Source of the DNA: Anaerolineae bacterium
GTDB lineage: Bacteria; Chloroflexota; Anaerolineae; Aggregatilineales; Phototrophicaceae
Assembly: GCA_022843745.1 (NCBI GenBank)
Contig: JALHNB010000045.1
Span: 1-57,650, forward strand
Reading direction: 5' to 3'
DNA: 57,650 nucleotides
Under the pieces are notes generated by a model that was not told the origin of the DNA, made no database searches, and was given only the letters and a program-made list of their open reading frames with translations. This document shows, piece after piece, positions 1 to 57,650 of the stretch (position 1 is the first letter of the stretch; every line of letters begins with the position of its first letter). Made by a program: the position numbers and the translations under genes.

Positions 1-216
1 CCATTCTTCGGCATTCGCAGCTAAAAATTGATAAAACCTGTCGTCTAAGGTGCAAAATTCATCTGGAATATGCATCCGGCTGTCAATCCAAAAAACACAA
101 ACAGCACCCACCAAGAACCAGCACAAAAGCACGGTCAGCACACTGAGGACTGCGGTTAAACAACCTCGACGCCAACTCGGAGGGTCGGTAACTCGCACTT
201 GAACATATTTGGGCAT
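1..216 (-). CDS. Partial membrane-anchored protein of unknown function (N-terminal 72 residues)
   Basis: Reading leftwards from an ATG at 216 there is an open frame to the window edge, so the C-terminus is missing. A GGAAGGG ribosome site lies about 5 bases upstream of the ATG. The protein has a short basic N-terminus (starts MPKYVQVRV), one strongly hydrophobic segment at about residues 23-45, then a soluble part beginning at the motif DEFCTLDDRFYQFLAANAEEW (given here only as a landmark; key residues D, F, C, N, W). The same landmark follows the membrane segment of the next gene (271-759), so the two are tandem paralogs. I do not recognise the family. The topology suggests a single-pass protein with its C-terminal domain outside the cell. 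Confidence 0.7.
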   Translation of the reverse strand, partial: MPKYVQVRVTDPPSWRRGCLTAVLSVLTVLLCWFLVGAVCVFWIDSRMHIPDEFCTLDDRFYQFLAANAEEW

Positions 217-270
217 CAAGTCCCTTCCAGCAACAGGTGCAAAGCTTTGCTCACTTTACAAATCCAACAG

Positions 271-759
271 TTATGGATTGGTATTCCACCAATAACAATA
301 AACATCCTCACTCAATTGTTGGGCGATCAAACGTGTACCAAAAACGTAGGACGGATGTCTCCCCGGCGAATAAAAATAACCTTCCCTGCCATATTCAGCC
401 GTGCCTGGCCATCGGCTTAGAGTTGTGATATAGAATATCGGCGCATCTCCCGTTCCCTGCCAGAAACGACCATCAACACCATATTGATTTTGTCCGATAG
501 AGGTAAAGTAAATTCGAGGGTAAGTATGGACATTTGCCAGTTCCTTTACCCAGGTTTCCGCATTTGCTTCTATTGCCTGAAAGACTTCATCACTTATTGT
601 GCAAAATTCATCAACATTAGGAGACTGAGAAAGCTCCAGTATTAATATGGAAAATGTCAATAAAACCACTACACAGCAAATGAAAGGAAGGGTAATAAAG
701 TATATAAAGAACGAGTCTTTAATAGGAGATGCTTTCGATTTGAATTGATTACCCTCTAT
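271..759 (-). CDS. Membrane-anchored protein of unknown function, paralog of the 1-216 gene, apparent ATA start
   Basis: The frame is open from a TAA at 760-762 to the stop at 271. It has no ATG, and its first conventional start is a GTG at 669, which falls inside the hydrophobic segment. A perfect AGGAGG lies 6 bases upstream of an ATA codon at 757-759. Starting there gives 162 residues: a 16-residue polar N-terminus, a membrane segment at about 17-42, then the DEFCT...ANAETW region shared with the neighbour. The ATA start puts DEFCT at residue 50, against 53 in the paralog. I therefore prefer ATA (or an ATG mutated to ATA) over the internal GTG. The C-terminal part is rich in Tyr, Trp and Gly. 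Function is not recognised. Confidence 0.6.
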   Translation of the reverse strand: MEGNQFKSKASPIKDSFFIYFITLPFICCVVVLLTFSILILELSQSPNVDEFCTISDEVFQAIEANAETWVKELANVHTYPRIYFTSIGQNQYGVDGRFWQGTGDAPIFYITTLSRWPGTAEYGREGYFYSPGRHPSYVFGTRLIAQQLSEDVYCYWWNTNP

Positions 760-809
760 TTAAACCCTCCTTCTCTAGATTTTTTCATATCTGAGATAGT
801 AGATTAAGA

Positions 810-3089
810 TTATGTTCCTTCCAGCAAGTGCATCAGTACCGGATTCTCTATCGGGAAATACACCTGCGGCAAAAACTGGCGCGGAATCGCCGATCTCAAG
901 AATTGCCCGTAGGCCATACTCAGCGCGTCAGGATCATCGGCATCGAGCAAACCGCGCTCCAGCGATTCACGTGCCGCCGCTAATTCACTCGCGGCCAAAG
1001 TTTCATCGCCGTCAAATTGCGCCAACCGTGCCTTGCCAAGATGTATCCAGGCCGTATCTTCCGTCGTTGTCGCGATATTCTCCGCTTCACGCAGCCACGT
1101 GAGCGCGCCTTCGCGATCATTTTGAGCGATTGCCAGTAGTTCTCGCACAATATACGTGCTGCTCAGGCGCGAACGGCTGAGTTCACGCGCCCATAACTCC
1201 GATGCTTCGTTCAGCGGCAGGTTTTCCATCATCGTGACCGTCAGCGCCAACGTCGAGCGCTCTGCGGGATCACCGCGAATTTCGGTTTGCATCGCCGTCT
1301 GCCCCCACGCGGGATGAAGATCGGCATCCGGCTCAGAAATCAACGCTTGCTGATAAGCGGTGCGGGCAATATCCTCGTGTCCGCCTAATGCCTCGGCATA
1401 TAAACCCAAATCATATTGCAACTGCCACGCTTCCGGCGCGACGGCTGCCGCTTTTTGCATCGCCTCAAATCCCTGCTCTAACTGCCCCGAATTCCAATAC
1501 AGTACGCTCAAATTCGCCCAATAAGGCGCGTAATTCGGCTCCATCTGGACGACCTGCTCATAGGCGTCAATCGCGTCCTGGGCAGCTTCAGTATCGCCAG
1601 CATTCACCGCCATGCCAAACAAAAACGCCTGCTGCGCCCGATACAGCGAGAGTGACGGCTCCGCGTTAATGACAGGCCGCAAATCCTCTGCCGCCGCACG
1701 AAAATTTTCATTCGCGGAAACATCGCGCAGCACGGCCAGATAATTGTTATACACGTTCGTACTCCAAAATCCGCTGACGACGAGCAAGCCCCACAAGCCA
1801 GCCATCGCAAACGGATGACCCGCTACACGCCAACGCGCCTTCAGCGGTATAGGAGTCGCCGGACTCAGCGCCAGTGCGAGTGCCAGCAGACCTGCCAGCG
1901 CGATAACGGGCATCATTGCTGGGGTATCGAGCAGATGATGCACCCCAAATCCGACCACCGCGCCAATCGCGCCGATGAGCGCCAACTGGTCACGCCCGCG
2001 CATCTCACGCCAATTGCGCCGGATGGTCAAAAATATGACGACAAGAGTCGCGCCGAATGCCGCCAGTCCTACAAGTCCCATTTCAGCGGCGATGTGCAGC
2101 GGTGCGTCATGGGCATGGCTGTGCGGCTTATCAGGCGGCATCGAGCTAAAGCGCGGCAAATCATAGCCAAACGTAAAAAGCCCCTGCCCGGTGAGTGGTT
2201 TTTCGGTGAAAAGCTGTATCGCGGCATTATACAAATAAGTACGGTTGCCCACATCGCGCCCCGGCTCATTCAGCGAACGGATTAGCAAAAACCCCAGCAC
2301 AGCACCGGCGATCAGCGCACCCACAAACGTCAAAATAAAGACAATTTTGAACTGCATTTTGAGGGTTCGCCACGCATCGCGCAAACGCGGCAGTGACAGC
2401 AAATTATGATGCGCCAACAGCAGCAGGCCGCCAACAATCACCGAAGCCGCCAATCCCACCCATGCACCACGCGAGGCGGTCATGAGTAATAGCAGAACCG
2501 TGAAGGCCGAATATGCGCCGACTACGATTCGTCCAAATGTTGCGCGGATGGCGATCAATCGTCCCAACGCCAGTGGCGCTAAAACCACTAGATATCCGGC
2601 AAGCGCGTTCGCATTACCTAGTGTGCTGACCGGACGCGGAATCCCCTGACCATTACGGAGCGAAACGTAAACTTGAAAATAGCCGAAAATCAACACGATC
2701 AGGCCGCTGAACAACACACCATCGACAAACGTATCGCGTTTGATTCCCCGGTTCGCGATGACATCTTGCAGCGCATACCAGATGCCGACATACGCGCCCA
2801 TGAACCACAAACCCATCGCGCTCCGCCGCCAGGTATCGTCATTTGCAAGGACGGACAGCGCAAACGCCAAGCCCCACAGGATAAAGACACCATCCAGCGG
2901 TGTCCGATGCCATATCCAGCCGCGCCGCCAGTGAATCAAAAGCCAGCCAGCCGCGAATAACGCAAAAAACACCAGCGAAACCAGCCGGAATTGCGGCTCG
3001 ATCAGGCCATTAAACGTACCGCCGAGCGCCAGCGCATAGCTGAACAGCACGACGAGGGCTGCGCGGGCAAGGGAATCGGTATTTTTCAT
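810..3089 (-). CDS. O-antigen ligase/polymerase-like membrane protein with TPR tail
   Basis: This 759-residue protein has about eleven membrane segments in residues 10-450 followed by a soluble C-terminal domain with TPR-like helices (about 480-730). An SRG motif (206-208) and an HSHAHD motif (323-328) in the large loop match the Wzy_C/O-antigen ligase family, which transfers or polymerises lipid-linked glycans at the outer face of the membrane. The start has AAGGA 7 bases upstream. It is the last gene of a six-gene minus-strand operon and follows its paralog by 9 bases. The TPR tail suggests a protein-protein role or length control (inference). Ligase and polymerase cannot be told apart from sequence alone. 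Confidence 0.8.
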   Translation of the reverse strand: MKNTDSLARAALVVLFSYALALGGTFNGLIEPQFRLVSLVFFALFAAGWLLIHWRRGWIWHRTPLDGVFILWGLAFALSVLANDDTWRRSAMGLWFMGAYVGIWYALQDVIANRGIKRDTFVDGVLFSGLIVLIFGYFQVYVSLRNGQGIPRPVSTLGNANALAGYLVVLAPLALGRLIAIRATFGRIVVGAYSAFTVLLLLMTASRGAWVGLAASVIVGGLLLLAHHNLLSLPRLRDAWRTLKMQFKIVFILTFVGALIAGAVLGFLLIRSLNEPGRDVGNRTYLYNAAIQLFTEKPLTGQGLFTFGYDLPRFSSMPPDKPHSHAHDAPLHIAAEMGLVGLAAFGATLVVIFLTIRRNWREMRGRDQLALIGAIGAVVGFGVHHLLDTPAMMPVIALAGLLALALALSPATPIPLKARWRVAGHPFAMAGLWGLLVVSGFWSTNVYNNYLAVLRDVSANENFRAAAEDLRPVINAEPSLSLYRAQQAFLFGMAVNAGDTEAAQDAIDAYEQVVQMEPNYAPYWANLSVLYWNSGQLEQGFEAMQKAAAVAPEAWQLQYDLGLYAEALGGHEDIARTAYQQALISEPDADLHPAWGQTAMQTEIRGDPAERSTLALTVTMMENLPLNEASELWARELSRSRLSSTYIVRELLAIAQNDREGALTWLREAENIATTTEDTAWIHLGKARLAQFDGDETLAASELAAARESLERGLLDADDPDALSMAYGQFLRSAIPRQFLPQVYFPIENPVLMHLLEGT

Positions 3090-3098
3090 GAGATGTCC

Positions 3099-5507
3099 TT
3101 AACTTTGCAGGCGTACTAATTCATCTTGCGCCTGCGTTTCGTCCGGTGCGTAATCCAAAATCGCGCGGTAGGCGTTGATCGCCCGGTCAACCTGACCATT
3201 TGCTTCGTAGTTTGCGGCGATGTCATACCAGGGCTGCATGGCCTCTGTACCGGGGCCGGGGTAGCGCATCTCGGAAAATAATTCGAATCCGGCGGGGCGT
3301 GTGAACAAAACGCCCTCAAAATTCTGGTTTAATGCGCGTGGTGGCAGTGCGGCTGCACGCAGAAGGTAAATATCTTCCGGCGTTTTCGCCAGATTCACGC
3401 GCACGGCGTTGGGATATTCGAATTGCGTTCCCAGTAGTTCGCCCAAGTTAAGATCACGTTCGGCGGCATCCGGGTCAGTCATCCACTCCGCCCACGCCCG
3501 CGAGACGTAATAATCGCCGTTGGCGCGATTCAGCCCGATTGCCTGACTAAAAGCATTTACAGCCGCCTCAGCCTGCCCTTTCATGAGCAAATCCTGACCT
3601 GTGACCCACCATTCAGCGGCAGTCTGTGGCGATCCCGGCACAAGCGCATCCGCATCACCCATCAACGGATGTGCGGTAAAAAGACGATAGCGAATATCCA
3701 CTGGCAAATTCTGGCTGTATTGCTCCAGAGCGCGAATCCGTAAGGAGGTTGCCGACCAGAAATCTGAAAGCGGCGGATTTCTGTTGTAGCGCGTCGATTT
3801 CAGCGCCGTGAGATAAGCCTCGATGATGACATCTTCCGCAGCCGAAGAAGTCTGATCGGCAAGACGCGCCCAATGCAGCCACGCCGGATTATGATTGCTG
3901 ATCTGACGCGCCTGAACTAAATATTCCATCGCACCCTGCAAATCGCCTTCACGTTCCGCCAGCGCCGCCAGATTCAGCCAGCCCGTATCCCAGGTCGGCT
4001 CAAGTGCCACTGCCCGCAGATACGCATCACGATCAGCGATCAGATAATCCTCTTGCAGCGCATACAAATGGAGTGCAGGGTCTAATACTTCTGCCGAACG
4101 CACCGACTCCACTGCCTGTTCGCCGGATTGAAAGCTGCGCAGATAGCGGCTCTGTGCGATGTCCACCGGAATAAAAAAAATGCCGTATCCCAGCACAACT
4201 GCCAGCGCCCCGAATGCCGTCCAGCGCGATGCCGTAGGCGGTTTATTCAGCCGTCCACCCTGCCGTGCCACCGCATACGCAAGCAGGAGCAGAAAAACCG
4301 ACACCACCGCCGTACTGGTAAACGTGTCGAAAATACTTTGTGCGCCCACACCTACGAGTGCCGCAAAAACCGCTTCCAGGCGCAGACGACCATTTTCCGA
4401 TGGAGTCTCCTGCCAGTGATGCCACCAATCGCGCAGCATCAAAAACGCCAGAACGATACAAACGACCAACCCAATCACGCCAATTTCAGCGGTTGTGTTG
4501 AGATAGAGGTTATGCGATGTCCCGATTCGGTCATCGGCTACGGCAGGATCGCGATAGGTTCGCAGCGCCCGCCCAAACATCCCCGGCCCAACGCCCAACA
4601 CCGGATAATCCACGATCATTTCGCTGGCACTATTCCAGAGATCACGCCGCAAGGCATCGCCACTCATGCGCTCCGGCAAACGGCTGATGATAAAAACCGC
4701 ACTGATGCCGACGATGATGAACACACCCAGGATGGCTAATTTCGGCAGCATTTCACGCGAGAACAGCGCACGAGAGCGCATACTGCCCACGATTCGCATG
4801 AGTAGAAATGCGCCTACACCAGCCCCTAGCGCGATAATACCACCACGCGAAAACGACAAAAATATTGTCAGCAGCAGGATGCCCGATAATATCCACAGTA
4901 CCCACCGGAAATCACGGCGCGGTGTGGTCACAGCCCACGCTGCCGTCAGCATCACCAGCGGCGCGGTGTAGGCAGCCAGCCACGTCGTGACTCCCAATGG
5001 CATCCATAAGGGTTCGACGGCTAGCGGCAGCCATGCCCCCGGCCCGATGACTGAAAACCAGCCAACGCGCGACTCAGGCGTGATCCCCAGGCCGAAATAC
5101 CACGATAATAGCTGCAAAAAGCTCAACATGACGACCAGCGCTGCCAGAATAAACTGCGCTTCCAACACCAGACGCTGCCGCCCACGCTGGAAATAATCGA
5201 CCAGCACCCAGAATATCAGCACATGAGTCACCAGAAACCAGACCTGTTCGAACGACATACGTGGATCGAGGCTGAAGGCCGCTGACACCAGCCATACAGC
5301 AATGAGCGCATATAGGCCCGGATTCAAAGGCGTTTTTGGCAAACCCCATCCGCGCCGGATGCGCCCAATGAGCCAGAACGCCAGAAAAACGGTGATAATG
5401 ACATGGTGGAAAACACGCAGGGGGAAAATCGCGTTGTAGTAGCTGCTGCCACCCAGAAAAACCAGGTAAAACGCCAGCAGAACAAATCCCAAACGCTGAA
5501 AACGCAT
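3099..5507 (-). CDS. O-antigen ligase/polymerase-like membrane protein with TPR tail (second copy)
   Basis: This 802-residue protein has the same architecture as the 810-3089 gene: about eleven membrane segments, an SFSRGG motif, a loop with TSHNLYLNTTAEIG carrying the conserved His, then a soluble C-terminal half with TPR-like repeats (GDLQGAMEYLVQAR; GQAEAAVNAFSQAI; GQVDRAINAYRAIL). The tandem arrangement and shared domain order point to an old duplication, now strongly diverged. It sits 5 bases after the sugar-phosphate transferase gene, so it is in the same transcript. The likely role is polymerisation or ligation of an exported polysaccharide. Two such enzymes side by side may split those two roles (inference). 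Confidence 0.8.
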   Translation of the reverse strand: MRFQRLGFVLLAFYLVFLGGSSYYNAIFPLRVFHHVIITVFLAFWLIGRIRRGWGLPKTPLNPGLYALIAVWLVSAAFSLDPRMSFEQVWFLVTHVLIFWVLVDYFQRGRQRLVLEAQFILAALVVMLSFLQLLSWYFGLGITPESRVGWFSVIGPGAWLPLAVEPLWMPLGVTTWLAAYTAPLVMLTAAWAVTTPRRDFRWVLWILSGILLLTIFLSFSRGGIIALGAGVGAFLLMRIVGSMRSRALFSREMLPKLAILGVFIIVGISAVFIISRLPERMSGDALRRDLWNSASEMIVDYPVLGVGPGMFGRALRTYRDPAVADDRIGTSHNLYLNTTAEIGVIGLVVCIVLAFLMLRDWWHHWQETPSENGRLRLEAVFAALVGVGAQSIFDTFTSTAVVSVFLLLLAYAVARQGGRLNKPPTASRWTAFGALAVVLGYGIFFIPVDIAQSRYLRSFQSGEQAVESVRSAEVLDPALHLYALQEDYLIADRDAYLRAVALEPTWDTGWLNLAALAEREGDLQGAMEYLVQARQISNHNPAWLHWARLADQTSSAAEDVIIEAYLTALKSTRYNRNPPLSDFWSATSLRIRALEQYSQNLPVDIRYRLFTAHPLMGDADALVPGSPQTAAEWWVTGQDLLMKGQAEAAVNAFSQAIGLNRANGDYYVSRAWAEWMTDPDAAERDLNLGELLGTQFEYPNAVRVNLAKTPEDIYLLRAAALPPRALNQNFEGVLFTRPAGFELFSEMRYPGPGTEAMQPWYDIAANYEANGQVDRAINAYRAILDYAPDETQAQDELVRLQS

Positions 5508-5512
5508 TGGAT

Positions 5513-6934
5513 TTACACCCCACTCATTCGGATAACTTTGCCCGCTGTTCGAATGATAATGTTCAAATCCAGCAGTAGGGATTGGTGGCGGATATAGTAG
5601 AGGTCATATTGCAGCTTCATCAGCGCATCTTCGTCATCCGAACCATAGCCATAGCACACCTGCGCCCATCCGGTCAGGCCGGGGCGGATCACCAGACGTG
5701 TGCGGTAAAACGGGATTTTCGTCATCAGGCGGTCAACGTGTTCCGGGCGTTCCGGGCGTGGCCCGATCAGGCTCATGTCGCCACGCAAAATATTAATCAA
5801 CTGCGGCAGTTCATCCAGCCGGGTTTTACGCATGATTCGCCCGCTACGTGTGACACGTGGGTCGCCCTGACGGCTGAAAACCGCACCACTGCGCACCTCT
5901 GCATCCGTGACCATCGTGCGGAATTTATAGATTGTGAAGGCATGACCGTTCAGGCCAACACGTCTCTGGCTGTAAAAAATGCTCCCCGGCGAATCCAGCT
6001 TAATGATGAGCGCCAGCGGCAGGAGAAGAATTAAAAATACGGCCATACCGACAGCCGACAGAATAACCTCGATGAAGCGTTTGAGTGCCGGATAGGGATT
6101 GAAAGCAGAAGCGCCATCCAGCGGCAGCACAACCGCCCAATTTTTGTTGACGTGTTCGACAGGTACGCGCCCGGTGATACGCTCATACAGCAGCGGCATC
6201 GGCACAACATTGAGTCCCCAGACATAAGCATCCATAACGCCCTGGAACGTTTGACCGCTGAGTTCGCGCGTCGAGGTAACGACCAGTTCGCTGACACGCT
6301 CACGAAGTGCCACTGACATCAAATCCGCGCCAGCGCCGATAATTGGCACGTCGCAAATAGATGTTCCCACTTCGTCGGTTTCGCCGATAATCCCGACAAT
6401 CTGATATTCTTTATAAGCATAACGGCCTATCGCGCCGATGATGGATTCGGATGCCCAATCCGTTCCGACAATCAACACACGGCGCGGCTCACTCGCCCAT
6501 CCCGCCACCGCCGGATAAATCATGCGCCACACGCCCAGCAGCACAAACGACACCACGCCGTAGTAAATCGAAAATAGACGCGGCAGTGCATCGCGCGGGG
6601 AGAGGAAAAAGATCACAAAATACACTACCAGCATTTGCAGCGAGATCAGCAGCAAGCGCTGAAGTGACTCACGGCGATTGGCAATCACGCGCAAGTCGAA
6701 AAAATCATTCGCGCTGGCAAGCAGCAGCCACAAGCCGATAAATATCGGGAACCAGTAAATTTGCGGAAGAATAAACGTCCAGGTGAAGGCGTAACGCGCG
6801 ACAAATGCCCAGATTCGCAGCGCAATCAGCACCGACGCGATCACCACCAGCACGTCGCCCAGCATCAACAGCCGCCGACGTTCTGAAATCTGTAATTGAA
6901 TTCGCCGACGTTTGGGCGAAGGAGAGAACAGCAT
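5513..6934 (-). CDS. Polyprenyl-phosphate glycosyl-1-phosphate transferase (initiating sugar transferase)
   Basis: This 473-residue protein starts polysaccharide synthesis by moving a sugar-1-phosphate from a nucleotide sugar to undecaprenyl phosphate. Four or five membrane segments (about 24-130) and a Rossmann-like CoA_binding_3 region (from about 150, VLIVGTDWASESIIGAIGRY) precede a further membrane helix (about 290-310) and the C-terminal Bac_transf catalytic domain. Family landmarks in that domain are YSQRRVGLNG, YKFRTM, RKTRLDELPQLINILRGDMS, IGPRPERPEH and RPGLTGWAQV. The architecture is that of WcaJ/WbaP/EpsE-like enzymes. AGAGGA lies about 12 bases upstream of the ATG, inside the 3' end of the preceding gene. 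Substrate sugar is unknown. Confidence 0.9.
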   Translation of the reverse strand: MLFSPSPKRRRIQLQISERRRLLMLGDVLVVIASVLIALRIWAFVARYAFTWTFILPQIYWFPIFIGLWLLLASANDFFDLRVIANRRESLQRLLLISLQMLVVYFVIFFLSPRDALPRLFSIYYGVVSFVLLGVWRMIYPAVAGWASEPRRVLIVGTDWASESIIGAIGRYAYKEYQIVGIIGETDEVGTSICDVPIIGAGADLMSVALRERVSELVVTSTRELSGQTFQGVMDAYVWGLNVVPMPLLYERITGRVPVEHVNKNWAVVLPLDGASAFNPYPALKRFIEVILSAVGMAVFLILLLPLALIIKLDSPGSIFYSQRRVGLNGHAFTIYKFRTMVTDAEVRSGAVFSRQGDPRVTRSGRIMRKTRLDELPQLINILRGDMSLIGPRPERPEHVDRLMTKIPFYRTRLVIRPGLTGWAQVCYGYGSDDEDALMKLQYDLYYIRHQSLLLDLNIIIRTAGKVIRMSGV

Positions 6935-6937
6935 ACT

Positions 6938-9298
6938 CTATTCGATTCCTCTTGATTGATTGGAGCTTTGTAACCGAAACAGCATTAACATGACCAATAA
7001 CGCGATCACACTCACCAATATCCCCGGCAGCAGCCAGGCCGGGCGATAGACAAACTCGACGTGATTTGCCCCGGCAGGGACTTCCACCGCGCGAAACGCG
7101 CCGTTCACCCGCAGAATACGTGTCAGATTGCCGTCAATCTCCGCCGTCCAGCCAGGATAATCGGTATCCGCCAGCACCAGCAGGCCACCTGTCTCGGTGC
7201 TGACATCTATCACTACGGAATTGTCGTTATCCTCAAATGCCAGGATTTCGCCGGATGGCTGTACTTCTGGCGGCAGTTCAGGGCAACCCGCTGTGCCGAT
7301 CAGATGTGCTTGACGTAGTGGTTTCCAGCTTGTATTCAGCAGCCCATCAACCAGCGACGCTTCGTCAGGATGCCAGCAGATCGACTCGACAAACCATACA
7401 CGAGCAGCCTCATGACCAAGCGTTTCGCGGGATTCGTCCTGATTATAGATGCTGTCCACGCCCGCCGCCTGGAGCAGGGTATCGCGGGATTGTGGATTGG
7501 CTTCAATCAGGTCGATATAGGCTGCAAAATGACCGACTTGCAGCGGGTCAAAATTATTGAGCAAATATTGTCGATCCAGCAAATTCAGATTCGGCGCTTC
7601 ACTGGCGCGGAAATCCTGCCAGTTATCGGTGGCGACACGATAATCCTTAAATTGGAGATATTTTTCGAAATCGACATATTCTTCGACCTTCGCGGGCCAG
7701 TAACCACGCACGGAAGTATCATCCGCCACCGGAAGCCGATCATAAAATGCGGCGGGGACAGTCGGATTCAGTCCACGTGCTGCCCAGATCAGATCCACCG
7801 CAACAAATATCAGTACCGCAAAAGCCCACCACGCATAGCGATTACTGGTGCGCTCCGGCTGCAAAAGCGTCAGAACACCCGCCACAGCGCCGAGAATGCC
7901 CGTCAGCACGACGGCGGCAATCAAAACCTGCACGCCCGCATTCGTCTCAACATCCAAAAATTGCGGCGCGACAAAAATCGCGAGGATCGCCGCACCAATG
8001 CCGCCTGCGATTGCCAGACGTGTGCTGAAAAACAGCCAGTAGCCACGCCCCCAGGTTTGCGTACCAATACCAGCCAGAAGACTGAGTCCGAACACCATCC
8101 AGATATGCCAGCGTACAGGTGCTTGAAACAGGTCAAATGTTGGCACGTTATTAAAGAAAAACGGATAGATCGACGTGGTTTGACCCAACCCGAAAATATA
8201 GGTAATGACAACAATCGCCAACCAGAACGGCACCGTTGCAAAAAAGCTCAAGCTGTCGGCAGGTGATTCGACGCGGACAAACGATGAAATCTCCGGCGTT
8301 TCCGGGTCGAAAATGTGGCTTTCATCACGCTGCGGTTGGGCTTCACGCCGGAACAACCGCGCAATCCAGGCGATGACCGCCGCAATTGCCGCGAATAATG
8401 GCAGAAGACCGATATAAACGGCATCCTCGAAATGTGCGCCTTCGGTCACAAAACTGCCATCGCCGGGGCTGCCGAACACATCGGGCGAAAGCAGATTGAG
8501 TGTGCGTACAGGGCTGTAACTGAAATTCATCGCGAAATCAAAATCAACACCGCCGGAACGCTGTGAGGAGCGCAAAAGTTCCGCCGTCGGCAGCAGTTGA
8601 ACCGCCGCGATGCCAGCGCCCAATGCCAGCCCGCCCATAACCAGCGCCAACCGCTGCCACCAATCCGCCGGACGAACATATGCAATCCAGAACAGGGTAA
8701 ACAAGCCGACCAGCAGCATACTGTACCAGGTCATCTGCGCGTGACCCGCCAGCAGTTGCAGCGCGGTGAGTAATGCCAGAAATGCGACATCGCGCGGACG
8801 GAACTTTGTCAGAACGCCCAACGCCGCCCACAGCACCCAGGGAATCCAGGCCATCGCGCCGATCATCGGATAAGTGCCAAGACGCGCGACCATAAAACTG
8901 CCCATCCCGAAGGCCAGCGCACTCACGCCCCGGCCTAAATTCGGCAGCCCCAATCGTCCAGTAAACGCGAACATCCCCCACGCAGCGATAAACAGATGAA
9001 ACACCGCCGTCACGCTCATGGCGAAGCCGAGAGGAAACACCAGACCAAACCAGTTTAATGGATAGAATAACGAAGATTGATAATTAGCGATCAGCGGAGC
9101 GCCTGCCCCATTATAGGGGTTCCAGAGTGGAAGCTGCCCGCTGCGCAGAGTCTCAAAGGCATATTCACGCCAGGGATAAAATTGCAGCGCGGGCAGCCCC
9201 CAGAACAACACTTCGCCCAGAAAAAGGCGATAAAACACGACAATGAGCGCCACTGCCACGATCAGCAGCGGCAAACGTGAAGGCAAGCGGTCAGCCAT
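6938..9298 (-). CDS. YfhO-like large polytopic membrane protein
   Basis: This 786-residue protein has about 12 or 13 membrane segments, an extracytoplasmic C-terminal domain (about 560-750) and a final membrane helix followed by a basic tail. The N-terminal loop with WNPYNGAGAPLIANYQS and FYPLNW, and the C-terminal motif DTDYPGWTAEIDG, match the YfhO family. Members of that family are GT-C-like proteins linked to surface-glycan modification in Gram-positives. The start has AAGGT 8 bases upstream and overlaps the stop of the preceding gene by 8 bases, which suggests translational coupling. Its place directly before the initiating sugar transferase supports a role in glycan decoration. The donor and acceptor are unknown. 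Confidence 0.7.
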   Translation of the reverse strand: MADRLPSRLPLLIVAVALIVVFYRLFLGEVLFWGLPALQFYPWREYAFETLRSGQLPLWNPYNGAGAPLIANYQSSLFYPLNWFGLVFPLGFAMSVTAVFHLFIAAWGMFAFTGRLGLPNLGRGVSALAFGMGSFMVARLGTYPMIGAMAWIPWVLWAALGVLTKFRPRDVAFLALLTALQLLAGHAQMTWYSMLLVGLFTLFWIAYVRPADWWQRLALVMGGLALGAGIAAVQLLPTAELLRSSQRSGGVDFDFAMNFSYSPVRTLNLLSPDVFGSPGDGSFVTEGAHFEDAVYIGLLPLFAAIAAVIAWIARLFRREAQPQRDESHIFDPETPEISSFVRVESPADSLSFFATVPFWLAIVVITYIFGLGQTTSIYPFFFNNVPTFDLFQAPVRWHIWMVFGLSLLAGIGTQTWGRGYWLFFSTRLAIAGGIGAAILAIFVAPQFLDVETNAGVQVLIAAVVLTGILGAVAGVLTLLQPERTSNRYAWWAFAVLIFVAVDLIWAARGLNPTVPAAFYDRLPVADDTSVRGYWPAKVEEYVDFEKYLQFKDYRVATDNWQDFRASEAPNLNLLDRQYLLNNFDPLQVGHFAAYIDLIEANPQSRDTLLQAAGVDSIYNQDESRETLGHEAARVWFVESICWHPDEASLVDGLLNTSWKPLRQAHLIGTAGCPELPPEVQPSGEILAFEDNDNSVVIDVSTETGGLLVLADTDYPGWTAEIDGNLTRILRVNGAFRAVEVPAGANHVEFVYRPAWLLPGILVSVIALLVMLMLFRLQSSNQSRGIE

Positions 9299-11273
9299 TT
9301 TTTCTTACCTTCCCCCACATGAGCAAGCCAAGACACGCGAAAAAACTGAACCCCGATAAGATCGCCGACAACAGTGTCATCTGATTTAAACTGTTTACCG
9401 TCTGGCTATCGGGTAAATCCGGCCAATCCGAAGGCCAGGAAGGGGTGCTTTCAGATAACGAACTCGTGAAATCCTGATTGGCATAGACGTAAACGCCGTC
9501 AATCAAATCGACACGCCGCAGCCCTTCGTGCTGGATCGGATAGGTGGCAACCACATGATCGACCCCCCAGCCCGCTAGAATCTCGGTATCCGGCATGGCA
9601 TTCTGATTAGCTGTCAATATATCGTCGTCCGTTTGAATATCATCCAGTGGTGGCAAAATGACGCTGTATTTTGTCACAGGAATGCCGCTACCCTGTTCAA
9701 TCGCCTTCACCACGCTGCGCAGTTGGAACGGATCAACCCCGCCGAATAATTGCAAACCATAGCCTGCCGCCACTTGCTGTTCCAGGGTATAATTGGGCGA
9801 ATAAATACGCGACGCGCCATCGTTGACCAGCGAATCGACCAGCGTTTGCTGATGATTCAGCCATTGATCCGGCCCGCGCCATTCCAGCCACATGCGCCCC
9901 GTCCAGGCAAAATCGACGAACACTGCCAAAATCAGGAGGGTCGCTAATTTTTCTGGCGAGAGCTGGCTGTACAACGCCAGAATCAAGATCGCGCCCAGCA
10001 GTAACCCGACCACAATTACGCCAATGCCTATGGTCGCTTCGAGATCGCTCAAGACGATCAGCGTAAATCCGCCGCAAAACAGCGATGCACCCGCAAAACC
10101 AACCGTCGCCAGCCGTTTGAGCATCAATCGTGGCATCGTATTTTCCCGACGCAGATTTTCAATCGCCTTCATCAAAGCTTGCAAGCCATAACCTGCTAAC
10201 AGGCAGATGATGAAAACCACGACCAGCCATGCCCGCGATGGTACGCGAAACCATAAGAGGAAGGGAATCAGGCTGACCAGAAATGTCCAGAACGGGCTGT
10301 TCGCACCCAGCGCGTATAGCACCGCGACCAACGCCGCGATCAGCCAGAACACATGTTGACGCGGCGCGGAAAATGCCGCAATTCCCGCGAGAATCAGCAC
10401 AGGCAGTCCCAGATAAGCCATCGTTTCCGGGTTTCCGCCGTGTGGTGGCAGCACCAAACCGATCAGATTTCCGACTTCTAACGAGTACAACCCCGCATCT
10501 GCCGGGGTCAATTCCGCGCGGCTTAAATAGGGTCGCCACGCCAAAAGTGGCACGATCACCGAGAACGTCAGCAGCAAAAATATGGCTAAGGAAATTAAAA
10601 ATCGGCTGCTGATTTGCAAGCGCTTCGCCTGGATCATCTCCCACAAGCCATATGCCGCCGCCAGAGTCAACGCGAACAGGCTCAAGCGCACATCCGCTAA
10701 AAACAACAGCGCCGCGAAAATCGCCATGCTCAAAATATTGCCCATATAGGGGCGATCCTGCGTATCGCCCTTTCGAATAAGCGTTGTCACCGAACCCATC
10801 AGCCAGGGCCACCATGCCAGCGCGTAGACCAGATCAAGATGCCCTGCCCCCAGATGCGCGATCAATTTTGGCGAGAGCGCATAGGCCAACGCACTGAGTA
10901 AAGCGGCCTCTTCACGCATTTCGAGTATTCGCGCCCAGCGCCACATTCCCCATCCCGCAAGAAAAAGATGGAGCACAATCAGCACATTGAGATGAACAAC
11001 CGGTTCAAAAATCAGCACCAGCCATTGAAGCAGATAGGCGGTTTTATTCAGCGGATTCGCGGCGAACGGCTGCCCGCCCATAATCGTCTCACGCCACAAT
11101 GGGAATTCACCCTGTTCACTGATTGATTGCCGCAGATAGAGTGCCGCAGGCCAATGCGAGGTCGCCGCATCGGAATATTTTGTGTCCGGTATAAACGGCA
11201 AACCCTGGAAATTTATGCCAGTCAGCAGCAGAAAGATCGCTACCAGCGCGATAATGCCAAGCTTAATTCGCAT
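9291..11273 (-). CDS. Large polytopic membrane protein, YfhO/GT-C-like
   Basis: This 660-residue protein has about a dozen membrane segments. The first extracytoplasmic loop reads FPLWRETIMGGQPFAANPLN, which resembles the WNPY..G.P.AN loop of the downstream YfhO-like protein, so the two are probably distant homologs. A soluble stretch at about 490-620 precedes a final helix and a basic tail. It overlaps both neighbours (11 bases upstream, 8 downstream), so the three large membrane proteins were probably kept as one translational unit. I infer a glycan-related transfer function; no catalytic motif can be assigned with confidence. Confidence 0.6.
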   Translation of the reverse strand: MRIKLGIIALVAIFLLLTGINFQGLPFIPDTKYSDAATSHWPAALYLRQSISEQGEFPLWRETIMGGQPFAANPLNKTAYLLQWLVLIFEPVVHLNVLIVLHLFLAGWGMWRWARILEMREEAALLSALAYALSPKLIAHLGAGHLDLVYALAWWPWLMGSVTTLIRKGDTQDRPYMGNILSMAIFAALLFLADVRLSLFALTLAAAYGLWEMIQAKRLQISSRFLISLAIFLLLTFSVIVPLLAWRPYLSRAELTPADAGLYSLEVGNLIGLVLPPHGGNPETMAYLGLPVLILAGIAAFSAPRQHVFWLIAALVAVLYALGANSPFWTFLVSLIPFLLWFRVPSRAWLVVVFIICLLAGYGLQALMKAIENLRRENTMPRLMLKRLATVGFAGASLFCGGFTLIVLSDLEATIGIGVIVVGLLLGAILILALYSQLSPEKLATLLILAVFVDFAWTGRMWLEWRGPDQWLNHQQTLVDSLVNDGASRIYSPNYTLEQQVAAGYGLQLFGGVDPFQLRSVVKAIEQGSGIPVTKYSVILPPLDDIQTDDDILTANQNAMPDTEILAGWGVDHVVATYPIQHEGLRRVDLIDGVYVYANQDFTSSLSESTPSWPSDWPDLPDSQTVNSLNQMTLLSAILSGFSFFACLGLLMWGKVRKNG

Positions 11274-12879
11274 AAATCGTCACGCTGCCATAGGTAAAAA
11301 CAGCCGTCAATCCATCTGGGCAGGTTGTTTCGCCCAGTGCGCGTTCCTGCGGCCCAACAACGACAAAACGGATGTTATAACGATCCAGCAGAGCATCACA
11401 ATCGCCGGATGTGCCGCTATCGAACCAATCCAGCACCTGCTGCTGCTTGACCTCCGCATCAAGTGTTTCATAGGGGTGTCCGTAGACGACGCGCATTCCT
11501 GCCCAAGATGGCAACCACAAACTGACATTCTCGGAAGCCAATACGACATCATCCAGCCGCGCCCGCGCGTTCAGCCACTCGAAAGCAGCCACATAATCGC
11601 GCTCGAGAAATAAACCGCCTGAATCTTCAAGCTTGTTGACAACCAATTTCTGAAGCGGAGTCAGCAGAACCAGTAACGGCGTGAGCAGCATGAATGGAAC
11701 GACAAAGGCGAACAGACGATAGCGCCAACGACGATTGACATGCTGAAACCAGAAATCTTCCAATGATCGTGTTGCGAAATACACAATCGGGATCATCATT
11801 CCTACCGCAAACCGCCGTTGAATATTGGTTGGCAGATAAACCATTACCAGCATCACCAGCAGCCAGATCAGTATAAATTGGTCGCCATCCGCTTCGAACC
11901 GCCGCAGCGCCCGGTAAATACCCGGCAGCGCCATCAGCAGCGGCACACCCAAACCCAACACCAACGCCAGCGGTGAAGGGGCGGATGTCACATTCTGGCT
12001 GTTCCACTCTGCCATCGCCGGGTTATACATCACGACTGCCATGTAATAGGCTGCCATCGGCACCGCAGGCAGTACCACCACCAGCAGCCAACGCAGCTCG
12101 CGCATCGAAGGATAGCCAGCCCGAATCCAGCGAATCGCAACATAAAGCGCTAACCCTCCCCCAATGGGCACAAGTGCCTGGGGATATAAAAATGCCAGCG
12201 CCAGACTCAGAAGCACTGCGATCAAGCCGCCATTATTCACGCCAGGTTCTTCATCAGCACCGGGGCGGAAAGCCTCAATCACAATACTGGCTAGAAGCGC
12301 CAGGCAAGCCAGAGTCAGCGGAAAATGAACATTGACCAATGAGCTATAAAACGGAAAGGCTTCCGGGATCGACAAATCCGGCGTATCGACCATGCCGCCG
12401 GTTAAGGGCGCGTATAACCAACCCAGCCCTGAGCCAACCGCTAACAAAAGGAAAAAAATGCGCCGCGTCCGCAGCCGCATCCAGATTGACGATGCCAACT
12501 GATAAGTCGCCATATACATAAATAGTGATGCCGCCACCCGCGCCACGTGAAAGAGCGCGACCAGCGGCAGATTGGTCAGACGTGCGACATGTCCCAAAAT
12601 TGGGTAAATGACCTGGATAAATGCGCCACTATGATCTTCCGGTGTATGTTGAAAATGGACGAGCCACTCACGTTCCGAACCCAGCATCATTTTGCTCAGG
12701 TAAGTCGCGCCATCGCGGTGATTGTGCAGCAGACCCATGAACTGCCAATCCGCGCTAGGGACGTTTCCCAGGAACATTAACAAAAATGGCGTAAAGGCAA
12801 ATAGAACCAGCCCTACGCTGACGAAGATCACCCAGCGCCATTCAGACGGTGTGATATGAGCGGTGTAACCCGATTGCAT
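11263..12879 (-). CDS. Polytopic membrane protein of unknown function, GT-C-like topology
   Basis: This 538-residue protein has about ten hydrophobic segments, with a loop near residues 45-85 rich in His, Asp and Glu (FMGLLHNHRDGATYLSKM; HTPEDHSGAFIQ) between the first two. The arrangement, with acidic and His residues in the first outer loop and a soluble C-terminal domain (about 420-538), is typical of GT-C glycosyltransferases. No family signature is certain. AAGGGTGG lies about 5 bases before the ATG. It is the first gene of the minus-strand polysaccharide operon, divergent from the zinc-ribbon gene at 12992. Confidence 0.6.
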   Translation of the reverse strand: MQSGYTAHITPSEWRWVIFVSVGLVLFAFTPFLLMFLGNVPSADWQFMGLLHNHRDGATYLSKMMLGSEREWLVHFQHTPEDHSGAFIQVIYPILGHVARLTNLPLVALFHVARVAASLFMYMATYQLASSIWMRLRTRRIFFLLLAVGSGLGWLYAPLTGGMVDTPDLSIPEAFPFYSSLVNVHFPLTLACLALLASIVIEAFRPGADEEPGVNNGGLIAVLLSLALAFLYPQALVPIGGGLALYVAIRWIRAGYPSMRELRWLLVVVLPAVPMAAYYMAVVMYNPAMAEWNSQNVTSAPSPLALVLGLGVPLLMALPGIYRALRRFEADGDQFILIWLLVMLVMVYLPTNIQRRFAVGMMIPIVYFATRSLEDFWFQHVNRRWRYRLFAFVVPFMLLTPLLVLLTPLQKLVVNKLEDSGGLFLERDYVAAFEWLNARARLDDVVLASENVSLWLPSWAGMRVVYGHPYETLDAEVKQQQVLDWFDSGTSGDCDALLDRYNIRFVVVGPQERALGETTCPDGLTAVFTYGSVTIYAN

Positions 12880-12908
12880 TCTGCCACCCTTCGGTATTCG
12901 GACATCGC

Positions 12909-12938
12909 TTGCTCCACGATTCCGGCGCAGTGTATAAT
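12909..12938 (+). promoter_or_regulatory. Probable sigma-70-type promoter for the zinc-ribbon gene
   Basis: A consensus -10 TATAAT is at 12933-12938, and a TTGCTC at 12909-12914 could be the -35, with an 18-base spacer. This would place the transcript start near 12945, about 47 bases before the first possible ATG. The site lies in the 112-base gap between divergent genes. No equally clear promoter is visible for the opposite strand. Confidence 0.4.
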
Positions 12939-12991
12939 CTAAAGATAAACCATTTGGTAGCTTTTAAGAATTTACACTCATTGTACATCGC

Positions 12992-13729
12992 ATGAAAACT
13001 CGCGCTAGTGAGGCCACACTATTTATGAATCAAGCTGAAGCGTTATATCATCTCCAGGAAATTGAGTTGGGCGTTCTTCGCGCCCGCAAGCGCTTGCAGG
13101 AAATCGCTGCGGCACTGGCAAACAGCGAAACCGTTCAATCCGCCCAGACGCAAGTCGCCAACGCTCGCAAAACGTTGACCCCATTACAAACCAAAGCCCG
13201 CGATCTCGATCTGGAAATCCAGTCCACCATCCAAAAAGCACGTGCCACCGAACAGCATCTTTACAGCGGGCAAGTCAAAAACCCGAAAGAGATGCAGGAT
13301 ATGCAGCAGGAAATCCAATCGTTGAATAAACGGCATGGCGAATTGGAAAATCACTTGTTGGAAATGATGGTCGCTGCCGAGGAAGGCGAAGCCGCACTGC
13401 ATGAAGCCGAGGCAACGCTCACCGGTGTGACTGCCGAATGGGAAAGCCAGCATCAGGAACTTCTTGATGAAAAAAAGACGCTCGAAAAACAAGCCTCGCA
13501 GCTTTTAGAGCAGCGCAAGACCGCGCTTACCCAGGTTGAGCCGGGAAGTCAGAAAATCTATGACGCGCTAAAACCCAAGAAAAATTATCACGCCGTCGCC
13601 CTTTTAAACGGCAGTAGTTGCAGCATGTGTGGCGTTGACCAGACAATGGCGATTGAACGCGAGGCGCGGCAGGGGCAAAAATTGGTGTACTGTGAAAACT
13701 GCGGACGCATTTTGGTCTACCGGAGTTAA
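12992..13729 (+). CDS. Coiled-coil protein with C4 zinc ribbon (CT398/DUF164-like)
   Basis: This protein has up to 245 residues. A long charged helical region (about residues 15-185, heptad-rich) would form an antiparallel coiled coil. It is followed by a C-terminal zinc ribbon with CSMCG and CENCG pairs. This is the architecture of the CT398/HP0958-like family, which includes the flagellar chaperone FlgZ; in non-flagellated bacteria the role is unknown. Start choice is uncertain. The ATG at 12992 has no ribosome site, while the ATG at 13025 (MNQAEALYHLQ) has a weak GAGG 11 bases upstream and matches where family members usually start. The last codons lie within a 33-base tandem repeat. Confidence 0.75.
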   Translation: MKTRASEATLFMNQAEALYHLQEIELGVLRARKRLQEIAAALANSETVQSAQTQVANARKTLTPLQTKARDLDLEIQSTIQKARATEQHLYSGQVKNPKEMQDMQQEIQSLNKRHGELENHLLEMMVAAEEGEAALHEAEATLTGVTAEWESQHQELLDEKKTLEKQASQLLEQRKTALTQVEPGSQKIYDALKPKKNYHAVALLNGSSCSMCGVDQTMAIEREARQGQKLVYCENCGRILVYRS

Positions 13730-13786
13730 TCGTTAATTTTCCGTAGACATAATCGGAGCTAATCGTTAATTTTCCGTAGACGTAAA
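13721..13786 (+). repeat. Two 33-base tandem repeats across the stop codon of the zinc-ribbon gene
   Basis: Copy 1 (13721-13753) and copy 2 (13754-13786) both begin CGGAG and share TAATCGTTAATTTTCCGTAG, differing at a few positions. Copy 1 contains the last two codons and the TAA stop of the zinc-ribbon gene. Copy 2 has T to C in that place. The event is therefore a local duplication of the gene end. Confidence 0.8.
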
Positions 13787-13843
13787 ATGATGCTGTTTAA
13801 CGGTAAGATGATGTAATAGGAACTGATGGAAAGATTTGGTTTT

Positions 13844-13871
13844 GTAGGGGCGCAATATATTGCGCCCCTAC
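13844..13871. repeat. 28-base perfect palindrome (GTAGGGG hairpin family)
   Basis: The arm GTAGGGGCGCAATA is followed directly by its exact complement. This is the most perfect member of a dispersed intergenic family also found at 16728, 27801, 31235, 46679 and 57515. It lies in the 249-base gap between the zinc-ribbon gene and the STAND ATPase. As RNA it would fold into a long stem on either strand, but no T-run follows, so it is not a classical terminator. Confidence 0.85.
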
Positions 13872-13916
13872 CGGAAAAACGTGCAGGGGTTTTGCTAAAC
13901 TTTCCTGTATGTGACC

Positions 13917-13958
13917 TAAAAGCTAATCGCTAACGACTAAAAGCTGATCGCTATCCGC
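13917..13958 (+). repeat. Two imperfect 21-base tandem repeats
   Basis: TAAAAGCTAATCGCTAACGAC (13917-13937, key words AGCTAATCGCT) is followed by a similar unit at 13938-13958 (AGCTGATCGCT). The two share 16 or 17 of 21 positions. They end about 20 bases before the start codon of the STAND ATPase and just upstream of its ribosome site. Confidence 0.6.
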
Positions 13959-13978
13959 TTAAGTGTAAGGAGTGGCAA

Positions 13979-16687
13979 ATGGGCTTTGATCTACAAAATT
14001 TTGGTGTTGGTCTGGTTACGGGCTGGATAACGGCTTACGGTATCTATCGCTTCCGGCGTGTGATCGGCACAACCGTAGACGCGACACGCAACCGCGCCAC
14101 CAGCGCCCAGAGCTATGCCACACGCAGCGCTGATGGTCGATATATCAATGACCTGATCGAGCTTTGCGAGACGACGCACCTCGCTGGACGATTCACCAAA
14201 CTTTCTGAATTGGTCATTGAGCCGCGATTTTTGCCCGCCGCTGCCCTCGTTGCCCCAGTTGATGCCGATGATATTGTGCATGATGTATTTCATGTCGTCC
14301 CACAAATTCCCGACCACCCTTACCTGCACGCCATTTACAACCCGGAAACGCTGTCGATTGATGACCTTGCAGGCGGCAGCCGTATGATTGCCCTGCTTGG
14401 CGTACCCGGCAGCGGGCGCACGACAGCGCTTTTCTCGATTATCCTTCGCAGCCTGGGAAGGCTTCGCTTTGAGAAAATGATCGATAAGATTCAGCAGCGG
14501 CTCGACGCTGAAGAGGCAGCCCTTTCCGAGAAAGAGCGGGCGGCGCGCATCAAAGAGCGCAATAAGATTGAAGAACTTGCCAGGGAAAAACTCAGAGAAC
14601 AGCACGACATTAATTTCACCGTCAATCTGGACGCCCCACAGATAGCCTCTGGTTCGTCTTTCAGCCAATTTATGCCCGTTTACGTTCATCTGGCAAATAT
14701 CCAGTTAAGATCGGGCGAATATGGCGAACAAATTGACCCCGCCGAACCATTGGTGCGGGCCGTTCAAAACCAGGTAGGGGCAGTCACCGCCAAGAGCATC
14801 CCGCGCAATCTTTACAAGCGACTGACCAATGGGCAAGTTTTGCTCCTGGTAGACGGCTATGACGATCTGCCCGAAGCCGAACGTGCTGAAAAATTAGCCT
14901 GGGTACGCGCACTCACCACCGAATATGAAGGCAATTTTGTTATCCTCGCTGGCCCCGCGCAGGGCTACGGTGCGCTGACTCAAATCGGCTTCACGCCGCT
15001 GTTTTTGCGCCCCTGGAATGACGATATGCAGCAGCGATTTGTTCAGCACTGGACAGAAACGTGGCCGCAAATTGGCAGCAAAAAGCGCAAAGCTGCTCCC
15101 CCGCCGGATGATTCGCTGCGCGAACGCGCTCAAATCAACAACCGTGCGCTATCGCCAACCGACATGACGTTCAAAATATGGGCTACTTATGCCGATGATA
15201 CCGAAGCCGCCGGAACAGAAGGCTGGCTGCGGGCGTATGTGGCGCGATATTTGCCCGACGATCAGGCCATTGGGATGGTATTACCCCAGATGGCGCAGGC
15301 CGCAGCAGTTCAGCTTGACAATGGATTCGTCACGTTAGCGCGTCTGGAAGCATTGGCACGTGGTGCTTCGACGGTTTCGGATGATGACCTGCTCGATGCG
15401 TTGATGGAAAGCGAACCTGCCAAGCCTGCTAAATCTGGTAAAAAATCAAAAGAAGAACTCGAAAAAGAGCGAAAAATTGAGGAAGAGGCCAGCGCACATG
15501 GCAAATTGATCTCCATGCTGCGCAATTCCGGCCTCATCATCAGCTATCGTGGAAACCGCTATCAATTTCGTCACCCATTCGTCGCGGCCTATCTCGCCAG
15601 TTTAACATTGCGCGATGCCTCACCAGAAGCGCTGGCAGCAAAAGCGCTGAATCCAGCGTGGTCACAGGCCATCGCCTATGCCAGCTTGCACACCTCCGTC
15701 GAACCCGCTGTTCGTGCTCGTTTGAGCGCTCCGGCGGATGTGCTGAATAATCACATTTTCGAGGTTTCGCGCTGGCTGTCTTATGCCGGGTCGAATGCCA
15801 CATGGGGCGGCCCACTGCTTAAACAATTGGGAAACTTATTGATCGCGCCCAATCAATATCCGCTGATTCGCGAACGCGCGGCGGCGGCGCTCATCGGCAC
15901 TCGTGACAAAAACACGCTGTTCGTTTTCCGACAGGCTGCGCGTAACGCCAACGCCGATGTTCGACGGTTGGCATGTCTGGGGATGGGGGCCATCGGCGAT
16001 CCTGAAGCGATCAAAGACCTCCTGCCTTTGCTTGCAGACAAAATTGTAGACGTTCAATTGTCGGCTGTGATGGCACTTGGGGCGATTGGAACGGACACAG
16101 CATTGGAAGAAATGGTACTTGCGTTAACAGAAGGCTCGGAGCAGATTCGTCAGGCGGTAGCGGAAAGTCTGGCAGCCATTCCCGACGAAGGCCACCCTGT
16201 TTTATACGATGCGATTGCACACGAAGAAATGATGGTGCGGCGTGCCGCGGCCTTTGGGTTGCGCCGCGTTCGCACAAACTGGGCAGTTTCGGCACTTTAC
16301 AGAACTTTTCTGGAAGATGACCAGTGGTATGTGCGCTCCGCCGCGCAGCAAGCCTTCCAGGACATCCAGAATGAGGAGCATAAAGGGCCGCAGAACTATC
16401 CGGCAGTGGACTCGATTACCTGGCTGGTAAATTGGGCGGCAGCACACGGTGAAGGTGTGCCAGCAGGTGAAGGGGCGATTCAAGTGATGATGAAAGCGCT
16501 GCAAGAGGGTGAGCCAGAACTGCGGGCATTAGCGGCGCGGGCATTAGGTCAACTGGGTGAGGTTTCAGCCGCGAGATCGCTGTACGCCGCGCTGCGAGAT
16601 CGACAGGATGAGGTGAGAGCTGCGGCGCATCGTTCACTGGCGGATTTCGAGGCGCAGTTGGGTCAACCGCTGCCCGCGCCTGTGTAA
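13979..16687 (+). CDS. Membrane-anchored STAND/NACHT-like NTPase with HEAT repeats
   Basis: This is a 902-residue protein. One N-terminal hydrophobic segment (about 8-25) should anchor it to the membrane. A P-loop at 141-149 (GVPGSGRTT) has Arg where the Walker A Lys is expected. A charged coiled-coil insert (about 160-205) follows, then a Walker B-like VDGYDDLPEAE with D292 and a NACHT-type sensor region with FRHPFVAAYLASL near 530. A C-terminal array of HEAT repeats (about 627-895) has units such as DVRRLACLGMGAIGDPEAI and EVRAAAHRSLADF. STAND ATPases are switches that oligomerise after ligand binding, and the HEAT array would be the sensor (inference). AAGGAG lies 6 bases before the ATG. 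It stands alone between other genes, with no adjacent defence genes. Confidence 0.75.
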   Translation: MGFDLQNFGVGLVTGWITAYGIYRFRRVIGTTVDATRNRATSAQSYATRSADGRYINDLIELCETTHLAGRFTKLSELVIEPRFLPAAALVAPVDADDIVHDVFHVVPQIPDHPYLHAIYNPETLSIDDLAGGSRMIALLGVPGSGRTTALFSIILRSLGRLRFEKMIDKIQQRLDAEEAALSEKERAARIKERNKIEELAREKLREQHDINFTVNLDAPQIASGSSFSQFMPVYVHLANIQLRSGEYGEQIDPAEPLVRAVQNQVGAVTAKSIPRNLYKRLTNGQVLLLVDGYDDLPEAERAEKLAWVRALTTEYEGNFVILAGPAQGYGALTQIGFTPLFLRPWNDDMQQRFVQHWTETWPQIGSKKRKAAPPPDDSLRERAQINNRALSPTDMTFKIWATYADDTEAAGTEGWLRAYVARYLPDDQAIGMVLPQMAQAAAVQLDNGFVTLARLEALARGASTVSDDDLLDALMESEPAKPAKSGKKSKEELEKERKIEEEASAHGKLISMLRNSGLIISYRGNRYQFRHPFVAAYLASLTLRDASPEALAAKALNPAWSQAIAYASLHTSVEPAVRARLSAPADVLNNHIFEVSRWLSYAGSNATWGGPLLKQLGNLLIAPNQYPLIRERAAAALIGTRDKNTLFVFRQAARNANADVRRLACLGMGAIGDPEAIKDLLPLLADKIVDVQLSAVMALGAIGTDTALEEMVLALTEGSEQIRQAVAESLAAIPDEGHPVLYDAIAHEEMMVRRAAAFGLRRVRTNWAVSALYRTFLEDDQWYVRSAAQQAFQDIQNEEHKGPQNYPAVDSITWLVNWAAAHGEGVPAGEGAIQVMMKALQEGEPELRALAARALGQLGEVSAARSLYAALRDRQDEVRAAAHRSLADFEAQLGQPLPAPV

Positions 16688-16727
16688 TGATTTACTGCGG
16701 GTTTTTATCTATAGGCAACCGTTGATT

Positions 16728-16756
16728 GTAGGGGCAGGTCTGAGACCTGCCCTTGT
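16728..16756. repeat. GTAGGGG-family hairpin between convergent genes
   Basis: GTAGGG is followed by arms GGGCAGGTCT (16732-16741) and AGACCTGCCC (16743-16752) around a single base, then TTGTTT. The stem stands between the convergent STAND ATPase and oxidoreductase genes and could end transcription from the plus strand. The right arm lacks the terminal CTAC seen in other copies. Confidence 0.7.
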
Positions 16757-16809
16757 TTAGATACATGAATATTGACACTTATTTCAGTATCGTCGCCTTT
16801 TTAACCGTT

Positions 16810-18474
16810 TTAGCGCCCCTCGCTCAGATATTGATGAACGAACTGGACGGCAATCGAGCCTTCACCGACAGCAGAGGCCACCCGTTTGACAGAATTCGAG
16901 CGTATATCCCCCACCGCGAAAATGCCCGGTATGCTGGTTTCAAGCAAGAACGGGTCACGATCCGGTATCCATCCTTGCGGACGCTTCCCATTTTCCATCA
17001 ACCGAGGGCCAGTCATCACAAAGCCATGTTCATCCAGTTTGATCGCCCCTTCCAGCCATTTCGTACAGGGAATCGCACCAATGAAAATAAACAATCCACT
17101 GGCAGGCAAAGTTTCTTCGGCGTTCGTTTTAAAGTTGTGAATCGTCAGCGATTCCAGGTGGTCAGTGCCACTGACTGCGGAAATTTCCGATTCGAGAATC
17201 ACCTCGATATTGGGCATCGTTTCGATACGCTCGACCAGATAACTGGACATTTTGGCTGCCAGCGAACTACCACGCACAACCAACACCACTTTCGAAGCAT
17301 ATCCAGACAGATATATTGCCGCCTGCCCCGCCGAGTTGCCCGCGCCGACGATATAGGCTGGCTGATTACGGCAGGATGTGACTTCGGTGACAGATGCGCC
17401 ATAATAGATACCCGCACCTGTAAGTCCGTCAATGCCCGGAATATCCAATTTTCGATAGGTCAATCCGGCGGCGATCACCAGCGCATGACAGGAGATTTCG
17501 CTGCCATCGGCTAAGGTGATAATGCGAGCCTGACCTTCAAGACGCAAGTCAACCGCTTCCTGAGGTGCGAGAATCTCGACACCAAAGCGTTTGGCCTGTG
17601 CGCTCGCACGCCGCGCCAGATCCGCCCCACTCAGACCTGAAGGAAATCCGAGATAATTTTCAATGCGCGAACTGGTGCCAGCCTGACCACCCGGTGCTTC
17701 CCGCTCGATCATCACGGTTCGCAAACCTTCAGATGCACCATACACCGCAGCCGCTAACCCAGCGGGGCCACCACCCACAATTACCAGATCATAAAACGGT
17801 TGTTTAGCCTGTGTCGTCAGGCCAACTTTTTCAGCCACCAGCGCGGGCGTGGGATGCTGGATAACTTCGCCATCGGTCATGATCACGATAGGCAACACAG
17901 TGCGCTCCAGCCCAAATTGATCGAGGATGGCCTGTGCGCCGCTTTCCAGTTCAATATCAAAATATTGATAGGGGATATGATTTCGCGCCAAAAAATCTTT
18001 TAACTGGTGCGCGTCCGGCGACCAGCGATGACCGATAATACGAATGCCTTCAAACGGCGGGCGATAATTACCCTTCCAGTCTTCCAGAAGGTCATCCAGG
18101 ACCGGATAAAGTTTTTCTTCCGGCGGATCCCAGGGCTTGAGCAAATAATGATGCACTGCTGCTGTGTTGATCGCATGAATTGCAGCTTCCGTATCGGCAT
18201 AAGCGGTCAGCAACGCACGTTTGGCATCCGGGAAGATACGCATCGCTTCGGCCAGAAATTCGACACCGTTCATTTCGGGCATTCGCTGGTCAATCAGAAA
18301 CAGGGCAACTGGCTCATTGCGCTGCTTGAGTTCGCGCAAGGCTTCCAATGCGGCTTTGCCAGCGTCAGCCCGAATGATTCGATATTCCTCACCATAACGG
18401 TTACGCAAATCCCGTGTGACGGTTCTCAACACAACCGGATCATCATCTAAGGTTAGAATCACAGGTTTTACCAT
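16810..18474 (-). CDS. Response-regulator receiver / thioredoxin-like / thioredoxin-reductase-like fusion
   Basis: This 554-residue protein has three parts. Residues 1-125 are a receiver domain with acidic pocket D10-D12, phospho-acceptor D62 (LIDQRMPEMNG) and K113 (LLKPWD). Residues about 140-220 resemble a thioredoxin/glutaredoxin fold but have no CxxC. Residues about 226-554 are a class II pyridine-nucleotide-disulfide oxidoreductase, with GGGPAG (234-239, FAD), GAGNSAG (377-383, NADPH) and a C-terminal FAVGDIR FAD motif. The CxxC of thioredoxin reductase, expected near 358-366, is absent; only C368 is near. It probably moves electrons or senses redox under phospho-control; partners are unknown. 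No sensor kinase is adjacent. Confidence 0.85.
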   Translation of the reverse strand: MVKPVILTLDDDPVVLRTVTRDLRNRYGEEYRIIRADAGKAALEALRELKQRNEPVALFLIDQRMPEMNGVEFLAEAMRIFPDAKRALLTAYADTEAAIHAINTAAVHHYLLKPWDPPEEKLYPVLDDLLEDWKGNYRPPFEGIRIIGHRWSPDAHQLKDFLARNHIPYQYFDIELESGAQAILDQFGLERTVLPIVIMTDGEVIQHPTPALVAEKVGLTTQAKQPFYDLVIVGGGPAGLAAAVYGASEGLRTVMIEREAPGGQAGTSSRIENYLGFPSGLSGADLARRASAQAKRFGVEILAPQEAVDLRLEGQARIITLADGSEISCHALVIAAGLTYRKLDIPGIDGLTGAGIYYGASVTEVTSCRNQPAYIVGAGNSAGQAAIYLSGYASKVVLVVRGSSLAAKMSSYLVERIETMPNIEVILESEISAVSGTDHLESLTIHNFKTNAEETLPASGLFIFIGAIPCTKWLEGAIKLDEHGFVMTGPRLMENGKRPQGWIPDRDPFLLETSIPGIFAVGDIRSNSVKRVASAVGEGSIAVQFVHQYLSEGR

Positions 18475-18563
18475 AAATTCGCGTCTTTCAAGAGTTATCA
18501 GATTGTCGAAGCTGATCTAGTATAGCGAGTACGCAGCAGAAAATCCTAGTGACTTTCTTCACT

Positions 18564-19442
18564 TCACGCTTCAGGCAGAAGCTCATTTTCGGCATCGCAG
18601 GCGACTAACTGTTCAGAATCACTGTGGAAAATATACTCGACATCGCCAGCCGTCATCACGATTCGATAGCCATCAATGAGAATAGGCGTATAAGTCTGGC
18701 CCCGCTGGGGGCAACCCAGGCTGCTATCCGTCCACTCATAGGCACGAATATCAACAACCTGAATGCGGCGCGTTGGCAGTTCGAGTTCTGCTGAGAGACG
18801 GCGCTGCGCCAATGAAACTAACCCAACCGCTACCGGATCAGTTTCCAATAGCAGATTGTGGGTACTTCCAAAGACCGTTCCCGTTTCTTCACATAGGCGA
18901 ATTGAGGAGCGATTATCGGTGTGATATTCGAAAGTCTGGTCTTCAACCGCCAACACAATGCGGTATCCCTCGATTTCCAGATTCCCCTCAATCGTTTGCG
19001 TTTGTTCACCGCATCCCAAATCAATCGTCGTCCAGATCGCCGATTCGAACCCTACAAGTTGAATCGAATCCGCCGTGAGGTCGCGTTTCCCAGCAAGGTC
19101 GGCAAGCGCTCGGTCAATCAAAGGTTGGGCATTTGCAGGAATTAAAATAGTCCCGACGGGCGAAGGGGTAATGAAATCATCCGGGCCTGGCAAAACAGCC
19201 GGTGTCACGGTTGGAGTCGTGGGAGTTGAAGTCGCTGTAGCAGTCGCAGGAATCAACGTAAGGGTTGGCAAAGGTGTTGGTGTGGTTCGCACAGAGCAGG
19301 CCGAAACCACCAAAATCAATACCAACCCGAACACTTTTTGGAGCGCTTTAGTCCACGTCGGAATGATAATTTTCGGCGTTAAACTTGCTATCCAGATCAG
19401 CCGTTGAAATACCTTCAACAGCGATAACTTTTTCACGTCCAT
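18564..19442 (-). CDS. Lipoprotein with two copies of a repeat domain, function unknown
   Basis: The protein has about 292 residues. A hydrophobic segment ending in LVVSACS gives a lipobox, followed by a Thr/Pro-rich linker and two homologous domains of about 85 residues. Each domain has the pattern W-x2-S/T-x-LGC-x3-Q-T, then EGYRIVL or DGYRIVM, then YHTD or FHSD, and ends near a Cys. The start is uncertain: the ATG at 19442 gives a very long n-region and overlaps the preceding yggU gene by 95 bases, and no better start is visible between there and the lipobox. I do not recognise the repeat domain. The protein should sit on the outer face of the cytoplasmic membrane. Confidence 0.6.
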   Translation of the reverse strand: MDVKKLSLLKVFQRLIWIASLTPKIIIPTWTKALQKVFGLVLILVVSACSVRTTPTPLPTLTLIPATATATSTPTTPTVTPAVLPGPDDFITPSPVGTILIPANAQPLIDRALADLAGKRDLTADSIQLVGFESAIWTTIDLGCGEQTQTIEGNLEIEGYRIVLAVEDQTFEYHTDNRSSIRLCEETGTVFGSTHNLLLETDPVAVGLVSLAQRRLSAELELPTRRIQVVDIRAYEWTDSSLGCPQRGQTYTPILIDGYRIVMTAGDVEYIFHSDSEQLVACDAENELLPEA

Positions 19443-19680
19443 TCGCCCCCGCAACAATTTCGATTCGTTCTACTGGCACGGTCAACTGCGCCGCCAGGAA
19501 ATCGACCAATTCTTTATTGGCAGCCGGGTCGCCTGCGGGCGAAGCCATAAGGCGGATTTTTAACGAGCCATCTTCCTGGATACCCACAACTTCGGTATGA
19601 ACAGCACGGGTAATCACCTTCACAGTGAACGCCGCACCACCTTTGGCATCCGTGATTTCAAATCTGCGCTTTGCTGACAT
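19348..19680 (-). CDS. yggU: DUF167/YggU family protein
   Basis: This small 110-residue protein of the DUF167 family is usually found beside yggT, as here. The conserved core includes LKIRLMASPAGDPAANKELVDFLA and IEIVAGANGREK. The start at 19680 (MSAKRRFEITD) has AGAGGT 5 bases upstream and is preferred to upstream ATGs. Molecular function is not established for the family. It is the last gene of the pgeF-yggS-yggT-yggU series, 117 bases after yggT. Confidence 0.8.
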   Translation of the reverse strand: MSAKRRFEITDAKGGAAFTVKVITRAVHTEVVGIQEDGSLKIRLMASPAGDPAANKELVDFLAAQLTVPVERIEIVAGANGREKVIAVEGISTADLDSKFNAENYHSDVD

Positions 19681-19797
19681 ATCGACCTCTTGCATCGTAT
19701 TATGATTATATTGTACAGCAATTCCTGATGGATGCTGTCTCAATTTATTCATCACAATACTACTTCAAGCGCAAATAGGCCGCAGGCTGCGCATCGA

Positions 19798-20043
19798 TTA
19801 CATGAAACGCAGGATTTGCATCAGCACCGAGATACCCAAAAAGACAACCAATGGGCTGAAATCGACCATGCCTGTCTGTGGCAGGGCGCTGCGGATTGGG
19901 CGCAGGATCGGCTCAGTAATGTCATACAATAGTTGGACAATCGAATTATTGCGATCAATGTCCGGGAAGAAACTGAGCAGCACCCGTGCCAAAAGGATAA
20001 ATTGGAAAATTTGCAGAACCAAGAAAAGCAGATTGACTATCAT
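19798..20043 (-). CDS. yggT: YggT family membrane protein
   Basis: This 81-residue protein has two hydrophobic segments (about 2-22 and 55-77) and the family motif ITEPILRPIRSALP between them. YggT/YlmG proteins are small membrane proteins tied to cell division and envelope or osmotic homeostasis. It follows yggS by 17 bases, and AGGGTGAG lies just upstream of the ATG. The order pgeF-yggS-yggT is the conserved ylmD-ylmE-ylmG order, although sepF (ylmF) is missing here. Confidence 0.88.
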   Translation of the reverse strand: MIVNLLFLVLQIFQFILLARVLLSFFPDIDRNNSIVQLLYDITEPILRPIRSALPQTGMVDFSPLVVFLGISVLMQILRFM

Positions 20044-20060
20044 ACGTATCTCACCCTTAT

Positions 20061-20783
20061 TTATTGCCGTTGGCCGAAGATCGCCCGGCCTACCCGTACC
20101 ATCGTTGCGCCTTCTTCAATTGCAATCGGATAATCATCCGTCATACCCATGCTTAAATCGGGCATCTGGATACCAAAAGACTCGGTCAGCGCCAGCCGTA
20201 ACGCGGCCAAGGTCGCAAACACTGGACGCGCCTGTTCCATATCCGCCACAATCGGTGCCATCGTCATCAGCCCCCGAACATGGAGTCCCGGCAGCACCAG
20301 GATTTGCTCAACTTCTTTCCAGAGCAGATCGCGCACAGTCTGGTTTGATGACCAATTCACAGCAGCCATGCCACTTTTGCTCTCCTCGCCAGAAACGTTG
20401 ATTTCCAGCAAAATATCGAGCTTGCCGCCTCGTTCCACCATTAATCGCGAGAATTTATCGGCCAATTTTAAGCTGTCCACTGAATGAACCACCTGGAATA
20501 AGGGCGGTATATCTCTGGCCTTGCGGCTCTGGATATGCCCGATCATATGCCAGGTCAGCGGCACAGGCGATTGACGGTTGGCATCAGGAATTTTATCCGT
20601 AGCTTCTTCTACGCGATTCTCGCCAAAATGTTGCGCACCAGCCGCCACCGCTTCCAAAACGGCTGAAACAGGATGCGTTTTACTCACCGCCAGCAGAGTG
20701 ACATCTGCCACATCGCGGTGCGCCCGCGCACAGGCATCGGCAATCGTCTCGCGTACCTGAAGGATATTCTCTGCAATCGTCAT
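20061..20783 (-). CDS. yggS: PLP homeostasis protein, YggS/PROSC family
   Basis: The 240-residue protein is a single-domain alanine-racemase-fold barrel that binds pyridoxal 5'-phosphate and helps control its free level and amino-acid balance. The PLP lysine is K35 in LLAVSKTHP. Other landmarks are HFGENRVEEA, WHMIGHIQSRKA, KLDILLEIN, GLMTMAP and SMGMTDDYPIAIEEGATMVRVGRAIFG. The start at 20783 overlaps the stop of pgeF as ATGA, so the two are translationally coupled. Confidence 0.92.
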   Translation of the reverse strand: MTIAENILQVRETIADACARAHRDVADVTLLAVSKTHPVSAVLEAVAAGAQHFGENRVEEATDKIPDANRQSPVPLTWHMIGHIQSRKARDIPPLFQVVHSVDSLKLADKFSRLMVERGGKLDILLEINVSGEESKSGMAAVNWSSNQTVRDLLWKEVEQILVLPGLHVRGLMTMAPIVADMEQARPVFATLAALRLALTESFGIQMPDLSMGMTDDYPIAIEEGATMVRVGRAIFGQRQ

Positions 20784-21562
20784 AAGCAAATCACCGCCCC
20801 AAACCGCCCGGTTCGACCCTTTTCTGCACGGTGCGAGAAAAATTCATGATTATTCTCCACCGTACATAATCCGGCGATTTCGATCTGCCCCACCCCTGCT
20901 CGTTCTAGGTCGAGGCGATTGGCTGCCCATAAATCCAGATAAGCCGTGCCATCAGCGGGATCGCGCCGGATGAGGCCGTCAATGCTGCCAAAATGTTCGT
21001 TCACAGCCGCGACTACTTCTTCGCCGACCTGATAGCGCTCTGGCCCAATGCTCGGCCCAATCGCAGCCTGAATATTCGCGGGTTTGCAACCATAAGATTG
21101 CGCCATCAAACGCACTGTGTTCACGCCTATGCCTTGTACAGTACCGCGCCAGCCTGCATGAGCCATCCCAATAACACCCTGTACCGGATCATAAAACAAT
21201 AATGGAGTACAGTCGGCAAAACGCATTGACAGAGGCACACCGGGTTGATCTGTCACCATACCATCCGCCAGCGCCAACCAACGCCGCCCACGAACAGGGC
21301 CATCGACCAGCACCGTATCCGCGCTGTGTATCTGCCATACCGAACACGCGCGTGAATCGTCTACGCCCAATGTTGTGTACATCAGTTCGTGATTATGACG
21401 CACCGCTTTCGGATCATCGCCGACGTTGCCACCCATATTCAGCGATGCCCAGGGGGATTGGCTGACACCGCCGCAGCGTGTAAAAATACCATGCGCCAAA
21501 CCTGACCACTGGGTAAACTGATAATAAACCAACTTGTCGTTGTGGATTCGATTCATAAACAT
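20780..21562 (-). CDS. pgeF: Peptidoglycan editing factor PgeF (laccase-domain, YfiH family)
   Basis: The 260-residue protein has the metal-binding residues of the Cu-oxidase_4 family: His in VWQIHSADTVLVD, Cys in MRFADCTPLLFYD and His in MAHAGWRGTVQGI. PgeF removes wrongly placed L-Ser residues from peptidoglycan precursors; older names are polyphenol oxidase or YlmD. Two ATGs (21562 and 21556) follow AAGGA closely; the first is used here. A longer frame to 21628 lacks a ribosome site. It is the first gene of the minus-strand ylm-like cluster. Confidence 0.88.
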   Translation of the reverse strand: MFMNRIHNDKLVYYQFTQWSGLAHGIFTRCGGVSQSPWASLNMGGNVGDDPKAVRHNHELMYTTLGVDDSRACSVWQIHSADTVLVDGPVRGRRWLALADGMVTDQPGVPLSMRFADCTPLLFYDPVQGVIGMAHAGWRGTVQGIGVNTVRLMAQSYGCKPANIQAAIGPSIGPERYQVGEEVVAAVNEHFGSIDGLIRRDPADGTAYLDLWAANRLDLERAGVGQIEIAGLCTVENNHEFFSHRAEKGRTGRFGAVICL

Positions 21563-21685
21563 AAGTTCCTTGATAATGCGCTTATTTTCGCATATCCGGC
21601 TCACCATAGCCAGCTTTTCCAGCCACATTACGGGAAAATTGCAAATTAATAACCTGAAGCGAACGAATCATCAAGTGATGCTTGC

Positions 21686-21715
21686 TTGCAGCCCTAAGTG
21701 TTTTAGATGTATACT
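21686..21715 (+). promoter_or_regulatory. Possible promoter of the LuxR regulator-kinase-Tad series
   Basis: TATACT at 21710-21715 is a good -10. TTGCAG at 21686-21691, with an 18-base spacer, is a weak -35. Transcription would begin near 21722, which rules out the upstream ATG at 21707 as the start of the regulator. Confidence 0.35.
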
Positions 21716-21772
21716 TTTTCAAGAACGAAGTATCTATCGGAAAATTCATCCCGTAGGGATATGGTATATCAT

Positions 21773-22516
21773 ATGAACAATCGCGAAGAGCGACGCAGCC
21801 GAAAGGTAATTTCGGTCCTGATTGTGGACGATCATCCACTTTTTCGGGATGGCCTTCATAAGACCCTGGAATTAGAAGATGACATCGAAGTAATAGGACA
21901 AAGCCAGGATGGTGAAGGTGCGCTGGCCGCTGCCCGGAACTTGCAACCCGATGTGGTTGTGCTGGATATTAATTTGCCAGGCATCAATGGTTTGCAGGTT
22001 GCGCGTCAGCTTAAAGCGGATCGTGCTGGAGTCAGCGTGGTCGTTCTGACCGCTTATCATGATAACCAGCAGGTTGTCCACGCCATGCGTGCTGGTGCAT
22101 CGGCCTACTGCGCGAAAGATATTGTCCCCGATGATCTGGTCGCGATTATTCGCGATGTTGCGGATGGCTTTTACATCGTCCACGACAGCCGTATGGACGA
22201 ACGTGAATTTGAAAGCTGGATTAGTGGTCGTGTGGAAGCGATGACAGGCCCTTATACCACCGATCCTGAAGAACATTTTATTCCCCTTAGTCCGCGCGAG
22301 ATGGAAATTTTACAGTTTGTGGTGCGCGGCCTGAGCAACAAAGAGATCGCCAGTGAACTCCAGATCAGTCATCAAACGGTAAAAAACCATATGACGGCTA
22401 TTTTGAAGAAGTTGAATGTCCAGGATCGCACTCAGGCGGCTGTAACTGCGCTGCGATCTGGTTGGGTGCGGATTCATGATACGGACACGAACAACAGCGC
22501 AGTAGGAAAAGTCTAA
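21773..22516 (+). CDS. LuxR/NarL-family response regulator
   Basis: The 247-residue protein has an N-terminal receiver domain with acidic pair D19-D20, phospho-acceptor D65 (VVLDINLPGINGL) and the conserved Thr and Lys (VVLTAY; AKDIV). Its C-terminal LuxR-type helix-turn-helix is LSPREMEILQFVVRGLSNKE and following, with ISHQTVKNHMTAIL as the recognition helix region. It binds DNA as a phosphorylated dimer. ATGs at 21761 and 21773 are both possible; the second leaves a typical N-terminus. The kinase gene starts on the base after its stop. This pair precedes the Tad locus and may regulate it (inference). Confidence 0.88.
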   Translation: MNNREERRSRKVISVLIVDDHPLFRDGLHKTLELEDDIEVIGQSQDGEGALAAARNLQPDVVVLDINLPGINGLQVARQLKADRAGVSVVVLTAYHDNQQVVHAMRAGASAYCAKDIVPDDLVAIIRDVADGFYIVHDSRMDEREFESWISGRVEAMTGPYTTDPEEHFIPLSPREMEILQFVVRGLSNKEIASELQISHQTVKNHMTAILKKLNVQDRTQAAVTALRSGWVRIHDTDTNNSAVGKV

Positions 22517-23602
22517 ATGCTCAATAAAAAAGACCAGCAAAAAACATTTGACGACCCCAAAGAAGAAATTGTCGCGATGATTACCGAGGAAATGCGGCGA
22601 ATTAAAGACTCCCTGTCTGAAATCAAAGTTCAGGTTGACCAGACTCAAGCGGTGGTCAACCGTGAACAACAGCGGAACAGCGATCTCGCCACCGAACTAC
22701 GAACGGTACAGGACAATCTCGAAACCATTCCGCGCCAGGATATTCGTGCTAAATATGACGAAGCACTCGATGCCCGTTTCCGTTTAAGTACGATGCGCGG
22801 CCAGCTTGAAAAATTCCAGGCCAATCGCGATCAACTTGAAGAACAGCAAAAACTCTTTACGCAAATCCTCAATAAGATGCAAGGCATTGATCTTTTACCC
22901 GATCAGGACGATCCTGCTGAAAATTCCGGCTCGAAAACCGGAATCAGCATTGTCCGAATTGTTCAGGCCCAGGAAGATGAACGCCAGCGCCTCGCCCGTC
23001 AGATGCACGACGGCCCCGCCCAATCGCTGACCAATTTCATCCTGCAAGCCGAAATTTGCCAGAGGCTCTTTGATCGCAACCCGGATCGTGCTGCTGAAGA
23101 ACTGGATAACCTGAAAACGACTGCCAGCGTGACCTTCCAGAAAGTGCGCGATTTCATTTTCGATCTGCGCCCAATGATGCTCGACGATCTGGGCGTTGTG
23201 CCAACAGTACGCCGTTATACCGAGTCATTTAAAGACAAAAATGACATTGATACCACACTCGAACTGATGGGCGAGGAACGACGCCTGGAATCGCATCGCG
23301 AGGTCATGATCTTCCGCGGCATCCAGGAATTGATGGTTCACGCCCGCGATTATGCCACCGCAAACAAAGTTTCTATCCGGCTGGACATGGGTTCGGAGCG
23401 GGTTAAAGTGGTGGTGGAAGATAACGGACGCGGGTTCGACGCGGAAGCAGCACTTTCCGGTCAGGAAGGGAATACCGACCCGCGTGCGCAGAGCATTATC
23501 ACCTTAAAGGAAAAATTCGAGTTAATTGGGGGGTCGCTGATTATTATCAGCAGCGAGACCGAAGGCACAACAGTTCGTCTGGAACTGCCAGCGGGCGATT
23601 AA
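22517..23602 (+). CDS. Cytoplasmic DegS-like sensor histidine kinase
   Basis: The 361-residue protein has no membrane segment. Residues about 15-130 are a long coiled coil as in DegS. A HisKA_3 domain follows with phospho-acceptor H164 (LARQMHDGPAQ), then a HATPase domain with VVEDNGRGFDAE and LIGGSLIIISSETEGTTVRLELP. The N-box region reads QELMVHARDYA where QEALTNALKHA is typical, so the usual Asn appears to be His. Activity may be altered (inference). AGGAAA lies about 9 bases upstream of the start. It is the partner of the preceding LuxR regulator. Confidence 0.85.
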   Translation: MLNKKDQQKTFDDPKEEIVAMITEEMRRIKDSLSEIKVQVDQTQAVVNREQQRNSDLATELRTVQDNLETIPRQDIRAKYDEALDARFRLSTMRGQLEKFQANRDQLEEQQKLFTQILNKMQGIDLLPDQDDPAENSGSKTGISIVRIVQAQEDERQRLARQMHDGPAQSLTNFILQAEICQRLFDRNPDRAAEELDNLKTTASVTFQKVRDFIFDLRPMMLDDLGVVPTVRRYTESFKDKNDIDTTLELMGEERRLESHREVMIFRGIQELMVHARDYATANKVSIRLDMGSERVKVVVEDNGRGFDAEAALSGQEGNTDPRAQSIITLKEKFELIGGSLIIISSETEGTTVRLELPAGD

Positions 23603-23619
23603 CTCTCGTTTTAAGTAGC

Positions 23620-23656
23620 GCAAACAGGGTTAAGATAAGACATACTGCCTGTTTGC
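23620..23656 (+). repeat. Inverted repeat between the kinase gene and cpaB
   Basis: GCAAACAGG (23620-23628) and its exact complement CCTGTTTGC (23648-23656) flank 19 bases. There is no T-run after it, so it may be an operator or an mRNA-processing stem rather than a terminator. It lies in the 162-base gap between the kinase gene and cpaB. Confidence 0.5.
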
Positions 23657-23764
23657 CTTACATGGCTATTCGAATACACTTAAAAAACACGCAGAGTTTT
23701 ATTTGCAAGTGATTGGGCGATCATATAGCCGGGCCGCACAATCGCAATCTTGACGGAGGAATCC

Positions 23765-24892
23765 ATGCAACGTGGTCGTCTATTGATTATCATCGCCTTC
23801 ATTATCATTGTCGGTGCGATTGTGGTGGTGGTGGTGCTGCCGAGTCTTAACCGCGCACCAGCAACCCAACCCAACACCACACAACAACCCGGACAAACTG
23901 TTGTCCAACAGAACAACCTGCCGACTCCCACCCCGCTTGAGTTTGTTGATATTGTCATTGCTGTACAGGAACTCCCACGCGGATTCAGAATCCCAGCCAA
24001 TGCGCTGGAACTGCGTCCTTGGCCGGAAGTTTCTGCGCCAGTGAACAGTTTCACCAGCCTTGAAGAGGTCATCGGTAAAATTGCACGTACCGATATTTTC
24101 CGCGAACAGCCCATTCTGACCAGTATGATTACCGACGACTTCACATCATTAGCTGAAGTTGGTTCGGATGCTGCGGCGGTGCTACCAAGCGGACTACTGG
24201 CCGTAGCAATACCAATGGATCGCTTAAGTGGTGTCGCCTACGCCATCCGCGATGGTGATCGTGTTGATGTCATTCTGTCTATGTTGTTTGTAGACGTGGA
24301 TGATATTTCGCAGACGATTGCGCCTAACCAGATCACCCTGTTCCAGATTACCGAAGATGGCATCAATTTTAGTAACACGATTGAAGGCCGCGCCGACAGC
24401 ACCAGCCTGGGGCCGGGCATCATCGGGCCGTCGGAACGTCAGCGCCCACGCCTCGTCACACAGCGAACCGTTCAGGATGCGCTCGTGCTGCACGTTGGCG
24501 AATTCTCGTTAGACGGGAGGTTGTTCGGCAAGCCATCGACACCAACACCTGTCCCGGCTGCCGACGCTGAACAAAGCAGCAGTCAACAGGGTACGCCTGT
24601 ACCATCGCCAACACCCAAACTGCCAGATATTGTGACATTGGGTGTTACACCGCAGGATGCCGTCGTTCTGGCCTGGGCGATTGAAACCCGGCTGCCGCTG
24701 ACATTGGCATTGCGGGCTGCTGGCGATGCTTCGCGCTCGACGACTTCAGGGGTTGATATGGACTATATGGTCAATACATTCAACATTAACCCGCCCCAAA
24801 AGCGTCAATATGCACTTGAACCAGCTATTCGTAGTATTCGCCAATTGTTATCGACGCAGGACGCGCCACTCACACCATTGGACGCCGGTTAA
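23765..24892 (+). CDS. cpaB: Tad/Flp pilus assembly protein CpaB (RcpC)
   Basis: The 375-residue protein has an N-terminal membrane helix (about 5-26), a Gln/Pro/Thr-rich linker, a SAF domain (about 55-120, VQELPRGFRIPANALELR... and IFREQPIL) and an RcpC-like domain (LPSGLLAVAIPMDRLSGVAYAIRDGDRVDVI). CpaB normally works with the outer-membrane secretin CpaC in Gram-negatives; no CpaC is present here. The ATG at 23765 has GGAGG 5 bases upstream. It is the first gene of the Tad series cpaB-cpaE-cpaF-tadB-tadC. Confidence 0.85.
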   Translation: MQRGRLLIIIAFIIIVGAIVVVVVLPSLNRAPATQPNTTQQPGQTVVQQNNLPTPTPLEFVDIVIAVQELPRGFRIPANALELRPWPEVSAPVNSFTSLEEVIGKIARTDIFREQPILTSMITDDFTSLAEVGSDAAAVLPSGLLAVAIPMDRLSGVAYAIRDGDRVDVILSMLFVDVDDISQTIAPNQITLFQITEDGINFSNTIEGRADSTSLGPGIIGPSERQRPRLVTQRTVQDALVLHVGEFSLDGRLFGKPSTPTPVPAADAEQSSSQQGTPVPSPTPKLPDIVTLGVTPQDAVVLAWAIETRLPLTLALRAAGDASRSTTSGVDMDYMVNTFNINPPQKRQYALEPAIRSIRQLLSTQDAPLTPLDAG

Positions 24893-24945
24893 TACGATAC
24901 ATCGTTACGGGTGGAGATTTAGTTAGACCAGGATAAAGAAACGCT

Positions 24946-26277
24946 ATGAGTAAATCAGCAACTCCAGCGAAGCCCAGCGGCGAACCTGAGATTATCACAA
25001 TTCTGTTAGTGGATGATATTCCTGAAACGCGGGAAAACATCAAGAAGATGATCGCGTTTGAACCAGATTTAAAGGTCATTGGGGCCGCCGGCACAGGTCG
25101 TGAAGGCGTAGCACTGGCGAAAGAGCTGAAGCCTAATATCATCATCATGGACATCAATATGCCGGATATGGACGGCATCCAAGCGACGACTCTGATTACC
25201 GAGTCTGTGCCGACGACTGCTGTGATTATGATGTCTGTTCAGAACGACCCGGATTATCTGCGGCGAGCCATGTTGGCAGGCGCACGCAATTTCCTCACCA
25301 AACCAATTGGGATGGAAGAGCTTTACAATACCATCCGCACCGTTCATATCCGTAACAAACCAATTGCCGCGCAGTATGCGGCAGTTGTGGCGGGTGGCCT
25401 CGATATACGACGTGCTCCGGCTGACCCGACCAGTGAGGGTCGTGCCGGACACATTGTCGTCGTTTACAGCCCCCAGGGTGGCGCAGGAACAACCACAATT
25501 GCGACCAGCGTTGCCTCCGGTCTGATGAAAGAAGGCATCAAAGTCCTGCTCGTGGATGCCGACCTGCAATTTGGCGACATCGGAGCGCTGCTCAACCTGC
25601 AATCTCAATCCACAATGGTTGAGCTTGTCCCCGATGTCGATGATATGGATGTCGAGCTTTTTGAAAAGCTTGTCACGCCCCACGACAGCGGCCTGAAGGT
25701 GCTTTTAGGCCCGTCCCGTCCTGAGTATGCTGAAGAAGTCCAGCGCAGCCCGGACGCACTTTCTAAAATCCTTCAGAAAGTTTCCGGCAATTACGATTAC
25801 ATTGTGGTCGATACCTCCACACACCTAGATGACGTGCTGCTCTCCTTAATGGATATGGCATCGCGCGTCATTCTGGTTTGTACGCCCACGCTGCCGTGCG
25901 TGAAAAATGTGCGCTTCGTGCTTGATCTGTTCGACAAGCTCAATTATCCAGCCGATAAAGTTATGCTGGTGTTGAATCGCAATCCTGAAGATCGCAACCT
26001 CAAAAAGCTGGCGATCCCACCGGAAAAAATCGAGCAATACTTGAAACGTCCAATTGTTGGTAAAATACCTACCGATGAGATGTTCGTATGGAGAGCCGTC
26101 CAACGAGCCGTTCCAGTGGTGGCGTCGGAACGCGACAAAACCAAATCGCCCATCAAGGAACTACTCGACATATCCAATCGTGTACATCACTCTCTGATGC
26201 CCGCCGAAGAAGAAGTGGCGGTAGAAGCAGACGATAAGAAGAAACGCAGCGGTTTAAGTTTACGGTTAGGACGTTAA
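24946..26277 (+). CDS. cpaE: Tad pilus localisation ATPase CpaE/TadZ with N-terminal receiver domain
   Basis: The 443-residue protein has an intact receiver domain (about 17-135; D23-D24, acceptor D69 in IIMDINMPDMDG, K119) followed by a MinD/ParA-like ATPase (about 168-420). The deviant Walker A reads SPQGGAGTTT (175-184), with neither of the two lysines seen in MinD. The A-prime motif VDADLQFGDIGALL and the later YIVVDTSTHLDD are present. CpaE/TadZ marks the pole or site of pilus assembly. The conserved receiver residues suggest real phosphorylation, perhaps by the DegS-like kinase upstream (inference). Confidence 0.88.
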   Translation: MSKSATPAKPSGEPEIITILLVDDIPETRENIKKMIAFEPDLKVIGAAGTGREGVALAKELKPNIIIMDINMPDMDGIQATTLITESVPTTAVIMMSVQNDPDYLRRAMLAGARNFLTKPIGMEELYNTIRTVHIRNKPIAAQYAAVVAGGLDIRRAPADPTSEGRAGHIVVVYSPQGGAGTTTIATSVASGLMKEGIKVLLVDADLQFGDIGALLNLQSQSTMVELVPDVDDMDVELFEKLVTPHDSGLKVLLGPSRPEYAEEVQRSPDALSKILQKVSGNYDYIVVDTSTHLDDVLLSLMDMASRVILVCTPTLPCVKNVRFVLDLFDKLNYPADKVMLVLNRNPEDRNLKKLAIPPEKIEQYLKRPIVGKIPTDEMFVWRAVQRAVPVVASERDKTKSPIKELLDISNRVHHSLMPAEEEVAVEADDKKKRSGLSLRLGR

Positions 26278-26359
26278 TCTCAACCCATGCGCGTAACATT
26301 AAGATGTAAACTAAGAAACATAACCCAAAGATCAAGAGCCTTATCGGAGGTTGAGTCCA

Positions 26360-27790
26360 ATGTCTCTACTACGTCGTATTGAAAATCGTGGTGGTAATAA
26401 CGAACCGGGCAACACAGCCAATGCGGGTGGCGGCGATGAAAGCGAAGAATCCAAACTGGCTGCGATGCGTCAGCGGCGGCAGGTTGTTGGCAGCGGCGAC
26501 GCGCGTCAAGCAGGCCGTTCCGACAATTCGTACATGGACTTGAAATCGCGCGTACAAAACAAGCTGCTGTCCGAACTGGATAGCACAGCGATGGATGTCA
26601 AACAGCGTGATAAGGTTCGCACACACATCGAAGAACTTTTCAATTCGATCCTGGCTGATGAGAGTCTGGTTCTCTCCCGTGCCGAGCGCCAGCGCCTTTT
26701 CGAAGCCATCGTAGCCGATATTCTCGGCTTTGGCCCGCTGGAAATTCTGCTGGCCGATGACAGTATCAGCGAAATCATGGTTAACGGCCCCAAGAACGTT
26801 TTTATCGAACAAAAAGGTAACTTAACCCGCGCACCGATCACGTTTGATGACGAAGAACACGTCCTTCGCATCATTGATCGTATTGTTGCGCCGCTGGGTC
26901 GCCGTATTGATGAAAGCTCCCCCATCGTCGATGCCCGTCTTCCAGATGGTTCGCGCGTGAATGCCATTATCCGCCCGTTAGCCTTGTGCGGCCCGACGAT
27001 TACGATTCGTAAATTCTCCAAAAAGCCGCTGACCGTTGAAGACTTGATTCGCTTCGGTTCAATGACCAAGGAAATCGCTGAATTTATGCGTGCCTGCATT
27101 ATTGGCCGCTTGAATGGTGTGGTATCCGGCGGTACGGGTTCGGGCAAAACAACCCTGCTCAATGTTCTCTCCAGCTTTATCCCTGACGACGAGCGCATTG
27201 TGACGGTTGAAAACGCTGCTGAGTTGCAACTCCGGCAGGAGCATGTGGTCACGCTGGAAAGCCGCCCTTCCAACATCGAAGGCAAAGGCGCGGTCAGCAT
27301 TCAGGACTTGGTGATTAACTGCTTGCGTATGCGACCAGATCGCATCGTGGTCGGCGAGTGCCGCGGCGGTGAGGCGCTGGATATGCTCCAGGCCATGAAT
27401 ACGGGTCATGACGGCTCATTGACAACGGCTCACTCTAACAGCCCGCGCGATACTCTGGCGCGTCTCGAAGTGATGTGCCTGATGGCAGGTATGGATTTAC
27501 CGATCCGCGCGATCCGCGAACAGGTCGCCAGCGCCGTCGATTTCATCTGCCACCAGGAACGTATGCGCGATGGTACGCGCAAGATCACCAAGATCACCGA
27601 AGTTCAAGGCATGGAAGGCGAAATCATTACCATGTCTGACATTTTCGAATTCGAACAAACAGGCATCGAGGGCGGCAAAATCATTGGCCGTATCCGCCCG
27701 ACAGGTCTGCGCCCCAAATTTATCGACAAAATCGAAGCGGCGGGTATCCATTTGCCGCCGTCAACGTTCGGCATTGGCCGCAACTATTAA
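26360..27790 (+). CDS. cpaF: Tad/type II secretion-family ATPase CpaF/TadA
   Basis: The 476-residue hexameric ATPase powers Tad pilus extension. It has a Walker A G258-T265 (GTGSGKTT), an Asp-box/Walker B region RPDRIVVGECRGGEALDML, and a His box with MNTGHDGSLTTAHSNSPRDTL. The N-terminal domain carries the family pattern FGPLEILLADDSISEIMVNGP. The ATG at 26360 has GGAGG 9 bases upstream; a TTG at 26351 is less likely. A hairpin lies between its stop and tadB. Confidence 0.93.
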   Translation: MSLLRRIENRGGNNEPGNTANAGGGDESEESKLAAMRQRRQVVGSGDARQAGRSDNSYMDLKSRVQNKLLSELDSTAMDVKQRDKVRTHIEELFNSILADESLVLSRAERQRLFEAIVADILGFGPLEILLADDSISEIMVNGPKNVFIEQKGNLTRAPITFDDEEHVLRIIDRIVAPLGRRIDESSPIVDARLPDGSRVNAIIRPLALCGPTITIRKFSKKPLTVEDLIRFGSMTKEIAEFMRACIIGRLNGVVSGGTGSGKTTLLNVLSSFIPDDERIVTVENAAELQLRQEHVVTLESRPSNIEGKGAVSIQDLVINCLRMRPDRIVVGECRGGEALDMLQAMNTGHDGSLTTAHSNSPRDTLARLEVMCLMAGMDLPIRAIREQVASAVDFICHQERMRDGTRKITKITEVQGMEGEIITMSDIFEFEQTGIEGGKIIGRIRPTGLRPKFIDKIEAAGIHLPPSTFGIGRNY

Positions 27791-27800
27791 CATATCCTAT

Positions 27801-27833
27801 GTAGGAGAGGCGTCCTGCTTGACGCCTCTCTTT
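27801..27833 (+). terminator. Hairpin between cpaF and tadB (GTAGG family), possible attenuator
   Basis: Arms GAGAGGCGTC (27805-27814) and GACGCCTCTC (27821-27830) enclose 6 bases and are followed by TTTG. It begins GTAGG like the dispersed family. With only three T residues it would be a weak terminator. Placed inside the Tad series, it could lower expression of tadB and tadC relative to cpaF. Confidence 0.5.
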
Positions 27834-27880
27834 GAAAACCATAGAATGAATGTAATAATCCGATTAGCGGAGTACAGAAT

Positions 27881-28861
27881 ATGGATTCGTCACTACTTAT
27901 TCTTATAGGTGCGATTGGACTGGCGTTAGTCGTATTATTCTTTGGCATTCGCAGTGTTCGGGCAGAACGTGATAGTCTTGATGATCGGTTGGGGCGCTAC
28001 GAAGAGAGCAACTACCAATCGTTCCTGGATATCGAAGATGAACCCGACGACTCGAAGAAAAACAGCCAACTTGAGGCGGCTATTGAAAATGCCATTAAAG
28101 ATCGACCTTTCGCCCAGCGTTGGCGGCAGCAGCTTGCCCGTGCGGACATCAAACTGACCGTAGCGGAATACGCTGCGCTCCATATCATTTCGATGATCGG
28201 CTTTTTCTTGCTTGGTTATTTCGTGCTGTTCGGTCAGCAGTTGGTCATGGGTATCGTAGCCGGATTTGTGGGCTTCTTTGCGCCACGAATTTATGTTTCG
28301 CGGGCAATGAGCAAACGACTTAACGGCTTTGAGGAGCAGCTACCGGATACACTCGGCTTGTGGGTAAACGCTTTGCGATCCGGTTATAGCGTATTGCAAG
28401 CGATGGAAGCAATTTCCAGAGACGCGCCAGAACCGACAAAAACGGAGTTTAAGCGCGTTGTGCAGGAAGTCAGCCTGGGTATTGATCTGGCGGATGCGCT
28501 ACAGCATTTATTAGATCGCGTTGAGAGCGAAGACCTTGATCTGGTCGTTACAGCCGTAAACATCCAGCGTGAAGTCGGTGGTAATCTGGCTGAAATTCTC
28601 GAAGTTATCAGCCACACGATCCGCGAACGTATCAAGCTCAAGGGCGAGATTCGCGTACTGACCGCGCAAGGGCGTATCACGGGCTATCTGATTAGCTTCC
28701 TCCCGATCCTTCTGGCGCTTTTCCTGTACACCATTAATCCCAAATACATGGGGAATCTGTTTGAAAATCGGTTCTGCGGTTGGCCGCTGCTCGGTATTGG
28801 CCTGGCGCTGATCGGTATTGGTTCAGCCGTCGTTCAAAAAATCGTCGATATTGACATTTAG
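27881..28861 (+). CDS. tadB: Tad pilus inner-membrane platform protein TadB
   Basis: The 326-residue protein has an N-terminal membrane helix (about 4-24), a cytoplasmic stretch, paired helices (about 105-140) and a T2SSF domain (about 160-300) with LPDTLGLWVNALRSGYSVLQAMEAIS and IQREVGGNLAEILEVI. The C-terminus has two membrane helices. GspF-type platform proteins couple the CpaF motor to pilin assembly. Its ribosome site (CGGAG) is 9 bases upstream. Confidence 0.9.
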   Translation: MDSSLLILIGAIGLALVVLFFGIRSVRAERDSLDDRLGRYEESNYQSFLDIEDEPDDSKKNSQLEAAIENAIKDRPFAQRWRQQLARADIKLTVAEYAALHIISMIGFFLLGYFVLFGQQLVMGIVAGFVGFFAPRIYVSRAMSKRLNGFEEQLPDTLGLWVNALRSGYSVLQAMEAISRDAPEPTKTEFKRVVQEVSLGIDLADALQHLLDRVESEDLDLVVTAVNIQREVGGNLAEILEVISHTIRERIKLKGEIRVLTAQGRITGYLISFLPILLALFLYTINPKYMGNLFENRFCGWPLLGIGLALIGIGSAVVQKIVDIDI

Positions 28862-28878
28862 CGTAAAGGGGAATTGAT

Positions 28879-29820
28879 ATGTTAATTCCAATCATCATCG
28901 TTATTGGCCTGATCGTGGTTGCCGGTTTGGTTTACATGGGTTTGCGCGACGACAAAAGCCGCGATCCGCTTCAGGAACGCCTCGCCCAGTATGGTGAGCG
29001 CGAAATCCCACAATCGCTGGAAGAAATCGAACTATCGCTTTCATTCCGTGATCGTATTCTCATCCCCCTACTGCGACAAATCGCTTCAGTAACGGTTCGC
29101 TTTACGCCTGAGAAGCAGCTTGAGGAGACACGACGACTTATCGAACTGGCTGGCAAGGCCGGATCGCTGGAGCCGACGACATTTTTTGCACTGCGTATTA
29201 TCGCGACCATTGGCCTGGGGCTGGGCGCGTTTATGGTGTTTTTTGTGCTTTCGAGCAGTATCGCGCCGACACAAGCCATTCTCTATACCATTGGTGGCGC
29301 AGCGATTGGTTACTTCTTCCCGCTGCTGTGGATTCGCGGCAAAATCAGCCGCCGTCAGGACGGTATCCAGAAAGCACTACCCGATGCGCTTGACCTTCTG
29401 GTCATCTGCGTGGAGGCGGGTCTTGGTTTCGATGCAGCGATGGGCAAGGTTTATGAAAAATGGGATAACGATCTCGCCATTGCCTTTGGTCGTGTACTGA
29501 AAGAAATCCAACTCGGCAAGGCGCGTCGTGAATCGCTCAAGGATATGTCTGACCGCATGGAAGTGCCGGACGTAATCAGCTTCACCGCAGCCATTATCCA
29601 GGCCGACCAGCTCGGCGTGAGTATGGCGACGATTTTGCGCGTTCAGTCCGACCAGATGCGTGTTAAACGCCGCCAGCGCGCTCAGGAAAAAGCACATCAG
29701 GCTCCTGTTAAGATGATGATCCCGATGGTTATGCTGATATTCCCCTCAATCTGGATCGTGTTGCTCGGCCCGGCGGCCATCATTCTGATGGGTTCACAGG
29801 GTACGACAGGAGCATTTTAA
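28879..29820 (+). CDS. tadC: Tad pilus inner-membrane platform protein TadC
   Basis: The 313-residue protein is homologous in layout to TadB: an N-terminal membrane helix, a pair of helices near 95-150 and a T2SSF domain with LPDALDLLVICVEAGLGFDAAMGKV and IQADQLGVSMATILRVQSDQMRVKRRQRAQEKA, ending in a membrane helix pair. It starts 17 bases after tadB with AAGGGG upstream. It closes the visible Tad set; pilin (flp), prepilin peptidase and TadE/F/G are not in this window. Confidence 0.9.
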   Translation: MLIPIIIVIGLIVVAGLVYMGLRDDKSRDPLQERLAQYGEREIPQSLEEIELSLSFRDRILIPLLRQIASVTVRFTPEKQLEETRRLIELAGKAGSLEPTTFFALRIIATIGLGLGAFMVFFVLSSSIAPTQAILYTIGGAAIGYFFPLLWIRGKISRRQDGIQKALPDALDLLVICVEAGLGFDAAMGKVYEKWDNDLAIAFGRVLKEIQLGKARRESLKDMSDRMEVPDVISFTAAIIQADQLGVSMATILRVQSDQMRVKRRQRAQEKAHQAPVKMMIPMVMLIFPSIWIVLLGPAAIILMGSQGTTGAF

Positions 29821-29849
29821 AAGCGTCTCTCAACCTGGAAAGAGCGAAA

Positions 29850-30572
29850 ATGCCAGGTACTAATGGATCAATAATGTCAGATTATCAAGAAGCCCTCGCT
29901 TTGCCTGGGCTTTTTGCGTCTTATCCCCTGCTGCGGCGGTGGTGGAAAACAGGCATTAATCTTGTGTTTCCGCCACGCTGCGCCGGATGTGGTCGCGTGG
30001 ATAAAATCTGGTGTGAGCGCTGCCAGGCCGAGATGGATGCTATTCCGTTGGATACCCACGTCGACCCACACCCACCGATGACCGCTGTCGCCGTCACAGG
30101 CATTCATAATGGCCTGCTCCAACAGGTGCAGTGGGCGCTCAAATATGAATATACGCCAGAAGTTGCCATCCCTCTTGGTCTGAGACTCGCCGAACGATTT
30201 GCAATGCTGAATTGGACGATTGACATGGTTATACCCGTGCCGATTCATACTCTTCGCTTACGTGAACGAGGATATAATCAAGCACAACTCCTGGGAGAAG
30301 TCGCCGCACACAAGCTGGCGCTTCCCTGTGTTCCCGCAGCGCTGCAACGGCTTCGGCAGACACAATCTCAGGTGACTCTCAACGCGCAGGAGCGATTAGC
30401 CAATATGCAGAACGCTTTTGAGGCCGATCCTCAACTCGTATCAGGGCAGAGAATTCTGCTCATTGATGACGTTTATACCACTGGTGCTACTCTCGTGGCG
30501 TGTGCTCAGGCAGCCCTGGATGCTGGAGCATCAGCCGTTTATGGGCTGACCGTGACCTCGCCGCGAGGTTAA
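29850..30572 (+). CDS. comF: ComF family phosphoribosyltransferase-like protein
   Basis: The 240-residue protein has an N-terminal zinc-binding segment with CAGCG and CERCQ pairs and a C-terminal phosphoribosyltransferase fold with PRPP motif ILLIDDVYTTGATL. Other landmarks are YNQAQLLGEVAA and the QTQSQVTLNAQERLANMQNAF stretch (landmark only). ComF is required for DNA uptake in some naturally competent bacteria. It starts 29 bases after tadC, so it may be co-transcribed with the pilus genes. An ATG at 29874 is an alternative start. Confidence 0.88.
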   Translation: MPGTNGSIMSDYQEALALPGLFASYPLLRRWWKTGINLVFPPRCAGCGRVDKIWCERCQAEMDAIPLDTHVDPHPPMTAVAVTGIHNGLLQQVQWALKYEYTPEVAIPLGLRLAERFAMLNWTIDMVIPVPIHTLRLRERGYNQAQLLGEVAAHKLALPCVPAALQRLRQTQSQVTLNAQERLANMQNAFEADPQLVSGQRILLIDDVYTTGATLVACAQAALDAGASAVYGLTVTSPRG

Positions 30573-30601
30573 TTTTTCCGTATACCAAAGGAGTGTTAGC
30601 G

Positions 30602-31213
30602 ATGGACGTAACAATTAAGGGACGCAATGTTAAAATTACCGAGGCCCTTGAGAACTACGCCAAAAAGAAGTTGGATAAGCTGGATCGCTACCTGCCCAAT
30701 ATTAACGACGTGCGGGTCGATCTTTCGCACGAACACACCCGACGTGGCGAAGACCTGATGAGCGCTCAGATCACAGTACGTCACCAACGCGGCGCGATCC
30801 TGCGTGCCGAAGAAAGAATACCCGGTGACATCAACAAGGCGATTGATTCAGCCGTCGAAAAAATATTTCGCCGCGTTCAACGCTTCAAAAGCAAACGCAG
30901 CCGCAAGGGTAAAGAGCGTTTTGTCGCGACTCTGGAAGAACTCGATTTGGCCGAGGAGATACCGGAGATCGAGGAATATGTCGATGAATACGCCGATATG
31001 GACGAAGCGCCTGCCACAGAAACGGCTGCTTCACCCGTTGAACGCCGGAAGGACATTGACTTAGCGCCGATGAGCGAGGCCGAAGCGATTGAACAGATGG
31101 AGCTGCTCGGTCACAATTTCTTCCTGTTCTTTAACGCCGACACAGGCAAGATCAACGCGCTCTATAAGCGTGCGACTGGCGGCTACGGAATTCTCATCCC
31201 GCAAGCGCCGTAA
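30602..31213 (+). CDS. hpf: Long-form ribosome hibernation promoting factor HPF
   Basis: The 203-residue protein has an N-terminal S30AE domain (about 1-100, starting MDVTIKGRNVKITEALENYA) that sits in the decoding site of idle 70S ribosomes, an acidic linker (about 118-150) and a C-terminal dimerisation domain (about 150-203, MSEAEAIEQMELLGHNFFLF...). The long form promotes 100S ribosome dimers. The ATG at 30602 has AAAGGAG 8 bases upstream. The next gene is convergent. Confidence 0.93.
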   Translation: MDVTIKGRNVKITEALENYAKKKLDKLDRYLPNINDVRVDLSHEHTRRGEDLMSAQITVRHQRGAILRAEERIPGDINKAIDSAVEKIFRRVQRFKSKRSRKGKERFVATLEELDLAEEIPEIEEYVDEYADMDEAPATETAASPVERRKDIDLAPMSEAEAIEQMELLGHNFFLFFNADTGKINALYKRATGGYGILIPQAP

Positions 31214-31234
31214 GCTCATTCGCGGATCATCTTC

Positions 31235-31263
31235 GTAGGGGAGACTCGACGAGTCTCCCCTAC
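31235..31263. repeat. GTAGGGG-family palindrome that supplies a stop codon
   Basis: Arms GTAGGGGAGACTCG (31235-31248) and CGAGTCTCCCCTAC (31250-31263) are exact complements around one base. On the minus strand, the GTAGGGG end contributes the TAG stop (31262-31260) of the glycosyltransferase gene that begins at 32009. The element sits between convergent genes and could act as a bidirectional transcription barrier. Confidence 0.85.
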
Positions 31264-32009
31264 TGTTTCCACAACTCCCGCAGCAGTCGATATTTTCGAA
31301 ATTCGTACCACGCCATTAGCAGGCTCAAGCGCAGCCCATGAAAACCATCGCGATAGCCTCCGAGCGTGACAAAGCGCCACCAGAACTGGCGCAAGGGCTG
31401 CAAAATATAGTTTTGCGGCTTCGGCTGAATCCCTTCATCGTGCAAAATCTGCGCATCATAGGCCGAATACACGCGCTGTTTGTGGTGAAATTGCGCAGTA
31501 TCGCGGTAATTGTAGTGTATCAGGGGGTTTTTGAGCGTACCCTGTGCGCCATCGAGTATCACGAGTTCGTGTACCTGCCGAGTGGGGTCATAATTGGCTT
31601 CCCCGATATGCAGCAGCCGTGTCTGATAATCGGGATACCAGCCCGCGCCAAGCGTCAATTCGCCAAAAATATAATTGTGACGGGGGACACGCCAACCTGC
31701 ATAATCCGGTTGTTGAATAGCGAGGCTGATTTCTTCCGCCAATTCGGGCGTTACACGCTCATCGGCATCCACAAACAGCACCCAATCGGCCTTATCCTTC
31801 GCATAATCGAGGGCAGCATTCCGTTGGCTGGCATAATTCATAAAAGCGTGTTGGATAACCGTCGCGCCTGCACCCTTTGCCAGCTCAAGCGTGTTATCCT
31901 CGCTGTAGGAATCAAAAACGACAATATCATCAGCAAACCATAGACTCTGGATACAGTCCTGGATGTTCGCCGCTTCGTCGTGAGTCAAAACAATTGCCAT
32001 CAACCTCAT
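31260..32009 (-). CDS. Family 2 glycosyltransferase (WaaE/KdtX-like)
   Basis: The 249-residue protein has a GT-A fold with N-terminal MAIVLTHDEAANIQDCIQSL, the acidic VVFDSYSEDNT and the nucleotide-sugar site WVLFVDADERVTPEL. The shape is that of beta-1,4-glucosyltransferases such as WaaE. It has no membrane anchor, so it works at the cytoplasmic face. Its ATG overlaps the stop of the upstream glycosyltransferase (ATGA). The native 3' end may have been altered by the palindrome that carries its stop codon. It is the last of six genes in the operon. Confidence 0.85.
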   Translation of the reverse strand: MRLMAIVLTHDEAANIQDCIQSLWFADDIVVFDSYSEDNTLELAKGAGATVIQHAFMNYASQRNAALDYAKDKADWVLFVDADERVTPELAEEISLAIQQPDYAGWRVPRHNYIFGELTLGAGWYPDYQTRLLHIGEANYDPTRQVHELVILDGAQGTLKNPLIHYNYRDTAQFHHKQRVYSAYDAQILHDEGIQPKPQNYILQPLRQFWWRFVTLGGYRDGFHGLRLSLLMAWYEFRKYRLLRELWKQ

Positions 32010-32935
32010 TGCTGTCCTAGCGCCTTACTTTGCATCGTTTGATAAGCTTCACGAAGTGTAAGATTTTCCGTTTTACGAGCCATGAGCCACATGCCCACCG
32101 CGATCATCAACCGCGCAAGCATCACTTTCCAGGCGGGGTGATGTTTGCGGTACAGAAGCAAACGGCTCGTCCATAGATTGATGATGCTTTGCGGACGCGC
32201 CTGCCCGGTACTCTGTCCGCTGAGATGCGTGACAAGCGCCGACGGGACACAGCACACGTCCCAACCAGCTTCATGAATGCGCCACGCCAAATCAATTTCT
32301 TCACAGTACATAAAAAAATTTTCGTCGAACATACCCGTTTGCTCGATCACTTCACGCCGCAGCACCATCGTCGCCCCCAGCGTGAAATCCACCGTGAAGG
32401 GCTGTCCAGCTTCATACAAAGCGCGTGGGTAGCGACCATTAAAGGGGCTGTCAACTAATCGCCCCGGCGTTGGGAAAAACTCGACCCATAATTGGCGAAG
32501 GCCTGGAAAATGAAACGCGCTGTGTTGAAAACTGCCGTCCTCATATTCCAGCCCCGCGCCGACCAAGCCCAATTTGGCATCGGATAACAGTGTGTCATAT
32601 AAAAGGCGTGTTGCGCCAGCGTGTGTGATGGTATCGGGATTGAGCAAATAGACGGCTTTTGGCAAAGGTCGATTCGTATTTTCCCCAAAACCGATCTGGC
32701 GAAGGGCTACATTATTGGCGCGTCCAAAGCCCAGATTTTCGGTACTGGCGATCAACTTCACTTGTGGAAAAGCTGCCGCAATCGCTGCCGCTGTGCCGTC
32801 GGACGAAGCGCTGTCGATCACATACACATCCGCATCAGGGCCATTTGCGTCCAGATCGGCAAACAGACTGCGCAGTGCGTCCAGCGCCAGATCGCGCACA
32901 TTCCAGGTAACAATAACGACTGCCAGATCGGACAT
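32006..32935 (-). CDS. Family 2 glycosyltransferase (rhamnosyltransferase-like)
   Basis: The 309-residue GT-A enzyme has VVIVTWNVRDLALDAL at the N-terminus, NLGFGRANN, VYLLNPDT as the donor site, and MFDENFFMYCEEIDLAWRIHEAGW, where ED residues are typical of the WcaA/rhamnosyltransferase-like class. Its start codon shares bases with the upstream stop (TAATG). Together with the next gene it probably adds sugars to a lipid-linked glycan (inference). Confidence 0.87.
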   Translation of the reverse strand: MSDLAVVIVTWNVRDLALDALRSLFADLDANGPDADVYVIDSASSDGTAAAIAAAFPQVKLIASTENLGFGRANNVALRQIGFGENTNRPLPKAVYLLNPDTITHAGATRLLYDTLLSDAKLGLVGAGLEYEDGSFQHSAFHFPGLRQLWVEFFPTPGRLVDSPFNGRYPRALYEAGQPFTVDFTLGATMVLRREVIEQTGMFDENFFMYCEEIDLAWRIHEAGWDVCCVPSALVTHLSGQSTGQARPQSIINLWTSRLLLYRKHHPAWKVMLARLMIAVGMWLMARKTENLTLREAYQTMQSKALGQQ

Positions 32936-34005
32936 TAATTGCCTAACTGCGCGAAGTCCAACCCGGTTCGACTTAAGAAACCCGACAGCGCCTCAAAATC
33001 ATCGGTTTCAACAGTTTCCAGATTATCCTGTGATAAAAACGGCTTCATCACATCGCCGCCATCCAGATCGGTGGACAGCGCCAGCAAAGCATCCGTCAGC
33101 CGCAGGCGTTCGCCCAGCGTCAACGCGATTGGGTAGACCAACACCCCATACGGGAAGGGTGCGCTGGTTTCCAGCACATCCAGGTCGCTGCGAACAGTTC
33201 CCCGAAGATCATCGAATGCCGACTCGGAAATACCTGTCGCCGCACATTCCCCATCCACAACCGCTTCAATCAGCGCATCAGCGTCAGGATAATCAGTCAC
33301 GGTGGTCAGGCCATTCGCCGGGTCAATCCCGTTAGCCTGCAAAATCAAGGATGGTACGAGCCAGCTATAGTAATCGTCATAACCTAAACGGCAGAAAGTC
33401 GCATCGCTCAAAGCACCCAGGCTGCCAATCTGCAATTCGCCATTGGTGACTATTTGACCCGGATCGCCTGTTTGCGAGTTACGTTCGACCTGCAATACGG
33501 CTTCGCCGCAATCCAAAGCCTGCGCCGCTTCATAGCTCACACCGTCGAGCCATGCAACCACGACGCTTGTCGGCCTGGAATCGCACAGCGCGGCCAGTGC
33601 TTCGGCGTAGCGCTCGACCAGGGTGATCTCCACGATCAATCCAGACTGATCGAGAATCGCGTCCTGAAAACTTTCAATCTGAGCATTAGAGATTAAATTT
33701 CGTGTACCGGATGCTGCTCGAATCACCATCTGTATCGGGTTATCTTCGACACCGGGCGGAATCACCGTCGGCACGGGCGGCAGCGGGGTCGAACGTGGGG
33801 TCGGCGTGAGAGTCGCTTGCGCCAGAGGTGACTGCTGCGCCTCATCCGGCAAACACGCGGCTAACATGAATAAGGCTAAAAAAGCACTAAAGAGGCCTAA
33901 CCGGGAAAAGATTCTGTGTTTAATGGTACACGCTCCGGTTGCAAATCCAAACCTATCTTTAATGGTACAGTCGTTTGAACGAGACGGCAACTCCGTTGCG
34001 CTCAA
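32935..34005 (-). CDS. PhnD-like substrate-binding lipoprotein
   Basis: The 356-residue protein has an N-terminal stretch of about 32 residues, a hydrophobic segment ending in the lipobox LAAC, a Thr/Pro-rich linker and a periplasmic-binding fold of the phosphate/phosphonate-binding (PhnD) class (about 90-350). It carries several Cys residues. The start is a TTG at 34005 with GGGAG 6 bases upstream, immediately after the preceding stop. The unusually long n-region contains CTIK twice, encoded by two copies of TGTACCATTAAA. No permease or ATPase is adjacent, so transport is unproven and a sensing role is possible. Confidence 0.7.
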   Translation of the reverse strand: MSATELPSRSNDCTIKDRFGFATGACTIKHRIFSRLGLFSAFLALFMLAACLPDEAQQSPLAQATLTPTPRSTPLPPVPTVIPPGVEDNPIQMVIRAASGTRNLISNAQIESFQDAILDQSGLIVEITLVERYAEALAALCDSRPTSVVVAWLDGVSYEAAQALDCGEAVLQVERNSQTGDPGQIVTNGELQIGSLGALSDATFCRLGYDDYYSWLVPSLILQANGIDPANGLTTVTDYPDADALIEAVVDGECAATGISESAFDDLRGTVRSDLDVLETSAPFPYGVLVYPIALTLGERLRLTDALLALSTDLDGGDVMKPFLSQDNLETVETDDFEALSGFLSRTGLDFAQLGN

Positions 34006-35079
34006 TTATGACTCCCGCTGAGTCTGCGCGAGAAATTCCTGCACCTTTACCGGCTGTCCGATGCGACTGCTTTCGATTGCCGCGAAAACCAGCGCGACAG
34101 ATTGCAGATTCGCCTCGACATTCGTTTCCATCGCTTCGCCGCCATCCAGCCAGCGCACAAATTTTTCGATGAGCCAGGCGTTCGCCCACTTGGGCTGTTC
34201 CATCAAGGGGATCGTTTCGCCCTGCCCTTCATTTTTCTCCGTCCAACGCCCATCAGGATTATAATGAAATGCTTCAAGCCGCCGCTGACCAAGTACCAGC
34301 GTGGTTTTCTCACACTCCGCCCGGATATATTCGCGAGTCCAGCCGTTCAGCCCGACAGCGTTTGTTTTTGCACCTTCATAGACTGCACGTGTGCCGTTGG
34401 CAAAGTGCATCGTCACCAGCGCTTGCGAATCACCGCCATACTCACCCCAACGCGGATTCCAGGTTTGCGCATAAATGGTATCGCAAAGTGCGCCGGACAT
34501 ATCCGCCAGAATATCGAGATGATGCACCGCGCCCTCGATCAGCAGCGTGTCGGCAATTTCGTGGCGAAATTTCCCCCACGTCCCAAACAGACGCGCATCG
34601 CAGGTGAATCGGCACATCATATAATCCAGATCACCGTGCTGCCCGGATCGCAGTTCACGGCGGAGCGTGGTTTTGTCCTGGTCGAAACGATGGCTCATCG
34701 TCACGCCCATTTTTTTGCCCGCGCTTTTAGCTTTGTTGACAATGCGGATCGACCCTGCCAGCGTATCGGCAATCGGTTTTTCGGACAAAATATTCAGATC
34801 GTGTTCCAGTGCCAGATCGACAACCGACTCATGATAAGCGGGCGGCACGACAATGGTGCAAAAATCGGCTTTATTTTCGTCAAAGGCTTTGCGAATATCG
34901 GTATAACACTGGTCATCGCGCAGGCCAAGATGCTGCCGCGCATTTTGCAACGCCGCCGGGTCAATATCGACTGCCGCAACGACTTCAATCAGGCCGTCGG
35001 CAACATTTGGCGGCAAAAATCGCTCACACCACGCCCGACCAAATCCACCTGTGCCAACCTGAATCACTTTATAAGCCAT
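34006..35079 (-). CDS. Gfo/Idh/MocA family NAD(P)-dependent sugar oxidoreductase
   Basis: The 357-residue protein has a Rossmann N-terminus (VIQVGTGGFGRAW), the LSEKPIAD motif with the family Lys at about residue 96, and a C-terminal alpha/beta domain with the catalytic His region EGAVHHLDILADM. Such enzymes oxidise or reduce inositols and sugars. The ATG has AGGGGG 5 bases upstream. The neighbouring isomerase-like TIM barrel suggests the two act in one sugar or inositol pathway (inference). Confidence 0.88.
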   Translation of the reverse strand: MAYKVIQVGTGGFGRAWCERFLPPNVADGLIEVVAAVDIDPAALQNARQHLGLRDDQCYTDIRKAFDENKADFCTIVVPPAYHESVVDLALEHDLNILSEKPIADTLAGSIRIVNKAKSAGKKMGVTMSHRFDQDKTTLRRELRSGQHGDLDYMMCRFTCDARLFGTWGKFRHEIADTLLIEGAVHHLDILADMSGALCDTIYAQTWNPRWGEYGGDSQALVTMHFANGTRAVYEGAKTNAVGLNGWTREYIRAECEKTTLVLGQRRLEAFHYNPDGRWTEKNEGQGETIPLMEQPKWANAWLIEKFVRWLDGGEAMETNVEANLQSVALVFAAIESSRIGQPVKVQEFLAQTQRES

Positions 35080-35100
35080 ATTTCCCCCTATTATGAAAAT

Positions 35101-35931
35101 TTAAATTTTGATGCCGATTTCCCCGGCAACCGAGCGAACGTATTCCCCCGCCAGCGCGTAATCCTCCGGCGCACTCAGGTGTTCCAGCATCAGCGGCATA
35201 TCCGGTGCTAATTTATCCATCTCGCGCAGCAGGGTGCGATAATCGAGATTGCCCAAACCGGGGCGAACTTCATCCAGATGTACCGTTAATTTTGTCGAGA
35301 TGAGAATATCTTTGGCGTGGCAGCCGATCATGCGCGAACCGAGTTTTTCGAAACATTCGCGAATCAGCGCACCTGTGTTGAAATAGATTTGCGGGCTGCA
35401 TACCAGATTTACCGGGTCGAGGTGAACGCCGAACATCTTTCGGTCAATAGCGTGGATGAGTTCAACATAGCTATCCGCCGAGTCCGGGTATGCCCAGGGC
35501 ATGGTTTCGAGTGTGAAATAGGTGCGCGTCGGTTGGACAGCATCAATGATCGTCCGCGTCGTCTCGACAATCATGTCAAACGTTTCGGGTGTCAGATTTG
35601 CAGCATCCGGCCCATCCCACTGCTGCCCCCGCGAGCCGGAAATATTCACGCAGCACAGTGCGCCCACTTCATCCGCCAGCGCCAACTGTTCCTGGCATTT
35701 TTGGAGTGCCGCCTGCCGCGTCGCATCATCGGAACTCAGCGGATTGCTCCACGCGCCGACTTCCGCGATAATGATGTCCGCTTTTTTCGCGGCATCCACA
35801 TAAGCCTGCTTTACGGCGCGATCATCCGTGTATTTTACCGGGCAGTAGGCCGCCCGATAATCCGCTTTTCGTAAAGCCGCGATCCAGCTATCCGGGTCAC
35901 TTACGTCAAATACTGGCCCCCCTAAACGCAT
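35101..35931 (-). CDS. Sugar phosphate isomerase/epimerase-like TIM barrel
   Basis: The 276-residue protein is of the xylose isomerase-like/AP endonuclease 2 family. Metal-site candidates are Glu in YFTLETMPW, Asp and His in KMFGVHLDPVNL, His in MIGCHAKDI and Glu in MPLMLEHLS. The set is typical of family members that isomerise or epimerise ketoses, inosose or hydroxypyruvate. AAGGGG lies 7 bases upstream of the ATG. It is followed after 21 bases by the Gfo/Idh/MocA gene. Confidence 0.85.
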   Translation of the reverse strand: MRLGGPVFDVSDPDSWIAALRKADYRAAYCPVKYTDDRAVKQAYVDAAKKADIIIAEVGAWSNPLSSDDATRQAALQKCQEQLALADEVGALCCVNISGSRGQQWDGPDAANLTPETFDMIVETTRTIIDAVQPTRTYFTLETMPWAYPDSADSYVELIHAIDRKMFGVHLDPVNLVCSPQIYFNTGALIRECFEKLGSRMIGCHAKDILISTKLTVHLDEVRPGLGNLDYRTLLREMDKLAPDMPLMLEHLSAPEDYALAGEYVRSVAGEIGIKI

Positions 35932-35959
35932 GTGTTTCCCCTTTTATACTTTCATGCTT

Positions 35960-37357
35960 TTACGGATTTCCTGCCGCCGTATCAACCAATTCAACCTCGC
36001 GCTGGCCGACATTGTTGTTGCGAATGCTGATTTCGACATCCTCGTGAATTAGGCCGGCCCAGCAATTTTGCGGGTTACGCGCTTCGATTTCAGTCATCCG
36101 CACCGCGCCCCACACGACGACCCGCGCCCCCGCTGGTAAATATTGATAGGTCTTGCCATCGTTGGGGTTTACTTCTTCATAGAGGTCGTCGGCACTACCG
36201 ACAGCCCAGCGCCAGGGATAATCCGATTCAGCAGTCGTGCAGTCCAGGGCCACCCGCCACGCGCCGGATTCATCGAACGAATCAAGAGTTGCCGCACGCT
36301 GATCCTGCTGATAAACCGTCCCTGGAGGTGGGCCGCTGGTACGGATCGGCACATTACCATAATTTTCGACGGTCAATTTAAAAACGAGCATATCGCCAAC
36401 TGGAATTGTGACGGCTGTACGAGTCAGGTCGGCGGCATCATCCGGCGGCGCGATCAATTCGCCCAATTGTCCGGCTGACGAAAAAAAACGGTCTTCATAG
36501 GGCTGCATCGCGAACACCACATCCACACCGACGGATTGAGGCACAATTTCGGCCTGCGGTTTGCCGCCATTTTGGATTGTCAACTCCGCCGTCTGCTCAA
36601 TCACCTGCCCCACATCATCCTGGGCATGGGCGATGACCGTGTAAACACCATCCAGCGGCGGGTCTGCCCCCAGGTCAACACCGCCTTCATAATCAAACAA
36701 ATGTCGTCCGGCCTCGCCCGGTCTACGACCTTCCTGGCGGGGGGCGACGTAAATTTTCTGATTGTCTGCGCCGAGCAAATAGACCTGCAAATCCGCGCCC
36801 TTTTCGAGATAGACATTAATCTCTGCGCGATCACTGATGCCATCCTGATTAGGCGTAAAAATATCCGGCGAAATGCTGAACACGGTAATAAAGGGCAGCG
36901 GCGAATCGCCATCCTGTATGGTCAGCGAACCTGAGCGCTCATCAATTTCACCATTTTGGGCATCTGTCGCTGTTAATCGCCAAGTATAACGTCCATCGGG
37001 GATCAAACGGCGCAGCACTTGCCCGGAAATCGACTCATCCGGCAGGGTATAGCCATCCACGACACCGCTGAAATTGACGGCATAATCGTCGGGAATACGG
37101 GCTTCATCCTGTCGAAATGTAAATATTGTATTATTTTCTGCTTCAAATTGTAGCGAAACACGCGCATTACGCGACAAACTATATTGAAACGTGGTAATAT
37201 CATCGCTGCCATCGGCGTTGGGTGTAATTGTATCGAGCGTAAAGCCTGCGTCTGTAATCAACGGCAGGTCTGGCTGAAGCAGCGCCTGCCCGACCACCAG
37301 CACCAGCCCCATCGTCACCAGCGCCACGACGACGACCAACCAGATCGGAATTCGCAT
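35960..37357 (-). CDS. Membrane-anchored protein with two FlgD/gliding-type Ig-like domains
   Basis: The 465-residue protein has an N-terminal hydrophobic anchor (about 4-27) followed by two related beta domains. Each begins with a calcium-type loop: ITPNADGSDD and FTPNQDGISD. The loop is followed by a DGRYTW or DGVYTV turn, as in FlgD Ig-like and gliding-motility C-terminal domains. A third region (about 270-465) has no clear family and ends in a Cys-containing segment. It is the first gene of the six-gene operon, with AAGGA 8 bases upstream. It probably lies outside the membrane; its role is unknown. Confidence 0.65.
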   Translation of the reverse strand: MRIPIWLVVVVALVTMGLVLVVGQALLQPDLPLITDAGFTLDTITPNADGSDDITTFQYSLSRNARVSLQFEAENNTIFTFRQDEARIPDDYAVNFSGVVDGYTLPDESISGQVLRRLIPDGRYTWRLTATDAQNGEIDERSGSLTIQDGDSPLPFITVFSISPDIFTPNQDGISDRAEINVYLEKGADLQVYLLGADNQKIYVAPRQEGRRPGEAGRHLFDYEGGVDLGADPPLDGVYTVIAHAQDDVGQVIEQTAELTIQNGGKPQAEIVPQSVGVDVVFAMQPYEDRFFSSAGQLGELIAPPDDAADLTRTAVTIPVGDMLVFKLTVENYGNVPIRTSGPPPGTVYQQDQRAATLDSFDESGAWRVALDCTTAESDYPWRWAVGSADDLYEEVNPNDGKTYQYLPAGARVVVWGAVRMTEIEARNPQNCWAGLIHEDVEISIRNNNVGQREVELVDTAAGNP

Positions 37358-37417
37358 ATCGCATATCCTTTTTCAAACCACGACAAGTCTAGCTTAGGCG
37401 AGTAGCTTCCGACAAGT

Positions 37418-37476
37418 GTTTATTGCCTTACCGCTATTCGAGTCTCGCGTTTATTGCTTTACCACCGTCCGAGTCT
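37418..37476 (+). repeat. Two 28-base direct repeats upstream of lon
   Basis: Units at 37418-37445 and 37449-37476 share the words GTTTATTGC, TTACC and CGAGTCT, matching at 23 of 28 positions with a 31-base period. They lie 55-113 bases before the lon start in the divergent 173-base gap. They do not resemble CIRCE. They may be operator sites for lon or for the divergent operon. Confidence 0.5.
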
Positions 37477-37530
37477 GAGGTAGACTTTTCATACGCAGCC
37501 CTGCATGGGCAAACTGAGGAGTAACATATA

Positions 37531-39990
37531 TTGAGCAGCCGAAACGGCACTAGCGATTTTTACAACATCCCCGACGCCGAACCGGATGAAGACGGGCTGA
37601 TTACCTGCTCTGTCGTGCCGTTGCAAGGATTAGTAATCTATCCCAACGTGGTCACACCTCTTTTTATCGAGGGCAAACGGGCGATTGCCGCCGCAGAAGC
37701 CGCGCTGGATAATCACGAGACGATTATTGGCGTGGCACAGCGCGACCCTGCCACCACCAACAACCCCACACCAGAGGATTTATATACCTTTGGCACGGAA
37801 ATCGCGCTAGGCCGTATTTTGCGAATGCCCGATGACACCAACAGTGTCCTGGCACAGGGACGGCAGCGCGTCGAGATTATCGAATACATCCAAACTGAAC
37901 CTTATCTGATCGCAAAAGCACGTCTGATCGAGGAAAAAAACGAGATTACGCCAGAAAAACAGGCGATGATGAAAGCCGTTGTCAACCTATTCAAACGTGC
38001 CGTCGATCTCAATGCCAATGTGCCAGAGGATGTGCTGGTCTATGCGATAAACGCCGAAGACCCCGGCTGGCTCTCCGATCTGGTCGCATCCACCCTCTCG
38101 CTGACGACAGACGAGCGCCAGCGGGTGCTGGAAATGCTGGACACAGGCGAACGCTTGAATCATGTCGCCATGCTGCTCGGCAAAGAGTTGAGTGTGCTGG
38201 AACTGGAAGATGAGATCAGCGCACAAGTTCAGCAGGAAATGGAACAAAGCCAGCGCGAAATGTATCTGCGCGAACAAATGCGTGTCATCCAGACCGAATT
38301 GGGTGAAGGCGACATTTTCCAGCAAGAGCTAAACGAAGTCCGCGAACAGATTATCGAGGCGGAGCTTCCACCAGAGATTCATGAACGCGCGATGAAAGAA
38401 TTATCGCGTCTGGCGATTATGCCGCCGATTGCCCCCGAAGTCAGCATTATTCGCAACTACATCGACTGGCTGACTACGCTCCCCTGGAACAAACAGAGCG
38501 AAGACAATCTGGATGTGAAACACGCCCAAACCGTCTTAAATACCGAGCATTACGGCCTGCCAAAAGTCAAAGACCGCATTCTCGAACACATCGCCGTGCG
38601 CAAACTGGCCGGAAGCAAAATGGAAAGCCCGATTTTGTGCTTCGTTGGCCCGCCCGGTGTCGGCAAAACATCGATGGGGAAAAGCATCGCCAAAGCGCTG
38701 GGGCGCGAGTTTGTACGTGTCAGCCTGGGTGGTGTGCGCGACGAAGCTGAAATTCGCGGGCATCGCCGGACGTATATCGGCGCACTGCCGGGACGCATCC
38801 TGCAAACCATGAAACGTGCCGGGACTGTGAATCCGGTATTTATGCTGGACGAAATCGACAAACTCGGCATGGATTTTCGCGGCGATCCGGCGGATTCGCT
38901 GCTGGAAGTGCTTGACCCGGAGCAAAATCAGGCCTATTCCGATCATTATCTGGAAGCGCCCTACGATCTTTCGCAGGTACTTTTCATCACGACGGCGAAT
39001 GATCTCGATCCACTGCCCTCGGCGCTGCTGGACAGGCTGGAGGTGATTGAGTTCCCCGGCTATATTGAGGAAGAAAAAATCGCCATCGCCAACCAGTTCC
39101 TCATCCCCAAGCAGCTTGAGGCACATGGTTTGAGCAACATCAAAATGGATTTTGAGCCTTCCTCGCTGAAGATGATGATCCGCGAATATACCTATGAGGC
39201 GGGTGTCCGCAACCTCAATCGCGAAATCGCCAATATTTGCCGCAAAGTCGCGCGCTTGGTGGCTGAGGAGAAACGTTACCCGCATCATGTCGCCCCGGCA
39301 CACATCTCCAAATATCTAGGGCCGCCCTATTACATCGGTACACGCACCCTCGAAGAAGACTCGGTGGGTGTGGCTACCGGGCTGGTATGGACATACGGCG
39401 GCGGTGACATCACGATTATCGAAGTCTCGCTGCTCCCCGGCAAAGGCATTCTGATGATGACGGGCAGCCTGGGCGATGTCATGCAGGAATCCGCACAAGC
39501 CGCGATGAGCTACGTCCGTTCCCGCGCCGAAGACATTGATGTGCCTCACGAAGACTTTGAAAATTACGATGTTCACGTCCATGTCCCCGAAGGCGCTGTT
39601 CCCAAAGAAGGCCCATCGGCTGGTATCACACTGGCGACGGCGATTTTGTCAGCCCTCACCGAGCGCAAAATACGTGCCGATTTCGCCATGACGGGCGAGA
39701 TCACACTGCGTGGGAAAGTGCTGCCAGTAGGTGGTGTTCGCGAAAAAGTGATGGCGGCACATCGGGCGCGTATTAAAAATCTGATCCTGCCTGCCCACAA
39801 CGAAAAAGACCTGATAGAGATTCCGAAAAAGACCCTGCGCGGCCTGAATATCCATCTTGTAGACGATATGCAGCAGGTAATGGATTTGGTACTGCTCGAA
39901 CCTCCGGCAGAAGGCCGCAAACGTGACCTCAATCGCGAAGAGGAGGAAAAGGAATCTGACACGGCTGAGAAAGAAAAGGCCTCCGAATGA
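37531..39990 (+). CDS. lon: ATP-dependent Lon protease
   Basis: The 819-residue protease has an N-terminal substrate-binding LAN domain (about 20-215), a coiled-coil stretch, an AAA+ module with Walker A G373-T380 (GPPGVGKT) and Walker B VFMLDEIDK, and a C-terminal protease domain with catalytic Ser696 (KEGPSAG) and Lys739 (GGVREKV). It removes misfolded and regulatory proteins in the cytoplasm. The start is TTG with GAGGAG 7 bases upstream. The extreme C-terminus is Glu/Lys-rich. Its stop overlaps the next start (ATGA), so the two are coupled. Confidence 0.96.
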   Translation: MSSRNGTSDFYNIPDAEPDEDGLITCSVVPLQGLVIYPNVVTPLFIEGKRAIAAAEAALDNHETIIGVAQRDPATTNNPTPEDLYTFGTEIALGRILRMPDDTNSVLAQGRQRVEIIEYIQTEPYLIAKARLIEEKNEITPEKQAMMKAVVNLFKRAVDLNANVPEDVLVYAINAEDPGWLSDLVASTLSLTTDERQRVLEMLDTGERLNHVAMLLGKELSVLELEDEISAQVQQEMEQSQREMYLREQMRVIQTELGEGDIFQQELNEVREQIIEAELPPEIHERAMKELSRLAIMPPIAPEVSIIRNYIDWLTTLPWNKQSEDNLDVKHAQTVLNTEHYGLPKVKDRILEHIAVRKLAGSKMESPILCFVGPPGVGKTSMGKSIAKALGREFVRVSLGGVRDEAEIRGHRRTYIGALPGRILQTMKRAGTVNPVFMLDEIDKLGMDFRGDPADSLLEVLDPEQNQAYSDHYLEAPYDLSQVLFITTANDLDPLPSALLDRLEVIEFPGYIEEEKIAIANQFLIPKQLEAHGLSNIKMDFEPSSLKMMIREYTYEAGVRNLNREIANICRKVARLVAEEKRYPHHVAPAHISKYLGPPYYIGTRTLEEDSVGVATGLVWTYGGGDITIIEVSLLPGKGILMMTGSLGDVMQESAQAAMSYVRSRAEDIDVPHEDFENYDVHVHVPEGAVPKEGPSAGITLATAILSALTERKIRADFAMTGEITLRGKVLPVGGVREKVMAAHRARIKNLILPAHNEKDLIEIPKKTLRGLNIHLVDDMQQVMDLVLLEPPAEGRKRDLNREEEEKESDTAEKEKASE

Positions 39991-41414
39991 GCGTATCGGT
40001 TGAAGACATCTGGCAAGCGATGAAAAATGGACGTGGTAACAACGTCGATTGGTTCAGCGAACAAACGCCCGCTGCTGCTCTCGCCGCGACATTAACCGCG
40101 ATGGCGAACAGCCAGGGTGGAACCGTATTGATGGGAGTCGCGGGGCCAACCGCGACTCCGATGGGTGTGCGTGACAGCGAAAGCACGATTGATCGCGTCT
40201 TGCAGGCTGCGCTCTCCATTGAACCGCCGCTGATTATCCCCCTGCCACGTGTGATGCTGCTCAAAGGCCAATCTATCGTTGTCGTTTCGATTCCGCGTGG
40301 GATGCCGCATGTTTACTCGTTCGATGGGCGCTATCTTCAACGACAGGGTGAAAACAATATCCCCCTGAAACCTGTTGAACTGCGACGACTGATTATCGAA
40401 CGCGGCGAGGCCAGCTTTGAAACCGAAGTCGCGCCTGCTGCCAGCCTGGATGATATGAATTGGGAAAAAGCCGAAGCCTATGCCGCCAGTTTGAGTGGGC
40501 TTGGCGAATCCGACAGCCGCAAACTGCTGATTAAACGCGGGTGTCTGGCGATGGAAAACGGCACACTACGCCCGACCCACGCCGGAATTCTACTTTTCGG
40601 CAAAGACCCCCAGCGTCATATTCGCGGCGCGGAGATCACGGCGGCACGTTTCGCCGGGGAAACCATGAGCGACACCTTTAGCCGCCAGGATATTCTGGGG
40701 ACGCTTCCCGACCAGATTCGACGCGCTGAGACTTTTATGGTCGATCACCTGCGCAAAGGTGTACATATCCGGCATACGATGGCGCGTGAGGAAAGCTTTG
40801 AATATCCGCTGGAAGCCGCGCGTGAACTGGTCGTGAATGCCGTCGCGCATCGCGATTACAGCATCAATGGCAATGGAATCAGGCTGTTTATTTTTCGCGA
40901 TCACATGGAAATCACCAGTCCTGGCGGATTGCCCGGCCCGGTGACAATTGACAATATTAAAGATGAGCGCTTTTCGCGGAATCCTGCCATCGTGCAGGTG
41001 CTTTCGGACATGGGTTTCATCGAGCGCCTCGGCTATGGCGTTGACCGTGTGATCGACCTGATGAGGCAGCAGAAACTCCGTGCGCCGGAATTTGAAGAAA
41101 CGGCGGGTGGCTTCCGCGTTCTGCTCCGTAATCACGGTATCGAAGCAAAAATCGAAGAAGAATCGGCGACAGAAAACACCGTGCATTTTAAGGGCGCGTA
41201 TAAAGGCGTTGAAATTAACCCACGCCAGGAAGCCGCGCTCGTCTATTTACACACTGCTGGCAACACCCGCATTACCAACAGCGATTTACAGGAACTCTGC
41301 CCGGATGTTCACGCGGAAACGATCCGGCGTGATTTGGTTGATCTGGTGACGAAAAATATTTTGCAAAAGATGGGACAAAAACGTGGCTCCTACTACGTCC
41401 TCAAACGCGACTGA
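39987..41414 (+). CDS. AlbA_2/Schlafen-type ATP-binding regulator
   Basis: The 475-residue protein has an N-terminal AlbA_2 domain (about 10-130, with TAMANSQGGTVLMGV), a central linker, a GHKL-type ATPase (HATPase_c_4, about 265-380, ELVVNAVAHRDYSINGNGIRLFIF and ITSPGGLPGPV) and a C-terminal winged helix (about 400-475, RITNSDLQELCPDVHAETIRRDL). Such proteins are annotated as transcriptional regulators or helicase-related; the exact role is unknown. The ATGA overlap with lon suggests linked production, which hints at a stress role (inference). Confidence 0.82.
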   Translation: MSVSVEDIWQAMKNGRGNNVDWFSEQTPAAALAATLTAMANSQGGTVLMGVAGPTATPMGVRDSESTIDRVLQAALSIEPPLIIPLPRVMLLKGQSIVVVSIPRGMPHVYSFDGRYLQRQGENNIPLKPVELRRLIIERGEASFETEVAPAASLDDMNWEKAEAYAASLSGLGESDSRKLLIKRGCLAMENGTLRPTHAGILLFGKDPQRHIRGAEITAARFAGETMSDTFSRQDILGTLPDQIRRAETFMVDHLRKGVHIRHTMAREESFEYPLEAARELVVNAVAHRDYSINGNGIRLFIFRDHMEITSPGGLPGPVTIDNIKDERFSRNPAIVQVLSDMGFIERLGYGVDRVIDLMRQQKLRAPEFEETAGGFRVLLRNHGIEAKIEEESATENTVHFKGAYKGVEINPRQEAALVYLHTAGNTRITNSDLQELCPDVHAETIRRDLVDLVTKNILQKMGQKRGSYYVLKRD

Positions 41415-42375
41415 CTACGATCTCATCACGCTTGGCGAAACGATGTGGCGGCTTTCATCGCCCGGCCACGAGCGATTGGATACCGTGCGCAGCCTCGATT
41501 TACAGGTTGGCGGCGCGGAAAGTAATCTGGCGATTGCCCTGGCGCGGCTCAAAAAGCGCGTAGCGTGGTGGTCGCGCCTGCCGGAAAATGCGCTCGGTCA
41601 ACATGTCGCACAAGCGCTGCGCACCTATGGTGTCGATGTTTCCGGCGTTTACTGGCAGCCCAACGCACGGTTAGGCACTTATTTTATTGAGTTTGGCAGC
41701 AGCCCGCGCCCGACTCAGGTAGTCTATGACCGCGCCAATTCTGCCGCCAGCCAGATGCAGCCCAGCGATTTTGACTGGTCGATTTTGAAACGCACACGCC
41801 GCTTGCACCTGACGGGAATTACCCCGGCGTTGAGCGCATCCTGCCTGGAAACCGTTCGCCACGCCATCCGTGAAGCGAATGCGGCAAATGTTCCGGTTTC
41901 GTTCGATCTGAATTATCGCGCCAAATTATGGACGTGGGATCAATGCCGTCCGGTAATGGATGAATTGGCTTCCATGTGTCCGCTGGTAATCGGCGCGGCG
42001 CGAGATGCCCGCAGCCTGTTAGCCGACGACAAAACACCACTCGACGAACTCGCGCGTATTCTGCACGAGCGCTGGCAAGGCGCGACAGTGCTGCTGACCA
42101 ATGGCGAAATTGGCGTATTTGCCTATGATGGTACGCAAAATTATCACATCCCGGCGTTTACCAACATTCAAATTGTGGATCGTGTTGGCGCGGGTGATGC
42201 CTTCGCTGCCGGGCTGCTCAATGCCTTGCTCGATGGCAAAAATCTGGCGGATGCCATTCGCTACGGTCATGCCGTCGCCGCGCTCAAGATGACGATTCCC
42301 GGCGATATGGCGCTGGTTTCACCCACTGAAGTCGAACGCCTGCTTTCAGAAGCCTCAGCGGATATTCAACGATAA
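41383..42375 (+). CDS. PfkB family sugar kinase (2-keto-3-deoxygluconate kinase-like)
   Basis: The 330-residue kinase has the N-terminal PfkB signature region GGAESNLAIALARL, a substrate lid and the C-terminal motif DRVGAGDAFAAGLLNALL with the catalytic Asp in GAGD. The LDYR-type FDLNYRAKLW motif is frequent in 2-keto-3-deoxygluconate kinases. It starts at a GTG that overlaps the end of the preceding gene by 32 bases. Substrate cannot be fixed from sequence. Confidence 0.88.
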   Translation: MAPTTSSNATDYDLITLGETMWRLSSPGHERLDTVRSLDLQVGGAESNLAIALARLKKRVAWWSRLPENALGQHVAQALRTYGVDVSGVYWQPNARLGTYFIEFGSSPRPTQVVYDRANSAASQMQPSDFDWSILKRTRRLHLTGITPALSASCLETVRHAIREANAANVPVSFDLNYRAKLWTWDQCRPVMDELASMCPLVIGAARDARSLLADDKTPLDELARILHERWQGATVLLTNGEIGVFAYDGTQNYHIPAFTNIQIVDRVGAGDAFAAGLLNALLDGKNLADAIRYGHAVAALKMTIPGDMALVSPTEVERLLSEASADIQR

Positions 42376-42401
42376 ACGATAGAGATATTCACGACAAACT
42401 C

Positions 42402-43820
42402 ATGATGAAAATTTTCAACAAAGCACTTATAACGCGCATCCCACTCTATATCGCAATTTTTCTGATTCTCGTGGGCTGTTCTCCATCTGCTCCTACGCCC
42501 GAATCGACAGCTGAATCCGCCGCACAAACCAGTCTGACATGTGACGAACTGGTCGAAACCGCACTGACAGCCGTTAACACGACATGCAGCGGATTGGGGC
42601 GCAATCAGGCCTGCTACGGCAGCGATCAGGTCACAGCAGAACTCCAAGCCAACGCGGACGGTAAATTTGACGCGGTAGGCGATCTGATTAATTTGCCGCT
42701 GCTGAAACAGATCACCACGTCGCCGCTGAATGAAGCCGAACAGACCTGGGGTGTGGCGCTCATCAAAGCTCAGGCTAATTTACCCGACAGTTTGCCCGGT
42801 CAAAATGTGACATTTTTAGTTTATGGCGGCGCGGTGCTGGATAATGTTTCGCCGGATATGCAGGCGGTCATCCTCAATACCGGAGTCGGCGGCGTAACCT
42901 GTGCCGATGCCCCTACCGCAGCCGTTGTCGTCCAATCGCCGGATGGCACACAGGTCAACATGAGGGTTAACGGCGCGAACGTCACGCTCGGCTCGACACT
43001 TTATATGACCGCCGTCCAGAACGAGTCACTCACCATCGCCACCATTGAGGGCGAAGGCATTGTCGAATCCGCCGGAGTCACGCAAATCATTAGTCCCGGT
43101 TCACAAGTGACGCTGCCGATGACCGCCGATAATGGTCTAACTGTCAGCGGGCCGCCCTCCGAACCTGAGCCGTTTGATGCCGCGCCGATCCAGAACGCGC
43201 CGCTGAATCTGCTCGAACGTCCGGTAGTCGTGCCAACAGCGGTAACTATTCCGACGAACACACCCGCGCTGCCTGTAACGAGTACGCTGCCGCCTGTGAC
43301 GCTTGCCATCCCGCCGACGCTCACTTCGACACCCTGCGCACCTCGCACGGATTGGACGGAAACGTACACGGTTCAGGATGGCGACACATTGTTCGCGATT
43401 GCACAGCTTTACGGCTTGAGTCTGGCGCAGTTGCAAACGGGTAACTGCATCACCGATGCGAATCAGATTTTCTCCGGGCAAAATCTACTGGTGCCGTTTG
43501 TCGCGCCAACATTAACGCCCATTCTTGAAACGCCGACTCGTCTCCAGCTTACCGCGTCGCCGACTTCCGCGCTGCCACCCGGTTCGCCGACACCAATCGC
43601 CGCTAATTTCCGCGCCGACCAAACGGCATTGGCAGCAGGCGAATGTACGACGCTACGATGGGAAGCCGAAAACGCACAGTCTATCTTCTTCGATGGGCAA
43701 CCAACAACGCCCACCGGAGCAACCGAAGTCTGCCCAACTGCATCCCGACGTTATACGCTGCTGATCGTTCAGCCGGATGGTACACAAACGCCGTATTTCG
43801 TGTCGATCACGGTGCAGTAG
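42402..43820 (+). CDS. LysM lipoprotein with FecR-like and C-terminal Ig-like regions
   Basis: The 472-residue protein has a signal peptide ending in the lipobox LVGCS, a region around 190-255 that resembles FecR-type domains (MRVNGANVTLGSTLYM... EGIVESAG), a Thr/Pro-rich linker and one LysM domain (about 322-366, YTVQDGDTLFAIAQLYGLSL), which binds N-acetylglucosamine polymers. A second Pro/Thr linker leads to a C-terminal beta domain (about 400-472). It should be tethered outside the membrane and attached to peptidoglycan or a glycan. An ATG at 42405 is equally possible. Confidence 0.78.
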   Translation: MMKIFNKALITRIPLYIAIFLILVGCSPSAPTPESTAESAAQTSLTCDELVETALTAVNTTCSGLGRNQACYGSDQVTAELQANADGKFDAVGDLINLPLLKQITTSPLNEAEQTWGVALIKAQANLPDSLPGQNVTFLVYGGAVLDNVSPDMQAVILNTGVGGVTCADAPTAAVVVQSPDGTQVNMRVNGANVTLGSTLYMTAVQNESLTIATIEGEGIVESAGVTQIISPGSQVTLPMTADNGLTVSGPPSEPEPFDAAPIQNAPLNLLERPVVVPTAVTIPTNTPALPVTSTLPPVTLAIPPTLTSTPCAPRTDWTETYTVQDGDTLFAIAQLYGLSLAQLQTGNCITDANQIFSGQNLLVPFVAPTLTPILETPTRLQLTASPTSALPPGSPTPIAANFRADQTALAAGECTTLRWEAENAQSIFFDGQPTTPTGATEVCPTASRRYTLLIVQPDGTQTPYFVSITVQ

Positions 43821-43860
43821 AGGACTGAGGACTGAGGTAGTAGGACTGAGGATTGAGTAG
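43821..43860 (+). repeat. Heptameric GGACTGA tandem repeats
   Basis: GGACTGA occurs twice in direct tandem and again after a short spacer, with a fourth variant GGATTGA. The array lies directly after the stop of the LysM lipoprotein gene. Short tandem heptamers of this kind are prone to slippage. Confidence 0.6.
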
Positions 43861-43921
43861 AAAGTGCCAAGTACTGAGTGCTGAGTAAAGATGAATTCCA
43901 AAACTCAGCACTCGGCACTTT
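43861..43921. repeat. Long imperfect inverted repeat between convergent genes
   Basis: The right arm ACTCAGCACTCGGCACTTT (43903-43921) pairs perfectly with the left arm (43861-43886) except that the left arm has a 7-base insertion after AAAGTGCC. The 16-base loop is A-rich. It would form a strong stem at the 3' ends of the LysM lipoprotein gene (plus) and the rluE-like gene (minus), so a bidirectional terminator is plausible. Confidence 0.65.
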
Positions 43922-43988
43922 AAACTCAGCACAGTTTTTACTCAATCGTCTGCTTTTAGCTGACAAGCTGAGACGCTGACTCGCTCCT

Positions 43989-44576
43989 CTAGCCCTTCCG
44001 CATCGCGCTGCGCCACAGCGTATCCGATTGAGTCGCGTTCAACTTTTCCCACTGCCCCGGCTGTAAACCTTCGAGCGTGATCGGGCCGATTGCCCAGCGC
44101 ACGAGCCTCAGTGTTGGATGCCCAACGGCAGCAGTCATCCGGCGCACCTGACGATTACGCCCTTCGGTGATCGTCAGCCGCAGCCACGAGTCCGGCACAT
44201 TTTTGCGATAACGAATTGGGACAGGGCGCTCCGGCAAATCGGGTGGGGATGCGAGAAGTTCCACTTTTGCCGGACGTGTGCGTCCATCTTTGAGCATCAC
44301 GCCTTCACGAAGCTGATTCAGCGCGTTTTCATCGGGAATGCGCTCGACCTGAACCAGATAAGTGCGGGGATGCTCAAATTTCGGATCGGTCAGGCGCGTG
44401 CTGAGGCGGGCGGAATCGGTCAGCAAAAGCAAGCCTTCGCTATCCATATCCAGCCGCCCCGCCGCGTAAATATTCGGGATCGAAATGTAATCCGCCAGCG
44501 TTGGACGACCTTCAGCATCGGTGAACTTGGTCAACACATTATAAGGCTTCCAAAAGCGGATGACGGTAATTTCCAT
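43989..44576 (-). CDS. Pseudouridine synthase, RluE-like (RsuA family)
   Basis: The 195-residue protein has the catalytic Asp in AAGRLDMDSEGLLLLT, the KPYNVLTKF motif at the N-terminus, and the C-terminal TITEGRNRQVRRM and HPTLRLVRWAIG motifs. It lacks an S4 domain, as RluE does. RluE modifies 23S rRNA; the rRNA target here is inferred from the family. It follows the hydrolase gene by 11 bases and is last in the minus-strand series. Confidence 0.9.
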   Translation of the reverse strand: MEITVIRFWKPYNVLTKFTDAEGRPTLADYISIPNIYAAGRLDMDSEGLLLLTDSARLSTRLTDPKFEHPRTYLVQVERIPDENALNQLREGVMLKDGRTRPAKVELLASPPDLPERPVPIRYRKNVPDSWLRLTITEGRNRQVRRMTAAVGHPTLRLVRWAIGPITLEGLQPGQWEKLNATQSDTLWRSAMRKG

Positions 44577-44587
44577 CCGGTTGCTGT

Positions 44588-46297
44588 CTACTCCGCCAAC
44601 TTCTTCGCCACAAACACGCCATTGGGCTGTGTAACAACGGCCTCAGCCTCTTTAAACTCGATACTGAATCCCGGCGCACCCTTGAGGTTAAAGGTCGTGC
44701 CTTGATAAGGAACGAGTTCAGCATTCGGCTGGCCGGGAACAGACACAATCAGGGTGTCGCTACCTCTCAGACTGACTTCCAGCACCATACCGGGCAAAAG
44801 CTCATATTTGCCGATGAAGGACTCCAGGAAACTCGCGTCTTGCATGGATTTGTCGGGCATCCGCGTGAAACTAATTGCCTTCACATTTGGCTCAAGCTGG
44901 ATTGCCAGACGATCAATATTGCCTTTGACATCGTTGTAGAAGAATATCTTGAAGCGTGTATCAATTTCTTTCGGCACAGCTTCGAAAATATCGTAATGAT
45001 AGTGTTCCATCGTCATCGGTATCGCGTTATAGCTTGCCATCAGACTATCACCGCTTTTCGTGATCGAGAACACGCCATAGCCGGGGTGTTCATACTCGCC
45101 GACATAGCTGTCCAGACTGTGGGATGGCTGGGTGTCTGGCTTGCGGTCTGTGTCAGATTTTGCTTTACTTTCTTTTTGGGCAGCCTTTAATTTGTCAACA
45201 AAGCCTTTGAATTTCCCATGCCAATCGCTCCGGTCAAGGCCAAGCAAACGCTCATAGATGTCAAAGGCCACAACCTGCGTCGAGAATGTGCCGTCCATAT
45301 TGGTCAGCACGATCACGCCTGTATTCTGATCCGGCATAAATGAAACGAACGCCGAGAAACCGTCGATGTTGCCGCCGTGATGGATGAGCGTATGTCCTCG
45401 CAGCGGCTGAATAAACCAGCCCAGACCATACAACACATAGTCACTTTGATAAAGCTCACTCCAAAGTGGATCGTCTATCGTCATCTGCGGGCTGTGTAAC
45501 TGCTTCACAACGCCCTCAGAAATGACCTGTGTTTCGCCGCGTTTGCCCTTGTTCAATTGCAGCAGCACCCATTCGACCATCTGGTTAACACTCGAATTGA
45601 TCGAACCGGCTGGGCCGACTTCGGTGATGTTGCGGAACGGGATTTGCTTGACGACCTCGTCTTTTTCCTCGTAGGGGAGCGCAAAATCAGGCGATTTTTG
45701 GGATTCTTCCACCACAAAATTGCTGTTTGTCATTCCCAATGGCTCAAAAATGCGCTTTTGGACGATGGATTCCCAACTCGTGCCGTCAACCACTCCTGCC
45801 AGATACCCGGCAGTCATATACATCAGATTTTGATATTGAAAATTGGTGCGGAAATCACGGCTTGGTTCGAGGTGTTCCAGACGATCAAAAATTTCCTGAC
45901 GTTTAAAGGACGAGTTGTACCACATCAGGTCATGGCGTGGCAGGCCGGAGCGATGACATAACAAATCACGTGGAGACATGCGCTCCGTCGCAAAAGGTTC
46001 GTACAGCTTGAAGGTGGGCAGGTAGCTTTTAACGGGCTTATCCCATTCCAGCTTGCCGTCATCGACCATCAGGCCAACAGACGCGGCGGCAAAAGCTTTT
46101 GAGGCCGAGCCAATCGCAAAAATGGTATCGGGGGTTACAGGCAGCTTCTTGTCAACATCGCGATAGCCGAAACCTTTAGCAAAAATAGTTTCGCCATCCT
46201 TGACAACCGCTACGGCGACACCTGGAACTTTCCAGTCCGCGATTGTTTGAGAAATAAACTCGTCAAGCCCTTCCAACTGCTGGGGTGTTTCAGTCAA
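44588..46297 (-). CDS. Beta-lactamase-fold serine hydrolase with C-terminal lipocalin-like domain
   Basis: The 569-residue protein has the class C/penicillin-binding-protein active site: nucleophile S64 in SASK (K67), Y155-x-N157 (YQN) and the HHGG triad near 320. The remaining 150-200 residues (about 400-569) match the DUF3471-type C-terminal domain. I chose a TTG start at 46297 because AAAGGA lies 8 bases upstream; the ATG at 46372 lacks a site and would overlap the previous gene. No signal peptide is visible, so it is probably cytoplasmic. Substrate is unknown: an esterase or D-amino-peptidase is more likely than antibiotic resistance. Confidence 0.83.
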   Translation of the reverse strand: MTETPQQLEGLDEFISQTIADWKVPGVAVAVVKDGETIFAKGFGYRDVDKKLPVTPDTIFAIGSASKAFAAASVGLMVDDGKLEWDKPVKSYLPTFKLYEPFATERMSPRDLLCHRSGLPRHDLMWYNSSFKRQEIFDRLEHLEPSRDFRTNFQYQNLMYMTAGYLAGVVDGTSWESIVQKRIFEPLGMTNSNFVVEESQKSPDFALPYEEKDEVVKQIPFRNITEVGPAGSINSSVNQMVEWVLLQLNKGKRGETQVISEGVVKQLHSPQMTIDDPLWSELYQSDYVLYGLGWFIQPLRGHTLIHHGGNIDGFSAFVSFMPDQNTGVIVLTNMDGTFSTQVVAFDIYERLLGLDRSDWHGKFKGFVDKLKAAQKESKAKSDTDRKPDTQPSHSLDSYVGEYEHPGYGVFSITKSGDSLMASYNAIPMTMEHYHYDIFEAVPKEIDTRFKIFFYNDVKGNIDRLAIQLEPNVKAISFTRMPDKSMQDASFLESFIGKYELLPGMVLEVSLRGSDTLIVSVPGQPNAELVPYQGTTFNLKGAPGFSIEFKEAEAVVTQPNGVFVAKKLAE

Positions 46298-46355
46298 GAT
46301 ATGAATCCTTTCGAGAAATGAATAGCAGAAAGCGGGTATTATATCGTGAACCGCT

Positions 46356-46643
46356 TCAGTCGTAGATTGCAAACAATGCCAAAAACATCACGGCCAAAAT
46401 CAGCAAAGGCACACATGCGCCAATCACGAAAACGACTAAAAATTCCCACAAGAATAACTGACAGCCCGCACCACGACTGTCGCTGACTCGCCAGTGCGTC
46501 CCCCGTGTGATTTCGACATTAAAACGCCGCGCGACCATACCGCGCAATCGTGGTTCGATGCGACGGTTAAACTGCCACAGCCATATCAGAATCAAGACAA
46601 ATGAAATCATGCCGGAGAGAATCGGCAAATATTCTTTCCACAT
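46356..46643 (-). CDS. Small membrane protein of unknown function
   Basis: The 95-residue protein has two membrane segments (about 5-24 and 66-91) separated by a basic loop with many Arg residues. The start at 46643 has only a weak ribosome site. It lies between cystathionine beta-synthase and the serine hydrolase, in the same direction. No family recognised. Confidence 0.5.
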   Translation of the reverse strand: MWKEYLPILSGMISFVLILIWLWQFNRRIEPRLRGMVARRFNVEITRGTHWRVSDSRGAGCQLFLWEFLVVFVIGACVPLLILAVMFLALFAIYD

Positions 46644-46678
46644 AGATCAACCAGATGTAAAGCAATAAGCGTTGTTTT

Positions 46679-46702
46679 GTAGGGGGCGCATGGCGTGCGC
46701 CC
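46679..46702. repeat. GTAGGGG-family hairpin in the gap after the cystathionine beta-synthase gene
   Basis: It begins GTAGG, with arms GGGCGCA (46684-46690) and TGCGCCC (46696-46702) around 5 bases. It stands in the 65-base gap between cystathionine beta-synthase and the small membrane protein. The right arm is not followed by CTAC. Confidence 0.65.
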
Positions 46703-46708
46703 TTAATT

Positions 46709-48163
46709 CTATCGCTTGGTCAGGAAATCGAGTAAGTCAATTTTGGTGAGAATGCCGACAACACGCTTATCATCGCTGCCCGTCACCTGCTCCGTTACCA
46801 ATGCGATGTCGTTTGTGCCGAACACACTCATGACCGATTCAATCGGCGTTTCAGGGTTAAGCGTATAAACATTGCTGTCGATCACACCCGCGTCCTCAAT
46901 CGCGACTTTCGAGGAATCGCTCCCCGGCTGACTCAGTAGATAACTGAGCAGGCCGACTTCGGTCACGATTCCAAGTAGTTGATCGCGCTCACCGACCACC
47001 GGAAGCTGCGAGACATCGCCACTTTTCATTTTGGCGATCACCTCACCGACAGGCTCTTTGCAACGCGCCAAAACGAGTTCACGCTGCCCTTTGCGTTCCA
47101 GCACGGTGGAGACGCGCGTCTCGACCCAATCGCTTTCCAAAAAGCGATTCTCGCGCATCCAGTTATCGTCAAAAACTTTGCTCAGGTAGCGTGAACCGCT
47201 GTCCGGCAGCAGCACCACGACCATTTTATCCGCTCCCAGGTCACGTTCCGCCACATATCGCAGCGCACCTGCTATCGCCGCGCCGGATGAGCCGCCGACA
47301 AACATGCCTTCCTCGCGCACCAAACGCCGCGTCATCAAAAGCGACTCTTTGTCGTTGACGCGCACCATGTCGTCAATCACCGTGAAATCGTAGTTCGACG
47401 GGATAAAATCTTCGCCGATGCCTTCCACTTTATAGCTGTGGGCTTCGGTCATTTTGCCCGTGTAGAAATAATCGTGGAGAATCGAGCCAATAGGGTCAAC
47501 GCCGACGATCTGAATCTTGGGATTCATGCTTTTCAGGTAGCGTCCGACACCCGTAATCGTGCCACCCGTCCCCATGCCACACACAAAAACATCAATCTTG
47601 CCTGCCGTTTGCCACCAGATTTCCGGCCCGGTGCTATCGACATGCGTCTGGGTATTGACCGGGTTGTGATACTGGTTAGCCAGGATGCTGTTGGGCGTTT
47701 CGGCGACAATTTGTTTGGCGACGCTGTAGTAACTGCGCGGGTCTTCCGGCTCAACATTGGTCGGCGTGACGACCACACGCGCACCATACGCCCGCAAAAC
47801 GCGGATTTTTTCTTCGGACATTTTATCCGGCATCACAAAAACCGTTTTATAGCCCTTCAGAATCGCCGCAATCGCCAGCCCAACACCTGTATTGCCAGAG
47901 GTCGCCTCGACCACAGTACCGCCGGGTTTCAGCGTACCATTGCGTTCAGCATCTTCGATAATCGTGATCCCGATGCGATCCTTGACCGATCCGCCGGGGT
48001 TGAAATATTCGACTTTGGCGATCATCTGAGCGCGAACACCACGCGCCACACGGTTGAGGCGCACCAGCGGTGTATCACCCATCGTTCCCAAAATATCATC
48101 GTAAATTTGCGGCTCGGCGGGTAAATCCATCGCCGGGGATGAAAAATCGTCTTTGGCAACCAT
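46709..48163 (-). CDS. Cystathionine beta-synthase with C-terminal CBS domain pair
   Basis: The 484-residue PLP enzyme has the Schiff-base lysine K61 in FNPGGSVKDR, EATSGNTGVGLAIA, the GMGTGGTITG phosphate loop and the C-terminal PDSGSRYLSKVFDD typical of CBS enzymes. Two CBS modules (about 360-484) form a regulatory Bateman domain. The N-terminal haem domain of animal enzymes is absent. It condenses serine (or an activated serine) with homocysteine. The neighbouring threonine dehydratase and aminotransferase fit an amino-acid theme. Confidence 0.88.
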   Translation of the reverse strand: MVAKDDFSSPAMDLPAEPQIYDDILGTMGDTPLVRLNRVARGVRAQMIAKVEYFNPGGSVKDRIGITIIEDAERNGTLKPGGTVVEATSGNTGVGLAIAAILKGYKTVFVMPDKMSEEKIRVLRAYGARVVVTPTNVEPEDPRSYYSVAKQIVAETPNSILANQYHNPVNTQTHVDSTGPEIWWQTAGKIDVFVCGMGTGGTITGVGRYLKSMNPKIQIVGVDPIGSILHDYFYTGKMTEAHSYKVEGIGEDFIPSNYDFTVIDDMVRVNDKESLLMTRRLVREEGMFVGGSSGAAIAGALRYVAERDLGADKMVVVLLPDSGSRYLSKVFDDNWMRENRFLESDWVETRVSTVLERKGQRELVLARCKEPVGEVIAKMKSGDVSQLPVVGERDQLLGIVTEVGLLSYLLSQPGSDSSKVAIEDAGVIDSNVYTLNPETPIESVMSVFGTNDIALVTEQVTGSDDKRVVGILTKIDLLDFLTKR

Positions 48164-48207
48164 AAAATTTTCGCCTTAGATTAACGCGGCTTTTTTACAG
48201 TTTATGC

Positions 48208-48525
48208 TTAAGCAGGGGTTTCTGGCAATAGCGGAGGGTCTATCTTATCGTGCGTGATGCCACTGTGCTGAATATTATCGTATTCGACGGCAACATCAAG
48301 CAGCAGGCGCATATCGTCGGTGGCTTTGGCGATAATGCTGATGAGTTCATGCAAATCGTCCGGCTTGACGGGTTCCGGCTCACTCAAAAAAAGGCTCATC
48401 AGCTTGGCGGCTGAAATCACGCTGCTGAGAGGGTTGCGCACGTCATGCACCAGCAAGCCGATAAACTTCTCCGGCGGCGTGTTCAAATAAAGTGCCAGCA
48501 GCTCATCTTTTGACTTACTGGGCAT
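48208..48525 (-). CDS. Orphan histidine-kinase dimerisation (HisKA) domain protein
   Basis: The 105-residue protein starts at MPSKSKDELLAL (48525), with CGGAA 5 bases upstream. Residues about 17-85 form a HisKA-type two-helix hairpin with H27-D28 in VHDVRNPLSS, the classical H-box. There is no ATPase domain and no room for one before the stop. Such a protein could dimerise with full kinases, receive phosphate, or be an inhibitor. It is 14 bases after the threonine dehydratase gene and 44 before cystathionine beta-synthase. Confidence 0.72.
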   Translation of the reverse strand: MPSKSKDELLALYLNTPPEKFIGLLVHDVRNPLSSVISAAKLMSLFLSEPEPVKPDDLHELISIIAKATDDMRLLLDVAVEYDNIQHSGITHDKIDPPLLPETPA

Positions 48526-48539
48526 AACGTTCCGATCTT

Positions 48540-49508
48540 CTAAAGAATAGTCTTCAATAAACTTCGATCTACATTCCCGCCGGAGAGAACACAAACAACC
48601 GCCCCACTCGCTGCGTTCGCCGACACTTTTCCCGATAGCAGCGCGGCAAAGCTGGCAGCGGCGGATGGCTCCGGCAAAATCTTGCAACGTTCTAAAATCA
48701 GGCGGAGTGCGGCAATAATATCGTCATCTGTCACCAGCACGACCCCATCGACAAACTGCTGGACATGCCGCAGTGTATGTTCACCTGCGAATGGCGCAGC
48801 CAGACCATCGGCAATGGTGTTCGATTTATCGAGGTGATAGACGGCGTTCTGCTCCAGGCTTTTCGTCATCGCCTGTGCGCCGACTGGCTCGACACCGATC
48901 ACCTTGATCGACGGTTTGCGATATTTCAGCGCCGCCGCCACGCCGGAAATCAGGCCACCGCCGCCAACGGGTACAATGACCGTATCGACCTCCGGCACAT
49001 CTTCCAGAATTTCGAGGCCGAGCGTGCCGTGTCCGGCGATCACGTCGAGATCGTCAAACGGGTGGATGAAAATCTGTCCCTGCTCGGCTTGAATTTCGCG
49101 CATTTTCGGCAGCAAATCCTTGCCCGTGCCGTGCTGGATAACGTTCGCGCCATAGCCGCGTGTTGCATCGACTTTGCTCTGTGTAGCGGCCTCTGGCATG
49201 ACGACTGTCGCCGGAATCCCCAACTGTGCCGCCGCATATGCCACAGCCTGCGCCGCGTTCCCCGCCGAAATCGAGATGACGCCTTTCGATTTTTCGGCTT
49301 CGGTCAGCTTGTGAATCCGATTTAAAATGCCGCGCGGCTTGAATGAACCCGTTTTCTGGAACATCTCAGCTTTGAAATGCAGACTAACACCTGTTCGTTC
49401 GCTGAGTGCCGTTGACGACAACATCGGTGTGCGATGCAGTTTTTCAGTCATGAGTAAACGAGAGGCTAAAATGTCGTCAAGCGTGACAAGGCGTGAATCA
49501 CTTGCCAT
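48540..49508 (-). CDS. Threonine dehydratase (no ACT domain)
   Basis: The 322-residue PLP enzyme of fold type II has the PLP lysine K57 in GSFKPRG and the tetraglycine loop VGGGGLISG. It lacks the C-terminal ACT-like regulatory domain of biosynthetic IlvA, so it resembles TdcB or a serine/threonine dehydratase. It turns threonine into 2-oxobutanoate and ammonia. The ATG at 49508 has GAGGT 4 bases upstream and overlaps the aminotransferase stop by 11 bases. Longer in-frame starts are not supported. Confidence 0.88.
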   Translation of the reverse strand: MASDSRLVTLDDILASRLLMTEKLHRTPMLSSTALSERTGVSLHFKAEMFQKTGSFKPRGILNRIHKLTEAEKSKGVISISAGNAAQAVAYAAAQLGIPATVVMPEAATQSKVDATRGYGANVIQHGTGKDLLPKMREIQAEQGQIFIHPFDDLDVIAGHGTLGLEILEDVPEVDTVIVPVGGGGLISGVAAALKYRKPSIKVIGVEPVGAQAMTKSLEQNAVYHLDKSNTIADGLAAPFAGEHTLRHVQQFVDGVVLVTDDDIIAALRLILERCKILPEPSAAASFAALLSGKVSANAASGAVVCVLSGGNVDRSLLKTIL

Positions 49509-50679
49509 TCTGACCTCGCAGCTTTGCCAGCCTCGCGCCTGCCTCGCGCAGCGTATCATCGCCTTTGCAGAAAGCAAAACGAGCCTGCTTGCGGACAATA
49601 TTTTTATGTGGGTCGCTGTAGAAAAACGTCGGTGGGATGCAGGCCACGCCAATTTCCGTCGTCAGATATTTGGCAAATGCCAGGTCATCGCCATCGAACA
49701 CATCAGAGAAATCAGCCATTACAAAATATGTGCCTTCTGGTGTAAGCGCCTTTAATCCAGCGGCGTTCATCCCCTGCATCATGATGTCACGCTTGACCGT
49801 GTACATGGCCTGAAATTCTTCAAAATACGTCCCTGGCAGACTGAGTGCATAGGCCGCCGCCACCTGTGCCGGGTGATTTGCCGCAAATGTGATGAATTGA
49901 TGCCCCTGCCAGATGCCTTGCATGAGGTGATTCGGGCCGTAAATCCAGCCGATTTTCCAGCCAGTCACGCTAAAGGATTTGCCGAGGCTGCTGCATGTCA
50001 CCGTGCGCTCGAACATGCCAGGCAGTGATGCAATCGGAATGTGCTGTGCGCCATCAAAAACCAGATGCTCATACACCTCATCCGAAATGACCGTCACATC
50101 AAATTCTTTACACAGGTCGGCGATCATCGTCATTTCTTCGACGGTAAAGACGCGCCCGGTGGGGTTATGTGGTGAGTTAAAAATGATCGCGCGGGTATTA
50201 GGGTTAAATGCCGCCCGCAGTTCGTCCGGGTCAAATGTCCATTCCGGCGGATGCAGCGGCACATAAACAGGCTTCGCGCCAGCCATCAGAATGCCAGGGA
50301 CATAACTATCGAAAAATGGCTCGATAACGATCACTTCGTCGCCGGGATCAACCAGCCCGATAATCGACTCGAATACCGCTACTGTTGTGCCGGGTGTCAC
50401 CAGCACGCCACCGTTGGGGTCAACATCCAGCCCATAAAAACGATTGGAGTGATTCGCAATTGACTGTCGCAGTTCAGGGATGCCGATGCCGGGGGCGTAT
50501 TGATTGCGCAGTGCGCCAGCTTGCAATGCGCCTATCGCACCATTAATGATGTCCGCAGGGCCGTCAAAATCCGGCTTGCCCTGACCAAGGTTAATGGCAT
50601 TATGCTGCGCGGCGAGATTGTTGATTTCGGTAAAGATTGTCGTCGCGAAGCCGGCGACCCGCTTGGCGTAGGTGGACAT
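49498..50679 (-). CDS. Class I/II aminotransferase (kynurenine/methionine aminotransferase-like)
   Basis: The 393-residue PLP enzyme has NPHNPTGRVF-type motif SPHNPTGRVF, ISDEVYEHLVFDG and the PLP lysine in SLGKSFSVTGWKIGW. The subfamily near KynA/YbdL aminotransferases acts on Met, Gln, aromatic or kynurenine-type substrates. The start at 50679 (MSTYAKR) has GGGAG about 10 bases upstream; the longer ATG at 50706 has no site. It is first in the seven-gene minus-strand series. Confidence 0.88.
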   Translation of the reverse strand: MSTYAKRVAGFATTIFTEINNLAAQHNAINLGQGKPDFDGPADIINGAIGALQAGALRNQYAPGIGIPELRQSIANHSNRFYGLDVDPNGGVLVTPGTTVAVFESIIGLVDPGDEVIVIEPFFDSYVPGILMAGAKPVYVPLHPPEWTFDPDELRAAFNPNTRAIIFNSPHNPTGRVFTVEEMTMIADLCKEFDVTVISDEVYEHLVFDGAQHIPIASLPGMFERTVTCSSLGKSFSVTGWKIGWIYGPNHLMQGIWQGHQFITFAANHPAQVAAAYALSLPGTYFEEFQAMYTVKRDIMMQGMNAAGLKALTPEGTYFVMADFSDVFDGDDLAFAKYLTTEIGVACIPPTFFYSDPHKNIVRKQARFAFCKGDDTLREAGARLAKLRGQNGK

Positions 50680-50712
50680 GGGTGGAGCGCTCCCTAATGA
50701 TTCCATGAGGCG

Positions 50713-50788
50713 ATTTTAGAAAATGCTGCTGATGCTGCTGCGGCGAATTTTGCAAAACAGCCATGCTATCAAGGTTAATTTTAGAAAA
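50713..50788. repeat. Pair of ATTTTAGAAAA direct repeats in the intergenic gap
   Basis: The 11-base word occurs at 50713-50723 and 50778-50788, with a GCTGCTGATGCTGCTG stretch between. This fills most of the gap between the aminotransferase start and the RNase H stop. Spacing and symmetry could suit a regulator of the aminotransferase operon. Confidence 0.35.
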
Positions 50789-50805
50789 CAATCATACTAT
50801 AACAT

Positions 50806-51612
50806 TTAGCTTCGTAATTTCCACGAAATTTCATGAATCTGGTTGAGATCATGTAAACGAAGCCATAAATCCTTATGTTTTACCGGATCGCCTGTCGAAG
50901 TTATCCAGCCTTTTTTGACCCACCCCTTAACCCACTGGGTGATGCCCTTTTGAACAGTTTCGTTGTCGGTATAAAACTCGATCTTTGAAGGTGACTTTAA
51001 GGCTTCGAGCGCGGCGATGGCGGCGGCGAGTGCCATTCTATAGCTGTTCGCGCCTTGCTCCGCACCGTTCAATTCTGTTTCGCCAGATTCCTGCTTAATT
51101 TTAACCTTCCAGCTTCCTACTGTTGCCGTTGCCTGGATCGTAATTCCTTCAAAAGGAGCAGGAACATCCTGAACTAAAGGGGCTTCACCGCGCAATTTTC
51201 GGATTTCGTTCATCGCCAGAAAATCGACGCGCTCGTTATGCTCATGTCCGGCATGACCCTTCAGCCAATGCCATTTAATATCGTGGCGCATCGTAGCGGC
51301 ATCAAGGCGCTGCCACAAATCTGGATTTTTAACATCCTTCCAGTTTTTCTTAATCCAGCCTTTTATCCACTCGCTGATTCCTTTTTGCACATACTGGCTG
51401 TCTGTGTAAAGGTCAACGGCGTAAGACTGGTCGAGCGATTCTAAAGCCTGACAAGCGGCAGTCAGTTCCATGCGATTGTTCGTGGAAGAACGTTCACCGC
51501 CGCTGAGTTCGGTTCTTTGGTCGTCAAACAGCAGCACAACGCCCCATCCACCCGTGCCGGGATTAGGGTCGCATCCGCCGTCAGTATAAATTGTCACATG
51601 GGGTTTGGGCAT
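50806..51612 (-). CDS. Ribonuclease HI with a second, degenerate RNase H-like domain
   Basis: The 268-residue protein is about 110 residues longer than normal RNase HI. Residues 1-142 are a complete type 1 enzyme with catalytic D11, E49, D71 and D130 and the [13 protein letters not shown] segment. Residues about 157-268 repeat the fold: [15 protein letters not shown] and [23 protein letters not shown] align with the first-domain helices, and [19 protein letters not shown] with [20 protein letters not shown]. In the second copy the E49 equivalent is Ala194, D216 is kept, and the His/Asp end is missing, so it should be catalytically dead. It removes RNA from RNA-DNA hybrids. Confidence 0.88.
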
Positions 51613-51627
51613 TTTTATATTCCGTGA

Positions 51628-52629
51628 TTAGCGTGATTCAAATGATCTCAGTAGGGAAAATACCAGGATGTAATTACGATTCGCGTCCTGGATTTCTGCA
51701 AGTGCGCTTTCAATTTCGCTTTCAGTCACGAAAAGTTCGCCACGCCCGCAAGCATCTTCAAAGCGGGTAATGGCGCGGTTCGTCTCCTGGATGGCGCTAT
51801 CCAGCGCAATCGTCATCGGGCGAAAGGCCATGTCAATTTCCAGGCTTGTCTCTGCAATCGTTCGAAAAACCGGGCGCTCTACCAGAATATCACAATTCGC
51901 CTGCGCACCGGAATCCATTGTCCGCCAGATGCGTTCGATCTGCGCTAGGCGATAGACACCATTGACCAGATCATTGTAGAGTGGCGCAAGCACCCAACTG
52001 TAACGATGTGTCGCGATCCACGCACTTGACCATGAGACGTTTGCTGCGAGAACGACTCGTCCACGCCCCGGCCCTTCCATACGGATAAACGGTCTGGGGT
52101 CAACACCGTCGATTGGAAGCGAAAAAACCTGACCACTTTCGGAGAGCAGCCAGTAAATAATCCACCCTGTCTGGCCCTCGTAATCCACTTGTAGCCAACG
52201 CGCGTCAACTGTGCGGCCAATCGCGGCCATTGTGATATTCGGCGGCACGACATCAACGCGCTCCCAGGCTAACCCCGGCCCGGCGCGCAGTGAGCTAAAA
52301 TCGGTAGTGGTGACATAAACACCGCTGGATGCTTCTGGTAAAGGCGCTTTAAATTCCGGCAATGTGAACAGATCGCCTGTCCAGATCAGCAGCCAGTAGG
52401 CCACCCAGCCTGTTTGCCCTTCATAAGTGACCTTGATCCAGCGTGTTCCCGCACTGCGCTCAACAGCCTGGAGTGTCGTCCCCAGCGGGATGACCGCTAA
52501 ACGATCAAATTCAAATCCGGGGCCAGCGCGTAAAATAGTAGAATCCTGTGTGGTCACGTAAACATCCAGCGATTCTTGCTGTGCGCTAAGGGATAGAAAT
52601 AAAGATAAAAATAAGGCGAGAAAGATCAT
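51628..52629 (-). CDS. Secreted protein with two bacterial SH3 domains
   Basis: The 333-residue protein has an N-terminal signal peptide (about 1-18). Two bacterial SH3_3 domains follow: VYVTTQDSTILRAGPGFEFD to WLLIW, and VYVTTTDFSSLRAGPGLAWE to WLLSE. Both carry the LRAGPG and GQTGW motifs. A C-terminal alpha-helical domain (about 195-333) is of unknown type. SH3_3 domains bind peptidoglycan or surface ligands. It is 15 bases from the RNase H gene, with which it is co-oriented. Confidence 0.78.
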   Translation of the reverse strand: MIFLALFLSLFLSLSAQQESLDVYVTTQDSTILRAGPGFEFDRLAVIPLGTTLQAVERSAGTRWIKVTYEGQTGWVAYWLLIWTGDLFTLPEFKAPLPEASSGVYVTTTDFSSLRAGPGLAWERVDVVPPNITMAAIGRTVDARWLQVDYEGQTGWIIYWLLSESGQVFSLPIDGVDPRPFIRMEGPGRGRVVLAANVSWSSAWIATHRYSWVLAPLYNDLVNGVYRLAQIERIWRTMDSGAQANCDILVERPVFRTIAETSLEIDMAFRPMTIALDSAIQETNRAITRFEDACGRGELFVTESEIESALAEIQDANRNYILVFSLLRSFESR

Positions 52630-52672
52630 GCAGGCTGAATTTTCCCGTTAATTTAACGATTCTATATATTAT

Positions 52673-52698
52673 AAAAAGGGCGAGTTTACACCCGCCCT
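52673..52698 (-). terminator. Rho-independent terminator of the aconitase gene
   Basis: On the minus strand, GGGCGGGT pairs with ACTCGCCC (one G-U) around GTAA and is followed by TTTTT. The stem is at 52678-52697 and the T-run corresponds to the A residues at 52673-52677. It lies 25 bases beyond the aconitase stop and separates it from the SH3 gene. Confidence 0.85.
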
Positions 52699-52722
52699 CT
52701 CCATATTAGAATATTTTGATGA

Positions 52723-55434
52723 TTACTGCTTCAGGAAACTACGCAGTACCGTGTGCAGGATGCCACCGTTACGATAATATTCAATCTCGACAGGCGTGTC
52801 GATGCGGCATTTGACCTGGAATCCCTTCTCGCTTCCATCAGCCGCCGTCGCGCGAACTGTGAGTTCCTGCCCAGTTTTGAGATCATCGTACAATCCAACG
52901 ATGTCAAATGTTTCGTGACCCGTCAAACCCAGTGATTGCCACGTATTGCCGGGTCTGAATTGCAGCGGCAGCACGCCCATCATGACCAGATTGCTGCGAT
53001 GAATGCGCTCGTAGCTCACAGCGATCACGGCTTTCACGCCAAGCAGATAAGTGCCTTTGGCTGCCCAGTCACGGCTGGAACCCATACCATAATCCGCGCC
53101 TGCCAGGATAACCAACGGCGTTTTCTCAGCGGCATACAGCATGGCGGCATCATAGATGCTCATCTTCTCGCCAGTGGGGATGTACTGTGTCACGCCGCCT
53201 TCCGTCCCTGGCACAAGTTGATTGCGCAAGCGGATGTTGGCGAATGTACCGCGTGTCATCACCCGGTCATTGCCGCGTCGTGAGCCATAGCTGTTAAAAT
53301 CGCGTCGTTCGACTCCGCGTTCGATCAGATAACGACCTGCTGCGCCACTCGCGGAAATGTCGCCAGCGGGGGAAATGTGGTCGGTAGTAATCGAATCGCC
53401 TAGCAGCGCCAGCGCACGGGCATTCTGGATCGGCTGAATCGGTTTTACATCGGGTGACAGATCAACGAAGAACGGCGGCTCCTGAATGTACGTGCTGTTA
53501 GTATTCCAGGCGTAAACATCGCCTTCGTTGCCCTGGATCGCGTTCCAGGTCGGGTTGCCGGTGTACACATTGCCGTACTGCTGAATGTACAAGTCCGGCG
53601 AGAGCGAATTCTGAACTGTGTCCAGGACTTCCTCCTGGGTCGGCCAAATATCCCGCAGATAAACTGGATTACCCTGCTTGTCGCTGCCCAATGGTTCGGT
53701 ATTGAGATCAATATCGACGCTGCCAGCGAGTGCATAGGCCACGACCAGCGGCGGTGAAGCCAGGTAATTCGCTTTGACATCGGGGTTAATACGTCCGGCA
53801 AAATTTCGGTTGCTGCTGACGACGGCTGCTGCAACGATGTTGCCTTCGTTCACAGCACTAGCGACGTTCTCCGGCAGCGGCCCACTATTACCAATACAGG
53901 TGGTACAACCATAGCCGACGGTGTGGAAACCCAGCGCTTCAAGGTAAGGAGTCAGGCCAGCTTTATTGAAATATTCGGTGACAACACGCGAACCCGGTGC
54001 GAGGCTGGTCTTCACATACGGCTTGCGAGTCAGACCTTTTTCGACGGCCTTTTTCGCCAGTAACCCCGCGCCGATCATCACCGAGGGGTTACTGGTGTTG
54101 GTGCAGCTTGTGATTGCAGCGATGACAACCGCGCCATGACCAATTTCCGCGCTGTGACCATTGTCACGAACCGTTGCACGACGTTCAAGACCAGCCTCAT
54201 CCAGTTCGTAGCCACGTTCATTGATCGGCGCACGCAGCGCTTTCTCAAAACTCTCTTTCAAGTTGCGGACTTCAATGCGATCCTGTGGGCGTTGTGGCCC
54301 GGCGAGGCTGGGTTCAACAGTGCTCAGATCGAGTTCGATGATTGAGCTAAATTCGGGATCGGGTGTCGCGTCGGTACGGAATAAGCCCTGTTCTTTGGTG
54401 TAGCGTTCGACCATCTCCACCAGTTTAGGATCGCGTCCGGTACGCTGCATATATTGCAACGTTTCGGCATCAACCGGGAAAAAGCCCATCGTCGCGCCAT
54501 ATTCCGGGGCCATGTTCGCGATGGTCGCTCGATCAGGCAGGGTGAGCTTGCTCAGACCTGAGCCATAAAATTCGACAAATTTATCGACGACACCTTTCTT
54601 GCGCAGCATTTGCGTGACGACCAGCACCAGATCAGTCGCTGTCGAGCCTTCCGGCAGGCTGCCGACCAGTTTGAAGCCGACGACTTCCGGCATCAACATG
54701 AAAATTGGCTGACCGAGCATCGCGGCTTCCGCTTCGATACCACCCACACCCCAGCCAACAACACCCAGCCCATTAATCATGGTGGTGTGGCTGTCCGTCC
54801 CGACGAGGCTGTCGGGATAAATGACTTTCCCGCCATTTTCCAGTTCGGTATGTACGACTGTCGCCAGATATTCGAGGTTAACCTGATGAACGATGCCCGT
54901 CGCTGGAGGTACGACCTTAAAATTATCGAACGCATTTTGCCCCCAGTGGAGGAACTCGTAGCGTTCACGGTTACGCTGGAATTCATATTCCGCATTGATA
55001 CTCAGCGCGTCCACGCTGGCAAAACTATCGACCTGAACGGAGTGGTCAATCACAAGGTCAACCGGGATAATGGGGTTGATTTTCCTGGGATCGCCGCCCA
55101 TGCGCACCATCGCGCTACGCAGCGCCGCCAGATCAACAACGCACGGTACGCCGGTAAAATCCTGCAAAATAACCCGCGCGGGCTTGAATGGGATTTCCAT
55201 TTCCGAGCGTTCTTTTGGACTCCAGTTGGCGATAACCTGGACATCATCTTCGCCAACCTGGAAATTATCCAGATTGCGCAGGGCGCTTTCCAGCAGGACT
55301 TTGATGCTAAACGGCAGCTTATCCACATGACCGATGCCATGTTCAATCAATGTGTTGAGACGGTAGATAGCCGCTTCCCCGCTGCCCGTCTCGAACATAT
55401 GGCGTGCGCCAAAACGATCAATTTTGTTGCTCAT
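52723..55434 (-). CDS. acnA: Aconitate hydratase A
   Basis: The 903-residue enzyme interconverts citrate and isocitrate in the citric acid cycle. The 4Fe-4S ligands are the Cys of [10 protein letters not shown] (near 442) and two in [12 protein letters not shown] (near 508-511). The C-terminal swivel domain has [15 protein letters not shown]. Length and order match AcnA/IRP-type enzymes rather than AcnB. GAGGT lies 10 bases upstream of the ATG. It is divergent from a LysR regulator that may control it (inference). Confidence 0.96.
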
Positions 55435-55602
55435 ATCAGATATACCTCACACTCTGAGCGACCATTAAATCACAGCGTAATGCTGCTTATTACCTTGAAT
55501 GGGTAGGGGGAAATTTAGTCAAACGGTATCTTTTATTTTACCCGATTAACAAGTATTTTAACCAACTTGTCTGTGATGAAACTATCATAAGCGAAATCAT
55601 GT

Positions 55603-55608
55603 TATAAT
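55603..55608 (+). promoter_or_regulatory. Possible -10 element of the lysR gene
   Basis: A consensus TATAAT lies 40 bases before the LysR start codon. No good -35 is seen at the usual distance. A short dyad TGAT-N6-ATCA lies at about 55574-55587 just upstream and could be part of an autoregulatory site. The 213-base gap is shared with the divergent aconitase gene. Confidence 0.35.
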
Positions 55609-55647
55609 TCAAATTGATAAATTAGATCGAATTAATAGAAGTCTTCT

Positions 55648-56529
55648 ATGGATTTACACAAACTTCGTATATTCGTTGCCATCGCCCGCCTGGGCAGTTT
55701 CACGAAAGCTGCCGATCATCTTCATATGACGCAGCCTACTGTTTCGCAGCAGCTTGCCCTGCTCGAGTCATCGGTTGGGGTCAAGCTGATCGAGCGCGAT
55801 ACCCGCTACATGCGCCTCAACGCGGCTGGCGAAATGCTCCTCAGCTATGGCGAACGATTGCTGGCTCTGGCTGATGAAGCTGCTGAGGCCACACGCAATG
55901 CAGCAGGCATGGCTGACCGCATGGTGAGAATCGGTGTTGGGCATACGCTGGCAACGTATTTGCTCCCCGGTGTGCTGCGCCGCTATCGCGACCTCTATCC
56001 AAATAATATCGTCAGCATCAGTGTCGGCAATACGGCGCAAGTTCTGGGTTTGCTGACCGCGAATTTGATTGATCTGGCCTTAGTTGGCTCACCAGTCACC
56101 CATGCCGATGTGACCGCCGAGCCATTCATGCACGATAGGCTGGTCGTAATCGTCGCGCCGGATGACGAATGGGCAAAACGAGCCGAAATCCAACTTTCAG
56201 AATTATCAGGCCGTGTCTTGCTGACGCGCGAACCCGGCTCGGCGCTCCATGCAAACGTGGAACGCCTGCTTGGTGCGGAACTTCTTGCCAGCAATCGGGT
56301 CATTCAACTTGGCGAAACTGAAGGGATTAAGCGCAGCGTCGAAGCCGGATTGGGTGTGGCGCTTATTCAGCAAATCGCCATACAGCGTGAGATGGAGTCG
56401 GGAAACCTGATCGCGCTGCCCCTGCGCGGTGGAGATGACAGCCGCACATACCTGATTGCTCACCGAAAACGCCACCTGATCCCGGCAGCCGGACAGAACC
56501 TCGTGGCGCTGCTGAAACATAATGACTAA
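55648..56529 (+). CDS. LysR family transcriptional regulator
   Basis: The 293-residue regulator has an N-terminal winged helix-turn-helix (residues 1-60, MDLHKLRIFVAIARLGSFTKAADHLHMTQPTVSQQLALLE as landmark) and a periplasmic-binding-like effector domain (about 90-290). Its divergent position relative to aconitase is the usual layout of a LysR regulator and its target. The effector cannot be predicted; sulfur, carbon or redox metabolites are all possible. Confidence 0.9.
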   Translation: MDLHKLRIFVAIARLGSFTKAADHLHMTQPTVSQQLALLESSVGVKLIERDTRYMRLNAAGEMLLSYGERLLALADEAAEATRNAAGMADRMVRIGVGHTLATYLLPGVLRRYRDLYPNNIVSISVGNTAQVLGLLTANLIDLALVGSPVTHADVTAEPFMHDRLVVIVAPDDEWAKRAEIQLSELSGRVLLTREPGSALHANVERLLGAELLASNRVIQLGETEGIKRSVEAGLGVALIQQIAIQREMESGNLIALPLRGGDDSRTYLIAHRKRHLIPAAGQNLVALLKHND

Positions 56530-56621
56530 AACACCATGAGAAGCTATTGCGATTTTTGAGCCGCCATGTAGACTCTCCTCTAGAATTGATGATTGATGTA
56601 TGAAGAAAGGCAATAAAAAAT

Positions 56622-57500
56622 ATGAGCCGTTCACGCACCGTTGAACGCCGCAAACAACGCGAGGTTGAACAACGCCGCCAGCGTCAGGTTACGATTGCGG
56701 TGGTTGTCGCTGTGGTCGCTGTAATCGGGTTCGTGCTGTTCCTCCTGGCTCGGCAGCCCGCCGCAGCCGAAATTTCCGCAGAAAATATTGAACGCTACGC
56801 GGGTATACCGCAATCGACCACGACTGAAGGCTATCCGTTGTTGGGCAATCCCGACGCGCCAGTGCAGGTGAAGGAATATTCCAGCTTTGACTGTCCAGCC
56901 TGCCGCAATTTTTATGAACAGAGTATATCGGTACTCATTGACCGAGTGCGAGCCGGTGAGGTCGCGTTCGTTTACGTGCCGCTTCATGGCACAGGTGGCA
57001 TCCAGAACGGTCAAAGTGCCGCGCGGGCTGCACTCTGCGCGGGAGAGCAGGACGCATTCTGGACATATCACAGCGCCCTCTTTACATGGCAGGGCGAATA
57101 TGGCAATCAAGCCTTTGCCGGGAATCGTTTGACAACGGGTGTCGATAATCTCGGCCTAAACCGGGGAGAATGGGACTCTTGCTTTGGCAGCGATAGGCCG
57201 GATCGTGTATTGACCACGGCCCAGGCCGAAGCGGTAAGTCTTCCAGGATACGGCGGCACACCAACGATCACGGTCAATGGAACACAGGTTACGGCAGAAA
57301 TTGGCGCGGTCAACACGGCGATTGACCAGGCATTGGCGTCATCACCGCTGCCCATCGTTCCGATTGGCGAAGCAACATCTGAAGCCACCGAGGAAGCCAC
57401 TGCTGAAGTGACAGCGGAAGCCATCGAAGAGACCGCCATCGAAGCGACGGAAGAACCTACTGTCGAGGCAACAACTGAAGCGACAGCCGAAAGCAGCTAG
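56622..57500 (+). CDS. Membrane-anchored DsbA-like thioredoxin-fold protein with acidic repeat tail
   Basis: The 292-residue protein has a basic cytoplasmic N-terminus (1-22), one membrane helix (about 23-43) and a thioredoxin_4/DsbA-like domain (about 65-225) with the active site C91-P-A-C94 and the cis-Pro loop GGTPTI. Residues about 240-292 are a low-complexity tail of repeated Glu-Ala-Thr units. It should form or isomerise disulfides, or reduce partners, outside the membrane. Start codon 56622 follows AAAGGCAAT weakly. It lies 92 bases after the lysR gene on the same strand. Confidence 0.85.
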   Translation: MSRSRTVERRKQREVEQRRQRQVTIAVVVAVVAVIGFVLFLLARQPAAAEISAENIERYAGIPQSTTTEGYPLLGNPDAPVQVKEYSSFDCPACRNFYEQSISVLIDRVRAGEVAFVYVPLHGTGGIQNGQSAARAALCAGEQDAFWTYHSALFTWQGEYGNQAFAGNRLTTGVDNLGLNRGEWDSCFGSDRPDRVLTTAQAEAVSLPGYGGTPTITVNGTQVTAEIGAVNTAIDQALASSPLPIVPIGEATSEATEEATAEVTAEAIEETAIEATEEPTVEATTEATAESS

Positions 57501-57514
57501 GATTTTGATAGGTT

Positions 57515-57539
57515 GTAGGGGCGACACATGCGTCGCCCC
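57515..57539. repeat. GTAGGGG-family hairpin after the DsbA-like gene
   Basis: It begins GTAGGGG, with arms GGGGCGAC (57518-57525) and GTCGCCCC (57532-57539) around ACATGC. It lies 15 bases after the DsbA-like stop codon and could help end its transcript. Confidence 0.7.
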
Positions 57540-57559
57540 ATATGCACCAACTTAAGAAA

Positions 57560-57608
57560 AGAAGGGTATCCTGAAGTGGATACAAAACCAAAGAAAGGAA
57601 ACCCTTCT
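57560..57608 (+). promoter_or_regulatory. Inverted repeats around the ribosome site of the right-edge gene
   Basis: AGAAGGGT (57560-57567) is the exact complement of ACCCTTCT (57601-57608), and GTATCC (57566-57571) pairs with GGATAC (57578-57583). The Shine-Dalgarno-like AAAGGA lies between the outer arms, just before the second arm and the ATG at 57611. A transcript that reads in from outside could fold so as to hide the ribosome site. Similar structures protect some insertion sequences. Confidence 0.45.
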
Positions 57609-57610
57609 CG

Positions 57611-57650
57611 ATGATAACAATAACGGATTTACCCCAACAGGTGCAAACGC
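57611..57650 (+). CDS. Partial gene at the right edge, perhaps a transposase start
   Basis: An open frame starts at ATG 57611 and runs off the window with 13 residues (MITITDLPQQVQT). AAAGGA lies about 12 bases upstream. Nothing in 13 residues proves function. The flanking inverted repeats and the break in gene style suggest an insertion sequence, but this is a guess. Confidence 0.35.
   Translation, partial: MITITDLPQQVQT

Follow-up and report, generated by a model that had tools for sequence, protein, structure and literature searches.

A bacterial two-domain RNase HI whose catalytically dead second RNase H domain retains a handle and may bind substrate

In RNase HI, a basic protrusion (the handle of the Escherichia coli enzyme) takes part in substrate binding, and the hybrid-binding domain (HBD) has been proposed to compensate where the protrusion is missing (PMC1950709). 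For handle-less RNases H, other means of gripping the hybrid are thought necessary. In the handle-less Rv2228c, the attached CobC domain is suspected of filling the role of the protrusion (PMC7466739). A dead duplicated RNase H domain beside an active one is known from the connection domain of retroviral reverse transcriptases (RTs) and from the dual RNase H of some Ty3-gypsy elements (PMC5603734); like the domain described below, the retroviral connection domain lacks the C-terminal helix (PMC3985635). The tandems among the domain compositions in the accessible part of PMC3985635 come from retroviruses and retrotransposons, with no comparable bacterial example, and a review on the diversity of RNases H (PMC9719913) makes no mention of this architecture in its accessible passages. 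Among the open-access papers listed by literature searches, none was recognizable as describing an RNase HI joined to a dead, handle-bearing RNase H domain. Here we describe a gene of that composition in a 57,650-nucleotide stretch of DNA from an Anaerolineae bacterium (the window), together with its relatives.

Domain layout and predicted fold

The Pfam RNase_H profile (PF00075; cut-off, 25.8 bits) matches the encoded 268-residue protein at 147.2 bits in its first domain (D1) and at 56.4 to 58.2 bits in its second (D2) (Table 1). The NCBIfam ribonuclease HI model NF001236 scores 289.8 bits (cut-off, 160), with its best stretch at residues 5 to 141. In a genome-wide profile search, Pfam RNase_H matched this gene only, twice, and RNase HII has one match in the same genome. 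Sequence identity between D1 and D2 is 42% over 100 positions (E = 2e−20), which rules out a chance resemblance, and a PDB search with D2 alone retrieves RNase HI chains (best E = 5.8e−23). A second RNase H domain in an RNase HI, as a sequence-only reading of this DNA had claimed, is therefore borne out. The possibility that D2 is an HBD is ruled out, because Pfam PF01693 (Cauli_VI/HBD) has no match in the protein and none in the window's genome. No polymerase domain is matched by Pfam in the 268-residue protein.

Table 1. Features of the two-domain RNase HI gene in the window
Feature	Coordinates	Strand	Basis or remark
Two-domain RNase HI gene	50806..51612	minus	ORF with ATG start, 268 amino acids plus stop; two Pfam RNase_H matches; NCBIfam ribonuclease HI
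D1, catalytic RNase HI domain, residues 1-145	51178..51612	minus	all five catalytic residues
D1 handle region, residues 73-100	51313..51396	minus	five residues shorter than the D2 handle
Linker, residues 146-155 (approximate boundaries)	51148..51177	minus	lowest pLDDT in the full-length model (residues 150-155 below 50)
D2, dead RNase H domain without helix E, residues 156-268	50809..51147	minus	Pfam bits, model, Foldseek, residues
D2 handle region (helices B/C and basic loop), residues 219-250	50863..50958	minus	W227, W231, W236, W250; conservation

The catalytic residues of the window's D1 are D11, E49, D71, H120, and D130, which correspond to sites D10, E48, D70, H124, and D134. Only D216, at the D70 site, is kept of this set in D2, where Ala194 occupies the E48 site, both as the sequence-only reading had noted. 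The Asp of the D10 site, a loss that had gone unmentioned there, is missing as well (ITIQATAT, versus VTIYTDGG in D1). Because the chain stops directly after strand 5, the window's D2 lacks helix E and, as had also been claimed, the His/Asp end; no continuation of D2 was found downstream of the stop in any of the three frames. The description of D2 as catalytically dead thus holds. We measure the handle by counting residues from the D70 site as far as the conserved Trp; the count is 34 in the window's D2 and 29 in its D1, a difference that the sequence-only reading had also missed.

An AlphaFold2 model of residues 148 to 268 (mean pLDDT, 92.9; pTM, 0.84) has three strands, helix A, strand 4, a long helix (B/C), helix D, and strand 5 in that order, and no helix E. 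Among the 50 Foldseek matches listed for this model, which place it on RNase HI, mostly of E. coli, query TM-scores lie between 0.81 and 0.91. The structure prediction that the sequence-only reading had proposed as a check on its second domain thus gave an RNase H fold. The model is not independent of homology, because, apart from the window's D2, the 38 rows of its alignment were all RNase HI (37 sequences); on the sequence comparisons, however, the homology of D2 to RNase H stands without it. In a model of the full-length protein, whose alignment had its depth mainly over D1, pLDDT is about 89 to 98 in D1 and about 73 to 84 in D2 (blocks of ten residues), and the pTM of 0.60 means that the arrangement of D1 and D2 is not fixed by the model.

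Catalytic residues and handle across relatives

We compared 123 two-domain proteins: 46 from the window's family, 28 from its order, and 49 from its class. One of them (L252) was included although a frameshift splits its D1, of which only a fragment was scored. The set D10-E48-D70-H124-D134 is complete in 117 of the 123 D1s and in none of the 123 D2s. Of the six D1 exceptions, two are the degenerate second copy of genome G003 and the frameshifted L252 fragment; in the remaining four, His occupies the last site. At the D10 site, no D2 has Asp (2 of the 123 have gaps). The Glu of the E48 site is kept in 40/123 D2s and the Asp of the D70 site in 14/123, and never does one D2 retain more than one of D10, E48, and D70. 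D216, which the sequence-only reading had singled out as a kept catalytic Asp, is therefore real in the window but is shared at its site by few D2s, and we reject it as a meaningful remnant of catalysis. In the full-length alignment, 49 of the 123 D2s (the window's not among them) have Arg at the D10 site, which could make the former metal site phosphate-binding.

In D2, the length of the handle is 34 residues in 117 of the 123 proteins and between 30 and 40 in the other six. D1 handles are 34 residues long in 65/123 proteins, 33 or 35 to 37 in 9, and 29 to 32 in 14. In a further 34 the value is 21, meaning that there is no handle, and in the L252 fragment it is 12. The handle-less D1s belong to 33 proteins of genus g22 and to one (L095) of genus g4; the 34th g22 protein (L157) reaches a handle length of 32 through an insert of a different kind. 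Among the single-domain rows of the class (n = 87, including a standalone D2-like protein, L144), the length is 34 residues in 68 and 20 to 21 in 6.

A 29-residue handle, the same as that of the window's D1, is present in 77 of 80 named single-domain RNases HI, a set that was fetched with short window-derived peptides and is a biased and poor control, consisting mainly of Acinetobacter enzymes with the same handle deletion. The shortening in the window does not, therefore, by itself call for a D2. In raw counts that ignore descent, 48 of 53 short-handled or handle-less domains are accompanied by a D2, as are 74 of 147 full-handled ones. When the association of a short handle with D2 was examined on independent branches, only two pairs fell on starred branches, too few to give the comparison power; it omitted L254, L203, L252, L124, L125, L169, L171, and L168, which are contig-edge, frameshifted, or doubtful single-domain cases, and the standalone L144 protein.

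Several unusual relatives were observed alongside the main set. In genome G003 (contig C806), a second two-domain gene (L091:515-1393) adjoins the first; its D1 has D, K, D, N, and V at the five catalytic sites, and both of its domains look dead. Standalone D2-like proteins of about 180 amino acids are encoded near the two-domain gene in two g22 genomes (L144:2960-3502 in G067 and L150:1380-1919 in G072). Their Pfam scores lie at or under the cut-off, and in the tree the L144 protein clusters with the L158 D2. In L165, L167, and L169, an RNase H-like domain is followed by a further region, which in L165, the one compared with Pfam, is weakly similar to DNA_processg_A (17.6 bits, under the cut-off).

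Distribution, origin and gene neighbourhood

The two-domain form is found in 45 of the 98 genomes searched from the window's family (46 proteins, two of them from adjacent genes in G003), including all 34 genomes of genus g22. Across the order, a single match covers both domains in 75 of 154 genomes, that is, the 45 of the family and 30 of the 56 others, and each of the seven other families has at least one genome with such a match. In a class sample of 396 genomes, at least 42 genomes outside the order have a match of this kind, and at least 12 further genomes proved to carry the two-domain form after extraction. In a phylum sample of 400 genomes, there are at least five full-length matches, and those listed all come from the window's class. 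The occurrence across family, order, and class rules out a single-genome oddity. For the comparisons above, we retained 46 of 49 family ORFs (three long non-tandem ORFs were dropped) and fetched 28 of the 30 two-domain genes of the order outside the family, as well as 36 of the 42 class genes listed and 12 additional ones.

Outside the class, 20 long-ORF matches fetched from other classes of the phylum showed no second domain with the class RNase H profile. Two of these 20 RNases HI (L374 of G783 and L375 of G701) nevertheless have a C-terminal extension about as long as an RNase H domain. In L374, the extension scores 22.9 bits against RVT_3, a family of RNase H type whose cut-off is 21.6, and no handle can be seen in it; the L375 extension has no significant match. 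L374 may represent a tandem that arose independently and whose second RNase H domain has degenerated, and it indicates that dead second domains need not have a handle; further tandems that the class RNase H profile does not see may exist. In a viral scan, only the single-domain form was found, with one RNase H match in 80 of 80 ORFs among the matches listed. In an alignment, two single-domain RNases HI from viral contigs (L296 and L298) have a handle loop shorter than that of the window's D1.

Trees were built from thinned or chosen subsets. In a tree of 172 of the 339 rows, with the catalytic columns kept, 76 D2s and the standalone L144 protein are split from 95 D1, single-domain, and named RNase HI rows (SH-aLRT, 96). 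In an 88-row tree from which the catalytic columns had been removed, 32 of the 35 D2s fall outside the group of D1s and single-domain proteins (94/98, just below the level starred by the tool), and the three D2s of family f43 lie beside the clade of handle-less D1s (96/94); these three may represent a second origin or an artefact. For groups chosen after a tree had been inspected, the AU test did not reject a single D2 clade (P = 0.449) or a sister pair of the window's D1 and D2 (P = 0.174, 24 log units worse), and it rejected a single clade of the g22 handle-less D1s and the other two-domain D1s of the family (P = 0.022). The duplication of which the sequence-only reading spoke need not be a recent one, the D2s of the class being mostly one lineage. 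Given that D1s are intermixed with single-domain proteins in the tree, D2 was lost or gained repeatedly.

D2 is also found with two different kinds of catalytic domain, as the D1s of g22 form a separate, handle-less clade. Yet at 34 of 34 g22 loci, 8 of 10 loci of other two-domain proteins of the family, and 32 of 41 loci of its single-domain proteins, the stretch fetched includes a close relative of the aminotransferase of the window. On the simplest reading, the catalytic part was swapped at that locus while D2 stayed, or D2 was joined there to a handle-less enzyme.

The order aconitase - rnhA - aminotransferase (window positions 49498-55434) is common to many relatives, whether their rnhA encodes one domain or two. 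In the window, rnhA and the aminotransferase gene (49498-50706) are separate genes. In L126 (1999-3657, G095), RNase HI and aminotransferase are fused into a protein of 553 amino acids (Pfam RNase_H at 10-144, Aminotran_1_2 at 191-547). The gene between aconitase and rnhA (51628-52629) has no relative in the compared loci.

Conservation of D2, its proposed role, and known systems

After thinning at 75% identity (73 D1, 89 D2, and 55 single-domain rows), conservation of the handle segment is 0.515 in D2, 0.508 in D1, and 0.562 in single-domain proteins. The five non-handle segments score 0.32 to 0.40 in D2 versus 0.43 to 0.60 in D1, and the handle is the only one of the six segments in which D2 matches D1. 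Trp85, Trp90, and Trp104 are invariant in all 89 thinned D2 rows, and Trp81 is present in 94% of them. Basic residues are still frequent in the D2 handle (sites 88, 91, 93, 99, and 101), at positions that differ from those in single-domain enzymes. In a 24-row alignment (A1), D1 shows little or no variation at its catalytic residues. In D2, the invariant columns of that alignment are G223, W231, W236, and W250, and the nearly invariant ones are L195, L202, W227, V244, K245, and L253; most of these columns belong to the handle. The best-kept part of D2 is therefore the handle and not the active site.

Within the family, D2 has a median dN/dS of 0.20 (maximum, 0.437; 61 close pairs, mostly from g22), and D1 has a median of 0.14 (60 usable pairs). 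The D2 value indicates that the domain is maintained by purifying selection within the family, which contradicts the view of D2 as a decaying duplicate. A functionless relic of a tandem duplication could be suspected from the loss of the catalytic residues, from the additional absence of helix E in the window, and from the repeated loss or gain of D2. However, a relic would hardly show such dN/dS values, three invariant handle Trp residues, a presence in every g22 genome, and an association with two kinds of D1, and we regard this explanation as very improbable.

Dead enzyme domains often turn into scaffolds, and D2 could be a module for dimerization or other protein-protein contacts that docks on a second copy or on a replication or repair partner, with the handle as its interface. 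Besides this general fate of dead domains, the reading gains from the fact that conservation of the D2 handle is largely that of Trp and that its basic residues are placed unlike those of single-domain enzymes. Yet the segment that is conserved is the one with a known part in binding the substrate (PMC1950709), and it is still rich in basic residues. We consider such an interaction module unlikely.

A further alternative is that D2 targets another nucleic acid (double-stranded DNA, double-stranded RNA, or the edge of an R-loop) or regulates or inhibits D1. It would be compatible with the arrangement of the two domains, which the full-length model does not fix, and with the partial retention of T43 (50/89 thinned D2s) and N45 (66/89), which we take to be usual contact sites of RNase HI. 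Nothing in the present data speaks positively for it, however, and we give it even less credence than the interaction module.

Because the handle is the part of D2 best kept by selection, and by analogy with HBD and CobC, we suggest that D2 is probably a non-catalytic, handle-bearing, substrate-binding domain. Work would be divided between two copies of one fold: D1 would cut, and D2, whose metal site is lost but whose handle (helices B/C with a basic, Trp-rich loop) is kept, would grip. Most likely, D2 would act as a built-in binder of hybrids or duplexes and hold the substrate in place for D1. In the window, its handle would supplement a D1 with a shortened handle, and in genus g22 and L095 it would provide the only one. 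We infer that D1 is active and that the D2 handle contacts nucleic acid, namely, the same duplex as D1. The binding role that the sequence-only reading had suggested fits the pattern of conservation. An effect on affinity would be hypothetical, as would the processivity that the same reading had suggested, for which these data do not speak in particular.

Several observations stand against a binding role: handle-less single-domain enzymes persist without a D2 (6 of the 87 rows), 29-residue handles are present in single-domain enzymes elsewhere, 65 of the 123 D1s have a full handle despite the adjoining D2, the association of a short handle with D2 may reflect descent, and the dead-looking second domain of L374 has no handle. 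In addition, packing as well as binding may account for the retention of the handle Trp residues.

If the substrate-binding role of D2 is true, the grip that handle-less RNases H are thought to need is supplied here by the enzyme's own dead copy. The relatives include single-domain, short-handled two-domain, and handle-less two-domain proteins, many of which are encoded next to the same gene, and so offer a natural set in which the function of the handle can be tested. The set also suits the study of a pseudoenzyme domain that has assumed one sub-function of its parent.

Similar to canonical RNase HI (the E. coli rnhA type; PF00075, NF001236), the protein has the catalytic set in D1, passes the equivalog cut-off, and carries a D2 that is homologous to the same enzymes. 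It differs in the added dead RNase H domain and in a D1 handle that is short (in the window) or absent (in g22). With RNases HI/H1 that carry an HBD (dsRHbd, as in Bacillus halodurans), it would share a non-catalytic domain of the sort proposed to replace a missing handle (PMC1950709). The HBD, however, is a small domain of another fold and usually N-terminal, whereas D2 is C-terminal, has the RNase H fold, and gives no HBD match. The fusions of RNase HI with CobC (Rv2228c, MSMEG_4305, and SCO2299) lack a basic protrusion and have a C-terminal partner suspected to substitute for it (PMC7466739), but that partner is of the phosphatase type, while here it is a dead RNase H domain with a handle of its own. 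In our reading, the protein belongs to RNase HI through D1, and D2 acts like a hybrid-binding domain without being one.

The retroviral connection domain and the dual RNases H resemble the present protein in joining a dead RNase H fold to an active one (PMC5603734). In those arrangements, the dead copy precedes the active one and lies next to a polymerase, whereas here it comes second, in a protein without a Pfam match to a polymerase domain; the resemblance is likely a convergence. We conjecture, with less than even confidence, that D2 corresponds, in bacteria, to the connection domain: its dead RNase H lineage would be old, widespread in one class, and a portable handle, kept while its catalytic partner was exchanged at the same locus for a handle-less RNase HI, so that catalysis and grip reside on two copies of one fold. 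If true, bacteria would have, with the two copies in the opposite order, a parallel to the dead RNase H domain found in retroviral RT.
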